This document shows positions 1 to 64,000 of a DNA stretch of 64,000 bases, in pieces; within the stretch, counting starts at the first letter, position 1, and every line of letters starts with the position of its first letter. The translations under genes were made by a program, and so were the position numbers. Location: the NCBI GenBank assembly GCA_013327885.1, contig JABUMY010000003.1, positions 186,001-250,000 on the forward strand, written 5' to 3'. The DNA is from Flavisolibacter longurius. GTDB taxonomy: Bacteria; Bacteroidota; Bacteroidia; Chitinophagales; Chitinophagaceae. The notes beneath the pieces are model-generated. The model was not told the origin of the DNA. It ran no database searches and saw nothing but the letters and a program-made list of their open reading frames with translations.

Positions 1-2
1 AA

Positions 3-59
3 GCTACCCTCAAAAGAATGGAAGATGGCTTTGAACTGCCACCGGTGAACAAACGTTAG
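3..59 (+). CDS. C-terminal end of an upstream gene (partial)
   Basis: The third forward frame is open from the window edge and ends with TAG at 57-59, giving a tail that reads ATLKRMEDGFELPPVNKR. The composition is protein-like and the neighbouring frames stop early, so this is probably the 3' end of a gene that begins outside the window. The family cannot be named from 18 residues. The next 113 bases hold no gene. Confidence 0.4.
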   Translation, partial: ATLKRMEDGFELPPVNKR

Positions 60-172
60 CAATGGAGCATCCTCCAGCAGTCAGAAACTACGGTGGTAAA
101 TGATGTGCTTAATTTGGTGCCGGCGAATAGAGCGGTGCCAACTTAATTGGCCTTTATATCCGTTCTTTAACT

Positions 173-2758
173 TTATTTCTTACTCAATTTTTCTGTAGGC
201 ACGCCGGTTTCAGTTTGAAAAGGAAAGGTTACCTGCACCACCGTTCCGTTGCCTTCTGTTGAGCGGATGCGGAAATCGCCTTTGTACACTTCTGCACGGT
301 TTTTCATGTTTTTTATGCCAAGTCCTTTGGTGGTCTTGCGCTTGTCAAAGCCAATGCCGTTATCGCTGATTACCACATCCAGGTTTTGCATGCAGGCCTG
401 CACGGTGATTTGCACAACCGAAGCCTTTGCATATTTTACAATGTTGTTCATCTGTTCCTGGATAATGCGATAAATGGTAAGCTGCATTCCTTTTTCCAAA
501 TGGTTTTCTTCCAGGTTATAGGAGAGGTCAATGTGGAAAAGGTTCATCGCGGAGTAGTGTTCAAGTAATTCGTCAAGCGTTGCTTTAAAGCCAATGTCAT
601 TGATCACCGGTGTAATCAGTTGCTTGGAAAGACTACGGATCTCGCTGATGGAACGTTGGATCATGTCGATTCCTTTCTGCGCAAAGATTTCTTTTTGTTC
701 GGGATAATAATTGATGTTTTCGATGTAGAGTTTCGCGGTGGTCAGCAACTGGTTTACATTGTCGTGCAGTTCCTTGGCAATTTCGCTGCGTTCGTTTTCC
801 TGCGTGTTGATGATGGCTTTGGCCACCTCTTTTTGCGACGCAAATTTTTCTTCCAGCACCATTTGCTGCAAGGCTATTTTTTCAGTTACATCATCACCGA
901 TCACAATAAAATGCCTGCCGGTTGGCAGCTCAATTGGTTGCGAGGTGACCTCCAATGAAAAAACATCGCCGTTCTTTTTTTGCTGCAATACAATGTCTTT
1001 GTACCGCGACAACTTTTCTTCGGAAATATTCTCCAGGTCCTGCCAGTCGTCGTCTACGATCAGGTCGTGCACGCTTAGCTGCAAAAACTCTTCTTTTGTG
1101 TAGCCAAATAAACGGAGCGCCGCTTCGTTTACTTCTACAATCTGCAGCGTGTCACCTTTGAACATCCATTTGGGTGTAGGGCTTTGGTAAAAAAGCAACC
1201 GGAAGCGTTCTTCTGAAAGGCGTAAAGCCGTTTCCGATTCTTTTTGCTGCGTAATGTCCTGCATGGCACCTACCATGCGAATGGCTTTGCCCTCTTCATT
1301 GCGAATCAAAAAACTTTTGTCAAGAACATAAGCATAGCTGCCGTCAGCACGCCGGATGCGGTATTCGGCCGACCAGTTGTTCTGCGTGCTTTCAATCACT
1401 TCCTGCAGGCTCTTATTTACACGGTCAATATCCTCTACATGCACCAGTCGCTGCCAGGTTGCGCTGTCCGAAACTTCCGAAATGTCGGTATGCCCAATCA
1501 TCTTCCGAAAACCTTCTCCCCAGTAAATGGTACGTGTTTGCAGGTCAAGGTCCCAGATCACGTCACTGGTAGCCCTTGATGCCAGCTCGTACCGCTGGTT
1601 GCTGATGCGCAAGGCCTCCTGGGCCTTTTTTTGTTCGGTGATATCTCTGAAATAAACCGAAATACCATCCGGTGACGGATAGGCACTAACGCCAACCCAC
1701 ACACCGGCACCAGCGTAGTGCTCTTCAAAGTGAACGGCTTTGTTTTCCCTGAAGGCCGTTTCATAGCGCACATAAAACCGTTGGGTAACGGGGTCATTGT
1801 ATTCGTGCCGAATGTTTTTGCCTAAAATGTCCTCCCGCTTCCGGTGCAGCAGTTCCTCTGCTTTGTGGTTCCAGTAGGTCACGATCCAGTTTTTATCAAG
1901 GGCAATAAAGCCGTCGCCGATACTTTCCAAAATGGTGATCAGCCGTTGCTCCGATTGGCGCAGTGTGATCTCTGCCTGCTTTGATTCGGTAATGTCGCGG
2001 GTTACACCGTGCATGCGCAAAATGTTCCCGTTCACATCTTTCACCGCCTCTATGTGGTGGAGCACATAGATGAGTTCTCCCGAGGGCTTGATCATGCGGT
2101 GGCTGTACTGGTGTTGTGCCCTGATGCGGTTTTCCTCGATGGCATCATCTATTTTGTACCGATCATCGGGATGCACCAGTGACCGGTACAATGCCGTGGT
2201 TACAACGGGGTGGGTTTTTTTATTAAGGCCGTAGATCTCGTACAATTCGTCCGATACATCAATGATGTCACGCACCGCATCCCATTCCCACCAACCGATG
2301 CGGCCAAGCTTATAGGCCCGGAAAAGTTTTTGCTCATAATAAAGCACTTTTTGTTCGCCTTCAGCTTTGGCCCTCGCATCCTTGGCAATGCAGTAAGTGA
2401 TGCCTGTTTCGGTGTCACGCTGTGCCGACCACGACATGGGCACCACGGAGCCGTCCTTGCAGATACAATGGTTTTGAAAATAGCGGATGCTGCTTTCGTT
2501 ACCAAGCACCGTGCCTTTCCACTGCGACCGCTCCCGGTCTTCGGGCACAATGAGGTCCATCAGGAAGGTACCTGCCAACTCTTCTGGCTCGTAGCCCCAG
2601 GCTTCTTTGGCGGCTGCCGATACTACCAGCAGTTTGCCTTCGGCATCGCAAGAGCAGATCACTTCAGGAGAAACGTCCAGGAGCCGTTGCAACAGCTGCT
2701 GCGTATCACCGGGAGGCAAAAAAGACGTGGCACCGGGCTTTTTGGTAGGCTGGCTCAT
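173..2758 (-). CDS. Five-PAS sensor histidine kinase (HisKA_3/NarX-like)
   Basis: This 861-residue protein has no signal peptide or membrane segment, so it is expected to be a cytoplasmic sensor. Five PAS modules can be read at about residues 25-130, 145-255, 268-375, 385-505 and 513-630, several followed by PAC-type segments ending in DIT or DVT. The dimerisation and phosphoacceptor helix follows, with His665 in the motif KELHDNVNQLL, typical of the HisKA_3 class. The C-terminal HATPase domain keeps its N box and the DNGIGFD and GLGIKNM glycine boxes, so it should be active. The class normally pairs with a LuxR-type response regulator, but none lies next to it here. The ligand is unknown. 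ATG at 2758 is the first codon of the PAS-containing frame. A perfect inverted repeat lies 74-104 bp upstream. Confidence 0.88.
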   Translation of the reverse strand: MSQPTKKPGATSFLPPGDTQQLLQRLLDVSPEVICSCDAEGKLLVVSAAAKEAWGYEPEELAGTFLMDLIVPEDRERSQWKGTVLGNESSIRYFQNHCICKDGSVVPMSWSAQRDTETGITYCIAKDARAKAEGEQKVLYYEQKLFRAYKLGRIGWWEWDAVRDIIDVSDELYEIYGLNKKTHPVVTTALYRSLVHPDDRYKIDDAIEENRIRAQHQYSHRMIKPSGELIYVLHHIEAVKDVNGNILRMHGVTRDITESKQAEITLRQSEQRLITILESIGDGFIALDKNWIVTYWNHKAEELLHRKREDILGKNIRHEYNDPVTQRFYVRYETAFRENKAVHFEEHYAGAGVWVGVSAYPSPDGISVYFRDITEQKKAQEALRISNQRYELASRATSDVIWDLDLQTRTIYWGEGFRKMIGHTDISEVSDSATWQRLVHVEDIDRVNKSLQEVIESTQNNWSAEYRIRRADGSYAYVLDKSFLIRNEEGKAIRMVGAMQDITQQKESETALRLSEERFRLLFYQSPTPKWMFKGDTLQIVEVNEAALRLFGYTKEEFLQLSVHDLIVDDDWQDLENISEEKLSRYKDIVLQQKKNGDVFSLEVTSQPIELPTGRHFIVIGDDVTEKIALQQMVLEEKFASQKEVAKAIINTQENERSEIAKELHDNVNQLLTTAKLYIENINYYPEQKEIFAQKGIDMIQRSISEIRSLSKQLITPVINDIGFKATLDELLEHYSAMNLFHIDLSYNLEENHLEKGMQLTIYRIIQEQMNNIVKYAKASVVQITVQACMQNLDVVISDNGIGFDKRKTTKGLGIKNMKNRAEVYKGDFRIRSTEGNGTVVQVTFPFQTETGVPTEKLSKK

Positions 2759-3200
2759 GGCAAAAAATTAAGCACTCCTTGTTGTGGTGTAACGGCAGCA
2801 TTTCCGCCTAAACTGGCAGCCGCAGGTTACCTTTAATTCTTTCGGTTGTTGAAAGAATTAAACAAAAAGTAGGTCAATTGTCGCACACTGACAAACGTCT
2901 TTTTCGTAGCGTGATAAAAAAACGAAACAAGAATGTAAAATTGCCTGTGTCTGCAATTGTCTTGAAAATTTTCGCAAACCAAAAAAGGTCTTGGCCCAAA
3001 ATGTATTTGTCTGAAAAAAAATTGAATGGATGAGAAACCAAGCCAGTTCTTGAAAATATTCTCTTCTTGCAGATGAAAAAAATGTTGTGTAAGAAGCCGT
3101 AGACCAATAGGATGAGTTTGTGCTTCTTTTTGGCAATGATCGCCCGTCTTCATTGCGTGCATTGGGCTATCTTTAAACATACGAATCAAATCGCCTCCGC
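2759..3200. other. 442-bp divergent intergenic region
   Basis: The region separates the leftward kinase gene from the rightward GH43 gene, so it should hold both promoters. It is AT-rich on the GH43 side. Overlapping open frames on the minus strand here lack family features and read as chance. The clearest signal is the inverted repeat at 2832-2862. A TATCTTTA sequence near 3170 resembles a -7 box but has no convincing -33 partner. Confidence 0.5.
2832..2862. repeat. 12-bp perfect inverted repeat upstream of the kinase gene
   Basis: TTTAATTCTTTC at 2832-2843 is mirrored exactly by GAAAGAATTAAA at 2851-2862 around a 7-base spacer. There is no T-run on either side in the right place, so it does not look like a terminator. 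Its position 74 bp before the kinase start suggests an operator or an autoregulatory site, which is inference. Confidence 0.6.
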
Positions 3201-4349
3201 ATGAAAAATTGGCTCCTGGCACTTTCCCTTACGTTAACTCAAATCTCGTATTCTGTTTGCGCACAACAAGGGCCTGCGGGCTCACCGGGTGCATCAACCT
3301 ACCAGAATCCCTTGCCCGTGGCCTTCGGTGATCCTTTTGTGCTTTACACCAATGGTATGTACTACCTGTATGGTACTGGCGGTGCCGACAAAGGCTTTGC
3401 TGCTTATTCATCGCCGGATCTCGTTAACTGGAAGAAAGAGGGACAGGTTTATTTTCACAACAACACCAATGGTTGGAGCAATCCCGCCACGGCCTGGGAT
3501 GGCGCTTACTGGGCACCCGAAGTGTATGAGCGAAACGGAAAATTCTATCTTTTTTACAGTGCGCAGTGGAAAGTGAATCCTGCAAAAGAAATGGAGAATT
3601 TTCGGATAGGCGTTGCCGTTGCCGACAAGCCAACAGGCCCCTTTGTTGACCTGTTCGACCGCCCGGTATTCGACCCCGGTTATCCCACCATCGACGCCAA
3701 TGTTTTTTTTGATACGGATGGCAAGATCTATCTCTATTATTCACGGGTTGCGTACAAGCACCCGGTAAAAAGCGAGGTGGCTACCTGGGCCAAAAACAAT
3801 GGCTGGTTCAAGGAGATCGAAGAAAGCTGGGTGTATGGCGTGCAGCTAAAGGATGATTTTTCAGGTGTGATCGGAAAGCCGGTCTTATTGCTGCGGCCAC
3901 CTGTTTCGATGAAGGACAAGCAGGCCGAGTGGGAGAGCCGGTCGGTTACTTCCAAAGAAGTCAACCGGCGCTGGACCGAAGGTTCGGTTACGTTTAAAAA
4001 AGACAAGGTTTATTATATCATGTATTCGGCCAATCATTTTGGCGGGCAGCATTACGCCGTAGGCTATGCCACGGGCAAAACACCGCTGGGTCCTTTTAAA
4101 AAAGCCGCCAACAATCCTATACTGCAAAAGAACAGCGACAAGGGCGGTACGGTCACCGGCACGGGCCACAACAGCGTTACCTGGTCGCCGGATGGTAAAG
4201 AAATGTTTTGCGTGTACCACGGCCGCACGGCTGCCACCGGCGATGAAAGGGTTGTGTTCATTGACCGCATGGAAGTGAAGGGTGGTAAAATCGTTGTACA
4301 CGGCCCAACCACCGTTCCGCAACCACTGCCATCGGGGGTAGAAAAATAA
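3201..4349 (+). CDS. Secreted glycoside hydrolase family 43
   Basis: The 382-residue product starts with a signal peptide (residues 1-21, ending SVCA) and is otherwise one five-bladed beta-propeller domain. The three acidic residues expected for GH43 can be placed: the general base Asp44 in FGDPFVLY, the pKa-modulating Asp165 in TIDANVFFD, and the general acid Glu260 in WTEGSVTF. The WDGAYWAPEVY segment is also typical. Members act on arabinan, arabinoxylan or beta-1,3-galactan side chains; the subfamily cannot be fixed by eye. It is 25 kb away from the pectin locus, has no SusCD partner nearby, and appears to be transcribed alone or with the next permease gene, 156 bp downstream. Confidence 0.87.
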   Translation: MKNWLLALSLTLTQISYSVCAQQGPAGSPGASTYQNPLPVAFGDPFVLYTNGMYYLYGTGGADKGFAAYSSPDLVNWKKEGQVYFHNNTNGWSNPATAWDGAYWAPEVYERNGKFYLFYSAQWKVNPAKEMENFRIGVAVADKPTGPFVDLFDRPVFDPGYPTIDANVFFDTDGKIYLYYSRVAYKHPVKSEVATWAKNNGWFKEIEESWVYGVQLKDDFSGVIGKPVLLLRPPVSMKDKQAEWESRSVTSKEVNRRWTEGSVTFKKDKVYYIMYSANHFGGQHYAVGYATGKTPLGPFKKAANNPILQKNSDKGGTVTGTGHNSVTWSPDGKEMFCVYHGRTAATGDERVVFIDRMEVKGGKIVVHGPTTVPQPLPSGVEK

Positions 4350-4505
4350 CCGCTGCACAGCGCCTCTTTCCCTGCCTGCAAACCGAACGGTTCCTGTATC
4401 GAAACCGTACATTGGACAAGTGCTCACCGGAGGCAATGACTTCTGTTTCAATCCGTTGAAAAACCGGCACTGCTTCTGTGCCCCTGGGGATATAAAGCAA
4501 GCCAT

Positions 4506-6893
4506 ATGCTGCAACATCACCTGCTGATCGCCTTCCGCAACCTGCAACGCCATCGCGGTTCGTTTTTTATCAACCTTGTGGGATTGTCCACCGGTCTTGC
4601 CTGTGCTTTCCTCATCTATCTCTGGGTGCTGGATGAACGGTCCTTTGACCGTTTTCACCAAAAGAGCCCGCAGCTTTACCAGGTAATGGAAAAGAGCAGT
4701 GAGAATGGGGCCGTGATCGTACACGAAGGCACACAAGGTCCGCTGGCTGCTGCCATGGCAAAAGACCTGCCCGAAGTGCAAACGGCGGTTCCGGTGATGT
4801 CGCTCAAAAAAGAAGGCATTTTTGTGCAAATGCGTAACGGCGACAAAGTGGTTCGCGGTGCAGGCATCTTTGCCGGCAATGCTTTTTTTACCACCTTTTC
4901 ATTTCCGCTTTTGCAGGGAAACCCGGGCCAGGTGCTTGCCGAAAAAAACAGCATCGTTATTTCTGCAGCGCTGGCGCGAAGCCTTTATGGGTCGGCTGCC
5001 AATGCAACGGGCAAACCGCTCCAGTGGGAATTGTTTGGAGAGAAACGCATGGTGACCGTTTCCGGCGTCTTTGATCACCTGCCCGCTAATACTTCCCTGC
5101 AGTTTGATTTTGCCATGCCGTTTGAATTAATGATGACGGAGCTGGCGCCGAATTTTCAAAAATGGTCAAACGAAGGACCGGCCACTTACCTGGTGCTAAA
5201 ACCGGGGACCAACATCGAAGCGTTCAATGCCAAGATCAAGGATTTTATCAGGCCTTATTTTAAAGAAACCATCTTCTCACTTTTTGTTCGTCCTTATGCC
5301 AGCGGTTATCTCTATGGCCGGTACGAGAACGGGCAGCAGGCCGGTGGCCGCATCGAATATGTACGCCTGTTCTCGCTGGTAGCGCTGTTTATTATTGTTA
5401 TTGCCTGCATCAATTTTATGAACCTTTCTACGGCAAGGGCCTCGCGGCGGTTAAAGGAAGTGGGCATTAAAAAAGTGGTGGGCTCCACCCGTAAGGCGCT
5501 GGTCTTCCAGTTCCTGAGCGAAGCGGTTTTCATCACCTTTTTATCACTCCTGCTAGCCTGCTTTTTGGTGGCAGCACTCTTGCCGTTTTTCAGCCAGGTT
5601 ACCGGCAAAAACCTGGTGGTAGACCTTACGCCGCAACTGGTGTTGTTGCTCCTTGGTGTGACCTTGTTGACAGGTTTGCTTGCCGGCAGTTATCCTGCAT
5701 TTTATCTCTCCGGTTTTAGTCCTGTTGCCGTGCTGAAAGGAAAGCTGAAAAATTCTGTAGGCGAATTGTTTGCCCGAAAAGGTTTGGTGGTTTTCCAGTT
5801 CGTGGTCTCACTTGTTTTGATCGTGGCTGTTTTGGTGGTGTACCAGCAGGTGGCTTATGTGCAATCAAAGCATTTGGGTTATGATAAAGCAAACGTCATC
5901 ACCTTCGACAGGGAAGGAGCCGCCGTGCAAAACAGTGAAGCTTTTCTCACGGAACTGCGTCGTCAGCCCGGGATCGTTTCTGCCTCGGCCATCCAGCAAG
6001 GCATAGTGCAGGGCAGCAGCATGGGCGCCTCTACCTATGGTATTGACTGGCCGGGGAAAACGGGCAAAGACCTGGTGGATTTTGCCGTGCGGGCCGTTGA
6101 TTACGACCTGCTGGAAACGCTGGGTGTACAACTAAAAGAAGGCCGCAGCTTTTCACCAGCATTTGGCGCTGACGACCGCAGCATTGTTTTTAACGAAGCG
6201 GCCATTAAAGCCATGAACTTAAAAGAACCAGTTATCGGCACAAAGGTTAATATGTGGGGCGAAGAAAAAACCATCATCGGCGTAGTGAAGGATTTTCATT
6301 TTACTTCCCTTCACGATGCCATTGCACCCATGCTTTTCTTTTACGGACCGAAAAATGCTTCCACGATTGTTGCCAGGATAGAACCGGGAAAAGAGCAGCA
6401 GGTCATCACCGGTTTGCAGGCATTTTATAAGAAAGTCAATCCCGGTTATGTGTTCGATTACAGCTTTCTTGACCAGGCCTACCAGGCACAATACGTAGCT
6501 GAGCAACGGGTGTCCCTGTTGTCGCGGTTCTTTGCCGGTCTTGCTATTTTGATCTCCTGCCTTGGTCTGTTTGGACTCGCCGCCTTTAATGCCGAAGTGC
6601 GTACCAAGGAGATCGGGATTCGCAAAGTGCTGGGTGCTTCGGTGAATAACATTATGCTGATGCTCTCAAAAGATTTTGTGCGCCTGGTGCTGCTGGCCAT
6701 TTTAATTGCCTTCCCGCTGGCCTGGTGGGCCATGAACAGTTGGCTTCATGGCTTTGCCTATCACATTACCATCAGTCCCTGGGTGTTTGTAACGGCCGGT
6801 ATCGCCATCCTCCTGATCTCCCTGTTGACCCTCGGTTTCCAGTCGGTAAAAACGGCATTGATGAATCCCATCAAAAGCCTCCGGTCAGAATAG
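4506..6893 (+). CDS. MacB/FtsX-type ABC transporter permease
   Basis: The 795-residue membrane protein has the duplicated layout common in this phylum. A first transmembrane helix (about 20-42) is followed by a periplasmic MacB_PCD domain, an FtsX core (about 285-405) with the signature ASRRLKEVGIKKVVGSTR, a second periplasmic domain, and a second FtsX core ending at the C-terminus with RTKEIGIRKVLGAS. No ATPase gene is adjacent, which is usual for this group; the partner is presumably encoded elsewhere. The substrate is unknown; relatives export lipids, peptides or antibiotics or act in envelope signalling. ATG at 4506 immediately precedes the conserved N-terminal motif LLIAFRNLQRHRG. Confidence 0.87.
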   Translation: MLQHHLLIAFRNLQRHRGSFFINLVGLSTGLACAFLIYLWVLDERSFDRFHQKSPQLYQVMEKSSENGAVIVHEGTQGPLAAAMAKDLPEVQTAVPVMSLKKEGIFVQMRNGDKVVRGAGIFAGNAFFTTFSFPLLQGNPGQVLAEKNSIVISAALARSLYGSAANATGKPLQWELFGEKRMVTVSGVFDHLPANTSLQFDFAMPFELMMTELAPNFQKWSNEGPATYLVLKPGTNIEAFNAKIKDFIRPYFKETIFSLFVRPYASGYLYGRYENGQQAGGRIEYVRLFSLVALFIIVIACINFMNLSTARASRRLKEVGIKKVVGSTRKALVFQFLSEAVFITFLSLLLACFLVAALLPFFSQVTGKNLVVDLTPQLVLLLLGVTLLTGLLAGSYPAFYLSGFSPVAVLKGKLKNSVGELFARKGLVVFQFVVSLVLIVAVLVVYQQVAYVQSKHLGYDKANVITFDREGAAVQNSEAFLTELRRQPGIVSASAIQQGIVQGSSMGASTYGIDWPGKTGKDLVDFAVRAVDYDLLETLGVQLKEGRSFSPAFGADDRSIVFNEAAIKAMNLKEPVIGTKVNMWGEEKTIIGVVKDFHFTSLHDAIAPMLFFYGPKNASTIVARIEPGKEQQVITGLQAFYKKVNPGYVFDYSFLDQAYQAQYVAEQRVSLLSRFFAGLAILISCLGLFGLAAFNAEVRTKEIGIRKVLGASVNNIMLMLSKDFVRLVLLAILIAFPLAWWAMNSWLHGFAYHITISPWVFVTAGIAILLISLLTLGFQSVKTALMNPIKSLRSE

Positions 6894-6904
6894 GTGCATC
6901 CGCT

Positions 6905-6957
6905 CAACAATCAACATCTAAAAAATCAATATCCCAATATCCTAATATTCAATATCA
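6905..6957 (+). repeat. Short-word repeat after the permease stop codon
   Basis: Starting 12 bases after the stop codon, the words CAATATC, CAATAT and TCAACAATC recur in imperfect tandem. The block is one of several gene-end repeats in the window, each with its own word. Confidence 0.45.
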
Positions 6958-6999
6958 CACTCTCGTATTCCATTGCGTAAAAGCATTTACCTTGCTTGA

Positions 7000-8079
7000 A
7001 TGAAACTTCTTTTGGCCCTTTGCCTTTCGGTAATGACCGCAAGCGTGTTTGCACAAACAAAAAAACCATTTGAGATTGCTATCGATGGACTGACGCATGC
7101 CCATGTGCACTGGTTGCTGAACCGCGCCAAAGACGGCGATATCCGCATTGTTGGCGTTGCCGAAAAAAACCGCGAACTGGCGGAGCGTTACCTGAAGCAA
7201 TACAACCTTCCTCTTTCGCTTTTGTACGCTTCGTTGCCGGAACTTTTGCAAAAGGTAAAACCCGAAGCGGTGGCAGCATTTAATCCTATCAGCGAGCATC
7301 TTTCTACCGTGCAGGCCTGCGCACCCAAAGGCATTTCTGTAATGGTGGAAAAGCCCCTGGCGGTAAGCCTGGTGCATGCAAAGCAAATGGAGGCATTGGC
7401 AAAAAAATATAACATTCACATGCTCACCAATTACGAAACCACCTGGTACGGCAGTCATTACAAAGCGGCAGACTTGCTGGATACGCTGGGCGAGATTCGT
7501 AAGATGGTAGTGCACGATGGTCACCAGGGGCCTAAAGAAATTGGCGTGAACAAAGAGTTCCTCGATTGGCTGACCGACCCCGCTACCAACGGCGGCGGTG
7601 CCATTACCGATTTTGGTTGTTACGGCGCCAACCTGGCAACCTGGCTGATGAAAGGCGAACGGCCAACAGCGGTATTTGCGGTGACCCAACAGGTAAAGCC
7701 GCATGTGTATCCAAAGGTGGATGATGAAGCCACCATTGTGCTGACCTATCCAAAAGCGCAGGCCATCATCCAGGCTTCGTGGAACTGGCCGTACAGCCGC
7801 AAAGACATTGAAGTGTATGGCGTGAATGGCTACGTGATTGCCGACCGCGATGGCATGCGGGTGAGGCCTTCGGAGAAAGTGAAGGAACGGTACGAAAAAG
7901 TGCCGGCACGGGTTACACCGTTTCACGATCCGTTTGCTTACCTCGCGGCCGTTGTTCGCGGTGAAGTAAAAATGGACAACACCGATCTTTCTTCGCTGCC
8001 CAACAACATGATCGTAATGGAAATACTGGAAGCTGCAAAACAATCGGCAAAAGAAGGAAAGCGTATCAACATGCAATAA
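7000..8079 (+). CDS. Secreted Gfo/Idh/MocA-family oxidoreductase
   Basis: This 359-residue protein begins with a Sec signal peptide (cut after SVFAQ, residue 19), followed by an NAD(P)-binding Rossmann domain and the C-terminal alpha/beta domain of the family. The motif EKPLAVS (the Lys of EKP is the usual catalytic residue) and the segment GGGAITDFGCYG are visible. Family members oxidise or isomerise sugars and inositols with a tightly bound nicotinamide cofactor. An exported version is unusual for a dinucleotide enzyme but common in this phylum. It is followed by a strong terminator, so it is the last gene of its transcript. The substrate is not predictable from the context. Confidence 0.84.
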   Translation: MKLLLALCLSVMTASVFAQTKKPFEIAIDGLTHAHVHWLLNRAKDGDIRIVGVAEKNRELAERYLKQYNLPLSLLYASLPELLQKVKPEAVAAFNPISEHLSTVQACAPKGISVMVEKPLAVSLVHAKQMEALAKKYNIHMLTNYETTWYGSHYKAADLLDTLGEIRKMVVHDGHQGPKEIGVNKEFLDWLTDPATNGGGAITDFGCYGANLATWLMKGERPTAVFAVTQQVKPHVYPKVDDEATIVLTYPKAQAIIQASWNWPYSRKDIEVYGVNGYVIADRDGMRVRPSEKVKERYEKVPARVTPFHDPFAYLAAVVRGEVKMDNTDLSSLPNNMIVMEILEAAKQSAKEGKRINMQ

Positions 8080-8139
8080 GAATTTCGTTCGGGGTTTTTC
8101 TCAGTTTGAAACGCTGGAAAAGCAGAAAGGATAGAAAAG

Positions 8140-8167
8140 AAAAAAGGTAGCATTGCTACCTTTTTTT
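8140..8167 (+). terminator. Rho-independent terminator
   Basis: GGTAGC at 8146-8151 pairs with GCTACC at 8155-8160 around the loop ATT, preceded by six A and followed by seven T, so A-T pairing extends the stem. It lies 61 bp after the Gfo/Idh/MocA gene. The A-tract/T-tract symmetry would let it work in both directions. Confidence 0.85.
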
Positions 8168-8536
8168 CGTTCACACAAATCCACGCTGCACCAAAATCAA
8201 TTTATTGCGACATAGGGGCGGATCAATAATTTTCAATAGATGACCCGATTCTTGAGCGATGATTTTACGCATCTGCTCTTGTTATCTATAGGCAAAGTGA
8301 ATGCCAACAAGGGTTTTGGCCTTTGCGACGGCATTGCCCTAACCTCAACCGTAGAAATAAATGCAAGAACTGTGTAATAAGTTGTAGAATGCCGGGGCCC
8401 GTTTTTGTCTTAACATTTTTCTACTTAACAGGCAGCCTTCACTGGCATGGTTCTTCCTCGAGCTTGAAAGAACCGTTGGAAAAAGAAGAGCATGCGGAAA
8501 ACCGGGGCTTGCACTTTTTCAGCAAAAAAATTCAAC
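8168..8536. other. 369-bp intergenic region without a recognisable gene
   Basis: No coding frame here has family features. A hairpin can be drawn from GGTTCTT (8449-8455) and AAGAACC (8468-8474) around a CTCGAG centre, about 60 bp before the next start codon; its role is unknown. Confidence 0.4.
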
Positions 8537-8821
8537 ATGAGCAAGAAACTAACAACCCTCGAAATAGAAATTCCGTACAAGCGGTCAGGTGGCATCATCA
8601 GCCAGCAAGCCGTGTCATTTGATCTCTTCGAGGTGGATGGGCACTATGAATTGAAACCGCTTCTTTCCACCGATGAACGGCGGGTAGCCAACCTGCCCGA
8701 AACCCTCAATTTTACAGTTGAGGACGGCAAGCCGGTATCGCTGCGCGGAAAAATGGATGGCAACTTTCATGTGATCCAGGATGCGGTGCGGCAACTCAAG
8801 GGAAAGGAAGAATTCTTTTGA
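8537..8821 (+). CDS. Conserved-looking small protein of unknown function
   Basis: The 94-residue product starts MSKKLTTLEIEIPYKRSGG. It is a soluble, mixed-charge protein without a signal peptide, membrane helix or cysteine pair. Regular alternating patterns such as LNFTVEDGKPVSLRGKM suggest a small beta-rich fold. An in-frame GTG, TTG or ATG further upstream would add about 15 residues, but the ATG at 8537 gives the natural N-terminus. I do not recognise the family. Neighbours give no hint: it is flanked by repeat-rich spacer and a convergent esterase gene. Confidence 0.6.
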   Translation: MSKKLTTLEIEIPYKRSGGIISQQAVSFDLFEVDGHYELKPLLSTDERRVANLPETLNFTVEDGKPVSLRGKMDGNFHVIQDAVRQLKGKEEFF

Positions 8822-8885
8822 TCCAGCCACTTCGCTAAGTAAAACAGGATGACCGCCGACGGCCGTGCCGTTTAACTGGCACTGC

Positions 8886-8936
8886 GGGTAGATAGTAGCG
8901 TGTAGCTAGTGGCGAGTAGCGAGTAACCAGTAGCCA
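8886..8936. repeat. Degenerate GTAGC/GAGTAGC tandem repeat
   Basis: The words GTAGCGTGTAGC, GCGAGTAGC, GAGTAACC and AGTAGCC follow each other with a period of about 7-10 bases, between the small protein gene and the convergent esterase gene. Confidence 0.5.
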
Positions 8937-8950
8937 AAGCCTGTAAGTTT

Positions 8951-8996
8951 GGGAGAATAAATAATCAATAACCAATAATTAATAATCTATTCTCCC
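8951..8996 (-). terminator. Inverted repeat at the 3' end of the esterase gene
   Basis: GGGAGAATA (8951-8959) pairs with TATTCTCCC (8988-8996). The 28-base centre is an AT-rich run of ATTATT/AATAAT words that can pair further. It begins a few bases after the esterase stop codon on the minus strand and may act as its transcription end, though there is no clean T-run. Confidence 0.4.
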
Positions 8997-9001
8997 ACCA
9001 C

Positions 9002-9856
9002 TCACCATTGCCGGAAACTCATGGAAACAAAAGCCAGCACATCGGGCAGGGCCTCTCGCCAGTAGGTCCAGTTATGAGCGCCGTCGCGTACGCGGAACTC
9101 ATGCGGGATCTCTTTTTTCTTCATGGCAATATGCACCAGTGAATTGCCTTCGTATAAAAAATCATCGTCGCCGCAATCAATATACCAGCGAACGGCTTTT
9201 TTGCTGCTGTCGGGCATGTTGTTAATCAGCGCAAGAGCACTGTGGCGGTTGTAATAGTTGCTGATAACCGAATCAGGAAGCGTTTGTTTGGTATGCCTGA
9301 CAGACGCTTTGGTCTCTTCCAGCGAAAGCGGGCCGGCATAAGCGCTCAGCGGACAAGCCGCAGCAAACATATCGGGTCGATGCAGGGCGTACATAAAAGA
9401 ACCGCCGCCGCCCATGCTCAGGCCACTGATGGCACGGTAACGTTTTTCTGTTTTCGTGCGGTAGGTTTTTTCAATGTGCGGAATCAATTCCTGGAAGAAA
9501 AAATCTTCGTAGCGCCAGTCGCCTTTTGGATCGTTAAAATAGCCACGTCTGCCGGTATTGGCATCTGGCATTACAATGATCATGGCCGTTGCTTTTCCTT
9601 CGCTTACGGCTTTGTCGGTAATGTTTTGTACTTCGCCAAATTGTACCCAACCCGTCTGATCGTCGCCGGCGCCGTGCAGCAGGTAAAGTACAGGGTAACT
9701 GCGTTGCGAGGTTTCATAATCGGCCGGCAGGTAAATGGCGAACTTGCGGTCCATGTTCAGGATTTTGCTTTTTACCGTAAGGTTGTCGAACACTTTGCCG
9801 CTTTGTGCTACTGCTAAAAAAGGAAGAAGGAAAAGAAGCGTAAAAAATTTTTTCAT
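9002..9856 (-). CDS. Secreted CE1/esterase D-like carbohydrate esterase
   Basis: The 284-residue protein has a signal peptide (residues 1-18, ending AVAQ) and a single alpha/beta-hydrolase domain. The oxyanion region is YLLHGAGDDQTGW, the nucleophile elbow is GLSMGGGG with Ser147, and a late His in RDGAHNWTYW would complete the triad. This layout matches the enterochelin-esterase-like and feruloyl or acetyl-xylan esterase group (Esterase_PHB/CE1). It probably removes acyl groups from plant polysaccharide in the periplasm; the exact ester is unknown. It is monocistronic and convergent with the small gene at 8537. Confidence 0.83.
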   Translation of the reverse strand: MKKFFTLLFLLPFLAVAQSGKVFDNLTVKSKILNMDRKFAIYLPADYETSQRSYPVLYLLHGAGDDQTGWVQFGEVQNITDKAVSEGKATAMIIVMPDANTGRRGYFNDPKGDWRYEDFFFQELIPHIEKTYRTKTEKRYRAISGLSMGGGGSFMYALHRPDMFAAACPLSAYAGPLSLEETKASVRHTKQTLPDSVISNYYNRHSALALINNMPDSSKKAVRWYIDCGDDDFLYEGNSLVHIAMKKKEIPHEFRVRDGAHNWTYWREALPDVLAFVSMSFRQW

Positions 9857-10015
9857 ATTGCTGCTGTTGCTTTTGGGTGAGACCTTGAAGATAATTCTTT
9901 GGTAACGGATAGAAAAGTTGCGGTTGTGCTTATCAGAAAGTCAATTTCTGTTCGGTGTTCAATTTAAAATGGAAACAGTTGAAATGGGGTGGTTTCTATA
10001 TTTGGAAACATTTGC

Positions 10016-10023
10016 TACATTTG
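10016..10023 (+). promoter_or_regulatory. Putative -7 box of the toxin-antitoxin pair
   Basis: TACATTTG matches the Bacteroidota -7 consensus TAnnTTTG exactly. Transcription would start near 10030, 9 bases before the GTG codon proposed as toxin start. A TTTG at 10001-10004 is too close to be the -33 box, so only the -7 element is supported. Confidence 0.45.
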
Positions 10024-10038
10024 CTTAAAACTGCTGCT

Positions 10039-10383
10039 GTGCGCTATTTCGAAACAAGGTTTTTAGAAGAGGCAAATGCTTTTTTGGCTAGCCTTGATCC
10101 GAAATCGGCCGCAAAGGTCATTTACAACATCGATCTCGCAGAGCAGACAAACGATCCAAGATTGTTTAAAAAGTTACAGGATGAAATCTGGGAATTCAGA
10201 ACGAGGTATGCAGGCACACAAATTCGGTTACTTGCGTTTTGGGATAAAAGCAACAACAAAGAAACGCTTGTAATAGCAACGCATGGCTTTATCAAGAAGG
10301 TCGACAAAGTGTCTGCAAAAGAAATAGAGCGGGCAGAAAATCTTCGGAAAAAATACGTTGAAGAAAAGCAACGAAAACATTAA
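10039..10383 (+). CDS. higB: HigB/RelE-superfamily toxin (Gp49-like)
   Basis: From the GTG at 10039 the product is 114 residues, beginning VRYFETRFLEEANAFL, the usual length and N-terminus of Gp49-like toxins. The frame is open back to a GTG at 9955, but that extra part is odd in composition and lies upstream of the likely promoter. The motifs KKLQDEIWEFRTRY and RLLAFWDK and the segment ATHGFIKKVDK are typical of the superfamily, which acts as a ribosome-dependent mRNA endonuclease. Two bases separate it from the next gene, an XRE antitoxin, giving the toxin-first order known for higBA. Confidence 0.82.
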   Translation: MRYFETRFLEEANAFLASLDPKSAAKVIYNIDLAEQTNDPRLFKKLQDEIWEFRTRYAGTQIRLLAFWDKSNNKETLVIATHGFIKKVDKVSAKEIERAENLRKKYVEEKQRKH

Positions 10384-10385
10384 CC

Positions 10386-10712
10386 ATGGCAAAGACCAAA
10401 ATGAAAACATATTCCCTCGCCGAGATGAAGGACAAATACATTGGTAAAGAGGGGACAAAACAACGGGAACAATACGAGTACGAGCTTCGGATGGATATCC
10501 TCGGACGCATGATAAAACAAGCAAGACAGGAACGAAACCTGACACAAGAACAGTTGGGTGAATTGGTAGGTGTTCAAAAAGCGCAGATCTCTAAACTGGA
10601 GAGTAGTGCAAACAGTGCCACGATTGACACCATCATAAAGGTGTTCAAAGCGCTTAAAGCCGACATTCACTTCAACGTGACCATTGAAAAAAAGCCGCTT
10701 CAGCTTACCTGA
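10386..10712 (+). CDS. higA: HigA-like XRE-family antitoxin
   Basis: This 108-residue protein has a charged N-terminal part (residues 1-40, probably toxin-binding) and a C-terminal helix-turn-helix. The DNA-binding unit reads LTQEQLGELVGVQKAQISKLE at about residues 55-75. It should neutralise the upstream toxin and repress the pair through operator binding. The start is 2 bases after the toxin stop codon, so translation is probably coupled. There is no sign of decay in either gene. Confidence 0.85.
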   Translation: MAKTKMKTYSLAEMKDKYIGKEGTKQREQYEYELRMDILGRMIKQARQERNLTQEQLGELVGVQKAQISKLESSANSATIDTIIKVFKALKADIHFNVTIEKKPLQLT

Positions 10713-10862
10713 TAAAAGCGGTAACTATGACGTTCATCCACGCAAAAAGGTCTCAGTTGCAATGTGCAAAGTTTAGAAGGTTCAATCAATAGTGAAACAA
10801 ATCGAACGCATACCTGCTATAGGTACAATAGCAATTTTTTACTAATAGGAAGAGAAAGGCAA

Positions 10863-12251
10863 GTGTGGCAGTTTCCATCGCAAGATGTATATTCACGATA
10901 CAAACCTTTCCCTTTGCCGAAACCGCAAAACCAGGAATTAAAACGCAGCCTGACCCCGCTTATGCTTTGGGGACTTGGCGTGGGTTACGTTATTTCCGGA
11001 ATGTATTTTGGCTGGAACCTTGGCCTCGAAAAAGGCGGTACGCTGGGCATGGCCATCGCCACCGTTTTTATCATCCTGCTTTATGTGTGCTTTACCTTCA
11101 GTTATACCGAACTGGCCTGCGCCATTCCTAAAGCCGGCGGTGCTTTTGATTACGCCAAACGGGCTCTCGGTGAAGACGTTGGTTTTCTCACCGGCATGGC
11201 ACAGAACATTGAATTTATTTTTGCACCACCGGCCATTGCCTTCGCCATCGGCGCCTACTTTAACCTGTTTTTTCCCCAGTTACCGGTACTGGCCATTGCC
11301 ATTGTGGCTTACCTGCTTTTTACACTTCTGAATATAACGGGAGTGAAAGCGGCAGCCACCTTCGAGTTGATCATTACTTTTTTTGCCGTTGGTGAGCTGT
11401 TGCTTTTTGCCGGCATCACCCTTCCCAGTTTCGAAGCGGTCAATTTAACGCAGGATGCTTTTCCAAACGGCTGGTCCGGCGTGGCAGCTTCCATTCCCTT
11501 TGCCATCTGGTTTTTCCTGGGCATTGAAGGCGTAGCCAACGTGGCCGAAGAAACCATCAACCCGCAAAAAGCGGTGGTAAAAGGGTTTGGTTCGGCCATA
11601 CTAACATTGGTGGTGCTTTGTGTGCTGACCTTTATCAGCGCTGTTGGTGTCGGCGGGTGGAAGGCTATCGTATACACGTCAGCGGGTACTGCATCCGATT
11701 CACCGCTGCCGCTGGCCATGGCCGGCGTAGTCGGCAATGGTGGCCTGCTTTATCACTTACTCATCACCGTTGGACTGTTTGGCCTGGTGGCCTCTTTCCA
11801 TGGGTTGATGCTGGCGGCAGGCCGGTCAAGCTTTGAGTTTGGCCGCGTTGGCTTTGCGCCTGCCTTCCTGGGAAGGGTCAATTCACGTTTTCGCACACCC
11901 GCAAATGCCTTGCTGGCCAACATGGTCATTGGTGTGCTGATCCTGCTTACGGGTAAAACGGCGGAGATCATTACCATTGCCGTTTTTGGTGCGCTGACCC
12001 TTTATATATTTTCGATGCTAGCCCTGTTGCAGCTACGCAAAAAAGAGCCCGGCCTGGAGCGGCCGTTCCGGGTACCGCTTTATCCCGTTTTACCGGTGGT
12101 TGCACTGGTCATTGGTCTTGTTTCGATCCTTGCCATGGCCGTTTTTAATGCGAGCCTTGCCTTTGTTTACTTGTTAGTGATGGGCGCCTCTTTTGCCTTG
12201 TTTAAACTGGTTCGGAAAAAAACAGCGATGCAGCCCTTACCCCTTAAATAG
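10863..12251 (+). CDS. Ethanolamine-type amino acid/amine permease (APC superfamily)
   Basis: The product is about 462 residues with 12 predicted membrane helices. The first conserved block reads LKRSLTPLMLWGLGVGYVIS and is followed by AIPKAGGAFDYAKRALG, which is characteristic of the ethanolamine permease branch of the amino acid-polyamine-choline superfamily. The start is uncertain: there is no ATG before the first helix, and the frame stays open to a GTG at 10764. GTG at 10863 leaves a normal-length cytoplasmic N-terminus of about 22 residues. It is the first gene of an operon whose other members predict gamma-glutamylation and oxidation of an amino alcohol, so import of ethanolamine or a related amine is the best guess. 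Confidence 0.8.
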   Translation: MWQFPSQDVYSRYKPFPLPKPQNQELKRSLTPLMLWGLGVGYVISGMYFGWNLGLEKGGTLGMAIATVFIILLYVCFTFSYTELACAIPKAGGAFDYAKRALGEDVGFLTGMAQNIEFIFAPPAIAFAIGAYFNLFFPQLPVLAIAIVAYLLFTLLNITGVKAAATFELIITFFAVGELLLFAGITLPSFEAVNLTQDAFPNGWSGVAASIPFAIWFFLGIEGVANVAEETINPQKAVVKGFGSAILTLVVLCVLTFISAVGVGGWKAIVYTSAGTASDSPLPLAMAGVVGNGGLLYHLLITVGLFGLVASFHGLMLAAGRSSFEFGRVGFAPAFLGRVNSRFRTPANALLANMVIGVLILLTGKTAEIITIAVFGALTLYIFSMLALLQLRKKEPGLERPFRVPLYPVLPVVALVIGLVSILAMAVFNASLAFVYLLVMGASFALFKLVRKKTAMQPLPLK

Positions 12252-12262
12252 CAAGAACTGTT

Positions 12263-13621
12263 ATGTCTGGAAACAATATTCTTTCGTATGTACAAGCGCA
12301 TCCTTCAGGCAGGGTAAAAATCGCCTTTGCCGATATCGATGGTGTGCTGCGGGGCAAATACATTTCAGCCGAAAAATTTTTATCTGTAGCCGAAAACGGT
12401 TTGGGTTTTTGTGACGTGGTGTTTGGCTGGGATGCAGCTGATGCTTCCTACGATAACAGTCGCTTTACCGGCTGGCATTCGGGTTACCCCGATTGTCCCG
12501 CCAAGCTGGACCTGGCAACGTTTCGCAAGATTCCCTGGGAAGAAGATATTCCATTTTTCCTGGGCGATTTTTGCTCCGCGGACGGCGAGCCGTCACCCGT
12601 ATGCCCGCGGCAGTTGCTGAAGAAAGTGGCTGCAGATGCAGAAGGTATGGGTTATGCGCCGGTTTTTTCGCAGGAGTTTGAATGGTTCAATTTTTCCGAA
12701 ACGCCGCAGTCGGCCAATGAAAAAGGCTACCGTAACCTGCAGCCTCTTACACCGGGCATGTTTGGTTATTCGGTGTTGCGCAGCACATTAAAAAATGATT
12801 TTTTTTCCGGTCTTTTTTCGCAACTGCAAAGTTTTGGCGTACCCCTGGAAGGACTGCATACGGAAACCGGTCCGGGTACTTACGAAGCAGCCATTGCGCA
12901 TGCGCCGATACTGGAAGCCGCTGACAGGGCGGTGCTGTTTAAAACGGCAGTAAAGGAGATCGCTTACAAGCATGGTGTGATGGCGACGTTCATGGCTAAG
13001 ATCCGGGAAGACCTGCCGGGTTGTGGTGGACATGTGCATCAAAGTCTTTGGAACAAGGACAAAACAGAAAACCTTTTTTACGATGGAAAAGATGGTCTCG
13101 GCATGAGTGCCCTGCTGAAACAATACCTCGCCGGGCAATTGTATTGCCTGCCTTTTTTGTTACCACTGTTTGCCCCCACCATCAATAGCTACAAGCGCCT
13201 GGTAGAAGGTGCCTGGGCGCCAACAACACTGACTTGGGGAATCGATAACCGTACTGTTGCGCTGCGGGTTTTGCCGGGAAGTAAACGGAGCTGCCGCCTT
13301 GAAACAAGGGTGGTGGGTGCCGATGTAAATCCTTACCTCGCCATGGCGGGTTGTTTGGCTGCAGGTCTTTACGGCATAAAGCAAAAGCTGGAACTAACAC
13401 AGGAATCGGTCAAAGGCAACGGTTACCGCGACCTGTCGAACGGAAGCCTGCCACGAACCCTGCAGGAGGCCACCGCTTTGCTGAAAGAATCCAGCATAGC
13501 CAAAGAGGTACTGGGTGAGGGCTTTGTAGAGCACTTTGTGCAAACAAGGGAATGGGAATGGCGCCAACACCTGAAAGCCGTTACCGACTGGGAGTATAGG
13601 CGGTATTTTGAGATCATATGA
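12263..13621 (+). CDS. Glutamine-synthetase-like gamma-glutamyl-amine ligase
   Basis: The 452-residue protein has the glutamine synthetase fold. It opens with a short beta-grasp domain with FADIDGVLRGKYIS, followed by the ATP-grasp-like catalytic domain. Metal and substrate motifs are intact: SQEFEWF, TETGPGTYEAA, GCGGHVHQSLW, NSYKRLVEGAWAP and RLETRVVGADVNPYLAMAG. Sequence context rather than nitrogen assimilation suggests its role: it lies 11 bp after an amine permease and before alcohol and aldehyde dehydrogenases and a PuuD-like hydrolase. Such GS-like proteins (PuuA, IpuC and GlnA4 types) attach glutamate to the amino group of putrescine, isopropylamine or ethanolamine. Ethanolamine is favoured because of the permease type; this is inference. 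Confidence 0.8.
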   Translation: MSGNNILSYVQAHPSGRVKIAFADIDGVLRGKYISAEKFLSVAENGLGFCDVVFGWDAADASYDNSRFTGWHSGYPDCPAKLDLATFRKIPWEEDIPFFLGDFCSADGEPSPVCPRQLLKKVAADAEGMGYAPVFSQEFEWFNFSETPQSANEKGYRNLQPLTPGMFGYSVLRSTLKNDFFSGLFSQLQSFGVPLEGLHTETGPGTYEAAIAHAPILEAADRAVLFKTAVKEIAYKHGVMATFMAKIREDLPGCGGHVHQSLWNKDKTENLFYDGKDGLGMSALLKQYLAGQLYCLPFLLPLFAPTINSYKRLVEGAWAPTTLTWGIDNRTVALRVLPGSKRSCRLETRVVGADVNPYLAMAGCLAAGLYGIKQKLELTQESVKGNGYRDLSNGSLPRTLQEATALLKESSIAKEVLGEGFVEHFVQTREWEWRQHLKAVTDWEYRRYFEII

Positions 13622-13663
13622 AACGAGAGACGTCAGACGAGAAACGGGAAACCACAAACTTCA
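13622..13663 (+). repeat. GACGAGAAACG-type repeat directly after the stop codon
   Basis: The words GAAACGAGAGACG, CAGACGAGAAACGGG and AAACC follow immediately after the ligase stop codon. The same AGACGAGAAACG word recurs at 18030-18077 (opposite strand) and 37443-37545. Confidence 0.55.
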
Positions 13664-13674
13664 AACTTGATTAA

Positions 13675-14823
13675 ATGACCTTCGATACAATCTATCAATA
13701 CAACTTTCCGACAACCATTCGCTTTGGTGCTGGGGCCAGCAATGAGTTGGGAGATTATCTTCAAAAGAACGGGTTGAGCCGTCCCTTGCTGGTAACAGAC
13801 CCGGTGGTGCGGGAGCTTCCCTTTTTCAAAAAGGCTGTGCAGCAACTGGCCATAAAAAACATCAGCACAGAAGTGTTTTCCGACCTGCACAAAAACCCGG
13901 TGAAGTCGGATGTGTACAAAGGCGCCGATGTTTACGACGGCACCGACCGTGATTGTATCATCGGCTTTGGCGGTGGCGTGGCCATTGATGTGGCCCGGGC
14001 CATTTGCCTGCGCATCAACCATCGCGAAGACCTTTTTGTGTATGATGACCTGATCGGCGGTGATGTGTACGTGACCAACGATGTTCCACATTTTATCACC
14101 ATCCCCACCACCGCGGGTACCGGCAGTGAAGTGGGTCGCAGTGCCATCATTGCCGATGATGAAACCCACCAGAAAAAGATCCTGTTCTCACCCAAACTGC
14201 TGGCCAAAATTGTGTTTGCCGACCCGCTGCTGACAATGGACCTGCCGCCATTTATCACCGCGGCCACCGGCATGGATGCGCTGACCCACAACATGGAAGC
14301 CTTCCTGGCAAAAATGCCCCACCCGCTTTGCGAGGGCATTGCGCTGGAGGGTATCCGGCTGGTCAGCCTGTCGCTGGAAAAAGCAGTGAACAAGCCGGAC
14401 CTGCAAAGCCGCAGCCAGATGCTCATTGCTTCACTGATGGGGGCCGTGGCGTTTCAAAAAGGACTGGGCGTGGTGCATTCGCTGGCACACCCGCTGTCGG
14501 CACTGCTGGATACACACCATGGACTGGCCAATGCCGTGAACATTCCTTACGGTATGCGCTTCAATATAGAGGGTTCGGAAGAAAAGTTCAGGCGGATAGC
14601 GCAAACGCTGGAACTGGAGGAAAACTCGGGTGAAGCGGTGGTACAATATCTTTTTGAGCTGAACACCGCCATTGGTATTCCGCACCGGTTGCGGGAGATT
14701 GGTGTGCTGACCGAACACATTGAACCCTTGAGCGACCTGGCCCTCGCCGATTTTGCGCATCCCAATAACCCAAAGCCGGTAAGCAGGGAGGATTTTCACC
14801 AGCTGTATACGGAAGCGTGGTGA
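13675..14823 (+). CDS. Iron-containing alcohol dehydrogenase
   Basis: The 382-residue protein belongs to the group III (Fe-ADH) family, with an N-terminal Rossmann-like domain and a helical metal-binding domain. The cofactor motif GFGGGVAIDVA sits near residue 97 and TTAGTGSEVG near 144. Metal ligands are intact: Asp201 and His205 in GMDALTHNMEAF, then His272 and His282 in the HSLAHPLSALLDTHHG stretch. In this operon it is expected to oxidise the free hydroxyl of a gamma-glutamylated amino alcohol to an aldehyde with NAD(P), handing the product to the aldehyde dehydrogenase encoded next. Start ATG at 13675 gives the normal family N-terminus. Confidence 0.87.
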   Translation: MTFDTIYQYNFPTTIRFGAGASNELGDYLQKNGLSRPLLVTDPVVRELPFFKKAVQQLAIKNISTEVFSDLHKNPVKSDVYKGADVYDGTDRDCIIGFGGGVAIDVARAICLRINHREDLFVYDDLIGGDVYVTNDVPHFITIPTTAGTGSEVGRSAIIADDETHQKKILFSPKLLAKIVFADPLLTMDLPPFITAATGMDALTHNMEAFLAKMPHPLCEGIALEGIRLVSLSLEKAVNKPDLQSRSQMLIASLMGAVAFQKGLGVVHSLAHPLSALLDTHHGLANAVNIPYGMRFNIEGSEEKFRRIAQTLELEENSGEAVVQYLFELNTAIGIPHRLREIGVLTEHIEPLSDLALADFAHPNNPKPVSREDFHQLYTEAW

Positions 14824-14883
14824 ATGGTGAGTGGTGAGTGGTGAGTGGTGAGTAGTGAGTAGTGAGTAGTGAGTAGTGAGTAG
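14822..14883 (+). repeat. GTGAGTG/GTGAGTA tandem repeat at a stop codon
   Basis: A seven-base unit (AGTGGTG, drifting to AGTAGTG) is repeated about eight times, starting at the TGA stop codon of the alcohol dehydrogenase gene itself. There is no spacer structure, so it is a simple tandem array and not CRISPR. Confidence 0.85.
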
Positions 14884-14933
14884 ACTAAAGAGGATTAGCA
14901 ATTATTCCTATCGTAGAGGAACAAACGTTTTTC

Positions 14934-17006
14934 ATGAAAAAAAGAATTGGGATTAGTTATACGGAGCTCTCGTTTCAAACCTATTGGGACTGGATTACGC
15001 CGGAAGACCTGGGCGATGATGTAGAACTGGTCCTTTTGTCGTTTGAGCGAAACAACCGGGAAGACCTGGCAACCTGTGATGGCTTTGTGCTGACCGGTGG
15101 CGTGGATGTGCATCCATCGGTTTATGGCGGTGCTATTGATTATCCTAACAAAACAGACCCGCTTTTACCCCAACGCGATGCTTTTGAAACGGCGATCTAC
15201 CACTATGCCGTTCAACACCGTTTGTCGTTGCTGGGAATCTGCCGCGGATTGCAACTGGTGAATTGTTTGGAAGGCGGCACCCTGGTGCAGGACCTTGGTG
15301 AAAACAACAGCCGGCACCGCAGGGAAGGAGCGGACAAGCAACATTCCGTTACCATTACAAGTAACAACTTGCTGGCCTCCGTGGTTGGCAATTTAGAAGG
15401 CACAGTGAACAGTGCCCACCACCAGGCTGTGGATGCTATTGGTGACAACTTGCTGGTAAGTGCACGTGCCGATGACGGCACCATCGAAGCAGTGGAGTGG
15501 AAAGAAAAAAAGGGAAAGGGTTTTTTACTTTGCGTGCAATGGCATCCGGAACGAATGGAAGAAAAAGAAAAACACCCTTTTTCACAAAACTGCAAAGCAA
15601 GTTTTTTACAGGAAGTCAGAAATACAACCATGAAAAAACTGATCATTACAAATCCTGGTACCGGGGAAGAAATAGCCACACTGAACCAGGACACACAGGC
15701 ATCGATTCAGCAAAAGCTTGTGCTGTTACAAGAGGGGCAAAAGGCATGGCAGGAAGTTCCGTTAGCGCAACGGGTCGCCATCCTGCATAAATTTTCTACC
15801 CTGCTGAAAGAGAACAGCGAAACGCTGGCTGCCATCCTGACCTCAGAGATGGGAAAACCCCTGCAGCAGTCTCGCAACGAGATTGCCGGCGCCTGTAAGC
15901 GTATTCACTGGCTCACGCAAAATGCTGAAAAATACCTGCAGCACGAGATCATGACCGATGAAGACGGCATGCAGGAAAAGATCGTGTACGAGCCGCTGGG
16001 TGTTGTGTGCAATATCTCCGCCTGGAACTATCCCTACCTGGTAGGCACAAACGTTTTTATTCCCGCATTGTTAGCTGGTAATGCAGTTCTTTACAAACCT
16101 TCGGAATATGCTACCCTCACGGGTTTAGAAATTGAAAAATGGCTGAAAGCCGCCGGCGTACCCGAAAATGTATTTCAAACCGCCATTGGCGACGGAGCAG
16201 TTGGTGAGCTATTGCTCGACCTTCCGCTGGATGGTTATTATTTTACCGGCTCCTACAAAACCGGCCAACACATTTACAACCGCGTGGCGCCAAAGATGGT
16301 TCCCTGCCAGTGTGAGTTGGGTGGCAAAGACCCGCTTTATGTTGCCGATGATGTCGCGGACATTGCGGCTGTTGCCGCCGCTACGGCCGATGGTGCCTTT
16401 TACAACAACGGCCAAAGCTGCTGCGCGGTGGAACGGATCTACGTGCACGAAAACATTTATACGCAATACCTTGACGCCTTCGTGGCCGAAGTATCCCGGT
16501 TCAAGATAGGTACACCCACGGAGGAAGGTGTTTACATCGGTCCGCTCAGTCGAAAAGATCAAGTCCTTTTTTTGGAAGAGCAGGTAAGGGAAGCAAAAGA
16601 AAAAGGTGCCCAGGTTTTACTGGGCGGTAAAAGGGTGGAAGGGAATGGCTATTATTTTCAGCCCACTGTTTTGGCCAACGTCGATCACAGCATGCGCATC
16701 ATGACCGAAGAATCGTTTGGTCCCCTGATTGGCATTATGAAAGTAGAAAGTGATGCTGAAGCGGTGAGCCTGATGCAGGACACGGAATACGGGCTAACGG
16801 CGGCTGTGTACAGCCAAAGCCGCGAAAGGGCCGAGGCCATTTTGCAGCAATTGAATACCGGCACGGTGTACTGGAATTGCTGCGACCGCGTTAGTGCGGC
16901 ACTGCCCTGGAGTGGCCGCAAACATTCGGGTTTTGGCGCTACTTTGTCACATAGCGGCCTTCGGGCATTTACCCGTCCCAAAGCCTATCATTTGCGGGGT
17001 GTTTAA
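14934..17006 (+). CDS. Fusion of PuuD-like glutamine amidotransferase and aldehyde dehydrogenase
   Basis: One 690-residue frame joins two complete enzymes. Residues 1-232 form a class I amidotransferase of the gamma-glutamyl-GABA hydrolase type: nucleophile Cys103 in GICRGLQL, and His204 and Glu206 in QWHPE. Residues 233-690 form a full NAD(P)-dependent aldehyde dehydrogenase that even begins with its own Met: Glu461 in CELGGKD and catalytic Cys496 in NNGQSCC. A weak AGGAAG lies 12 bases before the internal ATG at 15630, so separate initiation is possible. The predicted reactions are oxidation of a gamma-glutamyl aminoaldehyde to the acid and then cleavage to glutamate plus the amino acid (glycine if the substrate is ethanolamine). 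The order of domains is reversed relative to the pathway order. The frame is clean, with no stop between the parts. Confidence 0.85.
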   Translation: MKKRIGISYTELSFQTYWDWITPEDLGDDVELVLLSFERNNREDLATCDGFVLTGGVDVHPSVYGGAIDYPNKTDPLLPQRDAFETAIYHYAVQHRLSLLGICRGLQLVNCLEGGTLVQDLGENNSRHRREGADKQHSVTITSNNLLASVVGNLEGTVNSAHHQAVDAIGDNLLVSARADDGTIEAVEWKEKKGKGFLLCVQWHPERMEEKEKHPFSQNCKASFLQEVRNTTMKKLIITNPGTGEEIATLNQDTQASIQQKLVLLQEGQKAWQEVPLAQRVAILHKFSTLLKENSETLAAILTSEMGKPLQQSRNEIAGACKRIHWLTQNAEKYLQHEIMTDEDGMQEKIVYEPLGVVCNISAWNYPYLVGTNVFIPALLAGNAVLYKPSEYATLTGLEIEKWLKAAGVPENVFQTAIGDGAVGELLLDLPLDGYYFTGSYKTGQHIYNRVAPKMVPCQCELGGKDPLYVADDVADIAAVAAATADGAFYNNGQSCCAVERIYVHENIYTQYLDAFVAEVSRFKIGTPTEEGVYIGPLSRKDQVLFLEEQVREAKEKGAQVLLGGKRVEGNGYYFQPTVLANVDHSMRIMTEESFGPLIGIMKVESDAEAVSLMQDTEYGLTAAVYSQSRERAEAILQQLNTGTVYWNCCDRVSAALPWSGRKHSGFGATLSHSGLRAFTRPKAYHLRGV

Positions 17007-17068
17007 ATGCCCAGGTTTCGTTACATCCCAGCGGGCTTTCTTATCTTACAAAACAAAACGCTTGCAAT

Positions 17069-17911
17069 ATGTCTACTCAGCTTTCTCCCCAGCAAATTGC
17101 AGCCTATCACCGTGATGGCTTTTTGGTGATCAAAGGATTTTGTTCACCTGAAGAAACAGACCGTTTGTATAGTACTGCTCTTCAGGATAGCGCCATGCAA
17201 AAAAATGCACTGGACCTGAATGACCAGTCGGGAAAAAAAACAAGACTGTCGCTTTGGTTTACACCGGGCAACGATGTTTTTGGCTACCTCACCCGCAGCG
17301 AACGCATGGTGAAAACCGTGGCACCATTGCTCGACAGCGAGGCACCGGTTTGTCATTTTCACTCCAAACTCATGCAAAAAGAACCCCGCGTTGGCGGCGC
17401 CTGGGAGTGGCACCAGGATTATGGTTACTGGTACAAAAACCAGTTTGTATTTCCCGATCAATTAATCTCGGTGATGGTGGCGCTAACACCGGCGAACAAG
17501 GAAAACGGCTGCCTGCAGGTCATCAAGGGCTCGCACAAAATGGGTCGCGTCAATCACGGTTTTGCCGGTGAACAGGTAGGTGCTGATATGGTGATGGTGA
17601 ACAATGCGCTGCAAACAATGGAATTGCTGTACTGCGAACTTGATCCCGGTGATGCCCTGGTCTTTCACCCCAACCTCCTGCACCGCTCCGAAGCCAATTT
17701 GTCGGAACACCCGCGGTGGTCGATCATTGCCTGCTATTGTTCGCAATCGAATCTTGCCTACAACGAAACCTCCACGTCATGGAAAACACCCGTCGACACC
17801 GTGCCCGACGAAGCTATCCTCGAATGGGAAGCGGCCTCTCTTTCCGAAGCGGATTTTTTGAAGAAAGAAGCCGACCCCGCGTTGAAGGAAACAGGGTGGG
17901 AGGGTGTTTAA
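17069..17911 (+). CDS. PhyH-family Fe(II)/2-oxoglutarate dioxygenase
   Basis: The 280-residue cytoplasmic protein has the double-stranded beta-helix of the phytanoyl-CoA dioxygenase family. The facial triad is visible: His115 and Asp117 in WHQDYGYW, and His205 in HPNLLHRSEAN. The group includes hydroxylases acting on phytanoyl-CoA, ectoine and 2-aminoethylphosphonate, so substrate prediction from sequence alone is not safe. It starts 62 bp after the amidotransferase-dehydrogenase fusion and probably belongs to the same operon. There it might release or modify the amine fed into the gamma-glutamyl route; this is inference. Confidence 0.82.
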   Translation: MSTQLSPQQIAAYHRDGFLVIKGFCSPEETDRLYSTALQDSAMQKNALDLNDQSGKKTRLSLWFTPGNDVFGYLTRSERMVKTVAPLLDSEAPVCHFHSKLMQKEPRVGGAWEWHQDYGYWYKNQFVFPDQLISVMVALTPANKENGCLQVIKGSHKMGRVNHGFAGEQVGADMVMVNNALQTMELLYCELDPGDALVFHPNLLHRSEANLSEHPRWSIIACYCSQSNLAYNETSTSWKTPVDTVPDEAILEWEAASLSEADFLKKEADPALKETGWEGV

Positions 17912-17995
17912 GTTAATAGGTTAATGGGTTAATAAGTTAGTAGGTTAATAGGTTGAATAGTTGAAAAGTTGATAGGTTGAATAATTGATAAGCGA
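17912..17995 (+). repeat. GGTTAATA/GGTTGAATA tandem repeat after a stop codon
   Basis: The words GTTAATAG, GTTAATGG, GTTAGTAG and GTTGAATAG follow each other with a period of about 8-9 bases, beginning on the base after the PhyH stop codon and drifting from TTAATA to TTGATA. Confidence 0.8.
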
Positions 17996-18029
17996 ATACA
18001 AACTATCGTAATACTGGTTGTTACTTTGT

Positions 18030-18077
18030 GCCGCCACGTTTTCTCGTCTGGCGTTTCTCGTTTCTCGTCTACCGTTT
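18030..18077 (-). repeat. GACGAGAAACG-type repeat at the 3' end of the reductase gene
   Basis: Read on the minus strand, the reductase ends GGTAG, the stop codon merging into ACGAGAAACGAGAAACG and then CCAGACGAGAAAACG. The repeat therefore begins at the stop codon and matches the words at 13622 and 37443. Confidence 0.65.
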
Positions 18078-18767
18078 CAGGTACCGTATCCACAAAAAAT
18101 CATTATAGATTTTTTTGACCGATTGTAGCTTGAACCGTGTGGCCTTTCGTTTGCCGGGATCTTCCCCGGCTTCAAACACGGTTGGGGCACCGGTGGTGCC
18201 GTCGGCAATGGGTGCCAGTACAAGGCTGAATTCATCGATCAGGCCTGCTTTTAAAAACGATCCGTTCACATGCCCGCCGCCATCTATGCGCAGGCGCTTG
18301 ATGCCAAAAAGAGTGTAAAGCTTTTGCACGACCAGGGCCAGGTCAAGGTCGGTTTTCCCGCCAAAAATATAGGAGACATTTTTCTCCTGCAGGTGGGCCA
18401 GGTAACGGGAAGAAACCTTTTCTGTCAGCACTTCGATCACATGTTCGGTGGAAACCATGTTGCTATTCCAGGTGCATTTGCCCGAAGGGTCAATCACCAC
18501 GGCAAACGCTTTTGCCGGTTGGTCGGCTACAAAATCTTCTTTGGGTATCACCACACGCCTTTTTGCTGCCGGTAGCTTTTTTTTGCTCGAAAATTCCTGC
18601 ATCGTCACCCGGCCCACCAGCCAGGCATCGGCCTTGATCTTTGCCGCCGGTTCCTCAAAATATTTGTGGTGGTCTTTTAGTCCCCAGATCGTTTGTTTGA
18701 TCTTTCCATCCACGGAGCCAAGCATGTGGCAAATGATGTGTGGTCGTTTTGCGGTTTGTTTTGCCAT
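18069..18767 (-). CDS. RibD C-terminal/dihydrofolate-reductase-like protein
   Basis: The 232-residue protein matches the RibD_C domain found in riboflavin reductases and many DHFR-like stand-alone oxidoreductases. The N-terminal strand reads HIICHMLGSVDGKI, then DAWLVGRVTMQEF, and the C-terminal block is RLRIDGGGHVNGSFLKAGLIDE, where the GGG loop binds NADPH. There is no deaminase domain and no riboflavin gene nearby, so a role in riboflavin synthesis is unlikely; a general NADPH-dependent reductase is the best description. It is monocistronic and convergent with the PhyH gene. Confidence 0.8.
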   Translation of the reverse strand: MAKQTAKRPHIICHMLGSVDGKIKQTIWGLKDHHKYFEEPAAKIKADAWLVGRVTMQEFSSKKKLPAAKRRVVIPKEDFVADQPAKAFAVVIDPSGKCTWNSNMVSTEHVIEVLTEKVSSRYLAHLQEKNVSYIFGGKTDLDLALVVQKLYTLFGIKRLRIDGGGHVNGSFLKAGLIDEFSLVLAPIADGTTGAPTVFEAGEDPGKRKATRFKLQSVKKIYNDFLWIRYLKR

Positions 18768-19002
18768 TGTTCCTGTTTATTTGCCTTTGTTTACCTGTCT
18801 TAAATAATCATTCCCAACCCTGCCTGAGCCGCTAATTTTTCGCCTGCAAAAGTATAGCGAATCATTGCCGTAAAGGCCTTTTGCCATCGGGGCAGTGGCA
18901 ATGCCAGATGCAAAAAATAAATATTTGTTTTTCAGATAATTAAATAAATTCATAGGGCCGAAATCACCGTATACTTTTCTTCATTTGGAAACAACCAGAC
19001 TA

Positions 19003-22000
19003 ATGCCGCTGAAACATTTTTTTGCTTTCGGTTTTTTCTTTTTCTGCCTGTTGCTTTTACGGGCACAGCAGCCGGAGCAATTTGTGTTCACGCATTACCG
19101 GCTGGCCGATGGACTGGCGTCGGGTATCGTAAAAAACGTGGTGCAGGACGAACAGGGTTTTATCTGGCTGGCGACGCATAACGGGTTGCAGCGTTTCGAC
19201 GGCAACAAATTTCTAACCTTTAAAAGCACACCCGGCGATACCACCACCTTGCCTTCTGATGAAGTGGCGCAGGTTTACCTGGACAGGCAAACAAACCTGT
19301 GGGTGCTGACGGTCGATAACAAGGCCGGCATTTTCGATACGAAAACATTTCGCTACCGCGAAGTGCCCATCCGCGAAACGGTTCGTGAAAAGCTTCACAT
19401 TGAAAAGACGTTTTTGGAAACACCTGCCGGAGACCTGTTGCTTCATTTTCGAAAGACGGCAAAACTTTTTGTTTACAACAAAAAAGAAGAAGCTTTCCTG
19501 CCTTCCTCACTGATTCCTTTCCCTGCCGGTCGCCCCGTTCATTTTATCTTTCACGATACCGTTTCGCAGGCTTTTCTCCTGACAACCGATTCAGGTGTTT
19601 TGGTGCGGCAACCTTTTGTGCAAGGCCGGCGATCGGCCCTGTTGGATACGGTGCTAAAAAAAACAGCAGGCGAACGTTTTCTCAACTACCTGCACCTGGC
19701 GGCTAACCGGCAATTGTTTTTTGAAAGTTGGCCGAAAGCGGCTACGCATCCCGTACTGAAAAGCATAAACCTGCAAACCGGTGCCAAGTCGCAGTTTGAC
19801 CTGCAAACGGACTACGGCCTCGGTTATCACCAGGTACGCGGCATGCTGGAGCAGCGCAGCGGCAGGCAATGGCTTTACGGGCTTCCGTTCATTGCCGGCT
19901 ATGCACCGGCAGCCGGTGGTTTGCAGTTTTTGAAAAAAGATTACAACAAGGAAAAGGAACTGAAGTTTACGCAGGTGTTTTCGATGTATGAGGACCGGCA
20001 GCAAAACATTTGGGTTTGCACCGACAACGGCATCTACCTGTTTAACCCCGACGCACAGATCTTTCACAACTATGCACTGACAACACCAAAGCGCTTTAAC
20101 GTGGAAGGCAAGGCGCAAACCGCGTTGCAACTGCCCAATGGCGAACTTTGGATGGGTTACCGCGACCTGGGGCTTTTCCGGTACGACAAAAACATGCAGC
20201 CGGTTCTGCTGCACGCTTCTTTGTTACCGCTGGTAGAAGGGCGGTCGGTGTGGGACCTGCACCGCCATTCAAAGACCGGCGTTATTTGGATAACCATGCA
20301 GGGAGGGCGGCTGGCCCTTTTTGACCCGGCAACAAAAAGCGCAAAGCTGTTGGTGCCACCGGCATGTGAGCAAAGAGCCATTACCCAAGTAACCGAAGAC
20401 AGGGAGGGAAATCTTTGGCTGGGAACACAGGGCGGCAACCTGGTAAAATGGGATAACAAGGCAGGTGCAAAAGATATTGCAGCGGGTTTCAGCCTCGTTA
20501 AAAAAACAGGCGAGATCGAGAAGATCATGGCCGATAACCACGGCGCGGTTTGGGTGGCCACCATCGGCGATGGTTTGCTGAAAATGGATGCACGAACAGC
20601 ACGGCTGCAAAGACAGTTTACGGTGGATGGGCCGGCGGGCTCGCGGTTATGGAACAACAATCCCAAAGACATTCTCCAATACAACGACAGCCTGCTGGTG
20701 GTGGCCGCCGGCGTATTGCACGTGGTGAACATGCGTACCGGTGCTGTCAGCCAGATCACCAACCAGGACGGCCTGCCGTCGCACACCGTGCAAAGCCTGG
20801 CCAAGGACCGGCGTGGCTTGCTGTGGGTGGGAACCCTCAACGGGCTGTGTGTTACCGATCTTGCCCGGCGTTCGTTTACGGTTTACGACCAGCGGGATGG
20901 CCTGCTCAACGACCAGTTCAATACGGCAGGTGCCTTTAGCCTGCGCAACGACAGCCTGCTTTTTACCACCCTCGAAAGCTTTGTTGTGTTTGATCCTTCT
21001 TTTGTGCAGCAAAAGCAACCAATGGGTAAGGTGGTCATCACCGGCTTTTCTGCACTGAACAAAATGCTTTCGGTAGACTCCCTGCTCCGCCTGTCCCGCA
21101 TTGACCTTGCTTACAACAATAATTCTGTTGCCATTGAGTTCAGCGCATTCAATTACAGCCAGCTTACCAAGCTGGATTATTATTACCAGTTGCAGGGTTT
21201 TGATACCGCCTGGATCCGGAGTGACAACCGCCACCAGGCAGTATATTCTTACCTGCCGCCGGGCACCTACAGCTTTTGGGTAAAAACAAAATCGCTGGCG
21301 GGAGAAGAAAGTCCTGCCCTGGCTTATCTCCACATAAAGGTGCACCCGCCGTTTTGGCTGGCCTGGTGGTTTTACTGCCTGTTGGTGCTGGTGATTACCC
21401 TGGTGCTTTACCTGCTGTACCGCGAACGCATCAAACGGCTGCTGACGCTGCAAAAGATACGCTCCGATATTGCCAGCCACTTGCACCACGATGTGAGCAG
21501 TACGCTGAACAACATCAATGTGCTGAGCCATATTGCGCGGCTGAAAGCTGATAAGGACATTGTACGGTCTAAAGAGCTGATTGACGAGATCAGCGGCAAA
21601 AGCCAGAACATGATGCTGTCGATGGACGAGATCCTTTGGAGCATCGACCCTGAAAATGATACCGTGGAAAAAACCCTGGTGCGGATTTTAGAGTATGCCC
21701 GTACGTTAGAGGTAGCCTACGACATTGTTATCGACATTGTAGTGCACGAAAAATTAAAGCACCTGCGCCTGAACATGAAAGTGCGTCACCATTTTTTTAT
21801 TGTTTTTAAAGTGGTGCTGGAATACCTGGCACAAAACGCCGGTAAAAAAACCATCCTGGTGGACATTGACCTGGCCTGGTCGCGGATTGTAATGAAAGTG
21901 CTGCGCACCGGCGATGAAACCGAAAACAACCGCAAGCACCTGCTGGCGCTGAAACAGGAACTGCTGCAAAAGGCCGACGAAATGAACGCCAGCCTGGCCT

Positions 22001-22053
22001 TTGAAATGGGCAAGCGGGATACGTCTATTGTGCTGTCAATACCTGTGAAATAG
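19003..22053 (+). CDS. Two-component-like sensor with Reg_prop propeller, Y_Y_Y domain and degenerate kinase domain
   Basis: The 1016-residue protein has a signal peptide (cut near LLLLRAQQ), two periplasmic seven-bladed propellers built of Reg_prop repeats (for example DEQGFIWLATHNGLQRF and DRRGLLWVGTLNGLCV), a Y_Y_Y domain (about 680-775), one membrane helix (about 785-805) and a short dimerisation region. The phosphoacceptor helix survives in ASHLHHDVSSTLNN, and ILWSIDPENDT is kept. The ATP-binding part is degraded: the N-box Asn is missing (VVLEYLAQNAG), and both the DxGxG and GxGL boxes are replaced by LRTGDETENNRK and LLALKQELLQ. It may be a pseudokinase that only dimerises or scaffolds. 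No response regulator is adjacent. ATG at 19003 is preferred over a TTG at 18985. Confidence 0.85.
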   Translation: MPLKHFFAFGFFFFCLLLLRAQQPEQFVFTHYRLADGLASGIVKNVVQDEQGFIWLATHNGLQRFDGNKFLTFKSTPGDTTTLPSDEVAQVYLDRQTNLWVLTVDNKAGIFDTKTFRYREVPIRETVREKLHIEKTFLETPAGDLLLHFRKTAKLFVYNKKEEAFLPSSLIPFPAGRPVHFIFHDTVSQAFLLTTDSGVLVRQPFVQGRRSALLDTVLKKTAGERFLNYLHLAANRQLFFESWPKAATHPVLKSINLQTGAKSQFDLQTDYGLGYHQVRGMLEQRSGRQWLYGLPFIAGYAPAAGGLQFLKKDYNKEKELKFTQVFSMYEDRQQNIWVCTDNGIYLFNPDAQIFHNYALTTPKRFNVEGKAQTALQLPNGELWMGYRDLGLFRYDKNMQPVLLHASLLPLVEGRSVWDLHRHSKTGVIWITMQGGRLALFDPATKSAKLLVPPACEQRAITQVTEDREGNLWLGTQGGNLVKWDNKAGAKDIAAGFSLVKKTGEIEKIMADNHGAVWVATIGDGLLKMDARTARLQRQFTVDGPAGSRLWNNNPKDILQYNDSLLVVAAGVLHVVNMRTGAVSQITNQDGLPSHTVQSLAKDRRGLLWVGTLNGLCVTDLARRSFTVYDQRDGLLNDQFNTAGAFSLRNDSLLFTTLESFVVFDPSFVQQKQPMGKVVITGFSALNKMLSVDSLLRLSRIDLAYNNNSVAIEFSAFNYSQLTKLDYYYQLQGFDTAWIRSDNRHQAVYSYLPPGTYSFWVKTKSLAGEESPALAYLHIKVHPPFWLAWWFYCLLVLVITLVLYLLYRERIKRLLTLQKIRSDIASHLHHDVSSTLNNINVLSHIARLKADKDIVRSKELIDEISGKSQNMMLSMDEILWSIDPENDTVEKTLVRILEYARTLEVAYDIVIDIVVHEKLKHLRLNMKVRHHFFIVFKVVLEYLAQNAGKKTILVDIDLAWSRIVMKVLRTGDETENNRKHLLALKQELLQKADEMNASLAFEMGKRDTSIVLSIPVK

Positions 22054-22106
22054 CATTTTGCTTCGTCTCGGGGTTTAGCAGGGAAATGGTTCGAGGATGT
22101 GTTGAT

Positions 22107-22955
22107 TCAGAGCGTTGTTTCCGCAAACTGACGCTTCACAAAAGGAATGATATCTTCTACGGTATTGGTCACTTTTACAATTTTACCGGCCCTGTCAACC
22201 AGGATATGCGTAGGGTAGGCGGATACGTTTAGCTTTCCGCTCATGTAGCCTTCTGCCTCGGGCACTACCGCGTAGCTGAACGGCTTTTTCTTTAGAAAAG
22301 AAACCAGTTTTTCTTTGGTGTCCATTGCCAGGCTAACAAACAGCAGGTCCTTTTTATCGCGGTAGTGGTCAACCAGCTTGTTTAGTTCCGGGAACTCCTT
22401 TACACAGGCAACACAGTTGATAAACCAGCATTTCAACAGCAAAACATTTCCTTTTGTATTGGCTTTGTTGTACTTCCTGCCGTTGATGTCTGTGAACGCA
22501 TAATCCGGAAGCTCGCTGCCCTCCATTTTGTGGTGTTCCATTTCGGTTGCAGCTAGCTGTTTTATATTGGCTCGAATATCCTTATCCGGACGTTGCAGTT
22601 TGTACAGTTGATAAACCGGGGTGTTGTTCTGCTCCTTTATTTTAAACGGAACAACGTTTCCGGTTTGCAGCCGTGTTAAGAATTCAGCTTTGCTGAGGGT
22701 GGCAGAATCAGCATCCAGCCCAATAAAATCCTGTGCTAAATGAATAGTGTAATAGGTGTAACTATACCAGGTCATAAAGTCTTTTAAAATAGCCTCGGGA
22801 TCAACGGTGAAGTGTTTCTCTGACGGGTAAGCTGCTTCTTGCGTCTCTTGTGTTAGGGTTGGTGCTCCGTTTTTGGGTTCAACATTGCCAGTAGGATTGC
22901 AGGAAAACAGCAGAAGGAATGAAAGAAGTATCAGCGATGATAGGAAAATTCTCAT
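22107..22955 (-). CDS. TlpA-like thioredoxin-fold lipoprotein
   Basis: The 282-residue protein has a lipoprotein signal with lipid Cys19 (LLLFSC). A linker and a variable N-terminal domain (about 50-140) precede a thioredoxin-like domain (about 148-280) carrying Cys181-Val-Ala-Cys184 in the segment CWFINCVACVKEF. The cis-Pro loop is SAYPTHILVD. Such proteins act in the periplasm as thiol-disulfide oxidoreductases or reduce apocytochromes or redox-stressed proteins. It stands alone between the sensor gene and the dioxygenase gene, so the partner is unknown. Confidence 0.83.
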   Translation of the reverse strand: MRIFLSSLILLSFLLLFSCNPTGNVEPKNGAPTLTQETQEAAYPSEKHFTVDPEAILKDFMTWYSYTYYTIHLAQDFIGLDADSATLSKAEFLTRLQTGNVVPFKIKEQNNTPVYQLYKLQRPDKDIRANIKQLAATEMEHHKMEGSELPDYAFTDINGRKYNKANTKGNVLLLKCWFINCVACVKEFPELNKLVDHYRDKKDLLFVSLAMDTKEKLVSFLKKKPFSYAVVPEAEGYMSGKLNVSAYPTHILVDRAGKIVKVTNTVEDIIPFVKRQFAETTL

Positions 22956-23127
22956 AGAAATTTATGCATTGTAAATATCCAGGAAAATCATCAACAACCC
23001 TGCTTTCAGTACAGGTATTTAATTGTTCCAGCATTCAGCTCATACTTAATTCACAGTACACCATTTCACTTACAATTTATTCAAACGCCCATAAGGCTGA
23101 ATTCATTGTTTAGCATTGGCGACCATT

Positions 23128-24027
23128 TTATTTTGATCTGTCATAAGCAAAAATTTTTGCGCCTTCTAATTGCAGTTTTCTTCGCCGGGTAAACCGGAAC
23201 TGAAGCTTTACATTTCCGCCAGGCAGAAGCTCGAATTTTGCTTCGGTATCGTTTACGCCACCGGCAAATGTGTTGGCTCCCGCATAATGCAAGCTGCCCC
23301 AGATCTGGTGGTTCATTTTGTAAAAAAGAAAATCACCGTCGCGGTAAAACTTCATCATTGCGTTGTTGCTCATTTTGTAGACACCCATCACTTTCCCAAA
23401 TAAGCTGTCGTCGGGCACATACTCTTTTTTCAGCACGATGTCGAACCTGATCTCACTTTGATTGTCGGCTCTTCGCCGGAGAGAGAGGATGCGGTTAATG
23501 GACAAGGGCGATTTTGTACTGGGATCACTATCGAGGTAGGGATCACCCGTAAAATAAACCTGCGTGACCAGGTCCTGCAGCCCGGCAGCGGAAATACGCA
23601 TGTGAATATGCGCCGGCCGAAAAAAAGGCGAACCTTCCTCTACCGGGTAAGCAACCGGTTTGGTGGTAACAAAATGATACCTTCCATTGGCTGAAACCTT
23701 TTGGCTGCCGCGGTACCGGTATTCATCCGAAACATTATCGTAAAGGCCGTTGGCCTGGCATTGCCAGATTTCAACCAGGCAATCCTGTACCGGCGTTTTG
23801 CCATCTTCCTTATAGATGGTACCCGACAAATGCAGCAGCTCACCTTTGAAGTCTTTTGGGTTTATGTTTTCTCGCAGCGGTGCCCCGGGCCGGTACAGCG
23901 GGCCTAAAATATCAGTGGTGGTAGGTGTGTCGCCAATAAATCCTTTTTCTGTCCAGGTGATGTTTCCAAAAACACCGATGCCCAACACAACAGCGCTTGT
24001 ATCCTTTATAAATTTTCTTCGTTGCAT
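23128..24027 (-). CDS. Tat-exported intradiol ring-cleavage dioxygenase-like protein
   Basis: The 299-residue protein begins with a twin-arginine signal (QRRKFIKDTSAVVLGIGVFG). The next region has the intradiol dioxygenase fold: LSGTIYKEDGKTPVQDCLVEIWQ, a Tyr in NGLYDNV, another in YRYRG, and the His pair in FRPAHIHMR, which together could supply the Tyr2His2 ferric iron site. The C-terminal 80 residues (LHYAGANTFAGGVNDTEAKF onward) are an extension that I do not recognise. Exported members of this family in Bacteroidota are common but poorly characterised; catechol-type aromatics from lignin or plant phenolics are possible substrates. Confidence 0.78.
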   Translation of the reverse strand: MQRRKFIKDTSAVVLGIGVFGNITWTEKGFIGDTPTTTDILGPLYRPGAPLRENINPKDFKGELLHLSGTIYKEDGKTPVQDCLVEIWQCQANGLYDNVSDEYRYRGSQKVSANGRYHFVTTKPVAYPVEEGSPFFRPAHIHMRISAAGLQDLVTQVYFTGDPYLDSDPSTKSPLSINRILSLRRRADNQSEIRFDIVLKKEYVPDDSLFGKVMGVYKMSNNAMMKFYRDGDFLFYKMNHQIWGSLHYAGANTFAGGVNDTEAKFELLPGGNVKLQFRFTRRRKLQLEGAKIFAYDRSK

Positions 24028-24127
24028 AAAGAAAGCTTATGAACAAAAAATCGGCTTGTTTGCTCTCTCTAAGGTAAATTTTTCTAATGTGTTTTGTGCA
24101 GGCGAATGTGATGGACAATAGAAGACG

Positions 24128-24247
24128 CTAAAGCCTGGCGTAGCCAAGGGTTTCAATATCTGCAATGCTTTGGGTCAAATAGGTTTTGCCGTTTGCCAGC
24201 ACGTAAACATTATCGGATAGGACTTGCACGTGATGTTTAGGAGGGTC
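24128..24247 (-). pseudogene. Possible gene remnant (C-terminal fragment)
   Basis: A minus-strand frame reads DPPKHHVQVLSDNVYVLANG and continues to GYARL before a TAG at 24128-24130, and it has convincing protein composition. It is preceded by an in-frame TAA at 24248-24250 and has no start codon, so it cannot be a complete gene. The 255-bp spacer between the dioxygenase and AraC genes contains nothing else recognisable. The parent family is not identified. Confidence 0.35.
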
Positions 24248-24282
24248 TTATTCGTTTTCGCAGTTTAGGTATCACTCTTCTT

Positions 24283-25203
24283 TTAATTGAACGACTGCCT
24301 GAATTCCAGTGGCGACTGATTGGTTTTTGTTTTGAATAATTTACTAAACGACTGTGGGTGTTCAAAGCCCAGCTCATACGCCACTTCGCTAACAGTGAGG
24401 CGGGTAGTGGACAATTTTTCTTTTGCTTTTTCGATCAGCTTGTGGTGGATATGCTGCTGCGCATTCTGACCCGTGAGCGAACGCAGCATATCGCTTAAAT
24501 AACTGGGAGAAATCGCCAGTTGTGCAGCCAGGTATTGCACTGTTGGTATACCCTCGTTGATGGAACGGTCGCTGTTGAAATAATCGTCCAATATTTCTTC
24601 CAGCTTTTGCAACAGGTCACTGTTCACGGTTTTGCGGGTAATGAACTGCCGCTTGTAAAACCGGTTGGCGTAATTCAGTAACAACTCTATTTGTGCGATG
24701 ATAACGTCATGGCTGAATTCATCGATCCTGCTGTTCAATTCTTCGTCAAGGATCGCAAAAATGGAAAGGATGGTTGCTTTTTCCTTGTCGGATAAATGCA
24801 ACGCCTCGTTGGCCGAATACGAAAAAAAGCCGTACTGTTTTATCTTTTTGGCCAGGGGATAGGTCAGTAAAAAATCAGGGTGTATCAGCAGCGTGTAAGA
24901 CGAGCATACGCCGCTGTGCTCTTCGTTCGGACCGATCACCTGGTTGGGAGCCGCAAACAGCAAGCCTCCTACGTCAAAATCGTAATAATGCTGCCCGTAT
25001 TTTACCCGGCCGCTAAGCCTTGGCTTATAGGAAATTTTATAAAAGCTGAGGACATGCGATTGCGGAAAGCTGTTTTCGACCACCCGGTTTGATTCCGCAC
25101 CCAGCAGGCATACCAAGGGGTGCTGGGGCTCCGGCAGGCCAAAAGCCCTGGCTGCCTCCGAGAGCGAAGCAAAACTATGAGGTATATTTTCTTCTTTTTT
25201 CAT
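24283..25203 (-). CDS. AraC-family transcriptional regulator
   Basis: The 306-residue protein has an N-terminal effector-binding region (about 15-190) and two AraC-type helix-turn-helix motifs at the C-terminus (about 205-306). The second is SEVAYELGFEHPQSFSKLFK, closely matching the AraC signature. The open frame reaches further upstream, but the ATG at 25203 gives a normal N-terminus (MKKEENIPHSF) and a normal length. It lies 58 bp downstream of an SDR oxidoreductase gene on the same strand. In this phylum such pairs are common, and the regulator probably controls that gene. The effector is unknown. Confidence 0.87.
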   Translation of the reverse strand: MKKEENIPHSFASLSEAARAFGLPEPQHPLVCLLGAESNRVVENSFPQSHVLSFYKISYKPRLSGRVKYGQHYYDFDVGGLLFAAPNQVIGPNEEHSGVCSSYTLLIHPDFLLTYPLAKKIKQYGFFSYSANEALHLSDKEKATILSIFAILDEELNSRIDEFSHDVIIAQIELLLNYANRFYKRQFITRKTVNSDLLQKLEEILDDYFNSDRSINEGIPTVQYLAAQLAISPSYLSDMLRSLTGQNAQQHIHHKLIEKAKEKLSTTRLTVSEVAYELGFEHPQSFSKLFKTKTNQSPLEFRQSFN

Positions 25204-25261
25204 GCGAAAGCTGTTGTAAAAGTATAACCGGTTGTTGGTTTGCCAACCGGTTATTACCCGG

Positions 25262-26131
25262 TTAAAACGTTGATTTGGACAAGCCCTGGGCGGCATTGGA
25301 AACAGTTTGCCATTCTTCCCAGGTGGCCAAGCGCTCTTCATACGCCTTTTTCACCCATGCCAGGTTATGGCTGCCCAGGAAGAACCGCAGCGGCGGCTTT
25401 TCAGCATCCACCACCTGGAAGAGTGCCGCCGGCGTTAGCTCCGGGTCGCCTCTTTCCATGTTTTTTAAGTTAGCAAAGTACTCCTGTTTGTAATTGGCAT
25501 ACACATCAAGACCGGCTGCGAATTTCAGTGATTCCTGGCTGCTAAATTCGGTGGCATACGCACCCGGCTCAACGATGGTTACGTTAATGCCAAACGCTTT
25601 TACCTCCAGTGCCAAGCTTTCGTGAATGGCTTCAAAGGCCCATTTGGAAGAACAGTAATAGCCAATCACCGGCAAGGTGACATGACCGAGATTGCTGGAT
25701 ACTCCCACAATATGCCCGCCGCCTTGCTGGCGCAGCAGGGGCAATGCAGCCTGTATCACAGCCAGTGCACCAAAGATGTTAGTGTCATACATCGCCTTCA
25801 CGTCTTCGGCACTTGCTTCTTCAATTGTACCCACCAGTGAGTAGCCGGCATTGTTCAGCACAATATCAAGCCGGCCGAAATGGGCGTAGGCCTGCGCAAC
25901 GGCTGTTTTTACCTGGTCGGTGTTGGTTACATCCATTTCAAGCGTCAACACATTGGCGCCGTATTTTTCTTTTAGCCCGGCAAGGCTGGCGGACTTTCTT
26001 GCAGTAGCTGCCACCTTATCGCCACGCCGGAGCGCAGCATCGGCCCAGATCCTTCCAAACCCACGGGAAGCGCCGGTTATAAACCAAACCTTGCTGGTTG
26101 TTGTGTCATTTTGTTGTTTCATCTTTTTCAT
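25262..26131 (-). CDS. Short-chain dehydrogenase/reductase
   Basis: The 289-residue protein is a classical SDR. The cofactor loop is TGASRGFGR, the structural motif NNAG is at DIVLNNAGYS, the catalytic Ser is in VSSNLGH, and the YxxxK pair is in YYCSSKWAFEA. Acidic residues after beta-strand 2 are lacking (ATARKSASL), which points to NADPH use. The start is ATG 26131 or 26122; an upstream TTG is less likely. It is followed by the AraC gene, probably in one transcript. Substrate unknown. Confidence 0.87.
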   Translation of the reverse strand: MKKMKQQNDTTTSKVWFITGASRGFGRIWADAALRRGDKVAATARKSASLAGLKEKYGANVLTLEMDVTNTDQVKTAVAQAYAHFGRLDIVLNNAGYSLVGTIEEASAEDVKAMYDTNIFGALAVIQAALPLLRQQGGGHIVGVSSNLGHVTLPVIGYYCSSKWAFEAIHESLALEVKAFGINVTIVEPGAYATEFSSQESLKFAAGLDVYANYKQEYFANLKNMERGDPELTPAALFQVVDAEKPPLRFFLGSHNLAWVKKAYEERLATWEEWQTVSNAAQGLSKSTF

Positions 26132-26352
26132 TTTGATTTTGTTACCCAAAGTTCAGTGGACGTTATTCCTTGGTTGTAGCCGAACCGAGGGTCTTTGTAG
26201 TCAAAATGAGAAAGCGGAAAATTTTAGTGTTAAAGGGTGAATTGTAGTTTTGGAGTTGTTAAGCAGATTTGCAAAGGGTGGTTTTTCGCAGTTGAACTGC
26301 CTGTAAAGTTTTGTAGTTTTAGTTCGTCAGCCTTGGTTTATTAACGCTGAAG

Positions 26353-26838
26353 CTATAGGCTGTGCTGCTCTACGGATACCATGGATTTCAGTAAGTCGAT
26401 CTCGTTTGCTTTCAATGTTAATTTGATCTGACCTTCTTCACCTGTAGCTTTCAGGTACTTCAAAACAAATTTTCTTACCTTGATTTCCGCCGCTGGTGCA
26501 ACGAATAAAAACGCATCATACCATTGGTCTGTATAGGCCGGACTGCTGTCACTGATCACCAGATCAAATGGCTGGAGCTTTACTTTATCGGTGCTGCGAA
26601 ACTCCCACCTGCGTGGAATAAATCCATAGGCATAGAACTGGTGTATTTTTAAAACTCCGTGGCTGATCCTGATCGCTGTCAGTGGAAACACGGCACCGCA
26701 CAAGACGAAAAATAAAAGCACCCAACCATAGTCGGCATGTGAAGAGCTTATTAGTACAGCAATCGAAAAGAAAGCTAATCCACCTATTATTCGTAGAAGC
26801 CAAAGTTTTGGTTTGATATCTCTCCTGTAGATGATCAT
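26353..26838 (-). CDS. Membrane protein of unknown function with PH-like C-terminal domain
   Basis: The 161-residue protein has two adjacent hydrophobic helices (about 15-35 and 39-58) followed by a cytoplasmic domain rich in beta strands, with KIHQFYAYGFIPRRWEF and VKLQPFDLVISD. The layout resembles small proteins with a bacterial PH domain behind a membrane hairpin, but I do not recognise a named family. It lies 231 bp from the next gene upstream and appears to be monocistronic. Confidence 0.6.
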   Translation of the reverse strand: MIIYRRDIKPKLWLLRIIGGLAFFSIAVLISSSHADYGWVLLFFVLCGAVFPLTAIRISHGVLKIHQFYAYGFIPRRWEFRSTDKVKLQPFDLVISDSSPAYTDQWYDAFLFVAPAAEIKVRKFVLKYLKATGEEGQIKLTLKANEIDLLKSMVSVEQHSL

Positions 26839-27069
26839 GAGAAGGGGGGAGCATGTTACTAACGGTCAGGGCTTGCTGCTGTGGCGGCATTCGTTGAACG
26901 TCCTGCCAAAAACCACTGCCCGATTTTATTTTACTGTTGAAGATATGACTTATTGCCTGGCATTGTTCGTCCCGCTGGAACTGCTGCTGATGCCTGCACC
27001 TTGCCGATTGCTTATTCGTCGCCACGCCATAGCAGTAAGCCAATGTTGTAAGGCGTTGTTCTCCTTTCG

Positions 27070-27753
27070 TCATTCAGATTTATAGATGACAGCGACTTCA
27101 TCATTGTAATAACGAGCACTTTCCTGTTTCATGGTAAATACGATGTCCTTGTCGTGCGTTACTTCTAAGGTTTTGCTGTCAAGCCACTTTGCCCTTATGT
27201 TTTTTCCTTGCCCAGAGAAATATAAAACCGAACCGCCACCGCCACTGTTCCACATCATGATACCGCTTGTGTGAACATAAATATTGTTTGTGTATTCTTC
27301 GTTCACGTGGAAATTTTTCTGGTTGTCCGGCGCAACTGCGCTTACAAGATTTATCATTTCAAACTCAAACTTTGGTCTTACCCTGCGTTTGGGCCTATCT
27401 CGTTCAGTTGAAAGTTGAGTTAGAAATTTTTCAAGCTCCTTTTTTCGTTTTAGTATGCTCTTTTCGTCTGCACCAAGTCCTTTCCATACTTTAAGGTCGT
27501 TGCCGGACTCGATGATTTCTTTCACTTGTTTGAAAATGTAGGCGTCAAGTGATTTTGTTTCCCATTGTGCAAGTGCAAGGCCGAATAGACTGTTGTTTCT
27601 ATCGTCGTAGTCGTCAAACATTTCAGCAAAGTCTTTTTGAATTTGCTTGGAAACGTGGGCAGGATTATGGCCTTCATTGTATAAGTCAAAGAATTGCTGA
27701 TAAATGTCTTGAAAAGTATCGTTTCCCTTTATTTTGGTGTTCCAAGCTCCCAT
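27070..27753 (-). CDS. Hypothetical protein with DUF4259-like N-terminus
   Basis: The 227-residue protein starts MGAWNTKIKGNDTFQDIY. The MGAWxxxxxxND start recalls DUF4259 and related immunity-type proteins, in which a short helical bundle follows. The N-terminal half (1-125) is helical and acidic, with a basic RDRPKRRVRPKFEFEMI linker. The C-terminal half (130-227) is strand-rich and reads like a small beta-sandwich (VLYFSGQGKNIRAKWLD). No signal peptide, membrane helix or catalytic motif is visible. No toxin gene is adjacent, so an immunity role is only a guess. Confidence 0.65.
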   Translation of the reverse strand: MGAWNTKIKGNDTFQDIYQQFFDLYNEGHNPAHVSKQIQKDFAEMFDDYDDRNNSLFGLALAQWETKSLDAYIFKQVKEIIESGNDLKVWKGLGADEKSILKRKKELEKFLTQLSTERDRPKRRVRPKFEFEMINLVSAVAPDNQKNFHVNEEYTNNIYVHTSGIMMWNSGGGGSVLYFSGQGKNIRAKWLDSKTLEVTHDKDIVFTMKQESARYYNDEVAVIYKSE

Positions 27754-28050
27754 TCGTTTTGGTCTTCCAGTTTGCTTAAAATGCCCTACAACAGTAGTAT
27801 TAACGTATTACCCGAAACTACACAAATTTCCTAACGCTTTCATTCCACTACCTGCCTATTGCGTATTTTGTAGTAAGCCCTTTCGTTAATCTAAACGTTA
27901 AACTGCCTTGCTTCCTGGTCCATACTAAAACGTCACTGTTCGGCAACCTGCCTGGCCACCGATCCTTCAGTTAAAGCCAACAAAGCTGTTCACACCATAT
28001 GCCGTTAAAAGCAAGGCCATTTTACCGGAGCTATCCACCCGTACAAAAAC

Positions 28051-29082
28051 CTATTTCCCTTGCCGCACCGATGACTCGCGGATGATCAGTTCTGTCTCCA
28101 GTACCTTGTGCTGAAAATCTTCCACCGGCCGCTTGCTTTCGATGATCTGTATCAGCATCTCAATCGCCGATTGCCCGATCTCGAAGGCGGGTTGCCGGAT
28201 GATGGTAAGAGAAGGAGAGAAGAGGTCGCCAACCTGCGTATTGCTAAAACCGATAAAGCCCGCCTCTTTCCGCTCGTTTGCCCGTTTTAAAATGCCGTAG
28301 CAAACCGTGGTGAGGCGATCACCGGCGGTAAAAAAGGCATCGGGCTTTTGTTTGCCCTTGTACAATTCTTTAATGGCTTCTTCCACTTCCGCGGCAATCA
28401 TGCCGCCGTGCGGACAGTATTTCACCAGGTTCTCTGCAAAAGGCAGGTCATGTTTCTGCAGGGCTGCTTTGTAGCCTTCGAGCCGTTCCCGGGTGATGGA
28501 AAGAAAAGGCGAGGAGGTGATATGGGCGATCTGCCTGTAGCCCTGGGCGATCAGGTGCTCAGTGGCCACAAAAGCGCCATTGTAGTTGTTGGCGGTAACC
28601 TTGTGTGTTTGAATTTCGTCCGTGATGCGGTCAAAAAAAACAAGGGGCATTCCTTTTTCGTGCAGCTCCTTCAGGTAAGAAAGATCAGCCGTTTCGCTAG
28701 ATAGCGACACCAGCAAACCATCCACCCCTCTTGCCGCCATGTGCTCCACGTTCACCTTCTCCCGGTCCATCGATTCGTGGCTTTGGGTAATGATCACATG
28801 GTAGCCGCGGTTGTAGGCAATAGACTCAATGCCGTTGATGGCCTGCGAAAAAAAGTTGTTAGCAATCTCGCTCACCACAATGCCAATGGCACGGGTGCGG
28901 CGCTCTTTCAGCGAAAGTGCAATGGGGTTGGGCCGGTAGTTGATCTTTTCGGCATATTCCAGCACCGCCTTTTTTGTTTCGTCACTGATCTCGTAGCTGC
29001 CACGCAAGGCTCTCGACACGGTGGAGGTGGACAGGTTCAAGGCTTTGGCGATGTCTTTGATCGTAGCACTTTCAAACTTCAT
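28051..29082 (-). CDS. LacI-family regulator of the pectin/galacturonate locus
   Basis: The 343-residue protein has the LacI helix-turn-helix and hinge at residues 1-60 (TIKDIAKALNLSTSTVSRAL, then YRPNPIALSL) and a periplasmic-binding-protein-like effector domain (about 62-335). It is divergent from susC. Near-palindromic operators of the type read by LacI proteins lie in the shared upstream region and before three other pectin or galacturonate transcripts, so it is the natural candidate regulator. The effector could be galacturonate, KDG or another pathway intermediate (inference). The operators lie upstream of the -33 box, which fits activation better than simple blocking. No autoregulatory site other than the shared operator at 29158 is seen. 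Confidence 0.88.
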   Translation of the reverse strand: MKFESATIKDIAKALNLSTSTVSRALRGSYEISDETKKAVLEYAEKINYRPNPIALSLKERRTRAIGIVVSEIANNFFSQAINGIESIAYNRGYHVIITQSHESMDREKVNVEHMAARGVDGLLVSLSSETADLSYLKELHEKGMPLVFFDRITDEIQTHKVTANNYNGAFVATEHLIAQGYRQIAHITSSPFLSITRERLEGYKAALQKHDLPFAENLVKYCPHGGMIAAEVEEAIKELYKGKQKPDAFFTAGDRLTTVCYGILKRANERKEAGFIGFSNTQVGDLFSPSLTIIRQPAFEIGQSAIEMLIQIIESKRPVEDFQHKVLETELIIRESSVRQGK

Positions 29083-29157
29083 GGGCGCAAGGTCGGGGGT
29101 TGCTGAACGATAGGTTTCGGGTTAAAAGTATCGAATTTTAGCCGAGGCGCCGCAATT

Positions 29158-29181
29158 GCAAACGTTATCGGTAACGATTGC
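29158..29181 (+). promoter_or_regulatory. LacI-type operator upstream of susC
   Basis: The 24-bp site reads GCAAACGTTATC followed by GGTAACGATTGC. Its two halves mirror each other except at three symmetric pairs, so it is a near-perfect palindrome with a central CG. It lies 23 bp upstream of the -33 box and between the divergent regulator and susC genes. Confidence 0.78.
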
Positions 29182-29204
29182 GTAAAAAAAGGTTTTCATT
29201 CTCC

Positions 29205-29234
29205 TTGCCAGCTCTCAATAACTGTTTAGACTTG
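29205..29234 (+). promoter_or_regulatory. susC promoter
   Basis: TTG at 29205-29207 (-33) and TAGACTTG at 29227-29234 (-7) are separated by 19 bases, as expected for the Bacteroidota primary sigma factor. The same promoter with the same spacing stands before the GH28-GH105 operon. Transcription should start near 29241. Confidence 0.72.
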
Positions 29235-29241
29235 TTTACGA

Positions 29242-29494
29242 AAACCAGTGAAGAGTGATTGTTTGCTTCCCGTCTTTTTTTAAAATGAACAGCCGGTGAT
29301 TGCGCGGTTGTTACCCATTAAAAATAAAGCAAAAACGGGGCTGGTGGCAAAGGCCGTACCCAATGGCAGTTTTCAAAACAGGGCGGAAGAAAATGCGTGT
29401 TTTCTTTCCGGCAAAACCCTGGCGACAAACGAAACGAAAAAGATTTTCTGGCTTCCATAAAAACGACGCGTACACTTTAATTCAAAGCTTGTTT
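29242..29494 (+). other. About 250-base leader of the susC transcript
   Basis: The frame of susC is open upstream to 29300, but the predicted peptide there is basic and low in hydrophobic content, unlike a SusC N-terminus. I read it as a long 5' leader. No riboswitch or clear hairpin was recognised in it. Confidence 0.45.
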
Positions 29495-32400
29495 ATGAAA
29501 TGTAAAATTGCTTTTTCACTCCTGCTGACTTTTTTCTGCGCCCTGGCCTGGGGCCAAACACGGCAGCTTTCGGGCCGGGTTATTTCCGACAGTGCCAGCC
29601 AGCCTTTACCGGGTGTTACGGTTACCCTAAAGGGCACGGCAACCCGTACCTCCACCAACAACGATGGGGCGTATACCATCACGGTTCCAGCAAGCGGCGG
29701 TACCCTGGTGTTTAGCTCCATTGGCTTTACGGCGCAGGAAGTGGCCATTGGCAACCGAACCTCTGTTGATGTAACGCTGGCTACTTCCGCGGGTTCGGCC
29801 CTATCCGATGTGGTGGTGGTTGGCTACCAGTCGGTACGCCGCCGCGACCTTACGGGTTCAGTATCTTCAGTCAGTTCGCGGCAGATAAAAGATGTGCCGC
29901 TGGCCTCAGCAGCCGAAGCTATCCAGGGACGTCTTGCCGGTGTGCAGGTTACGTCTTCCGAGGGAGCGCCGGGTGCAGAGATCCTTATCCGGGTGCGGGG
30001 TGGCGGTTCCATCACGCAGGACAATTCACCGCTTTATATCGTGGATGGTGTGCAGGTAGAAAATGCCCTGAACGTTATTGCCCCGCAGGACATTGCTTCT
30101 GTAGATGTGTTGAAAGATGCATCAACAACAGCTATATATGGTGCCCGTGGTGCTAATGGTGTTATCCTGATCACCACCAAAAGCGGCCGTGCCGGTAAAA
30201 CGGTGGTCAGCTATACCGGGCAGGCTGGAATCAGGGAGTTGCCCAAAACAATGGACGTGATGAGCCCTTATGATTTTGTGGTTTGGCAATACGAGCGGAG
30301 CCGCGGTACAGCTGCTGATGAAGAAAGCTTTGGCCGCCTTTATGGCACTACCTGGGATACACTTGCCAACTACAAAAATGTACAGCCCATCAACTGGCAG
30401 GAAGAAGTGTTTGGCCGCAAAGCCGGTTTTCAAAACCACAACGTTTCGGTAAGCGGCGGTACGGCGGCCACCAATTTCAGCTTAAGCTTTACCGGTAATA
30501 AAGAAGAAGGCGTACAACTGGAAACAGGGTTCGACCGCAACCTCGTAAACTTTAAGCTTGATCACCGTATCTCCGATAAAGTTCGCGTTGGCGTCAATGC
30601 CCGCTACCTCGACCAGGAAGTGCTGGGCATCGGCACCTCCAACACCGGTACCCGTACCACCAACCGCCTGCGCCATACCATCAACTACCGGCCGTTTGAA
30701 CTGGCCGTTGCCGGTGGCGGGGTGGATGAATTTGACGAAGCCTATTACCTGGCTTCTGCCGGTGCCACCAATCCCGTGTTGCTCACACAAGCAGAGTATC
30801 GCAATCAAAAAACAAGAGCAACCTACCTGACCGGTAACCTTACCATCACTCCCTGGAAGAATATAACCTTCCGCTCGGTGTTTGGCTACGACAACACAGA
30901 TATCCGCCAGTCGCAGTTTTACAGCAAGATCACCAACACGGCCCGCAATGCCGCGTCGCTGCCGGTGGCCATGATCGGCAACCAAACAAACAGTTCTCTC
31001 AACTTTTCAAATACCCTGCAATATGGACTGAGCAATTACAAGCAGCACCACGACATCAGCGTGCTGGTAGGACAGGAAGTGATTGAACGCAAAGGCAGCA
31101 ATACGTTTGTGGAGAGCCGCTACCTGCCCGCCGATATCAATGCAAAAAAAGCACTTGCCAACATGGGACTTAGCACACCGCCGCCGGGACAAAGCAATCC
31201 TTTCCCTTCGTCGAATGTGAATCCCCTCGACCGCATCTTTTCGCTTTTTGGCCGGGTGAACTATGGCTTCGACGACAAATACCTGGCAACCTTTAACCTG
31301 CGTGCCGACCGCTCTTCGAAATTCCCTTCGGAGAACGGAACGCTGGTATTCCCATCGGGATCAGTTGCCTGGCGTTTTTCAAGAGAAGCCTTCATGCAGA
31401 ATCTTACGTTCATCAGCGATGCCAAGCTGCGTTTTGGTTACGGTGCGGTGGGTAACAACCGCATTGGCGACCTGCTTTACCGCCAATTGTATGGCGTAAC
31501 AGGCCAATATGCGTTCAACCACGCCATTGTTCCCGGCTTTGCGCCAACAGCCCTGGCCAATCCTAATCTTCGCTGGGAAAAGAACATTACCCGCAACCTG
31601 GGTTTGGATCTTTCTTTCCTGCAGAACCGCATCCAGTTTACGGTGGATGCCTATAAGAATTCGGCAAACGACCTGCTGCTGGCCGTACAGATCCCCGGCA
31701 CAACCGGCTATACCACGCAGATCCAGAATATCGGTTCTACGTCCAACCGTGGTATTGAATTCCAGGTCAATGCAACACCGGTCCAGGGAAAAGACTTTAG
31801 CTGGAACAGCAACTTCAATATTTCGTTTAACCGTAACCGTGTGGAAAGCCTGGGCGGCCCGTCGCAGTTCACCCGCAACTCCGGCTGGCAGGGTACCGAT
31901 GGCGTAGATGATTACCTGGTAAAGGTTGGTCAGCCCGTTGGCCTGATGTATGGCTTTGTTACCGATGGCTTTTACAAGGTGGAAGACTTTGACTACAACG
32001 CTACCAGCAATACCTACACGTTAAAGCAAGGCATTGCGGTGAACAACAACTACGGGGCACCGCAGCCGGGTACGTTAAAGTGGAAAGACATCAGCGGCCC
32101 CAATGGCGTGCCGGATGGTGTGGTTACGGCCGACTGGGACCGCCAGGTGATCGGCAATGCCAATCCTGACTTTATCGGTGGATGGAACAACCAGTTTGCG
32201 TACAAAGGTTTTGACGCCAGTATTTTTGTAAACTTCGTTGTTGGCAATGACATCTACAACGCCAACAAGCTGGAGTGGACCGATGGCGCCTTTGCCAATT
32301 TGAACACGCTGAATCTGATGACGAGCCGCTTTACCAATATCAACAGCAGCGGGCAGGTGGTAACCGATCCGGCGGCGCTGGCCAAGTTGAACGAAAATGC

Positions 32401-32707
32401 GACCATCTGGTCACCGGTTCGGGCACAACGCTGGTGGCTGCATTCCTGGGCGGTGGAAGACGGGTCTTATCTCCGTATCAACAACGTTACACTTGGTTAT
32501 ACCTTGCCAAGCCGTTTGACCAGCAGGGCTAAAATATCCAGCCTGCGCATGTTTGCTACCGTCAACAACCTGGCTACCATCACCAATTATTCCGGCTTCG
32601 ACCCCGATGTAACGGCTCGTCGTTCCGACCCCCTGACACCGGGTGTTGATTTTGCCGCCTACCCGCGGTCACGTACCATTGTTTTTGGCGTTAACGTAAA
32701 TTTTTAA
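29495..32707 (+). CDS. susC: SusC/RagA-type TonB-dependent outer-membrane transporter
   Basis: From ATG 29495 the product has 1070 residues: signal peptide (1-20, ending LAWGQ), carboxypeptidase-regulatory-like domain (about 22-105; LSGRVISDSASQPLPGVTVT), plug domain (about 115-230) with the SusC signature DVLKDASTTAIYGARGANG, and a 22-strand barrel ending with an aromatic residue (VFGVNVNF). It imports oligosaccharides with the SusD partner encoded 19 bp downstream. Neighbouring PL1, CE12 and CE8 genes indicate pectin-derived oligogalacturonides. There is no anti-sigma-interacting STN domain, in agreement with LacI-type rather than ECF control. Confidence 0.93.
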   Translation: MKCKIAFSLLLTFFCALAWGQTRQLSGRVISDSASQPLPGVTVTLKGTATRTSTNNDGAYTITVPASGGTLVFSSIGFTAQEVAIGNRTSVDVTLATSAGSALSDVVVVGYQSVRRRDLTGSVSSVSSRQIKDVPLASAAEAIQGRLAGVQVTSSEGAPGAEILIRVRGGGSITQDNSPLYIVDGVQVENALNVIAPQDIASVDVLKDASTTAIYGARGANGVILITTKSGRAGKTVVSYTGQAGIRELPKTMDVMSPYDFVVWQYERSRGTAADEESFGRLYGTTWDTLANYKNVQPINWQEEVFGRKAGFQNHNVSVSGGTAATNFSLSFTGNKEEGVQLETGFDRNLVNFKLDHRISDKVRVGVNARYLDQEVLGIGTSNTGTRTTNRLRHTINYRPFELAVAGGGVDEFDEAYYLASAGATNPVLLTQAEYRNQKTRATYLTGNLTITPWKNITFRSVFGYDNTDIRQSQFYSKITNTARNAASLPVAMIGNQTNSSLNFSNTLQYGLSNYKQHHDISVLVGQEVIERKGSNTFVESRYLPADINAKKALANMGLSTPPPGQSNPFPSSNVNPLDRIFSLFGRVNYGFDDKYLATFNLRADRSSKFPSENGTLVFPSGSVAWRFSREAFMQNLTFISDAKLRFGYGAVGNNRIGDLLYRQLYGVTGQYAFNHAIVPGFAPTALANPNLRWEKNITRNLGLDLSFLQNRIQFTVDAYKNSANDLLLAVQIPGTTGYTTQIQNIGSTSNRGIEFQVNATPVQGKDFSWNSNFNISFNRNRVESLGGPSQFTRNSGWQGTDGVDDYLVKVGQPVGLMYGFVTDGFYKVEDFDYNATSNTYTLKQGIAVNNNYGAPQPGTLKWKDISGPNGVPDGVVTADWDRQVIGNANPDFIGGWNNQFAYKGFDASIFVNFVVGNDIYNANKLEWTDGAFANLNTLNLMTSRFTNINSSGQVVTDPAALAKLNENATIWSPVRAQRWWLHSWAVEDGSYLRINNVTLGYTLPSRLTSRAKISSLRMFATVNNLATITNYSGFDPDVTARRSDPLTPGVDFAAYPRSRTIVFGVNVNF

Positions 32708-32726
32708 ACACAATCTGATTGCTATC

Positions 32727-34547
32727 ATGAAACATAAAATGAGATCATTTCGTACGATTGCACTGGTTGCGCTTTCCGTTCTTGCAATGCAGGGTTGTAA
32801 AAAGTTCACCGAAGTAGAACCGGGCTCACAATACAGCGTAGGCGAAGCGTTTTCCGATGTCTCCAATGCGTTTTCGGCCTTGGTAGGCGTGTACGATGAA
32901 CTGCAGGGCGATAACGGCTATGGCATCCGCGTAAGCATGTATTATCCTTACGACAGTGATGAGGGAATTGTTAGCGGAAACATTGATGCCGGTCGCCGCG
33001 ATGTGGGACGCTACCGCCTGCTGCTCACCAACAGTGAGCTGGCCAACCCCTTCCGCCAAATGTACCGCGGCATTGAAAAGGCCAACCTGGTAATTGAGCA
33101 GGTTCCGCAAATGGCGCAATACAACAGCGGGTCGCCAACAGAGCAAAAAGAGCTCCGCCGCATTCATGGCGAAGCGCTGACCTTAAGGGCACAGTTCTAC
33201 CATGAACTGATCCGCAACTGGGGCGATGTGCCGGCGCCGATGGAACCGGCTTACAAGCAACCCGATTTATTTATTCCGCAATCAAACAGGGACTCCACGT
33301 ATGATAAAATTTTGAACGACCTGGCACTGGCAAAAACACTGTTGCCCTGGCGTACCGAAGTGCCCCGAAACGAACGCATTACCAAAGGCGCGGCCATGGC
33401 CCTGCGGGCAAGAATTGCGCTTTTCCGCGGCGGTTATGCCTTACGCAGCAACGGGCAAATTCAACGGCCGGCGGATTTCCTGAAATACTACCAGATCACG
33501 AGGGATGAAACAGCAGAATTGCTGGCAAAAAGAACAGAGCATACTCTCAACCCAAGCTATTCGGATGTGTGGCGCAAGGTAACTTCGTTTACGTATGACC
33601 CTCAGGGTGAGATCCTGTTTGAAGTTGGCGCCGGCGGTGGCAATGGCAACAGCGACAGCCGCATGGGCAACTACGACGGTCCTAACCTGGCCAATACGTC
33701 CCGCTACGGTGCGGGTGGCGGTGGCATTGTCATGCTGCCCAATTATTTTTACGCCTTCGACTCATTGGATACCCGGAGGGAAGTAACCGTAACATCTTAC
33801 CAGGTAACCTCGGCCACGAATGTGAAAACACAGCGTCGCTTAAGTGAACTGAATACGGGCAAATACCGTCGCGACTGGCGGGTGCCGCTCCTTCCCGGAA
33901 CGGTATTAAACGTAGGTTACAACTGGTCCCTGATTCGTTTTTCCGATGTGCTGCTGATGTATGCAGAAGCCGTAAATGAGATCAACAACGGGCCGACAAC
34001 AGAAGCCATTACTGCCTTTGAAGAAGTACGCAAACGTGCGTACGGAAGTGCCGCCGATAAAATTGGAACAACACCAACCGACAAGTCCGGGTTCTTTAAC
34101 GCGGTTGCCAACGAACGCTGGCTGGAATTTGGTCACGAAGGCATCCGGAAATTTGACCTGTTGCGGTGGAACCTGCTCGCTACCAAGCTGGCAGAAGCAA
34201 GAGCAGCGATCCAGCAGATCCGCGACCGCCAAGGCGTTTATGCCAAGGTGCCGCAATACATCTACTACCGCAACAATGGCGAGGAGATCGAATATTATGT
34301 ACCCGGTAACACAGCTTCCACGGCAGTGCCCTGGTATCTGCCTACGCAGGTTCCTTCGCCAGCCACGGGCTGGACAAGGGTGAACTGGGCCGAAGACCTG
34401 AAGCGCAATGTTATTGATGGCTTGCCGATTGACCAGGGCCTGGCCCGCTTCTTTGAAACCGGCAAAAGTGAGCTGTTCCCCTTCGACCAGGCAACCCTGC
34501 AGTCGTACCAGGGACGCTTGAAGCAAAACCCCGGTTATCCGCAATAA
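32727..34547 (+). CDS. susD: SusD/RagB-family surface glycan-binding lipoprotein
   Basis: The 606-residue protein has a lipoprotein signal with lipid Cys24 (LAMQGCKKF), followed by the alpha-helical TPR scaffold of the SusD family. Conserved regions include GEALTLRAQFYHELIRNWGDVP and, near the C-terminus, NERWLEFGHEGIRKFDLLRWN. It lies over the SusC barrel and captures the glycan. The start can be Met1 or Met5. A hairpin with a T-rich tail follows before the PL1 gene. Confidence 0.92.
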   Translation: MKHKMRSFRTIALVALSVLAMQGCKKFTEVEPGSQYSVGEAFSDVSNAFSALVGVYDELQGDNGYGIRVSMYYPYDSDEGIVSGNIDAGRRDVGRYRLLLTNSELANPFRQMYRGIEKANLVIEQVPQMAQYNSGSPTEQKELRRIHGEALTLRAQFYHELIRNWGDVPAPMEPAYKQPDLFIPQSNRDSTYDKILNDLALAKTLLPWRTEVPRNERITKGAAMALRARIALFRGGYALRSNGQIQRPADFLKYYQITRDETAELLAKRTEHTLNPSYSDVWRKVTSFTYDPQGEILFEVGAGGGNGNSDSRMGNYDGPNLANTSRYGAGGGGIVMLPNYFYAFDSLDTRREVTVTSYQVTSATNVKTQRRLSELNTGKYRRDWRVPLLPGTVLNVGYNWSLIRFSDVLLMYAEAVNEINNGPTTEAITAFEEVRKRAYGSAADKIGTTPTDKSGFFNAVANERWLEFGHEGIRKFDLLRWNLLATKLAEARAAIQQIRDRQGVYAKVPQYIYYRNNGEEIEYYVPGNTASTAVPWYLPTQVPSPATGWTRVNWAEDLKRNVIDGLPIDQGLARFFETGKSELFPFDQATLQSYQGRLKQNPGYPQ

Positions 34548-34564
34548 TTGTTTTAGCATAAGGA

Positions 34565-34591
34565 GGGCTGCCGTGTGCAGCCCTTTGTTTT
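34565..34591 (+). terminator. Hairpin between susD and the pectate lyase gene
   Basis: GGGCTGC (34565-34571) pairs with GCAGCCC (34577-34583) around loop CGTGT, and is followed by TTTGTTTT. It has the form of a terminator but sits in an otherwise continuous operon, so partial termination that gives more SusCD than lyase message is likely. Confidence 0.72.
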
Positions 34592-34602
34592 CCTGCCAAT
34601 AA

Positions 34603-36021
34603 ATGAAGCGTTGTTTTTATACCGGTTTACTCCTGGGCCTTTGCATGGCTGCCTGTTCGCCACGGGTGCAGCCGGTGTTATCGGAAGCGGAGGCCATTGC
34701 TTTTCCCGGTGCGGAAGGTTTTGGCAAATACACCACCGGCGGCAGGGGTGGTGAGGTAGTGATCGTTACCAATTTAGCCGATGATGGTGATGGCAGCTTT
34801 CGCAAAGCGGTACAGAAAAATGGTCCCCGCATCATCGTGTTTGCTGTATCCGGAACCATTCACCTAAAGTCAAAACTAGCCATCAAAGGCAACGTTACCA
34901 TTGCAGGACAAACGGCGCCCGGTGATGGCATTTGCCTTGCTGATCAACCGGTGTCACTGGCCGGTGACAACATCATTATCCGCTACCTGCGTTTCCGCAT
35001 GGGCGACCGTTACCAGAACCGCGGTAAAAAACCCGGCAGCGGTGGCGATGATGCGTTTGGAGGCATTGGCCGGAAGAACATTATCATTGATCATTGCACC
35101 ATGAGCTGGAGCACCGATGAAGCTTTTACCGTATATGGCGGTGACAGTACAACGCTGCAATGGAACCTGATCTCAGAACCCTTGAATTATTCTTATCATT
35201 TTGAAGAAGGCGATACGGATTTTGAGCAGCATGGTTTTGGTGGCATCTGGGGTGGCCGGCATACATCGGCACACCACAACCTGTTTGCGCATTGTGTTAC
35301 CCGCACGCCGCGGTTCGACGGTGCCCGCAACATTCCGTCGGAATTTGTTGACTTTCGGAACAATGTTATTTACAACTGGAGCACCAATAATGTTTATGCC
35401 GGCGAAGGCGGTAGGTACAACATTATCAACAATTATTACAAGCCCGGACCGGCAACCAAAAAAACAGTGCAGGACAGATTGCTGAATCCATACCATAAAT
35501 TGCCACAACTGGACTTTGGTAAATTTTACCTGGCCGGGAATGTTATCGAAGGCGCTGCAGCCGTTACAGCCGATAACTGGAAAGGCGTGGTAATAAACAA
35601 CGGGTCAGAAAGTGATAAGCAAAAGGCAAAAATGGAAGCAGCGTTTGGCGCTATACCCATTACCACGCAAAGCGCCGAAGATGCTTACCGGCAAGTGCTG
35701 AAATGGGCCGGTGCCAGTTTTCGCAGGGATACACTGGATGCCCGCATTATCCGGGATGTGCAAAAAGGAGAAGGCCGTATCATTGATGTACAAGGCGGCT
35801 ATCCGCACGGAACCCCTTACGAAAAGACCGTAAACGCATGGCCAACTTTACGGGCAACCGCAGCGCCAAAAGACAGTGACAGGGATGGCATGCCCGATGC
35901 GTGGGAAAGAGATAGGGGGTTGGATCCTGCCAATGGGTCTGATGCGGCTGCCAATACTTTGCACCGGTTTTACACCAACATCGAAATGTATATAAATGGG
36001 CTGCTGAGCCCCAGGCAATAA
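34603..36021 (+). CDS. Family 1 pectate lyase (lipoprotein)
   Basis: The 472-residue protein has a lipoprotein-type signal (Cys18 in LCMAAC) and a right-handed parallel beta-helix. Start of the catalytic domain is AFPGAEGFGKYTTGGRGG, with VTNLADDGDGSFR typical of the Bacteroidota PL1 group. Conserved residues include IIDHCTMSWSTDE and the TRTPRFDGA segment with the basic residue that abstracts the proton. A C-terminal DSDRDGMPDAWE motif is a thrombospondin-3-like calcium loop. It cleaves polygalacturonate by beta-elimination, on the cell surface or in the periplasm, giving unsaturated oligogalacturonides for GH105 and PL10 partners. Confidence 0.88.
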   Translation: MKRCFYTGLLLGLCMAACSPRVQPVLSEAEAIAFPGAEGFGKYTTGGRGGEVVIVTNLADDGDGSFRKAVQKNGPRIIVFAVSGTIHLKSKLAIKGNVTIAGQTAPGDGICLADQPVSLAGDNIIIRYLRFRMGDRYQNRGKKPGSGGDDAFGGIGRKNIIIDHCTMSWSTDEAFTVYGGDSTTLQWNLISEPLNYSYHFEEGDTDFEQHGFGGIWGGRHTSAHHNLFAHCVTRTPRFDGARNIPSEFVDFRNNVIYNWSTNNVYAGEGGRYNIINNYYKPGPATKKTVQDRLLNPYHKLPQLDFGKFYLAGNVIEGAAAVTADNWKGVVINNGSESDKQKAKMEAAFGAIPITTQSAEDAYRQVLKWAGASFRRDTLDARIIRDVQKGEGRIIDVQGGYPHGTPYEKTVNAWPTLRATAAPKDSDRDGMPDAWERDRGLDPANGSDAAANTLHRFYTNIEMYINGLLSPRQ

Positions 36022-36037
36022 ACTTAAATCGCTCTAT

Positions 36038-37444
36038 ATGAAACGCAGGCACTTCTTACGAAATTCTTCCCTCGCCGCAACCGGCATATTGCTGGCGCAA
36101 ACACCATTGACTTCCCTGGCCGCTGCGGCCGCGCCTAAAAAAAGACTGGCCATGATCGGGACAGGTTCCCGCGGTATTGGCTTTTGGGGCGAAGCGGTTT
36201 TGAAAAACTTCAGTGATGTGGTGGAGTTTGTAGGGCTTTGCGACAGCAATCCCGGTAGAGTAGCCCTGGCTAAACAAAAAATGAAAGTGGCCTGTCCCAC
36301 CTTTACCGATTTTGATCAAATGATGAAGGCTGTAAAGCCCGACATCGTGATCGTGACCACCATGGATTCCACGCATGATAAGTTTATCATTCGGGCCATG
36401 GAACTGGGTGCCGATGTGATCTCGGAAAAGCCAATGACCACCGACGAAGCCAAGTGCAAGAATATTCTTGATGCGGAGAAAAAAACTGGAAAAAAAGTAA
36501 CGGTTGCGTTTAACTATCGTCATGGTCCGCACATGATGAAGATAAAAGAGCTGCTGGCCGCCAACAGCATTGGCAAGGTCACGTCCGTTGATTTCAACTG
36601 GATGCTTAACGTATACCACGGTGCTGATTATTTCCGTCGCTGGCACGGCATTACCGCGAAAGGCGGGTCGCTGTGGGTGCACAAAGCCACCCACCATTTT
36701 GACCTGCTCAACTGGTGGCTGAATTCCGAGCCGCTGGAAGTAACGGCTTTTGGCGAGCTGGAACATTATGGCAGGAACAATCCGTTCCGCGGCACCAAAT
36801 GCCGGGGCTGCGAACACAAGGACAAGTGCCGGTTCTTTATGGACATTACCAAGAACAAAAGCATGATGGACCTGTACGTAGCCAACGAGCATCACGACGG
36901 TTACCTGCGGGATGGTTGCGTGTGGCGGGAAGAGATCGATATCTGGGATAAAATGTCGGCGCAGATAAAATATGCCAATGGTGTGATCGTGAATTACAGC
37001 CTCACTACCTATTCGCCCTACGAAGGCTGGCGCATTGCCTTCAACGGCAAAGATGGAAGGCTGGAAAGCTGGGAAGACATTCCTTACCTGCAGCCCGATG
37101 CCACCGACCAGGCATCCCGTCATGCACTGGAAATGGCGCAGGACAAAGACGCCATCCCCGGCAAGTTCAAGGAAGTCATGCTGATGAACAATTTCCAGAA
37201 AGACCACAAGATCATTAAAGTACCGCAATACGCCGGCGGTCATGGTGGCGGCGACCAGCGCATGCACCACCGCATCTTCAAAGATCCCACCGACAACCCG
37301 TTCAACATCCTGGCCGGTTCACGGGAAGGAGCAATGTCGATGCTGATTGGTGTAGCCGCCCGTAAAAGCATCAAAGAAAAACGCACGATCTCTATCGCCG
37401 AACTCACCGACCTGGAACCAATGGCAAAGCGCCATGCGGTGTAG
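36038..37444 (+). CDS. Tat-exported Gfo/Idh/MocA-family oxidoreductase
   Basis: The 468-residue protein begins with a twin-arginine signal (KRRHFLRNSSLAATG), then a Rossmann domain (MIGTGSRGIGFWGE) and the family alpha/beta domain, with EKPMTTDE as the usual catalytic loop. An insert at about residues 265-280 has CRGCEHKDKC, and a further Cys is in LRDGCVWRE; these four could bind zinc or an iron-sulfur cluster. Tat export fits a protein folded with its cofactor. It is 16 bp after the PL1 gene, so a role on a uronic acid or side-chain sugar of pectin is probable; no reaction can be named. Confidence 0.83.
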   Translation: MKRRHFLRNSSLAATGILLAQTPLTSLAAAAAPKKRLAMIGTGSRGIGFWGEAVLKNFSDVVEFVGLCDSNPGRVALAKQKMKVACPTFTDFDQMMKAVKPDIVIVTTMDSTHDKFIIRAMELGADVISEKPMTTDEAKCKNILDAEKKTGKKVTVAFNYRHGPHMMKIKELLAANSIGKVTSVDFNWMLNVYHGADYFRRWHGITAKGGSLWVHKATHHFDLLNWWLNSEPLEVTAFGELEHYGRNNPFRGTKCRGCEHKDKCRFFMDITKNKSMMDLYVANEHHDGYLRDGCVWREEIDIWDKMSAQIKYANGVIVNYSLTTYSPYEGWRIAFNGKDGRLESWEDIPYLQPDATDQASRHALEMAQDKDAIPGKFKEVMLMNNFQKDHKIIKVPQYAGGHGGGDQRMHHRIFKDPTDNPFNILAGSREGAMSMLIGVAARKSIKEKRTISIAELTDLEPMAKRHAV

Positions 37445-37545
37445 GACGGGAGACGGGAGACGAGAGATGTGAAACGTGAGACGAGAAACGACAGACGTCG
37501 AACGTCAAACATCGAACATTGAACGTCTAACGAAAAACGGGGAGC
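37443..37545 (+). repeat. GACGGGAGACGAGA/GAAACG repeat after a stop codon
   Basis: Directly after the TAG the words GACGGGA, GACGAGA, GAAACG, GAACGTC and AAACATCG recur with a drifting period of about 7-10 bases. The AGACGAGAAACG word is shared with 13622-13663 and 18030-18077. It fills most of the 164-bp gap to the next gene; no operator or clear promoter is seen there. Confidence 0.75.
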
Positions 37546-37608
37546 GGTTGCAACTTTCTCCCGTTCTTCCTGCTTCTAATTGGTGGCGCTGCACCTAACA
37601 TAATTTGC

Positions 37609-38361
37609 ATGAAAAGAATTCTTTTGCTCTTTTTTGTTTTGCTGATGACAACAGCCTTTTTGCCCGCAACGGATAAAACAACGGTTTATTTGATCGGTGA
37701 TTCCACCATTTCCATCAAGGAGGTAAAAGCCTATCCCGAAACTGGCTGGGGAATGCCCTTTGCCCGTTTTTTTGATTCCACCGTGGTGGTGGACAACCGC
37801 GCAAAGAACGGTCGCAGCACACGAACCTTTATCGAAGAAGGCTTATGGAAGCCGGTTGTTGAGAGCCTGAAAAAGGGCGATTATGTTTTCATTCAGTTTG
37901 GCCACAACGATGAAGTGCCGACCAAAAAAAGTGCTACCACCCCGGAGCAGTTTACGGCTAACCTAAGCCGTTATGTTACCGAAACACGGGCCAGAGGCGG
38001 GTTGCCGGTATTGTTAACACCTGCTGCCCGGCGAAAGTTCACAGCGGCAGGTGCAGTAGAGGGCACACACGATGCTTATGCCGCCTTGGTGAGAGCGGTA
38101 GCAAAAGAGGCCAGCGTTCCGCTGATCGACCTCGATAAGGAGAGCCAGCAACTGGTGCAAGGTTTTGGTGAGGAAGGTTCCAAAATGCTTTTCCTGCACC
38201 TGCAGCCGGGCGAACACCCGAACTATCCCGATGGTAAACTGGACGATACCCATTTCAGCGAATTGGGCGCACAAAAAATGGCGCAGATCGTCCTGGCCGG
38301 TATCAAACGTTTACAACTTCCACTGGCGGCGCACATTTACCAGCCGCCGGTAAAAAAATAA
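37609..38361 (+). CDS. Rhamnogalacturonan acetylesterase (CE12)
   Basis: This 250-residue secreted SGNH hydrolase has a signal peptide (about 1-20) and the four blocks of the family: GDST with the nucleophile Ser near residue 31, the glycine loop NGRSTRTF, the Asn block FGHNDE, and the catalytic dyad in LDDTHFSELGA near residue 212. CE12 enzymes remove acetyl groups from galacturonate in rhamnogalacturonan and homogalacturonan. A close paralogue forms the first half of the next gene, 6 bp downstream. Confidence 0.88.
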   Translation: MKRILLLFFVLLMTTAFLPATDKTTVYLIGDSTISIKEVKAYPETGWGMPFARFFDSTVVVDNRAKNGRSTRTFIEEGLWKPVVESLKKGDYVFIQFGHNDEVPTKKSATTPEQFTANLSRYVTETRARGGLPVLLTPAARRKFTAAGAVEGTHDAYAALVRAVAKEASVPLIDLDKESQQLVQGFGEEGSKMLFLHLQPGEHPNYPDGKLDDTHFSELGAQKMAQIVLAGIKRLQLPLAAHIYQPPVKK

Positions 38362-38367
38362 GTTCTC

Positions 38368-40053
38368 ATGATGCGATTGTTTTTGTTTCTGGCGCTTGCC
38401 GCCCTGGCGTTTTCTTTTCCGCCCAAAGAAAAGATAACGGTTTACCTGATCGGCGATTCAACGGTTTGTGACTACGAGCCGCAAAGAGCCCCGCTGACCG
38501 GTTGGGGTATGCCTTTTCGGCATTTTTTTGATTCTGCTGTCATAGTAACTAACCATGCTCGCGGTGGTCGCAGCACCCGTACGTTTTTATCAGAGAATCG
38601 TTGGCATCCGATTGTAGAAAACCTAAAAGAAGGCGACTATGTGCTGATACAGTTTGGTCATAACGACGAAGCCAAAGAAGAACGTTACAAAGACCGCTAT
38701 ACACCGGTGCCGGATTACAAAACCAACCTGGCAAAATTTATTACCGAAACAAGGGCGAAAAAAGCGTTTCCTGTTTTGATCACACCGGTCACGCGGATGC
38801 GTTTCAACAAAGATGGCAAACAGGAAGAAACCCATGCCGACTACACGGCAGCCGTTTTTGAAGTGGGAAAACAATACAGCGTTCCGGTGATCGACCTGGA
38901 TAAAAAAAGCCGTGACCTGCTGAATAAATTAGGCCCGCAACTGGCCAAACACCTGTACATGCAACTAGAGCCGGGAGAACATCCAGCTTATCCTGAAGGT
39001 CAGCAGGACAACACGCATTTTAGCGCCTATGGCGCCAGGCAAATGGCGCAACTGGCGCTGGCAGGGTTAAAAGAACAAAACATCGAGTTGGCCGAACGAA
39101 TTGTAAAGCATGTAGTGAAAAAACAGGAGCCAATGACCAGCGGGCTGACGGGTATTCAGGATACATCGTTTTCGGTTCAAAGCGATTACCTGAAGACAAA
39201 AAAAAATTATCCTTTTATCACACCTGTGATGATGACAAAAACAAAAGGTGTGAAAGAGCAAATGAATCTTGTTTATTGTGAAAAAGGCGATCGTAAGCTT
39301 TTGCTGGATGCCTTTGTGCCGGCAGGCCGTTCGGCCAAAAAAAGACCGGCTGTATTGATCGTTCATGGGGGTGGCTGGCGGTCAGGCGACAGAACCCATC
39401 ATTATCCCCTGGCACAGCGGCTGGCAGCCCTGGGCTATGCCTGTTTTACACCGGAATACCGGTTGTCTACCGAAGCACTTTACTCCGCTGGTGTACACGA
39501 CCTGAAGGCGGCGGTGCGGTGGGTTCATGCCAATGCCAAAACCTATCAAATTGATACGGCTAAAATTGCCATGCTGGGATTTTCCGCCGGTGGCGAGCTG
39601 GCGGCTTTTCTTGGCGCTACCAATGGCATGGCTGCCTTTGAAGGAGAGGGATGTAACGAGACTTTTTCTTCCGGCGTGGATGCCGTTGTTGACCTGGACG
39701 GAACACTGTCCTTTGTGCATCCCGAATCCGGAGAAGGGGATGACAGCAAGCGCATCTCCGCTGCTACTTACTGGTTCGGCTACCCGAAAAAAGATGCCGT
39801 TGAATTATGGACAGAAGCTTCACCGCTAACGCATGTGGGCAAGCATACACCGCCCACGCTTTTTATCAACAGCAGCGTGGATCGCATGCATGCCGGTCGC
39901 GACGATTTTATGAACGTCCTGAAGGGGCACGGCATCATAACCGAAGTGAAAACATTTGCCGATGCACCTCATACTTTTCCCTTGTATGAACCCTGGTTTA
40001 GCCCTACGCTGAAAACCGCTGACGATTTCCTGAAGAAAGTATTCAAGCAATAA
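38368..40053 (+). CDS. CE12 acetylesterase fused to an alpha/beta-hydrolase esterase
   Basis: The 561-residue secreted protein has two catalytic modules. Residues about 20-245 are a second CE12 SGNH domain (GDSTVCD, GGRSTRTF, FGHNDE, QDNTHFSAYGA). After a linker (250-300), residues 300-561 form an alpha/beta hydrolase of the BD-FAE/acetylxylan esterase type, with oxyanion HGGGW at 332, nucleophile Ser near 404 in GFSAGG, Asp near 505 in SSVDRMH and His near 535 in APHTFP. All catalytic residues of both halves are present. It is likely to remove two kinds of ester (for example acetyl at different positions, or acetyl and feruloyl) from pectin. It is separated by 13 bp from the CE8 gene. Confidence 0.86.
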   Translation: MMRLFLFLALAALAFSFPPKEKITVYLIGDSTVCDYEPQRAPLTGWGMPFRHFFDSAVIVTNHARGGRSTRTFLSENRWHPIVENLKEGDYVLIQFGHNDEAKEERYKDRYTPVPDYKTNLAKFITETRAKKAFPVLITPVTRMRFNKDGKQEETHADYTAAVFEVGKQYSVPVIDLDKKSRDLLNKLGPQLAKHLYMQLEPGEHPAYPEGQQDNTHFSAYGARQMAQLALAGLKEQNIELAERIVKHVVKKQEPMTSGLTGIQDTSFSVQSDYLKTKKNYPFITPVMMTKTKGVKEQMNLVYCEKGDRKLLLDAFVPAGRSAKKRPAVLIVHGGGWRSGDRTHHYPLAQRLAALGYACFTPEYRLSTEALYSAGVHDLKAAVRWVHANAKTYQIDTAKIAMLGFSAGGELAAFLGATNGMAAFEGEGCNETFSSGVDAVVDLDGTLSFVHPESGEGDDSKRISAATYWFGYPKKDAVELWTEASPLTHVGKHTPPTLFINSSVDRMHAGRDDFMNVLKGHGIITEVKTFADAPHTFPLYEPWFSPTLKTADDFLKKVFKQ

Positions 40054-40066
40054 AGAGTATCAACAC

Positions 40067-41092
40067 ATGATGCGATTCCTGGCCCCCTTTTTCCTGCTCT
40101 TGTTGGCAAACGGCGCAATGGCACAAACCGCTAACCCACAGCAATACAAATACGTTTTTACCGTAGCCAAAGATGGCTCGGGTGATTACCGCTTTATACA
40201 GGACGCCATTGATGCGATGCGGGTGTTTCCGTTGGCGCCGATTACGCTTTACATCAAGAACGGTATTTACAATGAAAAGATCGAGCTGCCGGCCAACAAT
40301 ACGGATGTGCGATTCATTGGCGAAAGCGTGGACAAGACCATCATTACATTCTCCGATTATTCAGGTCGCGGAAGGCACACAACGTTTACGTCCTACACGG
40401 CAAAAATTTCCGGAAACCGTTTTGTTGCGGAGAACTTAACCTTTGCCAATACAGCCGGACCAGTCGGCCAAGCCCTGGCGCTTTACGTGGATGCGGATAA
40501 AGCCGTGTTTACCAACTGCCGTTTCCTGGGCAACCAGGATACCATCTACGCCGCTGGCGAAAATGCACGCCAGCTTTTTGTGAATTGTTATATCGAAGGC
40601 ACTACCGATTTTATTTTCGGTCCATCAACGTCTGTGTTCCAGCAGTGTACCATCCGCGCCAAGTCCAATTCTTACATAACGGCTGCCAACACAACACCGG
40701 GAAAAAGATTTGGCTTTGTTTTTCTCGACTGCAACATCATTGCCGATTCGCCTGTTACCAAACTTTACCTCGGCAGGCCCTGGCGGGCTTATGCCAGGAC
40801 AGCTTTTATTCGTTGCCAGTTGCCAAAAGCGGTTGTGCCCGAAGGCTGGAACAACTGGGGTAATCCCGAAAATGAAAAAACAGTGTTTTACGCCGAGTAT
40901 CAAAACAGGGGTGAAGGGGCCGGCACAAAGGACCGTGCCTCCTGGAGCAAACAGCTAACGGTAAAAGAGGCAAAGGACTATACGCTGGAAAATATTTTTT
41001 CAAACGTGGCACAGGTGCCGGAAGAAATGGCCTGGTTCCGGAAGATGGAAGCGAAACCTTTTATATGGCCAGAAAGCACAAAAAAGCAATGA
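40067..41092 (+). CDS. Pectin methylesterase (CE8)
   Basis: The 341-residue protein has a signal peptide (ending GAMAQ) and one beta-helix domain. The family catalytic residues are visible: Asp158 in GNQDTIY, Asp181 in EGTTDFIFG, and Arg237 in LGRPWR. The N-terminal strand VAKDGSGDYRFIQDAID is also typical. It hydrolyses methyl esters of homogalacturonan so that lyases and GH28 can act. The stop codon overlaps the next start (ATGA), which indicates coupled translation. Confidence 0.92.
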   Translation: MMRFLAPFFLLLLANGAMAQTANPQQYKYVFTVAKDGSGDYRFIQDAIDAMRVFPLAPITLYIKNGIYNEKIELPANNTDVRFIGESVDKTIITFSDYSGRGRHTTFTSYTAKISGNRFVAENLTFANTAGPVGQALALYVDADKAVFTNCRFLGNQDTIYAAGENARQLFVNCYIEGTTDFIFGPSTSVFQQCTIRAKSNSYITAANTTPGKRFGFVFLDCNIIADSPVTKLYLGRPWRAYARTAFIRCQLPKAVVPEGWNNWGNPENEKTVFYAEYQNRGEGAGTKDRASWSKQLTVKEAKDYTLENIFSNVAQVPEEMAWFRKMEAKPFIWPESTKKQ

Positions 41093-42012
41093 TGAAAGCC
41101 GTCCTTTTTTTGATCCCTTTCTTCCTGGGAAAAACGGTGATGCATGCGCAGGAATTTATCCCGCTTTGGCCGGAAGGCAAAAAGCAGAATTGGAATGGCC
41201 AGGTTGTTACAGACAGTTTGCACAACGAACGGATCTGGCGGGTAGGCACACCCGGTATGTATGCTTTCCTCGTACCAAAAGGCGAGAACAAAGGCACGAC
41301 GGTTTTAATCTGTCCGGGTGGTGGCTACGAACGGTTGTCTCACCTGTACAACGGGGTCAATTTTGCCAAATGGTTCAATGCGCAAGGCATCAATGCCTTT
41401 GTGCTGCTGTACCGGCTGCCGCACCAAAGTGATTTAAAAAACGGGCCTACCGTTCCGCTTACGGATGCACAAAGGGCAGTGAAACTCCTGAAAGCAAATG
41501 CAGCGAAATGGTCACTGGCTGCCGATAAAATTGGCGTCATGGGCATCAGTGCCGGCGGGCATGTGGCAACCACATTAGGGACTTTCCCAACAGATGTATC
41601 TGCCATCCGTGATTCACTTGATGGCGTTTCTTTTGGCCCCGATTTTATGGTCCTGCTTTCGCCGGTCATTACCATGGGAGATTATGCGCACAAAGGAAGC
41701 AAAAAACTTTTGCTGGGTGCTGATACATCGGCTGCAACGATTCGCCGGTTTTCCAGCGAACAACATGTAACCGCAAGCACACCGCCAACGTTTTTGGTGC
41801 ATGCACAAAACGACAGTTCAGTGAATGTGCGGAACAGTCTTTACTTTTTTAATGCACTGATCGAAAAAGACGTGCAAGCCAGTTTACATGTTTTCCCACA
41901 AGGCGGTCATGGCATTGGCCTTACCGATAACCCGGGCTCCACAGGCCTCTGGCTCGACCTGCTGTATCGCTGGCTGGTGGAAAAAGGATTTGTGATGCCG
42001 AAGAAAAAATAA
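41089..42012 (+). CDS. Secreted alpha/beta-hydrolase esterase
   Basis: From the ATG at 41089 (overlapping the CE8 stop) the product is 307 residues with a signal peptide ending VMHAQ. The alpha/beta hydrolase has the oxyanion-loop CPGGGYERLS, nucleophile Ser154 in GISAGG, an Asp in AQNDSS and His in GGHGIG. The type matches Bacteroidota acetyl or feruloyl esterases of pectin and xylan loci and resembles the C-terminal half of the fusion at 38368. Met at 41092 is an equally possible start. It is likely to act on acetylated pectin oligomers in the periplasm. Confidence 0.85.
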   Translation: MMKAVLFLIPFFLGKTVMHAQEFIPLWPEGKKQNWNGQVVTDSLHNERIWRVGTPGMYAFLVPKGENKGTTVLICPGGGYERLSHLYNGVNFAKWFNAQGINAFVLLYRLPHQSDLKNGPTVPLTDAQRAVKLLKANAAKWSLAADKIGVMGISAGGHVATTLGTFPTDVSAIRDSLDGVSFGPDFMVLLSPVITMGDYAHKGSKKLLLGADTSAATIRRFSSEQHVTASTPPTFLVHAQNDSSVNVRNSLYFFNALIEKDVQASLHVFPQGGHGIGLTDNPGSTGLWLDLLYRWLVEKGFVMPKKK

Positions 42013-42088
42013 CAACAGGTCGAATCGGTTGTTTGCATTGCTCCTTGCGAAAATCAATTACGCATTGGATACTTAGAATTTGAATGGA

Positions 42089-43717
42089 ATGAGGAAGAAT
42101 ATTTTTTTGTTGACAGCAGTTTTGTTGGGCCTGCAGTGCTTTGCACAAAATGGTGCTTTATCGAAAGTATGGGTGGCCGATAATGGCGATGGTACTTACA
42201 AAAACCCTATCCTGCACGCCGATTATTCCGATCCCGATGCCATCCGTGTTGGCGACGATTATTACATGACCGCTTCTTCGTTTGAGGACGTTCCCGGTTT
42301 ACCCATCCTGCATTCCAAAGACCTGGTGAACTGGCGCCTTATTGGTCATGCCCTGAAGCGCCTGCCGCCTTACGAGCATTTTTCGGTTACCCGTCACGGT
42401 GAGGGAGTATGGGCTCCGGCGCTGCGCCATCACAACGGTGAATTTTATCTCTACTACCCCGATCCTGATTTTGGCATTTATCTCACCAAGGCAAAAAAAG
42501 CCGAAGGGCCCTGGAGTGAACCGGTGTTGGTAGCCGGCGGTAAAGGACTCATCGATCCTTGCCCGCTTTGGGATAACGACGGGCAGGTGTACCTGGCGTA
42601 TGCCTATGCCGGAAGTCGTGCAGGCATTAAATCAGTACTTGCGGTTAAGAAATTAAACAGGGAAGGAACAAAAGCCATCGATGAAGGCGTGATCGTTTAC
42701 GATGGTCATGAACAGGACCCCACCGTAGAAGGTCCAAAGTTTTACAAGCGCAACGGCTGGTATTACATTTTTGCACCGGCGGGTGGTGTGTCCACGGGTT
42801 GGCAGTTGGTGCTGCGTTCGAAAAATATTTATGGTCCTTACGAAAGAAGAAATGTAATGGATCAGGGGAGTACGCCCATCAACGGTCCGCACCAGGGCGC
42901 CTGGGTAACCACCCAAACCGGCGAAGACTGGTTTCTCCATTTCCAGGACAAAGACGCGTATGGCCGCATTGTGCACCTGCAGCCGGTGAAGTGGGTGGGC
43001 GACTGGCCGGTGATTGGCGTGGACAAAGACGGCGATGGCAAAGGCGAGCCGGTGTTGCAGTACAAAAAGCCAAACGTTGGCAAGACCTATCCGAAAGTCA
43101 CACCGCCCGAAAGCGATGAATTCAACGGCAGCACCATGGGGCTGCAATGGCAGTGGCCCGCCAATCCGCAGGCCACCTGGGCCTTTGCCAACCCGGCCAA
43201 AGGAACCTTGCGCTTGTTCTCCGGAAAACTTCCCGACAGTGCGAGGAACCTTTGGGAAGCGCCCAATGTATTGCAACAGAAATTCCCGGCAGAAGAGTTT
43301 ATGGCCACCACCAGGATCACTTTTACACCCAATACAAAACTGGAAGGGGAGAGGACTGGCCTGGCGGTTATGGGACTAAGCTATGCAGCCCTTGCGCTGG
43401 AAAGCGGCAAGGATGGTATCAGCCTGTTGTATACGTCGGCAGAAGATGTGACAAAAGGAAAGAAAGAGACCGTAAAAAAACTGGCAAAAGCAGAAAGTGC
43501 GACCGTCTATTTCCGCGTCAGGGTAACGGTAGGGGCTACCTGCCGTTTCAGTTATAGTTTTGATGGCAACAATTTCACCGATGCCGGTGAAGAATTTAAA
43601 GCCGAACCGGGCCGGTGGAAAGGCGCTAAACTGGGTCTTTTTTGCACAAGAGAAACGCAAACCAACGATTCGGGTTACGCCGATGTGGATTGGTTCCGGG
43701 TGGAGCCGGTGAGGTGA
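42089..43717 (+). CDS. Secreted GH43 enzyme with C-terminal beta-sandwich
   Basis: The 542-residue protein has a signal peptide (ends CFAQ) and a GH43 propeller (about 30-330), then a concanavalin-like beta-sandwich (about 350-540) as in beta-xylosidase and arabinofuranosidase members. Catalytic residues are Asp48 in DYSDPDAI, Asp156 in GLIDPCPLW, and Glu214 in TVEGPKFYKR. A calcium-like DKDGDGKGEP lies in the linker. It probably trims arabinose or xylose side chains of pectin. It is the last gene of the rightward block; a leftward pirin gene follows. ATG 42089 is preferred over a TTG nine bases upstream. Confidence 0.88.
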   Translation: MRKNIFLLTAVLLGLQCFAQNGALSKVWVADNGDGTYKNPILHADYSDPDAIRVGDDYYMTASSFEDVPGLPILHSKDLVNWRLIGHALKRLPPYEHFSVTRHGEGVWAPALRHHNGEFYLYYPDPDFGIYLTKAKKAEGPWSEPVLVAGGKGLIDPCPLWDNDGQVYLAYAYAGSRAGIKSVLAVKKLNREGTKAIDEGVIVYDGHEQDPTVEGPKFYKRNGWYYIFAPAGGVSTGWQLVLRSKNIYGPYERRNVMDQGSTPINGPHQGAWVTTQTGEDWFLHFQDKDAYGRIVHLQPVKWVGDWPVIGVDKDGDGKGEPVLQYKKPNVGKTYPKVTPPESDEFNGSTMGLQWQWPANPQATWAFANPAKGTLRLFSGKLPDSARNLWEAPNVLQQKFPAEEFMATTRITFTPNTKLEGERTGLAVMGLSYAALALESGKDGISLLYTSAEDVTKGKKETVKKLAKAESATVYFRVRVTVGATCRFSYSFDGNNFTDAGEEFKAEPGRWKGAKLGLFCTRETQTNDSGYADVDWFRVEPVR

Positions 43718-43719
43718 GA

Positions 43720-43800
43720 GATTTGAACCACAAGGACACAGGGTGCACGGGGGAACACAGGGATAGGTGATTCTACTCTGCGCCTCCGCGGTTCAATCCT
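43720..43800. repeat. Intergenic element bounded by TTGAACC/GGTTCAA
   Basis: TTGAACC at 43723-43729 is mirrored by GGTTCAA at 43790-43796. The space between has ACACAGGG twice (in CAAGGACACAGGG and GGAACACAGGG) and the words CTGCGCCTCCGCG. It fills the whole gap between the convergent GH43 and pirin genes. It may be a dispersed element; no second copy is seen in the window. Confidence 0.45.
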
Positions 43801-43801
43801 T

Positions 43802-44668
43802 TTATAACAAGTCTTCCGGTTTGCCAAACAGCCCCTTGTTGAAATCATCGTAGGCCTGCATTACTTCTTCCCTTGTATTCATCACAAAGGGTCCGTAGGC
43901 GGCAAGCGGTTCGTTAAACGGTGTGGCATAGCCAAAAAGGACCACCGCATCAGTGTTGGCTTGGATGTTCACTTCTTCGCCATCTTTCTCAAATTCTACG
44001 GTGTGCAGCATGCCGGCATCGGTTCCGTTTACGGTTACTTCACCCTTTACCACGTAGAAGAAAATGTTTTGCCCGGTGGGCACAGCGAATGTTGTTTCCC
44101 CGCCTTCTTTAAAGTCGATCCAGGAAAGGTAAATGTCTGCTAGCGGTTGCACCGGTCCTTTTGTGCCCTTCCAGTCACCGGAAACAGGATGCAGCGTCAC
44201 CTTGCCGCCGTCCAATGCCAGCGAAGGAATTTCTTCTTTTTGCAACCCGGTGTAGGCCGGCTCCGCCAGCTTATGTTTGGCCGGCAGGTTTACCCACAGC
44301 TGCAGGATCTCCAGTGGTCCGCCCAGGTTCTTAAACTGTTCCGATGAAACCTCGGCGTGGATCAATCCTTTGCCGGCCGTCATCCATTGCACGCCACCTG
44401 CCCGTATGGTGCTGTTGGCACCACTGCTGTCCTTGTGGGTCAGGTCGCCTTCCAGGATAAAGGTTACCGTTTCAAACCCGCGGTGTGGGTGCGGGCCAAA
44501 CGGCAGTCCGCGGTTCTTCGGAAGGTATTCCTGCCAGCCATGGTGGTTGAGAAAAATAAAGGGATCAAGGGCATTCATGGGCAGCGATTCTGTGGGCATG
44601 GCCTTGTAGGTGACCAGGTCGCCGATAGGTTCATAAATCGCTTTGTGCACTGCTTTTACCGTTCGCAT
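43802..44668 (-). CDS. Pirin-family protein
   Basis: The 288-residue bicupin has the pirin metal-binding motif in FGPHPHRGFETVTFILEGD, with further ligands in GLIHAEVSSE, and a C-terminal pirin cupin domain. Bacterial pirins bind Fe(II) and some have quercetin 2,3-dioxygenase activity; others modulate enzymes. It is a single leftward gene inside the pectin locus. Its promoter faces that of the GH28-GH105 operon across a 338-bp spacer that carries the second LacI-type operator, so co-regulation is possible but not shown. Confidence 0.86.
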   Translation of the reverse strand: MRTVKAVHKAIYEPIGDLVTYKAMPTESLPMNALDPFIFLNHHGWQEYLPKNRGLPFGPHPHRGFETVTFILEGDLTHKDSSGANSTIRAGGVQWMTAGKGLIHAEVSSEQFKNLGGPLEILQLWVNLPAKHKLAEPAYTGLQKEEIPSLALDGGKVTLHPVSGDWKGTKGPVQPLADIYLSWIDFKEGGETTFAVPTGQNIFFYVVKGEVTVNGTDAGMLHTVEFEKDGEEVNIQANTDAVVLFGYATPFNEPLAAYGPFVMNTREEVMQAYDDFNKGLFGKPEDLL

Positions 44669-44846
44669 GGAGTGATGGTTTTTTTCACAACAAAGGTGCA
44701 GGGAAAGAGTTGATAAAATGATTTTCTACCGAACCCCTGTCATTGAAAAATAAAGGTGAAATGAAAATAAAAGCACCGATAACTTTCCTGCTAGTAATCT
44801 TCCTTTTACCCTCGAATGCGCAGCCTTTTCTCCTTTCTGCAACTAC

Positions 44847-44870
44847 GGCAACGTTTTCGGTAACGATTGC
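44847..44870 (+). promoter_or_regulatory. LacI-type operator upstream of the GH28-GH105 operon
   Basis: The site reads GGCAACGTTTTC followed by GGTAACGATTGC, identical to the susC operator at 21 of 24 positions. The right half is unchanged, and the left half differs by three bases. Distance to the promoter is the same as at susC. Confidence 0.78.
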
Positions 44871-44893
44871 GTAAAAAAAGCCTTTCAATCTCC

Positions 44894-44923
44894 TTGCTAC
44901 CTCTGAATTACTGTTTAGACTTG
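44894..44923 (+). promoter_or_regulatory. Promoter of the GH28-GH105 operon
   Basis: TTG at 44894-44896 and TAGACTTG at 44916-44923 with 19 bases between them, as at susC. Transcription should start near 44930. Confidence 0.72.
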
Positions 44924-45006
44924 TATTGAAAGCAGCTTCCGCAACGTGTGGACTGCAGGCAGTGCCAACAGGATCACGCTGCCGCTATCATTCTAATGGT
45001 TGCGAC

Positions 45007-48000
45007 ATGAATAAAAATCAGCATCGTTTTTTTCTTCTTTTTTTTGCCTTGCTAACAGGGTTGTTTGCAGAAGCGCAAATGGCGCAGCCAACGTTTACGG
45101 TAAAGCAAACCAGCTTTAAGCGTGACTCCTTTTTTATTACAAAATTTGGTGCAAAGGCTGATGGCGTGACGCTGAACACGGCGGCCATCAACAATGCCAT
45201 CAACACGGCCAACCAGCGTGGCGGTGGGGTTGTGGTCATACCGGCGGGACTTTGGCTGACAGGTCCCGTGGTGCTGAAAAGCAACGTCAACCTGCACCTG
45301 CAAAAAAGCGCCTTGCTGCAGTTCACCGATGATTTTACACAGTATCCATTAATAGAAGCCAACTGGGAAGGCTTGCCGCAAATGCGCAACCAGTCGCCCC
45401 TATCGGCTACCAACGCTACCAACATTGCCATCACGGGAGCCGGTATCATTGACGGCAACGGCGATGCCTGGCGAATGGTGAAAAAAGAAAAGCTGACCGA
45501 AAGCAACTGGAAAAAACTGGTGGCATCAGGCGGTGTGCTGGATGAAAAGCAACGCATCTGGTACCCGTCGGAAAGTTCGTTGAAAGGCTCCACGCTGCAA
45601 AATCCCGGTGTGATCGATGGCAAAAAAACAGCGGAATTCTATCAGTCGGTCAAAGACTTTTTGCGTCCCAACCTTCTTCTTTTTACTTCCTGCAAAACAG
45701 TTTTGCTCGAAGGCGTAACGTTTCAAAATTCACCGGCCTGGTGCCTGCACCCCCTGATGTGCGAGGACCTGACCGTTCGGAATATTTCGGTGAAAAATCC
45801 CTGGTACGCACAGAACGGCGATGGTATTGACGTGGAAAGCTGCAAAAACGTACTCATCGAAGGCAGCACCTTTGATGTGGGTGATGACGGGATCTGTATC
45901 AAATCGGGAAGGGATGAAGCTGGTCGCAAACGCGGCATGCCCACCGAAAATGTCATTGTTCGCAACAACACGGTTTACAGTGCCCACGGCGGTTTTGTAA
46001 TCGGTTCGGAAATGAGCGGCGGTGCCCGCAATCTTTTTGTCGATAACAACACGTTTATCGGTACCGATATCGGTTTGCGTTTTAAAACAACCCGTGGCCG
46101 CGGTGGCGTGGTGGAAAACATCTATATCAGCAATACATACATGAAGGATATCATCGGCGAAGCCATCCTGTTCGACATGTATTACGCAGCAAAGGACCCG
46201 GTTCCGCTGGCCGGCGAAAAGCGGGAGCCACCGGTGGTGGAAGCAAAACCCGTTTCGGAAGAAACGCCGCAGTTCCGCAATTTTTATATCAAGAACGTGG
46301 TGTGTCACGGCGCTGAAAAAGGTGTGTTCGTTCGCGGCCTGCCGGAAATGAATGTGCAGAACATTTACATGGAAGACCTGGTGATCGAGTCCGAAAAAGG
46401 ACTGGAGATGACCGAAGGCACCAACATCGTATTGAAGAATGCTTATTTCATCCCGGCAAAAACAGACCCGGTGATGAACATACACAACAGCCGCAACATT
46501 GTGCTGGAAGGCGTGAAGTACAACAACGCCGCCTTGCTGCTGAATGTATCAGGACAAAAAACCGGGAACATCCAGTTGAACGGCACCGACCTGCAAAAGG
46601 CCACCAAAGCAGTGAACACCGAATACGGCGCAACGACCGATGCTGTGCGGATTGCAAAAGCAGCAACGGGCAATTATTCTCATGCGCAGGCACTGGCCAA
46701 TACCGCCATTAAAATGTGGCCCGATTCGTTTTCGCTAAAGCCCAATACCATTGCCAAATGGAGCTACGACCAGGGTGTTATTCTGAAAGGCATTGAAGGC
46801 ATTTGGTATGCCACCGGCGATAAAAAATGGTTCGATTACATTCAAAAAAGCATGGACCATTATGTGCGGGAAGACGGCACTATCAAAGGTTATCGCCAGG
46901 ATGAATTCAACATCGACCACCTGAACAACGGAAAGGTGCTGCTGCTGCTTTACCAGGTCACTAAAAAAGACAAATACCGCAAGGCGGTGGAAAATCTTTT
47001 TACACAAATAAAATCACATCCGCGTACAAAGCAGGGCAGCTTTTGGCACAAGAGGATCTATCCAAACCAGGTTTGGCTGGATGGGCTGTACATGGGACAA
47101 CCGTTTTTTGCCGAGTATGCAAAGCTCAATGGATTGGATGATGCCTTTAACGACATTACCCGCCAATATGTGCTGATCGAAAAAAATGCCCGTGATCCAA
47201 AAACAGGCTTGCTTTACCATGGCTGGGACGAAAGCCGCGAGCAGCAATGGGCCAATAAAAAGACAGGGCTTTCGCCGCATGTGTGGGGCCGTGCACTGGG
47301 CTGGTTTGGCATGGCCATGGTGGATGTGCTGGACTACTATCCCGACAATCACCGCGGAAAGGATTCTATCATTGGAATTCTGAACCGTTTTGCCAAAGCA
47401 GTAAGCACGGTTCAGGACAGCAAAACGGGACTATGGTACGATATTCCAAACATGATCGGCGTAGGGAAAAATTACCCCGAGGCTTCGGCTTCGGCGATGC
47501 TTGCTTACACACTGGCCAAGGGTGTTCGCAAAGGTTACCTGCCGGCTACTTATCTGGCCAGTGCGAAAAAAGCCTACGAGGGTATCCTGAAAGAATTTAT
47601 CAAAGAAGAAGACGGGCAAACGAACCTACACGGCACCGTTATGGTATCGGGACTGGGTGGCAAGCCTTACCGCGATGGCAGCTTTGACTACTACATGAGC
47701 GAGCCGGTGATTGTGAACGATCCAAAAGGCATGGGTGCTTTTATCCTTGCCGCCAACGAGATTGAAATGCTTAAAACTTTACCGGTTGCCAAAGGCAGAA
47801 CGGTGATGCTGGATAACCACTTCAATAACGAGTGGCGCAAAGATGCTTCCGGTCGCAATGTGCCCTGGCATTACATCTGGGACGAAAAAGATAACGACGG
47901 TTACTACACACTGGGGCAGGTTTTTGAGCGCTACGGTGCGAGGCTAAATACGCTGAAAGCCGCACCCACAGCACAAAACCTGAAAGGCGCTGATGTTTAC

Positions 48001-48516
48001 ATCGTGGTAGATCCCGATGACACGAAAGAAACAACAAAGCCAAACCACATTACACCCAAAGATGCGGCAGCCGTTGCCGCCTGGGTACAAAGCGGCGGCG
48101 TGCTGGTTTTGTTGGGCAATGACTCGGCCCGCAACAACATCCGGAGCATGAATGTGCTGGCATCAAAGTTTGGCGTAACGCTTAACCACGATCTTTTTAA
48201 TACGGTTGAAGGCAACCAGTTTGAGCAAGGTGCCGTTGATGTTTCTGCTGCAAGCGACATTTTTCCAACGGCAAAAAAGATCTATGTAAAAGAGCTGGCA
48301 ACACTCTCGGTAGCGCCACCGGCAAAAACCATTGTTACAAAAGACGGCAAGAACATTATAGCAGTGGCGAAGTACGGAAAGGGTACCGTGTTTGTTCTCG
48401 GCGATCCCTGGCTGTACAACGAGTACACCGATGGCCGCAAGCTGCCTGCTGATTTTCATAACTACGAAGCTGCCTGCGACCTGGTAGCCTGGATCGCCAA
48501 ACAAATTAAAAAATGA
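45007..48516 (+). CDS. GH28 polygalacturonase fused to GH105 unsaturated glucuronyl/galacturonyl hydrolase
   Basis: The 1169-residue secreted protein (signal 1-24, ending FAEAQ) has three parts. Residues about 35-520 are a GH28 beta-helix with catalytic Asp near 270 (NGDGIDV) and the DD pair near 293 (VGDDGICIKSG); VIGSEMSGG and GLRFKTTRGRGG follow. Residues about 555-925 are a GH105 (alpha/alpha)6 barrel with the catalytic Asp near 692 in VWLDGLYMGQP and Asp near 739 in YHGWDES. Residues about 930-1169 resemble the DUF4350/GATase-like C-terminal domain (VLVLLGNDSARNN, GKGTVFVLGDPWLYNEY) seen on some GH105 proteins. One polypeptide could therefore cut polygalacturonate and remove the unsaturated end residue. 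It is the first gene of the operator-controlled operon and its stop overlaps the next start. Confidence 0.88.
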   Translation: MNKNQHRFFLLFFALLTGLFAEAQMAQPTFTVKQTSFKRDSFFITKFGAKADGVTLNTAAINNAINTANQRGGGVVVIPAGLWLTGPVVLKSNVNLHLQKSALLQFTDDFTQYPLIEANWEGLPQMRNQSPLSATNATNIAITGAGIIDGNGDAWRMVKKEKLTESNWKKLVASGGVLDEKQRIWYPSESSLKGSTLQNPGVIDGKKTAEFYQSVKDFLRPNLLLFTSCKTVLLEGVTFQNSPAWCLHPLMCEDLTVRNISVKNPWYAQNGDGIDVESCKNVLIEGSTFDVGDDGICIKSGRDEAGRKRGMPTENVIVRNNTVYSAHGGFVIGSEMSGGARNLFVDNNTFIGTDIGLRFKTTRGRGGVVENIYISNTYMKDIIGEAILFDMYYAAKDPVPLAGEKREPPVVEAKPVSEETPQFRNFYIKNVVCHGAEKGVFVRGLPEMNVQNIYMEDLVIESEKGLEMTEGTNIVLKNAYFIPAKTDPVMNIHNSRNIVLEGVKYNNAALLLNVSGQKTGNIQLNGTDLQKATKAVNTEYGATTDAVRIAKAATGNYSHAQALANTAIKMWPDSFSLKPNTIAKWSYDQGVILKGIEGIWYATGDKKWFDYIQKSMDHYVREDGTIKGYRQDEFNIDHLNNGKVLLLLYQVTKKDKYRKAVENLFTQIKSHPRTKQGSFWHKRIYPNQVWLDGLYMGQPFFAEYAKLNGLDDAFNDITRQYVLIEKNARDPKTGLLYHGWDESREQQWANKKTGLSPHVWGRALGWFGMAMVDVLDYYPDNHRGKDSIIGILNRFAKAVSTVQDSKTGLWYDIPNMIGVGKNYPEASASAMLAYTLAKGVRKGYLPATYLASAKKAYEGILKEFIKEEDGQTNLHGTVMVSGLGGKPYRDGSFDYYMSEPVIVNDPKGMGAFILAANEIEMLKTLPVAKGRTVMLDNHFNNEWRKDASGRNVPWHYIWDEKDNDGYYTLGQVFERYGARLNTLKAAPTAQNLKGADVYIVVDPDDTKETTKPNHITPKDAAAVAAWVQSGGVLVLLGNDSARNNIRSMNVLASKFGVTLNHDLFNTVEGNQFEQGAVDVSAASDIFPTAKKIYVKELATLSVAPPAKTIVTKDGKNIIAVAKYGKGTVFVLGDPWLYNEYTDGRKLPADFHNYEAACDLVAWIAKQIKK

Positions 48517-50507
48517 CAAAGGCGCTGACCCGTTCCGTATGCTTGCTCCTTTGCGGACTGCTTTCGTTGGCAGCACTGTCCCAGGATGTTGTGGCCGACA
48601 ATATGCTGCTCTACCAGCGCAGCATTGGTGGTTGGCCGAAGCATATCAACGAGGTAAAGGTGAATTATGCCCAATCGCTGACAGAAAGCGAAAAGTCAAA
48701 GCTGGCTGGGGACAAGGCGCGGAAAGATGCTACGATCGACAACGGCGCTACAACGAAAGAAATTCGTTACCTCGCCAACGCGTATAAAAAAACGGGCAAC
48801 AAAGCTTACCTGCAGGCAGCAGAAAAAGGCATTCGGTATTTGCTGCTGATGCAGATGCCCGGCGGCGGCTTTCCGCAGTTTTATCCCGACAGTTCTTCCT
48901 ACCGCGGGCAGATCACTTACAACGATAACGCTATGATCAATGCGCTGACTGTATTGTGGGATGTGGCCCATGGCGAAGAGGGGCTGGACGTTGTCAGTGC
49001 ATCGTTGAAAGTCCCGGCCAAGAACGCCGTGGCAAAAGGCATTGACTGCATCCTGAAAACACAAGTGGTGATTGATGGCAAGCCCACCGTATGGTGTGCG
49101 CAGCACGACAAAAAAACATTTCTGCCCGTTAAAGCGCGGGCCTTTGAGCTGGCATCGCTCAGTGGCAGCGAGTCGGTGGGTATCCTCAATTTCTTAATGA
49201 AACTAAAAGACCCATCACCTGCTGTAAAAAGCGCCGTGGTGCATGCGGTGGAGTGGCTGAAAAAAGCAAAGATCCGCGGCTATGCGTACAAAGACGTGGA
49301 GGATCCCTCGCAGCCAAAAGGCCGCGACCGTGTATTGGTAAAAGATGATTTTTCGTTTGTGTGGGCACGGTTCTATGACCTGGAAACCGGTAAGCCGCTG
49401 TTTGCCGGCAGGGATGGGAAAAAACAGTTTTCGCTTGCCGATGTGGAAGTGGAGCGCCGCACGGGTTATGCCTGGTACGGCACCTGGCCCGAAAAGCTTT
49501 TGCAGAAAACCTATCCTGCCTGGCAGGTGAAGAACGGCCTTGTCACCACCAAAACAACCGTTGTGGTTTCGCAGGATGGCAAGGGCGATTACACCACCAT
49601 CCAGGCAGCCATCGACCACCTGCCCGACACCGGTGTTACGACGCGTATCATTCGTATCAAACAGGGAACCTACAACGAAAAGATCTTTCTTACCAAGCAC
49701 AATATTGTGCTGGAAGGGGAGGACAGGGAAGGGACCAAGATCATTCAAAGCATTGCCCGGGACGAATGGCGCTGTGAGCATCTGAGCGACTGGGGCGTGG
49801 CCACCATCAACATCGATGGCAACGACATCACCCTTAAAAATCTTACGATCAGTAACGAGTATGGTTTTATGCAGCAAGCGCCGCGTACGGTAGCCTGCAC
49901 ACATGATTCCGCCGGTACCAAACAAATTACCCGCAACAGTCATCAAATGGCGTTGCGCAGCATGAACGCCACAAGGTTGAAAGCCGTCAATTGCCACTTC
50001 AGGGCTTATGCCGGCGATACGGTTAGTCCCTGGAATCTTGCCGGCGGCATGTTTTATTTCAAGGACTGCATCATGGAAGGCGGCGTAGATTTTTACTGCC
50101 CGCGGGGATGGGCCTATGCCGAGAACTGCCGGTTTTATGCGCACAGCGGAACGGCGGCCATCTGGCACGACGGGTCGACTAACCCGGATTACAAAACCGT
50201 GTTGAAGAACTGCACATTTGATGGCTTCAAGGGGTTTAAATTGGGTCGTTATCACAAGGACGCACAGTTTTACCTGGTTGATTGCACATTCAGTGAAAAC
50301 ATGGTCAACGAAGACATTTACCTGGTGCCAACGGCGAACAGTTTGCAATGGGGACGGCGGATCTTTTATGCGAATTGCCAGCGGGATGGTGGCAACTACG
50401 CATGGTTTGCCGACAACCTGCAAACCGCAGACGGCGCCCCGAAAAAAGAGGCCATCAATGCGGCCTGGGTGTTTGGCGACCGGTGGCAACCCGAAAAAAT
50501 TTTATAA
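48513..50507 (+). CDS. PL10 pectate lyase fused to a CE8 pectin methylesterase
   Basis: The 664-residue secreted protein (signal about 1-23) joins a PL10 alpha/alpha-barrel pectate lyase (about 25-330, with SIGGWPKHI near its start and QITYNDNAMINAL) to a CE8 beta-helix esterase (about 345-650). In the CE8 half the strand VSQDGKGDYTTIQAAID and the second Asp block EGGVDFYCPRG are visible. The first Asp block reads AYAGDTVSPW instead of GxQDT, and LGRY replaces LGRPW, so this is a divergent CE8 subgroup. The two activities fit together: demethylation supplies the lyase substrate. It overlaps the GH28-GH105 gene by ATGA and precedes the reductase by 24 bp. Confidence 0.86.
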   Translation: MTKALTRSVCLLLCGLLSLAALSQDVVADNMLLYQRSIGGWPKHINEVKVNYAQSLTESEKSKLAGDKARKDATIDNGATTKEIRYLANAYKKTGNKAYLQAAEKGIRYLLLMQMPGGGFPQFYPDSSSYRGQITYNDNAMINALTVLWDVAHGEEGLDVVSASLKVPAKNAVAKGIDCILKTQVVIDGKPTVWCAQHDKKTFLPVKARAFELASLSGSESVGILNFLMKLKDPSPAVKSAVVHAVEWLKKAKIRGYAYKDVEDPSQPKGRDRVLVKDDFSFVWARFYDLETGKPLFAGRDGKKQFSLADVEVERRTGYAWYGTWPEKLLQKTYPAWQVKNGLVTTKTTVVVSQDGKGDYTTIQAAIDHLPDTGVTTRIIRIKQGTYNEKIFLTKHNIVLEGEDREGTKIIQSIARDEWRCEHLSDWGVATINIDGNDITLKNLTISNEYGFMQQAPRTVACTHDSAGTKQITRNSHQMALRSMNATRLKAVNCHFRAYAGDTVSPWNLAGGMFYFKDCIMEGGVDFYCPRGWAYAENCRFYAHSGTAAIWHDGSTNPDYKTVLKNCTFDGFKGFKLGRYHKDAQFYLVDCTFSENMVNEDIYLVPTANSLQWGRRIFYANCQRDGGNYAWFADNLQTADGAPKKEAINAAWVFGDRWQPEKIL

Positions 50508-50531
50508 CGATACAAGCGCAGAAAAGAATTT

Positions 50532-52037
50532 ATGATTTTATCGCGATATACGATCCGCAACATCAGCAGCGAAGCAGTGTCCATTCCGGATGCGGCTCTT
50601 TTTAGCCTGCCGGAAAAAGTGTTGCAGTTTGGTACCGGCGTGCTGCTGCGCGGCCTGCCGGATTATTTTATCGACAAGGCCAACAGGAAAGGACTTTTCA
50701 ACGGCCGGATCGTGGTGGTAAAATCAACGGCGCAGGGCGACGTGGCTGCTTTTCACAAACAGGATTGTTTGTATACGCTTTGTGTTCGCGGACTGGAAGA
50801 AGGTGAAAGAAAAGAAGAGGCCAGCATTGTTGCCGCCATCAGTCGTGTGCTCTCAGCAGCTACCGAATGGCAACAGGTATTGGAGTGTGCCCACAACCCC
50901 GAAATGAAGATCATTCTTTCCAACACAACCGAAGTGGGGATAAGGTTGGAAAACGATGACATCCGGCGGCAGCCACCGCAATCTTTTCCCGGCAAGCTGC
51001 TTTCGTTTCTTTACGAACGTTACAAAGCCTTTGGCGGCAGCCGGCAGAGCGGCATGGTGATCGTGCCCACGGAACTGATTCCCGACAACGGCAAAAAGCT
51101 GGAAGCGGTTGTATTTGAGCTGGCCCACCTCAATGGGCTCGATGATGCATTCATTGAGTGGCTGGAAGGCTGCAATACGTTTTGCAATTCACTGGTCGAC
51201 CGGATCGTGCCCGGCAAGCCCGAATATACTGTACAAAAAGAGCTGGAAGGAAAATTCGGTTATGCGGACACGTTATTGATCACGGCAGAAACGCACCGGC
51301 TTTGGGCCATCGAGGGTGACGAATCGGTAAAGGAAGCGCTCAGCTTTGCGGCGGCAGATGAAGGTGTTTTTGTGGAACCTGATATTGAGATGTACCGGGA
51401 GTTGAAGCTGCGGCTGCTCAATGGCATTCATACGTTTACCTGCGGACTGGCCTACCTGGCCGGCTTTGATACGGTAAAGCAAAGCATGGAGGATGCGGAC
51501 CTCTCTGCCTATATGACGGAGCTGATGCTGGACGAGATCTCGCCATCCATTCCCTACCCGGTTTCGCTGCAAAAGGCACACGACTATGCCAGGTCCGTAT
51601 TGGCCCGATTCCGGAATCCTTTCCTGCAACACCAGTGGCTGAGCATCACGCTGAACTACAGCTCCAAGATGCAAACCCGGTGCGTGCCGGTGCTGCTGCG
51701 TCATTACGAACAGTTTGGAACGGTGCCCGAAGGAATGGCGCTTGGGTTTGCAGCTTATCTCTGTTTTACCCGCCCGGTTGTAAAAAAGGGTGACGAATAT
51801 TTTGGCAGCCGCAACGGCGAACTCTATCGCTTGCAGGATGGAGAAGCCGCTGCTTTTTACCGCCGCTGGAACGGCCTTACCACGGTGGCGTTAGTGCAGG
51901 ATGTACTGCGTGATGAAACGCTTTGGGGAACCGACCTGCATGACTTACCCGGTTTTGCGGAAGCCGTGCTGGAAAAGCTGAACCTTTTGCTGGAAGGCGA
52001 TTTGAAAGCCGCCTTGCGAAAGACCATCAGCGCCTGA
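50532..52037 (+). CDS. uxaB: Tagaturonate reductase-type mannitol dehydrogenase family protein (paralogue 1)
   Basis: The 501-residue cytosolic protein belongs to the polyol-specific long-chain dehydrogenase family. The cofactor loop is LQFGTGVLLRG, and the catalytic Lys-Asn-His arrangement is in LKLRLLNGIHTF. The substrate-domain segment FCNSLVDRIVPG is shared with tagaturonate reductases. It reduces tagaturonate to altronate with NADH (UxaB reaction). The second copy, at 53631, has GEGNFLR at the same place and is closer to the classical enzyme; this one may be adapted to another keto-uronate such as fructuronate. It is co-transcribed with uxaC. Confidence 0.83.
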   Translation: MILSRYTIRNISSEAVSIPDAALFSLPEKVLQFGTGVLLRGLPDYFIDKANRKGLFNGRIVVVKSTAQGDVAAFHKQDCLYTLCVRGLEEGERKEEASIVAAISRVLSAATEWQQVLECAHNPEMKIILSNTTEVGIRLENDDIRRQPPQSFPGKLLSFLYERYKAFGGSRQSGMVIVPTELIPDNGKKLEAVVFELAHLNGLDDAFIEWLEGCNTFCNSLVDRIVPGKPEYTVQKELEGKFGYADTLLITAETHRLWAIEGDESVKEALSFAAADEGVFVEPDIEMYRELKLRLLNGIHTFTCGLAYLAGFDTVKQSMEDADLSAYMTELMLDEISPSIPYPVSLQKAHDYARSVLARFRNPFLQHQWLSITLNYSSKMQTRCVPVLLRHYEQFGTVPEGMALGFAAYLCFTRPVVKKGDEYFGSRNGELYRLQDGEAAAFYRRWNGLTTVALVQDVLRDETLWGTDLHDLPGFAEAVLEKLNLLLEGDLKAALRKTISA

Positions 52038-52098
52038 TCGATGGCAAAAGATGCCCCAAAAAACTGAACTTAGTGTTTCCCGATAAACAAAACCGGAA

Positions 52099-53535
52099 AT
52101 GAAAAAATTCTTAGACGAAAATTTTATTCTGCAAAGCAAAACAGCGCAAACGCTGTACCATGACTTTGCCAAAGCAATGCCGATCATCGATTACCATTGT
52201 CACCTGCCTCCCGACCAGATTGCGGAGGACAGGCAGTTTGCCAACCTGACGCAAATATGGCTGTACGGCGACCATTACAAGTGGCGGGCTATGCGCACCA
52301 ATGGCGTGGATGAAAGCTATTGCACCGGCAATAAGCCCGATTTTGAAAAGTTTCAAAAGTGGGCTGAAACGGTGCCGTATACACTCCGCAACCCACTTTA
52401 CCACTGGACCCACCTGGAGCTGCAGCGTTATTTTGATGTGCACGAAATTCTCAACGGCGATTCTGCCAAAGCGATCTATGATGAGTGCACTGCCAGGCTG
52501 CAAACGCCGGACTATTCGGTTCGCAACCTCCTGCGCAAGATGAACGTAAAAGTGGTGTGTACCACCGATGATCCCATCGATACATTGGAACACCACCAGA
52601 AAATAAAGGACGATGGCTTTGAGATAAAGATTCTCCCGGCCTACCGGCCCGACAAAGCAATGGCTGTTGAAAATTCCGCTGCATTTAACGAGTATGTGGG
52701 CAAGCTGGAAGATGTGAGCAATTGCAATATTCTCACCTATGAACAATACCTCGATTGCTTAAAATCACGTCATGATTTTTTTGCCACAATGGGCTGTTCA
52801 GTTTCCGATCATGGGCTGGAGCAGGTCTATTCGGAAGACTATACCGAAGCCGAGATCAAGGCGGCGTTTAACAAGATCCGTTCGGGTCGAGAATTGACAC
52901 ACGAAGAAGTGCTGAAATTTAAATCGGCCATGCTTGAAACCTTTGCTGTTTGGGATTGGGAAAAAGGCTGGGTGCAGCAATACCATCTGGGTGCCCTTCG
53001 CAACAACAACAGTCGCCGCCTGGACCAACTGGGTGCCGACACCGGCTGGGACAGCATCGGCGATTTTTCGCAGGCAAGGTCTCTTTCCCGTTTCCTGAAC
53101 AAACTGGATAGTCGCGACCAGTTGACAAAAACAATCCTGTACAACCTCAATCCTGCCGACAATGAATTGATGGCAACCATGATCGGCAACTTCAACGATG
53201 GATCGGTTGCAGGCAAGGTGCAGTGGGGTTCGGGCTGGTGGTTTCTCGATCAAAAAGACGGCATGATCAAGCAGCTCAATGCGCTTTCCAACATGGGATT
53301 GGTGAGCCGCTTTGTAGGCATGCTAACCGACAGCCGCAGCTTTCTTTCGTATCCACGCCACGAATACTTCCGCCGGATACTTTGTAACCTTTTTGGCGAA
53401 GAAATCGAGAATGGCGAGATGCCGGCTGACCTGGCGTGGACAGGCAAGATCATACAGGACATCTGTTACCACAATGCCAGCAATTATTTCAACTGGAAAG
53501 AAGAAACAGAACCAGCAAAGCTGGTAGCGGTGTAA
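52099..53535 (+). CDS. uxaC: Uronate isomerase
   Basis: The 478-residue protein is a member of the amidohydrolase-like uronate isomerase family, of normal length. The N-terminal metal motif is IIDYHCHLPPDQIAED, and conserved segments include TTDDPIDTLEHH, FLDQKDGMIKQLNALSNMG and GMLTDSRSFLSYPRHEYFRR. It converts galacturonate to tagaturonate (and glucuronate to fructuronate). It sits between the two reductase paralogues and after the depolymerase genes, so cell-surface breakdown and cytosolic catabolism are encoded together. Confidence 0.93.
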   Translation: MKKFLDENFILQSKTAQTLYHDFAKAMPIIDYHCHLPPDQIAEDRQFANLTQIWLYGDHYKWRAMRTNGVDESYCTGNKPDFEKFQKWAETVPYTLRNPLYHWTHLELQRYFDVHEILNGDSAKAIYDECTARLQTPDYSVRNLLRKMNVKVVCTTDDPIDTLEHHQKIKDDGFEIKILPAYRPDKAMAVENSAAFNEYVGKLEDVSNCNILTYEQYLDCLKSRHDFFATMGCSVSDHGLEQVYSEDYTEAEIKAAFNKIRSGRELTHEEVLKFKSAMLETFAVWDWEKGWVQQYHLGALRNNNSRRLDQLGADTGWDSIGDFSQARSLSRFLNKLDSRDQLTKTILYNLNPADNELMATMIGNFNDGSVAGKVQWGSGWWFLDQKDGMIKQLNALSNMGLVSRFVGMLTDSRSFLSYPRHEYFRRILCNLFGEEIENGEMPADLAWTGKIIQDICYHNASNYFNWKEETEPAKLVAV

Positions 53536-53630
53536 GCAAAACAAGGTGTGTTAGCAAAGCCGGATACATCGAGCTTCAAAGCGTGAAGGCAAAAGCGCAG
53601 GTAAAGAATCGCTCTAAATAAAATAAACCG

Positions 53631-55100
53631 ATGCAATTAAGTAAGAAAACATATGCAGGTTATCGTACCTATCCTGAGAAAGTGTTGCAGTTTGGCGAAG
53701 GCAATTTCCTGCGCTGCTTTGTAGACTGGATGTTTCATGAGCTGAACAAAAAAGCAGGCTTCAACGGGTCGGTAGTGGCCGTGCAGCCCATAGAAAGAGG
53801 TATGGTGAACCTGCTGAACGAGCAGGACGGCCTGTACACCATTTACCTGCGCGGACTGAAAGGCGGCAAGGCAGAAAGCACACACGAAACGGTGGATGTC
53901 ATTAGCCGCGGCATCAACCCGTATGAAGATTTTGCGGCTTACCTGCAAACAGCCGAAAATACTGATATGCGTTATGTGGTTTCCAACACCACGGAGGCAG
54001 GAATTGTTTATAACGAAAACGACAGGCCAACCGATACGCCGCCCGTTTCCTTCCCGGCCAAGCTGGCTCTTTGGCTCTATCATCGCTACCAGTTTTTTAA
54101 AGGCGATGCCGGCAAAGGCGTGCACATTATTCCCTGCGAACTGATTGAAAAAAACGCCGACAACCTGAAAAGGATCCTGCTGCAACTGGCCGGTGATTGG
54201 GGTTATGAAGATGGCTTTGTAACCTGGCTGAACGACGCCTGCACTTTCAGCAATACACTGGTTGACCGGATTGTGCCGGGCTATCCCGCCGCACGGATTG
54301 AAGAGATCAATACGGAATTGGGCTACGAGGATAAACAAGTTGTGGAAGGGGAGCCTTTTCACCTTTGGGTGATTGAAGCTCCCGAAAGCCTGCAGAAAGA
54401 GCTGCCGTTTCCTTCTATTGGGTTGGATGTGCTCTATGTGAACGACATAACGCCTTACCGTACCCGTAAAGTTCGTATCCTGAACGGTGCCCACACCACG
54501 CTGGTGCCCGTGGCCTATCTCTATGGCCTGGATACGGTGCGGGAATCGGTAGAACATCCCGTGGTTGGGCAATACCTGAAGGACGCCATTTTTGAAGAGA
54601 TCATTCCAACCCTGGAACTGCCCAAAGAAGAACTGGAGCAGTTTGCGGCCGAGGTGATCGATCGCTTTCGCAACCCTTATATCAAGCACCAGTTAATGAG
54701 CATTGCGCTGAACACCTGGTCGAAGTTTGAAACCCGTGTGCTGCCTTCCCTGCTTGAATACAAAAAGCGCAAAGGAACCATCCCGCAACGGCTCGCTTTT
54801 TCCCTGGCCGCTTCGATTGCTTTTTACAGAGGTAAGCGTGGCGAAGAGACCATTATGTTAAACGATGATGCAGCAACAATGGAGCTTCTGAAAACTGCCT
54901 GGAATGCAAGCGATGGGAGTGAGGAAGGCTTGCGGGAAGTGGTAACAACAGTTTTGGGATATGAAAAAGTGTGGAAGCAGGACTTGAACAACATAGAAGG
55001 GCTGACCGACGCCGTTACTGCACATTTGATCAACATTGAAAACGGTGGCATGCAAAAGGCCATTGAACAAATACAAACACCGGCACCGGCAACGGCATAA
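53631..55100 (+). CDS. uxaB: Tagaturonate reductase (paralogue 2)
   Basis: The 489-residue protein is a second member of the polyol-specific dehydrogenase family. Its N-terminal loop LQFGEGNFLRCFVDWMF and VAVQPIERG match the classical UxaB, and the catalytic Lys-Asn-His pattern is in TRKVRILNGAHTT. FSNTLVDRIVPGYP is also conserved. It should carry out the tagaturonate to altronate step. It lies between uxaC and uxaA. Confidence 0.88.
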   Translation: MQLSKKTYAGYRTYPEKVLQFGEGNFLRCFVDWMFHELNKKAGFNGSVVAVQPIERGMVNLLNEQDGLYTIYLRGLKGGKAESTHETVDVISRGINPYEDFAAYLQTAENTDMRYVVSNTTEAGIVYNENDRPTDTPPVSFPAKLALWLYHRYQFFKGDAGKGVHIIPCELIEKNADNLKRILLQLAGDWGYEDGFVTWLNDACTFSNTLVDRIVPGYPAARIEEINTELGYEDKQVVEGEPFHLWVIEAPESLQKELPFPSIGLDVLYVNDITPYRTRKVRILNGAHTTLVPVAYLYGLDTVRESVEHPVVGQYLKDAIFEEIIPTLELPKEELEQFAAEVIDRFRNPYIKHQLMSIALNTWSKFETRVLPSLLEYKKRKGTIPQRLAFSLAASIAFYRGKRGEETIMLNDDAATMELLKTAWNASDGSEEGLREVVTTVLGYEKVWKQDLNNIEGLTDAVTAHLINIENGGMQKAIEQIQTPAPATA

Positions 55101-55133
55101 CTCGCCGGTGTAATGTTACTTAAACGATAAAGC

Positions 55134-56621
55134 ATGAAAGAGCTCATTAAAATAAATTCCCGCGACAACGTGGTCATTGCGTTGAGGCCCTTCAGCAAAG
55201 GCGATGTGATTGACGTGGACGGCAACAGCATTACCCTGCTGGATGACATTGAAAAAGGGCACAAGATTGCGCTGCAGGACATTGCTGCCGGCGCCGATAT
55301 TTTAAAATACGGTTACCCCATCGGGCAGGCCACGGAAGCTATCAGCAAAGGGCAGCATGTGCATGTGCACAATGTTAGGACCAAGCTGGGCGAAGTGTTT
55401 GACTATGTGTACAACCCATCTTTTACGGAATTGCCGCATCCAAAGCGTGACCTCACTTTCCAGGGATACCGCCGCAGCAACGGGGAAGTGGGCATTCGCA
55501 ACGAGATATGGATCGTTCCCACAGTGGGATGCGTAAACGGCATTGCCGAGCAGATCATCCGTGAGTTCAAGGCCGAATACGGTGCTGATGACATTGAAGG
55601 CATCGAAGTGTTCAAGCACAATTACGGCTGCTCGCAGTTGGGCGATGACCACCAGAATACGCGTCGGATTTTGTCGGACATTGCCCTGCATCCCAATGCC
55701 GGTGGTGTGCTGGTGCTGGGGCTTGGCTGTGAGAACAACAAGATCGACGAATTTGAACAGGGGCTTGGCAATTTTGACCGCAGCCGCGTAAAGTTTTTGG
55801 CCAGCCAGAAAGCGCAGAACGAAGTGGAGGAAGCCATTGTTTTACTGAAAGAAATTTACGACGTGGTGCGGCTGGATAAACGTGAAGCCGTTCCCATCTC
55901 AGAACTGAAAGTGGGTTTGAAGTGTGGCGGCTCTGATGGGTTGTCCGGCATTACAGCCAACCCGCTGGTAGGCTATTTTTCGGACTTTCTCATTAGCCAG
56001 GGTGGTACCACCATCCTGACGGAAGTTCCTGAAATGTTTGGTGCAGAAACCATCCTGATGGACCGTTGCGAGACCGAAGAAGTCTTTCATAAAACCGTTC
56101 ACCTGATCAACGATTTCAAGCAATATTTCATCGACCTGAAACAGCCCATCTATGAAAACCCATCGCCGGGCAACAAAGCTGGCGGCATTACCACCTTGGA
56201 AGACAAATCGCTGGGCTGTACGCAAAAAGGCGGCAATGCTACCGTGGTGGATGTGCTGAAGTATGGTGAACGCCTGAAAGTAAAAGGCCTGAACTTATTG
56301 AGTTCTCCCGGTAATGATCTTGTATCGACAACAGCACTGGGTGCTTCGGGTTGTCATATTGTATTGTTTACAACGGGAAGGGGTACACCGTTTGGCTCGT
56401 TTATCCCCACGCTGAAAATTGCCACCAATACCGAACTGGCCACCAAAAAGCCGCACTGGATCGATTACAATGCCGGTCCGCTCTCAGAGGACAAAACCTT
56501 TGACGAGGCGCTGGAAGAACTGATCGATAAGATCATCCGGATTGCCAGCGGCGAAAAAGCAAAACATGAAAAAGCCGGTTTCCGCGAGATCGCGATTTTT
56601 AAAAGCGGTGTGACGTTGTAG
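55134..56621 (+). CDS. uxaA: Altronate dehydratase
   Basis: The 495-residue protein has an N-terminal SAF domain (about 10-90) and the UxaA/GarD catalytic region (about 105-490). Conserved blocks include GIRNEIWIVPTVGCVNGIA, HNYGCSQLGDDHQNTRR, GLGCENN and LKCGGSDGLSGITANP; the Cys residues in these blocks bind the catalytic iron. It dehydrates altronate to 2-keto-3-deoxygluconate (KDG). As last gene of the operon it is followed by a strong terminator. Confidence 0.93.
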   Translation: MKELIKINSRDNVVIALRPFSKGDVIDVDGNSITLLDDIEKGHKIALQDIAAGADILKYGYPIGQATEAISKGQHVHVHNVRTKLGEVFDYVYNPSFTELPHPKRDLTFQGYRRSNGEVGIRNEIWIVPTVGCVNGIAEQIIREFKAEYGADDIEGIEVFKHNYGCSQLGDDHQNTRRILSDIALHPNAGGVLVLGLGCENNKIDEFEQGLGNFDRSRVKFLASQKAQNEVEEAIVLLKEIYDVVRLDKREAVPISELKVGLKCGGSDGLSGITANPLVGYFSDFLISQGGTTILTEVPEMFGAETILMDRCETEEVFHKTVHLINDFKQYFIDLKQPIYENPSPGNKAGGITTLEDKSLGCTQKGGNATVVDVLKYGERLKVKGLNLLSSPGNDLVSTTALGASGCHIVLFTTGRGTPFGSFIPTLKIATNTELATKKPHWIDYNAGPLSEDKTFDEALEELIDKIIRIASGEKAKHEKAGFREIAIFKSGVTL

Positions 56622-56627
56622 GGGAAG

Positions 56628-56765
56628 ATGATAGATGACGAATGACAGTAAAGCAAGCTGCTTGCTGGATCTATAAAAGAAAAGTGCAGAAATTGATTCT
56701 GCACTTTTTATTTGTAGTTGATGATAAAAGAGGAGAGAACATAACTGTCATCCGTCATCTATCAT
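56628..56765. repeat. 22-base inverted repeat flanking the uxaA/yhcH terminator
   Basis: ATGATAGATGACG-AATGACAGT (56628-56649) recurs inverted at 56744-56765 with one mismatch (G for A). The left copy starts 7 bases after the uxaA stop codon, and the right copy contains the stop codon of the convergent yhcH-type gene. The terminator hairpin at 56680-56709 lies between them. Confidence 0.8.
56680..56709 (+). terminator. Bidirectional terminator between uxaA and the yhcH-type gene
   Basis: AAAAGTGCAGAA (56680-56691) pairs over 12 bp with TTCTGCACTTTT (56697-56708) around loop ATTGA. The A-run before and T-run after make it usable from both sides. Confidence 0.9.
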
Positions 56766-57208
56766 ATCCTGATCTTCACCACCAGCTTTTTGATCTCGCC
56801 TTCACCGATCATGGGTGCATGCACATCTTCGGGAAAAAAAATAGCGAACTGCCCGGCCTTCATTTGAAAATAGGTGGAAGGCTTGTCAGCAAAAAAGGTT
56901 ACATCCTTTTCGGTGTTGTACGGCGTTTTTACTTCGTTGCAATCGGCGCGGGAACTCCAGCCAAGGGTTTCGGTACCGGCCGGGCAAACCTGTATGTCAA
57001 TGTAGTGATCATGGCATTCAAACTTGGCGTCTTCCGCGGATACGCCTTCTTTGGCAGAAACGGAAGCATGGATGTCTTTGCCGTCAATTTCAACTTTGCC
57101 CACTTCCAATGTTGCCAGGTTTTGGCTTTTGACATATTCAAATGCTTTGGCAAAGCGTGGGTGGAGGGAGAGGTATTTGTCGATGTTGGTAATGTTGTCG
57201 AGTATCAT
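56762..57208 (-). CDS. YhcH/YjgK/YiaL (EbgC-like) family protein
   Basis: The 148-residue protein is a single cupin-like domain. It starts MILDNITNIDKYLSLHPRF; the metal-binding His and acidic residues are in FECHDHYIDIQVCPAG and the late FPEDVHAP. The family includes EbgC and the sialic acid locus YhcH and is thought to bind or isomerise sugars and uronates; an anomerase role is often proposed. It is convergent with uxaA and 245 bp downstream of kdgK on the same strand, separated from it by a terminator, so it likely has its own promoter. A role in galacturonate or KDG anomer conversion is inference. Confidence 0.82.
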   Translation of the reverse strand: MILDNITNIDKYLSLHPRFAKAFEYVKSQNLATLEVGKVEIDGKDIHASVSAKEGVSAEDAKFECHDHYIDIQVCPAGTETLGWSSRADCNEVKTPYNTEKDVTFFADKPSTYFQMKAGQFAIFFPEDVHAPMIGEGEIKKLVVKIRI

Positions 57209-57318
57209 AATTAAAGTTTGTAGTTTGTCGTTTGTGGTTTTTAGTTGTTGAATAGAACTACCAACCGTACAAGTGTGCGACGCAAGAGAAGCTTGATAGT
57301 AGCACTTCCGCCGGTAAC

Positions 57319-57353
57319 AAAAAAATCCGTCACAGCCATAGCCGGACGGATTT
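57319..57353 (-). terminator. Terminator of kdgK
   Basis: On the minus strand AAATCCGTC (57353-57345) and GACGGATTT (57331-57323) form a 9-bp stem with a 13-base loop, ending in a run of seven T. It is 100 bp downstream of the kdgK stop codon. Confidence 0.78.
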
Positions 57354-57453
57354 AGTATTCATTGTTCAAATTTTTGGTTTGTGATAAGGAAGTGCCGATG
57401 TCCGTTTCTTACTTCGTCTTTCGGTGTTCCTTGTTCATTTGCTCGTCTGTTCT

Positions 57454-58479
57454 TTACCGTTGCACCCGTCCGGAAGCATCGCCTTTCATCAGGTCTTTTA
57501 CTTCGGAAAGCGTGGCGTGGTTCAGGTCACCGGGAATGGTGTGTTTCAGTGCCGATGCCGCCACACCAAATTCTGCGGCGTCTTTCATGGGCATACCGGT
57601 TACCAGGCCGTAGATCAAGCCGCTGGCAAACGAGTCGCCGCTGCCCACTCGATCCACAATGCGTACTTCGTATTTGCGGGTATGGTAAAACTCTGTGCCG
57701 TCGTATACCAGTGCACTCCAGCCATTATCGGAAGCGCTGTGGCTTTCGCGAAGCGACGATGCGATGTATTTGAAACCAAACTTTTCTTTCATCTGCTGGA
57801 ACACATCTTTGAAACCTTCAAGGTGTAATTCACCTTTGGTCACATCGGTTTCGCCGGCTTTAAAGCCCAGGGTTGTATCCGCATCTTCCTCGTTGCCGAT
57901 ACAAACATCTACATGCTGGCAAAGCCTCGTCATCACTTCCCTTGCCTTTTCCTTGCTCCACAATTTTTTGCGGTAGTTAAGGTCAATCGAAGTAGTGATG
58001 CCTTTGGCCTTGGCGGCTTTCAGCGCTGCTTCTGTTAGGGCTGCGGCTTTGTCGCTCAGGGCGGGTGTAATACCGGTGGTGTGAAACCAATCGGCGCCAT
58101 CAAAGATGGCGTCAAAATCAAACTCCGATGCATCCACATCGGCGATGGAAGCGCCGGCACGGTCGTAGATCACCTGGGAGGCCCGCATGGCAGCACCCGT
58201 CTCCAGAAAGTAGATGCCAAGGCGTTTGCCACCGCGGGCAATGTATTGCGTATCCACACCATAACGGCGAATGTGGTTGATGGCTGCCTGCCCGATGGCG
58301 TTGTCGGGAACTTTGGTAACAAAGGTGCCGTTTAGACCATAGTTGCTCAGCGCAACCGCCACGTTGGCTTCGCCGCCACCGTAGGTAACATCAAAGCTGT
58401 CGGCCTGTACAAATCGTTCAAAGCCGGGAGTGGATAAGCGGAGCATGATTTCACCCAGCGTAACTACTTTTTTTGACAT
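57454..58479 (-). CDS. kdgK: 2-keto-3-deoxygluconate kinase
   Basis: From ATG 58479 the protein has 341 residues and is a PfkB-family sugar kinase. The first signature is in TYGGGEANVAVALSNYGL, and the second, with the catalytic Asp, is VDRVGSGDSFASGLIYGL. The start MSKKVVTLGEIMLRLS is that of KDG kinases; the frame is open upstream, but without homology. It phosphorylates KDG (from altronate dehydratase) to KDPG. A -7 box and a LacI-type half-operator lie 70-130 bp upstream. Confidence 0.9.
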   Translation of the reverse strand: MSKKVVTLGEIMLRLSTPGFERFVQADSFDVTYGGGEANVAVALSNYGLNGTFVTKVPDNAIGQAAINHIRRYGVDTQYIARGGKRLGIYFLETGAAMRASQVIYDRAGASIADVDASEFDFDAIFDGADWFHTTGITPALSDKAAALTEAALKAAKAKGITTSIDLNYRKKLWSKEKAREVMTRLCQHVDVCIGNEEDADTTLGFKAGETDVTKGELHLEGFKDVFQQMKEKFGFKYIASSLRESHSASDNGWSALVYDGTEFYHTRKYEVRIVDRVGSGDSFASGLIYGLVTGMPMKDAAEFGVAASALKHTIPGDLNHATLSEVKDLMKGDASGRVQR

Positions 58480-58544
58480 GATTTTTTTGAATTGATTAAT
58501 GAGGTAATGTATCGAAAACTTGCGCAAGCAACCTTCGGGAAAAA

Positions 58545-58552
58545 CAAATTTA
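58545..58552 (-). promoter_or_regulatory. Putative -7 box of kdgK
   Basis: On the minus strand TAAATTTG matches TAnnTTTG exactly. The expected -33 position has only a weak match, so an activator may be needed. Start of transcription would be near 58538, about 60 bases before the ATG. Confidence 0.5.
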
Positions 58553-58585
58553 GTTTTTGCAACCCATGAATGCACCGTTTCGGCC

Positions 58586-58609
58586 AAGAAAATGTACGGC
58601 AACGATTGC
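58586..58609. promoter_or_regulatory. LacI-type site upstream of kdgK (one intact half)
   Basis: The right part CGGCAACGATTGC differs from the susC operator at one of 13 positions; the left half is degraded. Its centre is about 45 bp from the kdgK -7 box, against 57 bp at susC, a difference close to one helical turn. Confidence 0.55.
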
Positions 58610-58626
58610 GCTGCGAAGCCAACTTT

Positions 58627-58660
58627 ACAAGTTCACTTGTTCACGAGTTCACAAGTTCTT
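58627..58660. repeat. AGTTCAC short-word repeat
   Basis: ACAAGTTCACTTGTTCACG then AGTTCACAAGTTC: the word GTTCAC occurs three times with a period of about 9 bases, and ACAAGTTC is repeated. Confidence 0.5.
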
Positions 58661-58725
58661 TTCAGATTTATATAATGCATTCGACTTTTTGAATTGTTCT
58701 ATCATTCGATAAAAAACGAAATCCT

Positions 58726-58795
58726 GAACTGTAAACTGTAAACTGTAAACGGCAAACTGTAAACACTAAACCCTAACCCGTAAACTCGTGAACTT
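58726..58795. repeat. ACTGTAA tandem repeat
   Basis: The unit ACTGTAA is repeated three to four times without change and then drifts (GGCAAACTGTAAACACTAA, CCCGTAAACTC). Period seven. It lies between the two half-operators rather than next to a stop codon. Confidence 0.75.
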
Positions 58796-58814
58796 CTCTC
58801 CCGGTAACGTTTGC
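58791..58814 (+). promoter_or_regulatory. LacI-type site upstream of the KDPG aldolase gene (one intact half)
   Basis: CGGTAACGTTTGC matches the susC right half at 12 of 13 positions and is followed by the same GTAAAAAAA run; the left half is degraded. It is 119 bp upstream of the aldolase start. A weak -7 candidate, TATCTTCA at 58870, lies about 67 bp from the centre. Confidence 0.6.
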
Positions 58815-58933
58815 GTAAAAAAAACCATCCTGCCTGCAGGTGCAGAACGGTTCACTAAGGGAGGAATTGTATCTTCAAGCGCATAAACAACGAATTGCTC
58901 CATAAACCTTCACGTTAAAAAATTTATTTCGAC

Positions 58934-59620
58934 ATGAGTCAGTCCCTTTCGACCGCTGCCGAAAAAAAATCAGCCATTTTACAACTGACCCTTCAGCAAG
59001 GTGTGCTCCCGCTTTATTTCAACAAAGACGAAGACGTCAGCATTGCCGTATTGAAAGCGCTTTACGAAGCCGGCATCCGCACCGTAGAATACACCAACCG
59101 CGGCGAAGCAGCCCTGCAGAATTTTAAAGCGCTGCGTCGTGTTTGCGATACCGAACTAACGGGCATGCACCTGGGTATTGGTACCATCAAAACCGCCGAG
59201 CAGGCAAAGGCTTTTGTCGATGCTGGTGCTGATTACCTGATCAGTCCGGGTGTGGTGGAAGCTGCGGCAGAAGTGGCCGACAAGGCAGGCTTGCTTTATG
59301 TACCCGGCTGCATGACGCCGACAGAGATCATCCGCGCCGAAAGCTTTGGTGCTACCTTGGTCAAGATCTTTCCCGGTAATGTGCTCGGACCTGGTTTTGT
59401 GAGTGCCATCAAAGAATTGTTCAGTGGCCTGAAGTTTATTATCACCGGTGGGGTAGAACCTGAAGAAGGCAATCTGCGTGGCTGGTTTAGCGCCGGTGCC
59501 GCCGCTGTGGGCATGGGCAGTAAGCTGATCACAAAACAAAGCCTGGAAACAAAAGACTACGCCAGGATCACCGAACTGACAAAAGAGTCACAGGCCCTGA
59601 TACAATCCATCAAAAAATAA
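58934..59620 (+). CDS. eda: KDPG/KHG aldolase
   Basis: The 228-residue protein is a class I KDPG aldolase. Glu52 in VEYTNRG is the general acid/base, and Lys144 in TLVKIFPGN forms the Schiff base; GVEPEEGNLRGWFSAG is the phosphate-binding region. It splits KDPG to pyruvate and glyceraldehyde 3-phosphate, the last step of galacturonate breakdown. It precedes the transporter gene by 9 bp, and the two form one operon. Confidence 0.92.
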   Translation: MSQSLSTAAEKKSAILQLTLQQGVLPLYFNKDEDVSIAVLKALYEAGIRTVEYTNRGEAALQNFKALRRVCDTELTGMHLGIGTIKTAEQAKAFVDAGADYLISPGVVEAAAEVADKAGLLYVPGCMTPTEIIRAESFGATLVKIFPGNVLGPGFVSAIKELFSGLKFIITGGVEPEEGNLRGWFSAGAAAVGMGSKLITKQSLETKDYARITELTKESQALIQSIKK

Positions 59621-59629
59621 GAAATTGAA

Positions 59630-61090
59630 ATGAGCTTGCTACATGTAAAAGAAGGTGTTGAAACACCTGCTGCCGCTACCGGTGGCAGCAGCCCGCAAAA
59701 AATTGGCAAATACCGCTGGACCATCTGCGGGTTGTTGTTTTTTGCTACGACCGTCAACTATCTCGATCGCCAGGTGCTGAGCCTTTTGCAACCAACCCTG
59801 GCCGAGCAATACAACTGGTCCAATGCCGATTATGCCAACATCACTGCAGTGTTTCAATTTGCCTATGCTATCTCTATGCTTTTTGCGGGCCGGTTCATCG
59901 ACAGGCTGGGTACAAAGAGTGGCTTTACCTGGGCCATCATAATCTGGTCCATCGGTGCCATTCTGCACGCCCTGGCCATCCCGATGGGCGCCGGCGTGGT
60001 TACGTTTTTTGGATGGATCGGTATTTCAGCCCTATCTGTTTCGGTAGTAGGCTTTATGATCGGCCGGTTGGTGCTGGCCATCGGCGAAGCCGGCAACTTT
60101 CCAGCCGCCATTAAAGCCACGGCAGAATATTTCCCAAAAAAGGAACGCTCCTTCGCCACCGGCATCTTTAATTCCGGTGCCAACGTGGGTGCCATTCTTG
60201 CGCCGCTTACTGTTCCCTGGATCGAAGTGAACTGGGGCTGGCAAGCTGCTTTCATTGTGGTAGGTGCGGTTGGTTTTATATGGCTGGCCTTTTGGCTTTT
60301 TTTGTACGACAAGCCCGAGGAGCAAAAGCGGCTTTCCACTGCCGAACTGGCCTATATCAATTCCGATAAAGATGACGTTGTCAGCAAAGAACCGATGAAG
60401 GGAGCGGGTCCCGATCCGGCTGCAGGTGTGGTGCCGCAGGAGAAAAAAATATCCTGGACGGTGCTGCTTGGCTTTCGCCAGACCTGGGCCTTTGTGTTTG
60501 GCAAGTTCATGACCGATGGCGTTTGGTGGTTCTTTCTTTTCTGGCTGCCGGCTTACCTGAAGGCGCAGTACGGTATGGAAAAAACGGAGATCATGTTGCC
60601 ACTGGCAGCGCTGTACAGCATGACCATGATCGGCAGCATTGGTGGTGGCTGGTTCCCGGTACAGTTTATGAAAACCGGGTTGCCGGTTTACGAAGCCCGC
60701 ATGAAGGCCATGTTTGTCATTGCCCTGATACCGCTAGTAGTGTTGGCCGCGCAGCCCCTCGGTTACATCAGCTTCTGGGTACCTGTATTGCTGATCGGTG
60801 TGGGAGCTTCTGCACACCAGGCGTGGAGTGCCAATATATTTACGACCGTGTCGGACATGTTTCCCAAACGGGCCATTGGTTCGGTGGTAGGTATCGGCGG
60901 CATGGCGGGTGGCATTGGTGGTGTGGTGGTGTCAAAAGTAGGTGGTGCCCTGTTTGATCATTACGACAGCATCGGTTCCATTCAAACCGGTTATACTATC
61001 ATGTTTTCTTTTTGTGCCGTGGCGTATATCATTGCCTGGACGGTAATGAAAGCCCTGGTGCCGAAATACAAACCCATCACGCAGATCTAA
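59630..61090 (+). CDS. exuT: Hexuronate MFS transporter (ExuT-like, ACS family)
   Basis: The 486-residue protein has 12 predicted membrane helices and the anion:cation symporter signature NYLDRQVLSLLQPTL in helix 1. GRFIDRLGTKSGF is the loop 2-3 motif, and FPAAIKATAEYFPKKERSFATGIF is typical of hexuronate carriers. It probably imports galacturonate (or glucuronate) across the inner membrane. The location beside the aldolase and the kinase, with LacI-type sites upstream, supports this role. A strong terminator follows. Confidence 0.88.
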   Translation: MSLLHVKEGVETPAAATGGSSPQKIGKYRWTICGLLFFATTVNYLDRQVLSLLQPTLAEQYNWSNADYANITAVFQFAYAISMLFAGRFIDRLGTKSGFTWAIIIWSIGAILHALAIPMGAGVVTFFGWIGISALSVSVVGFMIGRLVLAIGEAGNFPAAIKATAEYFPKKERSFATGIFNSGANVGAILAPLTVPWIEVNWGWQAAFIVVGAVGFIWLAFWLFLYDKPEEQKRLSTAELAYINSDKDDVVSKEPMKGAGPDPAAGVVPQEKKISWTVLLGFRQTWAFVFGKFMTDGVWWFFLFWLPAYLKAQYGMEKTEIMLPLAALYSMTMIGSIGGGWFPVQFMKTGLPVYEARMKAMFVIALIPLVVLAAQPLGYISFWVPVLLIGVGASAHQAWSANIFTTVSDMFPKRAIGSVVGIGGMAGGIGGVVVSKVGGALFDHYDSIGSIQTGYTIMFSFCAVAYIIAWTVMKALVPKYKPITQI

Positions 61091-61113
61091 CCATGTGTTT
61101 ATATAATTATAAT

Positions 61114-61146
61114 AAGGCTGTTGGCAACAACAGCCTTTCTTTTTTG
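61114..61146 (+). terminator. Terminator of the aldolase-transporter operon
   Basis: AAGGCTGTTG (61114-61123) pairs over 10 bp with CAACAGCCTT (61128-61137) around a GCAA tetraloop, followed by a T-rich tract broken by one C. Confidence 0.9.
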
Positions 61147-61246
61147 CGGGTAGCACCGCCAATGCAAAAACCGTAGTGGAGAAAATGACACGGCAATGTT
61201 TGTCGTTGCCAAATCCGTCTCAATTACGTTTAGCAAATCGTAACCA

Positions 61247-61450
61247 TTACTCTCTTCTTCCGTATCCTGCAGGATGCCGCGAAATGCATTGATACAACTG
61301 GATGGAAAGTCGGGTTACGGCAGATTGTTTTTCTTTTACTTCTTCCCATGCAGCCCCTCGTAAAAGGGCATCGGCAAGTTGTTGTTGTTCCGTATCATAC
61401 CTGGCTTTTAGCGCTTCTGCGTCCAGTCCCGTGCGTCTTTTTTCTTTCAT
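61247..61450 (-). CDS. Small hypothetical protein
   Basis: From ATG 61450 the product has 67 residues: a charged, helical protein (MKEKRRTGLDAEALKARYDT onward) ending in GYGRRE. A TTG at 61546 would give 99 residues with a hydrophobic N-terminus; the ATG is preferred. The pattern of Leu, Ala and charged residues suggests a helical hairpin. No family is recognised. It is antisense to nothing and lies alone after the transporter operon. Confidence 0.5.
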   Translation of the reverse strand: MKEKRRTGLDAEALKARYDTEQQQLADALLRGAAWEEVKEKQSAVTRLSIQLYQCISRHPAGYGRRE

Positions 61451-61621
61451 CCTGCGCTGGTTTAAAAAGTCCGAAAGTTTATAGTTCTTCAATAACCATG
61501 CAAGTTGTAGAATTTTTGAAAGAAAGGATGCGAAAAAAGTAAACAAAATGTAGATGTGTCCGCTGTTAACATTTCATACTGGCACGTTTTTTCCGCTTAC
61601 ATAACATTAAATTTTTATTTT

Positions 61622-61846
61622 ATGGCAGACAAAAACAGAAACCAGCAAGACCAGAATCGTGGTCAGGGTGGACAAAGCAGTCAAAGCGGCCAGCAAAGCG
61701 GGCAAAACCAGCGTGGTAACATGGGCGACCAGCAGGGAACAAGCCAGCAAGGCAGTTCCGGTAAACAGGGTCGCAACCAGGACCAAAGCCAGGACCAGGG
61801 CTCACGCAGTGGTAACATGGGCGGCTCGCAGGGAGGAAGCCGTTAA
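61622..61846 (+). CDS. Small Gln/Gly/Ser-rich disordered protein
   Basis: The 74-residue product (from ATG 61622) consists of little more than Gln, Gly, Ser, Asn, Asp and Arg, with the words SGQQSGQNQRGNMGD and GSRSGNMGGSQGGSR. It has no hydrophobic core and no cysteine, so it is expected to be unstructured and very soluble. The repeated RGNMG/SGNMG words suggest internal duplication. Similar short proteins in other bacteria are linked to desiccation or general stress, but I do not recognise this one. A strong terminator directly after it supports it being a real gene. Confidence 0.65.
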   Translation: MADKNRNQQDQNRGQGGQSSQSGQQSGQNQRGNMGDQQGTSQQGSSGKQGRNQDQSQDQGSRSGNMGGSQGGSR

Positions 61847-61872
61847 CGATTGCAGCAAACAAAATACGTACG

Positions 61873-61904
61873 AAACGTCCATAGCCAAACGCTATGGACG
61901 TTTT
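61873..61904 (+). terminator. Terminator of the Gln/Gly-rich gene
   Basis: AAACGTCCATAGC (61873-61885) pairs over 13 bp with GCTATGGACGTTT (61891-61903) around CAAAC and ends in TTTT. The downstream arm contains an ATG in frame with the next gene, which is therefore not a likely start. Confidence 0.85.
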
Positions 61905-61947
61905 AAATTCGGAGCTGACCGGTTATCAGCATAAAAATTCGCTTGCT

Positions 61948-62670
61948 ATGGATGGATCGTTTAAAGTCTTCGATTTTCACCGCATTTTTTTGGGGGATGC
62001 GCCCCTGCTTTTTCTGCTTGAGATCGTTTTTCGTACCCTGATCATGTACAGTTATACCGTGCTACTCCTGCGCTTTTTGGGAAAGCGGGGAATGGGGCAG
62101 CTTTCCATGTTGGAACTGGCGATCATCATTTCCTTTGGTTCGGCTGTTGGCGATCCGATGGTGGGTGCCGATATGCCTATTATTCATGGTTTGGTGGCAA
62201 TTACTTTCATCGCCATTTTCCAGGTGGTGCTGGAGCGGTTCATCAACCGCAACCGCAAAGTAGAGGCGGTGATGGAAGGCTCACCTAACCTGGTGGTGAG
62301 TGAAGGGGTTATTATTTGGGAATGCATGAAACGCGATAACATTTCCAAGGAAGACCTTTTTCGTGCCTTGCGCGGAAAGGACGTGCAGCATTTGGGAGAA
62401 GTGCACAAAGCTTTTTTTGAAACTTCCGGCACCATTTCTGTCTTCTTTCGGTCGCCCAAAAAAGTGCAACCCGGGTTAACCGTGTTGCCCGATGAAATGA
62501 TTGAGCCGGAAGGGATCGTCAAGGAAGGTGAACTGGTGCAACAAAGCGAAACCTATTGTTGCCTGGATTGTGGCAACCATAAACATTTCCAGAAAGGGGA
62601 GGTTGCTGCTACCTGTGACTTATGCGGCGGCAAACGGTGGGTAGAGGCGGTGCATCATCAATCCTATTGA
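61948..62670 (+). CDS. DUF421/YetF-family membrane protein with C-terminal zinc ribbon
   Basis: From ATG 61948 the product has 240 residues. It has three membrane helices (about 15-90), with RFLGKRGMGQLSMLELAIIIS, the family signature, then a cytoplasmic DUF421 domain (about 100-175; EGSPNLVVSEGVII and LRGKDVQHLGEVHKAF). After the usual end of the family comes an extension with CCLDCGNHKH and CDLCGGKRW, two CxxC pairs about 18 residues apart that form a rubredoxin-like or zinc-ribbon knuckle. The role of YetF-type proteins is not established. An upstream ATG at 61894 lies within the preceding terminator stem and is rejected. Confidence 0.82.
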   Translation: MDGSFKVFDFHRIFLGDAPLLFLLEIVFRTLIMYSYTVLLLRFLGKRGMGQLSMLELAIIISFGSAVGDPMVGADMPIIHGLVAITFIAIFQVVLERFINRNRKVEAVMEGSPNLVVSEGVIIWECMKRDNISKEDLFRALRGKDVQHLGEVHKAFFETSGTISVFFRSPKKVQPGLTVLPDEMIEPEGIVKEGELVQQSETYCCLDCGNHKHFQKGEVAATCDLCGGKRWVEAVHHQSY

Positions 62671-62750
62671 GGCCGATCGCTTGTTTTTAGGCTATACATT
62701 ACTGATAGTTTGCATCGGCAATTCAAAATCAGGAGCAATACGCAGATTGT

Positions 62751-64000
62751 CTAATTGGTTTGCACTCGTTGTTTTTCTTCTTCAGACCCGGTTACCCGTT
62801 TCCTGCCTTCTTTTATATTGTTGTTGCCAAAACGCCTTGTGTACGTAAGCTTAAACGTTGTGACGGCAAACCGCAGGTTGGTGTTGGTGACCAAATTGTG
62901 TTCAGGCGCATCAATGGAGCCACGGTACCGCGGCGGACCGGAGACATCCGTGATATTCAGCGACAGCGCCCCGCCATTGCCGCTAAGCTTTTTCTGCAGG
63001 CCGAAATTGAGCGAAGCAAAGGGTTTCACCTGGTAAATGCCAAACATGCCGCCGGTTAAATAGAAAGCGGAAAGCTCCGTGGTAAAATTTTGGGGCAAAG
63101 TAAACGACTGTGTGCTGGAGATCACCAGGTTTAGTGCTTTTATCGATAGCGGTGCGCCTTTGTATTGCGCATCCAGGTCCATTTTATTTCCCGACAGGTT
63201 GTTTTGCATGTTCCACCAGCCAGTAACGGTGATGGGTAGGGTAATGCTGGCGGATATGAGCTTACGGCCTTTTTGGTTTTCGGCGACCAGGGTTTGTTTA
63301 TTGCTGGCAGGATCCACCTGCGGCGTAAAATTGGTAATGGTGTTTTTCTCCGCCGTATACGAAAGCGAAAAAACGGCCCGTTTCAAAATAAAATCTCCTT
63401 TTACGCTGTTGGCTGTTGCGGGCTGCAAAGCGGCATTGCCGGAGAAAAACGTGTTGGGATCCACGAAGTAAACAAACGGTGCCATGTTGTTAAAGGTGGG
63501 CCGGGTGATGCGCCGGTTGTAGGAAAGGTTCACCGTGCTTTTTTCGCTGATGGTGTGACTTAAGAAAAACGTGGGAAAGAGGTTACCGTACTTTCTGTCG
63601 ACAATGTTTTTTACCGTTTCCGAACCCAGGTTGGAGGTGGTGTATTCGTAACGCAAGCCGGCTTTGGCCGATGTTTTTGCGCCCAAATGAAAATTCAGGG
63701 ATGTATAGGCTGCCAGGATCTTTTCTTCGAGGTTGTGCTTCGAGGTAAACGCCGGGTCGGCCACCCAGTTATTCTGCACGCCTCTTTCCACCAGCACATC
63801 GTTGATGAAACTGGAGAAGGTTGTTTTTACACCGCTCTCCAGGTCGGCTTTCTTACTCAGCCGCTTGTTGTAATCTGCAGACACTACCCAAAAACGTATC
63901 GGTGTTTCCTTAAAGCTGCGTGTCTTGTCGCTGTAAATAAAGCTGCCATCGCCCCGGAAAAACTGGTTGAAATAATCAAGTGTGTTGACATCCTTGTAAT
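62751..64000 (-). CDS. Outer-membrane beta-barrel protein (5' end outside the window)
   Basis: The frame is open from the right edge (first full codon at 63998) to the stop at 62751, giving 416 residues of the C-terminal barrel. Alternating strands are clear (GLRYEYTTSNLGSE, STVNLSYNRRITRPTFNNMAP, FVYFVDPNTFFSGN, LKYTYRRFG-like near the end). NLSYNRRITRP and the FFSGN segment are typical of TonB-dependent-receptor-like OMP_b-brl_3 proteins of this phylum, which usually carry an N-terminal carboxypeptidase-regulatory domain. The tail (EGRKRVTGSEEEKQ) extends past the barrel. Function unknown. Confidence 0.82.
   Translation of the reverse strand, partial: YKDVNTLDYFNQFFRGDGSFIYSDKTRSFKETPIRFWVVSADYNKRLSKKADLESGVKTTFSSFINDVLVERGVQNNWVADPAFTSKHNLEEKILAAYTSLNFHLGAKTSAKAGLRYEYTTSNLGSETVKNIVDRKYGNLFPTFFLSHTISEKSTVNLSYNRRITRPTFNNMAPFVYFVDPNTFFSGNAALQPATANSVKGDFILKRAVFSLSYTAEKNTITNFTPQVDPASNKQTLVAENQKGRKLISASITLPITVTGWWNMQNNLSGNKMDLDAQYKGAPLSIKALNLVISSTQSFTLPQNFTTELSAFYLTGGMFGIYQVKPFASLNFGLQKKLSGNGGALSLNITDVSGPPRYRGSIDAPEHNLVTNTNLRFAVTTFKLTYTRRFGNNNIKEGRKRVTGSEEEKQRVQTN

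Follow-up and report, generated by a model that had tools for sequence, protein, structure and literature searches.

Gene content of the locus

The window analysed here is a 64,000-nt stretch of DNA from Flavisolibacter longurius, and the feature under study spans its positions 10863-17911. Five genes lie in this interval, all on the + strand and separated by gaps of 11, 53, 110 and 62 bp; their place, order and strand were confirmed by an ORF check. The first-pass annotation had read them as a permease, a ligase, an iron-type alcohol dehydrogenase, an amidotransferase-aldehyde dehydrogenase fusion and a PhyH-type oxygenase, and both the reading frames and the family models agree with that order.

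The first gene (10863-12251, +) encodes a permease of the APC superfamily that scored 434.7 bits against TIGR00908, above the curated cut-off of 381.75, and is thus predicted to be an ethanolamine-type transporter. Its frame is open as of a GTG at 10764, and the final candidate starts ahead of the region common to its relatives are GTG 10863 and TTG 10914. The second gene (12263-13621, +) matches PF00120 with 323 bits and encodes a glutamine synthetase-like gamma-glutamyl-amine ligase, a predicted gamma-glutamylethanolamide synthetase. The third (13675-14823, +; PF00465/PF25137) encodes an iron-type (group III) alcohol dehydrogenase, predicted to act on gamma-glutamylethanolamide. Its best NCBIfam model was 4-hydroxybutyrate dehydrogenase, below the cut-off, as was the case for its relatives in Paracoccus, Legionella and Ruegeria. 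D201, H205, H272 and H282 are conserved, and the identity to the Paracoccus enzyme is 39.5%.

The fourth gene (14934-17006, +) encodes a protein of 690 aa, with no internal stop, in which a PuuD-type C26 amidotransferase/hydrolase domain (Peptidase_C26, about residues 1-228) is joined to an aldehyde dehydrogenase domain (Aldedh, about residues 232-690). PuuD residues C114, H222 and E224 align to C, H and E in the first domain, as expected of a gamma-glutamyl hydrolase, and N365, E461 and C496 are present in the second. As read from the sequence, the catalytic motifs of the alcohol and aldehyde dehydrogenases are intact. The fusion is recurrent: 11 other fused ORFs have the same joint, one of which comes from another record of the genome studied here, and 10 of 68 relatives carry an amidotransferase-aldehyde dehydrogenase fusion. 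Both the union of the two enzymes in one protein and its recurrence are new here.

The last gene (17069-17911, +; PF05721) encodes a PhyH-type Fe(II)/2-oxoglutarate oxygenase and probably does not belong to the core. An HTH gene at 10386-10712 was considered as the operon regulator and rejected, because it is paired with a Gp49-type gene and a toxin-antitoxin pair is likelier. Promoter-like sites were at chance level (6, against 6.6 in shuffles); terminator-like sites numbered 20, against 10.8 in shuffles, with one weak site lying across the fusion gene's end.

A candidate route for ethanolamine by gamma-glutamylation

Ethanolamine is a building block of membrane lipids. We propose, with a probability of roughly 0.8, that the operon serves its catabolism by gamma-glutamylation, with substrates and an order of steps that we infer from the kinds of genes present. 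Ethanolamine would be taken up through the permease and joined to glutamate by the ligase, at the expense of ATP, to give gamma-glutamylethanolamide, the hydroxyl of which would be oxidised to an aldehyde by the iron-type dehydrogenase. The aldehyde dehydrogenase half of the fusion protein would then form gamma-glutamylglycine, and the C26 half would hydrolyse this to glutamate and glycine. For each ethanolamine, one ATP would be spent, glycine and two reduced nicotinamides would be made and glutamate would be regained. Because no free acetaldehyde would arise, neither the cobalamin lyase nor a shell would be needed. The suggestion of a route without B12 lyase or microcompartment, already present in the first-pass annotation, agrees with the genome: it holds no match to EutB and none to BMC shell proteins, with controls matching where expected, and the Eut microcompartment pathway was rejected on these two absences.

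Membership of the ligase in the PF00120 family would also fit a normal glutamine synthetase that uses ammonia, with unrelated dehydrogenases next to it. However, the protein scored 231.3 bits against the GlnA model (cut-off 429.15), fell below the cut-off for GS III as well and, in the alignment, has W at the column of E327 of the ammonia-using GlnA; neither GlnA4 (F331) nor PauA7 (W296) retains this glutamate (PMC6529630, partial text). At Asp-50 of GlnA, a column that speaks neither way, a D of the ligase aligns beside an insertion. Two further glutamine synthetases are encoded in the genome, one of type III and one of 350 aa with beta-grasp and catalytic domains, and the gene order is conserved (see below). 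We consider this reading extremely improbable. A Puu-type polyamine (putrescine) pathway would account for the ligase, the C26 hydrolase and the aldehyde dehydrogenase, all of Puu kinds, but the operon lacks an FAD amine oxidase or aminotransferase, the place of the oxidase is taken by a hydroxyl-oxidising enzyme, and the ligase scored 221.8 bits against the gamma-glutamylputrescine synthetase model, the cut-off of which is 650; we consider such a pathway highly improbable.

The same chemistry could act mainly on another amino alcohol, such as alaninol, 1-amino-2-propanol, 3-aminopropanol or serinol. Indeed, the two dehydrogenases suit any terminal amino alcohol, the ligase is nearer to IpuC (about 41% identity) than to the Paracoccus and Ruegeria ligases (35-36%), and the alcohol dehydrogenase resembles 4-hydroxybutyrate dehydrogenase. 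Ethanolamine, however, is the commonest of these compounds, and the permease scores above the cut-off of a curated ethanolamine model. Furthermore, in two Bacteroidota loci (L172 and L176) a permease 66-67% identical to that of the window accompanies an SDR-type glutamylation set of ligase, short-chain dehydrogenase, aldehyde dehydrogenase and amidotransferase, the gene kinds given for Streptomyces (PMC6529630, partial text). A different main substrate is thus unlikely. All together, the gamma-glutamyl reading of the first-pass annotation gained from the permease model, the W in place of E327, the motifs and the similarity to published operons, whereas the novelty that it saw in the alcohol dehydrogenase and the membership of the PhyH gene were lost.

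Conservation of the operon and position of the PhyH gene

Permease, ligase and alcohol dehydrogenase, with amidotransferase and/or aldehyde dehydrogenase, were found on one strand and in one order at 57 of 153 close ligase loci, a pattern that is new here. Since order and strand are kept in all 57 distinct relatives that hold these genes (57/57), the gene set reflects more than chance. The ligase occurs in each of the 35 family genomes, out of 195, that have an orthologue of the alcohol dehydrogenase (E <= 1e-120); with the genome of the window left out, the figures are 34/34, against 47/194 overall. This co-occurrence is mostly physical linkage, as only one genome (G149) has both genes clearly unlinked. 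Near relatives of the ligase (53-64% identity) lie at 64 of the 153 loci in a sister module with a kinase-fold protein, accompanied by a HAD phosphatase in 60 cases and lacking it in 4; the ligase family does not, therefore, fix the substrate. This sister module is a more novel lead than the ethanolamine operon. The ligase had none of these partners nearby at five loci, was accompanied by the permease alone at two (L201 and L203) and by the permease and a distant alcohol dehydrogenase at one (L250).

In a quick tree, for which four rows gave long-branch warnings and the GlnA4 sequence was left out, the ligase of the window fell into a 58-row group (SH-aLRT 99) with Legionella, Photobacterium and Burkholderia ligases, and without the Paracoccus/Ruegeria-type and the SDR-associated Bacteroidota ligases. 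The Photobacterium and Legionella ligases formed a sister branch of the Bacteroidota ones; the identities to those of Photobacterium sp. GJ3 and Legionella lytica are 47% and 46%. This group thus appears to be a separate lineage, new here, and our literature search found no biochemistry for any of its members. The second best structure match of the ligase is PDB entry 5dm3, which we take to be the Chromohalobacter ligase encoded beside an ethanolamine-binding protein.

The first-pass annotation counted the PhyH gene as an operon member, which the survey does not bear out: no PhyH match was found near the ligase in 180 fetched ligase loci, many of them ended by contig ends, and the PhyH orthologues, present in 31 of 195 genomes, were not beside the ligase in 16 fetched neighbourhoods. 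We therefore rejected PhyH as a core gene. Its neighbours there, as far as their sequences can be read, are often sugar-oxidoreductase, AraC-type and glycoside-hydrolase genes. H115, D117, H205 and R216 are invariant in 13 orthologues. The predicted model has a mean pLDDT of 63.4 and pointed to no substrate; its best Foldseek matches were proline hydroxylase H11 and GriE, and the nearest solved structures are free-amino-acid hydroxylases. Across genomes, the co-occurrence of PhyH with the operon exceeds that of two control genes. Among the 30 genomes that encode PhyH, 14 also carry the operon; among the 164 that do not, 20 carry it (p 4e-5). Counted by genera, the operon is present in 12 of 22 where 4.6 were expected (p 6e-5). 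The controls gave p 0.03 and 0.34 by genomes and 0.22 and 0.10 by genera.

This co-occurrence would suit an alkylamine pathway in which PhyH, instead of the P450 of the Ipu isopropylamine pathway (PMC6776027, partial text), hydroxylates a gamma-glutamyl alkylamide before the alcohol dehydrogenase acts. On the TC1 plasmid, ipuC does lie with genes for an SDR, an amidotransferase, an aldehyde dehydrogenase and a P450 with its ferredoxin and reductase. The lack of linkage at the loci surveyed argues against such a pathway, as do two genomes of the same genus, one with PhyH and no ligase (G104) and the other the reverse (G004), and the similarity to free-amino-acid hydroxylases; we regard it as very improbable. 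The broader idea that PhyH is tied to the operon by replacing the P450, on gamma-glutamyl alkylamides or a related intermediate, is very improbable too: the co-occurrence across genomes may be functional, but the missing linkage elsewhere speaks against it; if true, the ethanolamine operon would also take ethylamine- or isopropylamine-type amines. Most likely, the PhyH gene behind the operon does something else.

Comparison with known systems

Bacteroidota are a phylum active in the decay of organic matter. A gamma-glutamyl ethanolamine route is already known in other bacterial groups and the pathway idea is not new; judging from titles and the starts of abstracts, we found no paper on it in Bacteroidota. 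The operon would thus extend to many Bacteroidota a route for ethanolamine that needs neither B12 nor a compartment and that the searched literature describes for Proteobacteria and Streptomyces; annotation pipelines would name its key ligase gene glutamine synthetase. The fused bifunctional enzyme and the new ligase lineage are both amenable to simple assays.

In Streptomyces coelicolor, GlnA4 has been proven, both in vitro and with a mutant, to be a gamma-glutamylethanolamide synthetase; its cluster includes a dehydrogenase, an aldehyde dehydrogenase and an amidotransferase, all predicted, and a permease found in relatives promotes growth on ethanolamine (PMC6529630, partial text). The likeness is one of gene kinds, the dehydrogenase being short-chain there and iron-type here. 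The EtoX/ETAGA/GETADH/GAADDH/GGAH pathway of Phaeobacter sp. MED193, described there as closely resembling its counterparts in Chromohalobacter salexigens and Agrobacterium C58, combines in a single operon, as here, a ligase, an alcohol dehydrogenase, an aldehyde dehydrogenase, a gamma-glutamylglycine hydrolase and a transporter for ethanolamine, but with a TRAP transporter instead of the APC permease and an N-formylglutamate-amidohydrolase-type hydrolase instead of a PuuD-type C26 domain fused to the aldehyde dehydrogenase (PMC10132767, partial text). The Paracoccus operon (RpiR-amidohydrolase-TRAP-ligase-ALDH-FeADH) follows the Phaeobacter order given in a figure legend of the same source. 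The first-pass annotation took the alcohol dehydrogenase in place of the Puu amine oxidase as the telling difference; with a predicted alcohol dehydrogenase step in the published pathway, and an iron-type enzyme in Paracoccus, this replacement is ordinary for the route. Two plasmid operons, predicted from their genes, are also similar, that of Legionella lytica (ligase-ALDH-FeADH-amidotransferase) and that of Photobacterium sp. GJ3 (permease-ligase-ALDH-FeADH-amidotransferase), which shares the permease; in both, the aldehyde dehydrogenase precedes the alcohol dehydrogenase and the fusion is absent. The Ipu pathway shares gamma-glutamylation by IpuC, the amidotransferase and the aldehyde dehydrogenase, but differs in its P450 hydroxylation step, its short-chain dehydrogenase and its alkylamine substrate. 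Finally, Escherichia coli Puu shares the logic of glutamyl protection and a C26 hydrolase whose C/H/E residues are identical, whereas its amine oxidase PuuB and aminotransferase PuuE have no counterpart in the operon of the window.

A predicted route for glutamylated ethanolamine

The first-pass annotation had placed five genes within 10863-17911, and open reading frames on the plus strand of the window bear this out. The permease (10863-12251, with GTG 10863 or TTG 10914 as start) matches the ethanolamine permease model TIGR00908 at 434.7 bits, above the NCBIfam cut-off of 381.75. It is followed by a ligase (12263-13621) that matches PF00120 and stays under the cut-offs of the GlnA, type III ligase and gamma-glutamylputrescine synthetase models, by an iron-type alcohol dehydrogenase (ADH, 13675-14823; top NCBIfam model 4-hydroxybutyrate dehydrogenase, 325.6 bits, below the cut-off of 500), by a single 690-aa frame joining Peptidase_C26 and Aldedh domains (14934-17006), and by a gene matching PhyH in Pfam (17069-17911). 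Immediately upstream of the permease, a tandem Gp49-type gene and HTH gene (9955-10712) are probably a toxin-antitoxin pair. Pectin-type polysaccharide utilization genes (SusC/SusD-like, pectinesterase, GH43 and others) occupy 29300-55100, including a single frame matching GH28 and GH88 (44926-48516).

Judged by its sequence, the window ligase is not the housekeeping glutamine synthetase. PF00120 matches three proteins of the genome: this ligase, a 729-aa type III enzyme and a 350-aa protein that combines a beta-grasp domain with a catalytic one. When aligned with E. coli GlnA and PuuA (MG1655 sequences), the window ligase retains the metal- and glutamate-binding residues checked and carries W at GlnA E327, a column that is W, F or Y, never E, in all 17 remaining non-GlnA sequences aligned; next to GlnA Asp-50 the alignment contains an insertion. 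The relevant passages of PMC6529630 give F at this position in GlnA4 and W in PauA7; those of PMC11335346 report that ligases acting on organic amines have lost residues of the ammonia pocket, and number the flap residue Glu357. Since E357 is retained in our alignment, we preferred the E327 statement.

The predicted downstream enzymes look intact. Cys, His and Glu of the C26 domain align to PuuD C114, H222 and E224, and the catalytic-motif residues ALDH (aldehyde dehydrogenase) N365, E461 and C496 and ADH D201, H205, H272 and H282 are conserved across the relatives compared. Ethanolamine would be taken up, gamma-glutamylated, oxidized twice in succession in its glutamylated form and finally hydrolysed to glycine and glutamate. 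EutB and microcompartment shell proteins had no match in the genome.

Distribution of the operon and of a sister module

Matches to the ligase at E <= 1e-60 occur in 48/195 Chitinophagaceae genomes and 52/395 Bacteroidota genomes. We fetched the neighbourhoods of 180 loci: 48 matches in the family other than the window itself, 44 from the rest of the phylum, the best 80 among 587 named relatives, and 8 on plasmids. A ligase of sufficient length was present in 178; the 172 distinct loci divide into 153 close ones, with identity of 50% or more, and 19 distant ones. Permease, ADH and ALDH and/or amidotransferase accompany the ligase in 57 close loci, all 57 keeping gene order and a single strand; 11 more have the same set with no permease match. 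A kinase-fold protein is present with a HAD phosphatase in 60 and without one in 4. The others have a permease with the downstream side cut off (11), are cut (2), or show no partner (5), a permease only (2) or a permease and a distant ADH (1). Named genera with the operon include Chitinophaga, Niabella, Flavihumibacter, Pedobacter, Parapedobacter, Olivibacter, Sphingobacterium and Aquirufa. ADH orthologues (E <= 1e-120) occur in 35/195 genomes, all 35 with the ligase, a co-occurrence that is mostly physical linkage. One neighbourhood (L250:6980-13844) has permease and ligase, three opposite-strand frames, then ADH and a gene that reads by eye as CoA-transferase-like, with no ALDH or amidotransferase match close by.

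The amidotransferase-ALDH fusion is genuine and not a sequencing slip, because fused frames recur at close loci with a constant joint position. Among the 68 distinct close loci with ADH and ALDH and/or amidotransferase, the frame is fused in 10, the amidotransferase is separate in 55 and an amidotransferase match above threshold is absent in 3; the position of the joint is shared by 11 further fused frames, one of which comes from another record of this genome.

The conserved Bacteroidota kinase module (64/153 close loci, including L142, L156, L231, L244 and L260) combines a close ligase relative, a ~350-aa protein and, in 60/64, a HAD-IIA phosphatase. Sequence searches of Pfam and the PDB with the ~350-aa protein gave no match, and no NCBIfam model reached its cut-off; its predicted structure (mean pLDDT 68.4) resembles small-molecule kinases of the aminoglycoside-phosphotransferase fold, including an aminopropanol kinase (6ef6).

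In a quick phylogeny built from 74 ligases, with SH-aLRT as its only support measure and four long rows flagged, Bacteroidota ligases share a group with Legionella, Photobacterium, Burkholderia, Pseudorhizobium and Shinella ligases (SH-aLRT 99), and Paracoccus/Ruegeria-type and SDR-associated ligases form a separate group (SH-aLRT 100). Operon and kinase-module ligases mostly lie on different forks, and IpuC received no placement. Given this grouping, in a tree that left out GlnA4 and the Chromohalobacter ligase, the window ligase's lineage therefore has, to our knowledge, no tested member.

The PhyH gene

Across 13 orthologues, the PhyH residues for iron and 2-oxoglutarate do not vary, which marks PhyH as a working oxygenase. 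Orthologues occur in 31/195 genomes, and none of the 180 fetched ligase loci contains a PhyH match. In 16 orthologue neighbourhoods, typed by eye from the sequences without a model scan, Gfo/Idh/MocA-type sugar oxidoreductases are neighbours of PhyH in 6, an opposite-strand AraC-type regulator in 5, and glycoside hydrolases also recur. PhyH and ADH co-occur (14/30 genomes with PhyH versus 20/164 without, p 4e-5; two window control genes, p 0.03 and 0.34), also by genus (12/22, expected 4.6, p 6e-5; controls, p 0.22 and 0.10), in tests that leave kinship below genus level and lifestyle uncorrected. This co-occurrence has to be set against the lack of linkage at the 180 loci and the recurrent neighbours of the orthologues.

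Substrate and known ethanolamine pathways

The main alternative is that another amino alcohol is the substrate instead of ethanolamine. A second Bacteroidota set (L172:8943-14488, L176:9291-14898) has the order ligase-SDR-ALDH-amidotransferase-ethanolamine permease, and its permease is 66-67% identical to that of the window. Its gene kinds are those of the Streptomyces GlnA4 cluster as outlined in the relevant sections of PMC6529630, where GlnA4 is proven and the remaining steps, with a short-chain dehydrogenase, are predicted. One kind of transporter is therefore paired with two different glutamylation sets, which speaks for ethanolamine.

In the sections of PMC10132767 on Phaeobacter, an operon induced on phosphorylethanolamine comprises RpiR, gamma-glutamylglycine amidohydrolase, TRAP genes, ethanolamine gamma-glutamylase, aldehyde dehydrogenase and gamma-glutamylethanolamide dehydrogenase, and the pathway is termed closely related to that shown for Chromohalobacter and Agrobacterium. 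A Paracoccus denitrificans plasmid has the same gene order and ends in an iron-type ADH, from which we infer that the Phaeobacter dehydrogenase is of this type too. Plasmids of Legionella lytica and Photobacterium sp. GJ3 carry ligase, ALDH, iron-type ADH and amidotransferase, that of Photobacterium with a permease as well (552.8 bits to TIGR00908). All together, the operon is best read from its genes as a Bacteroidota variant of an already known pathway, with the chemistry of its steps predicted.
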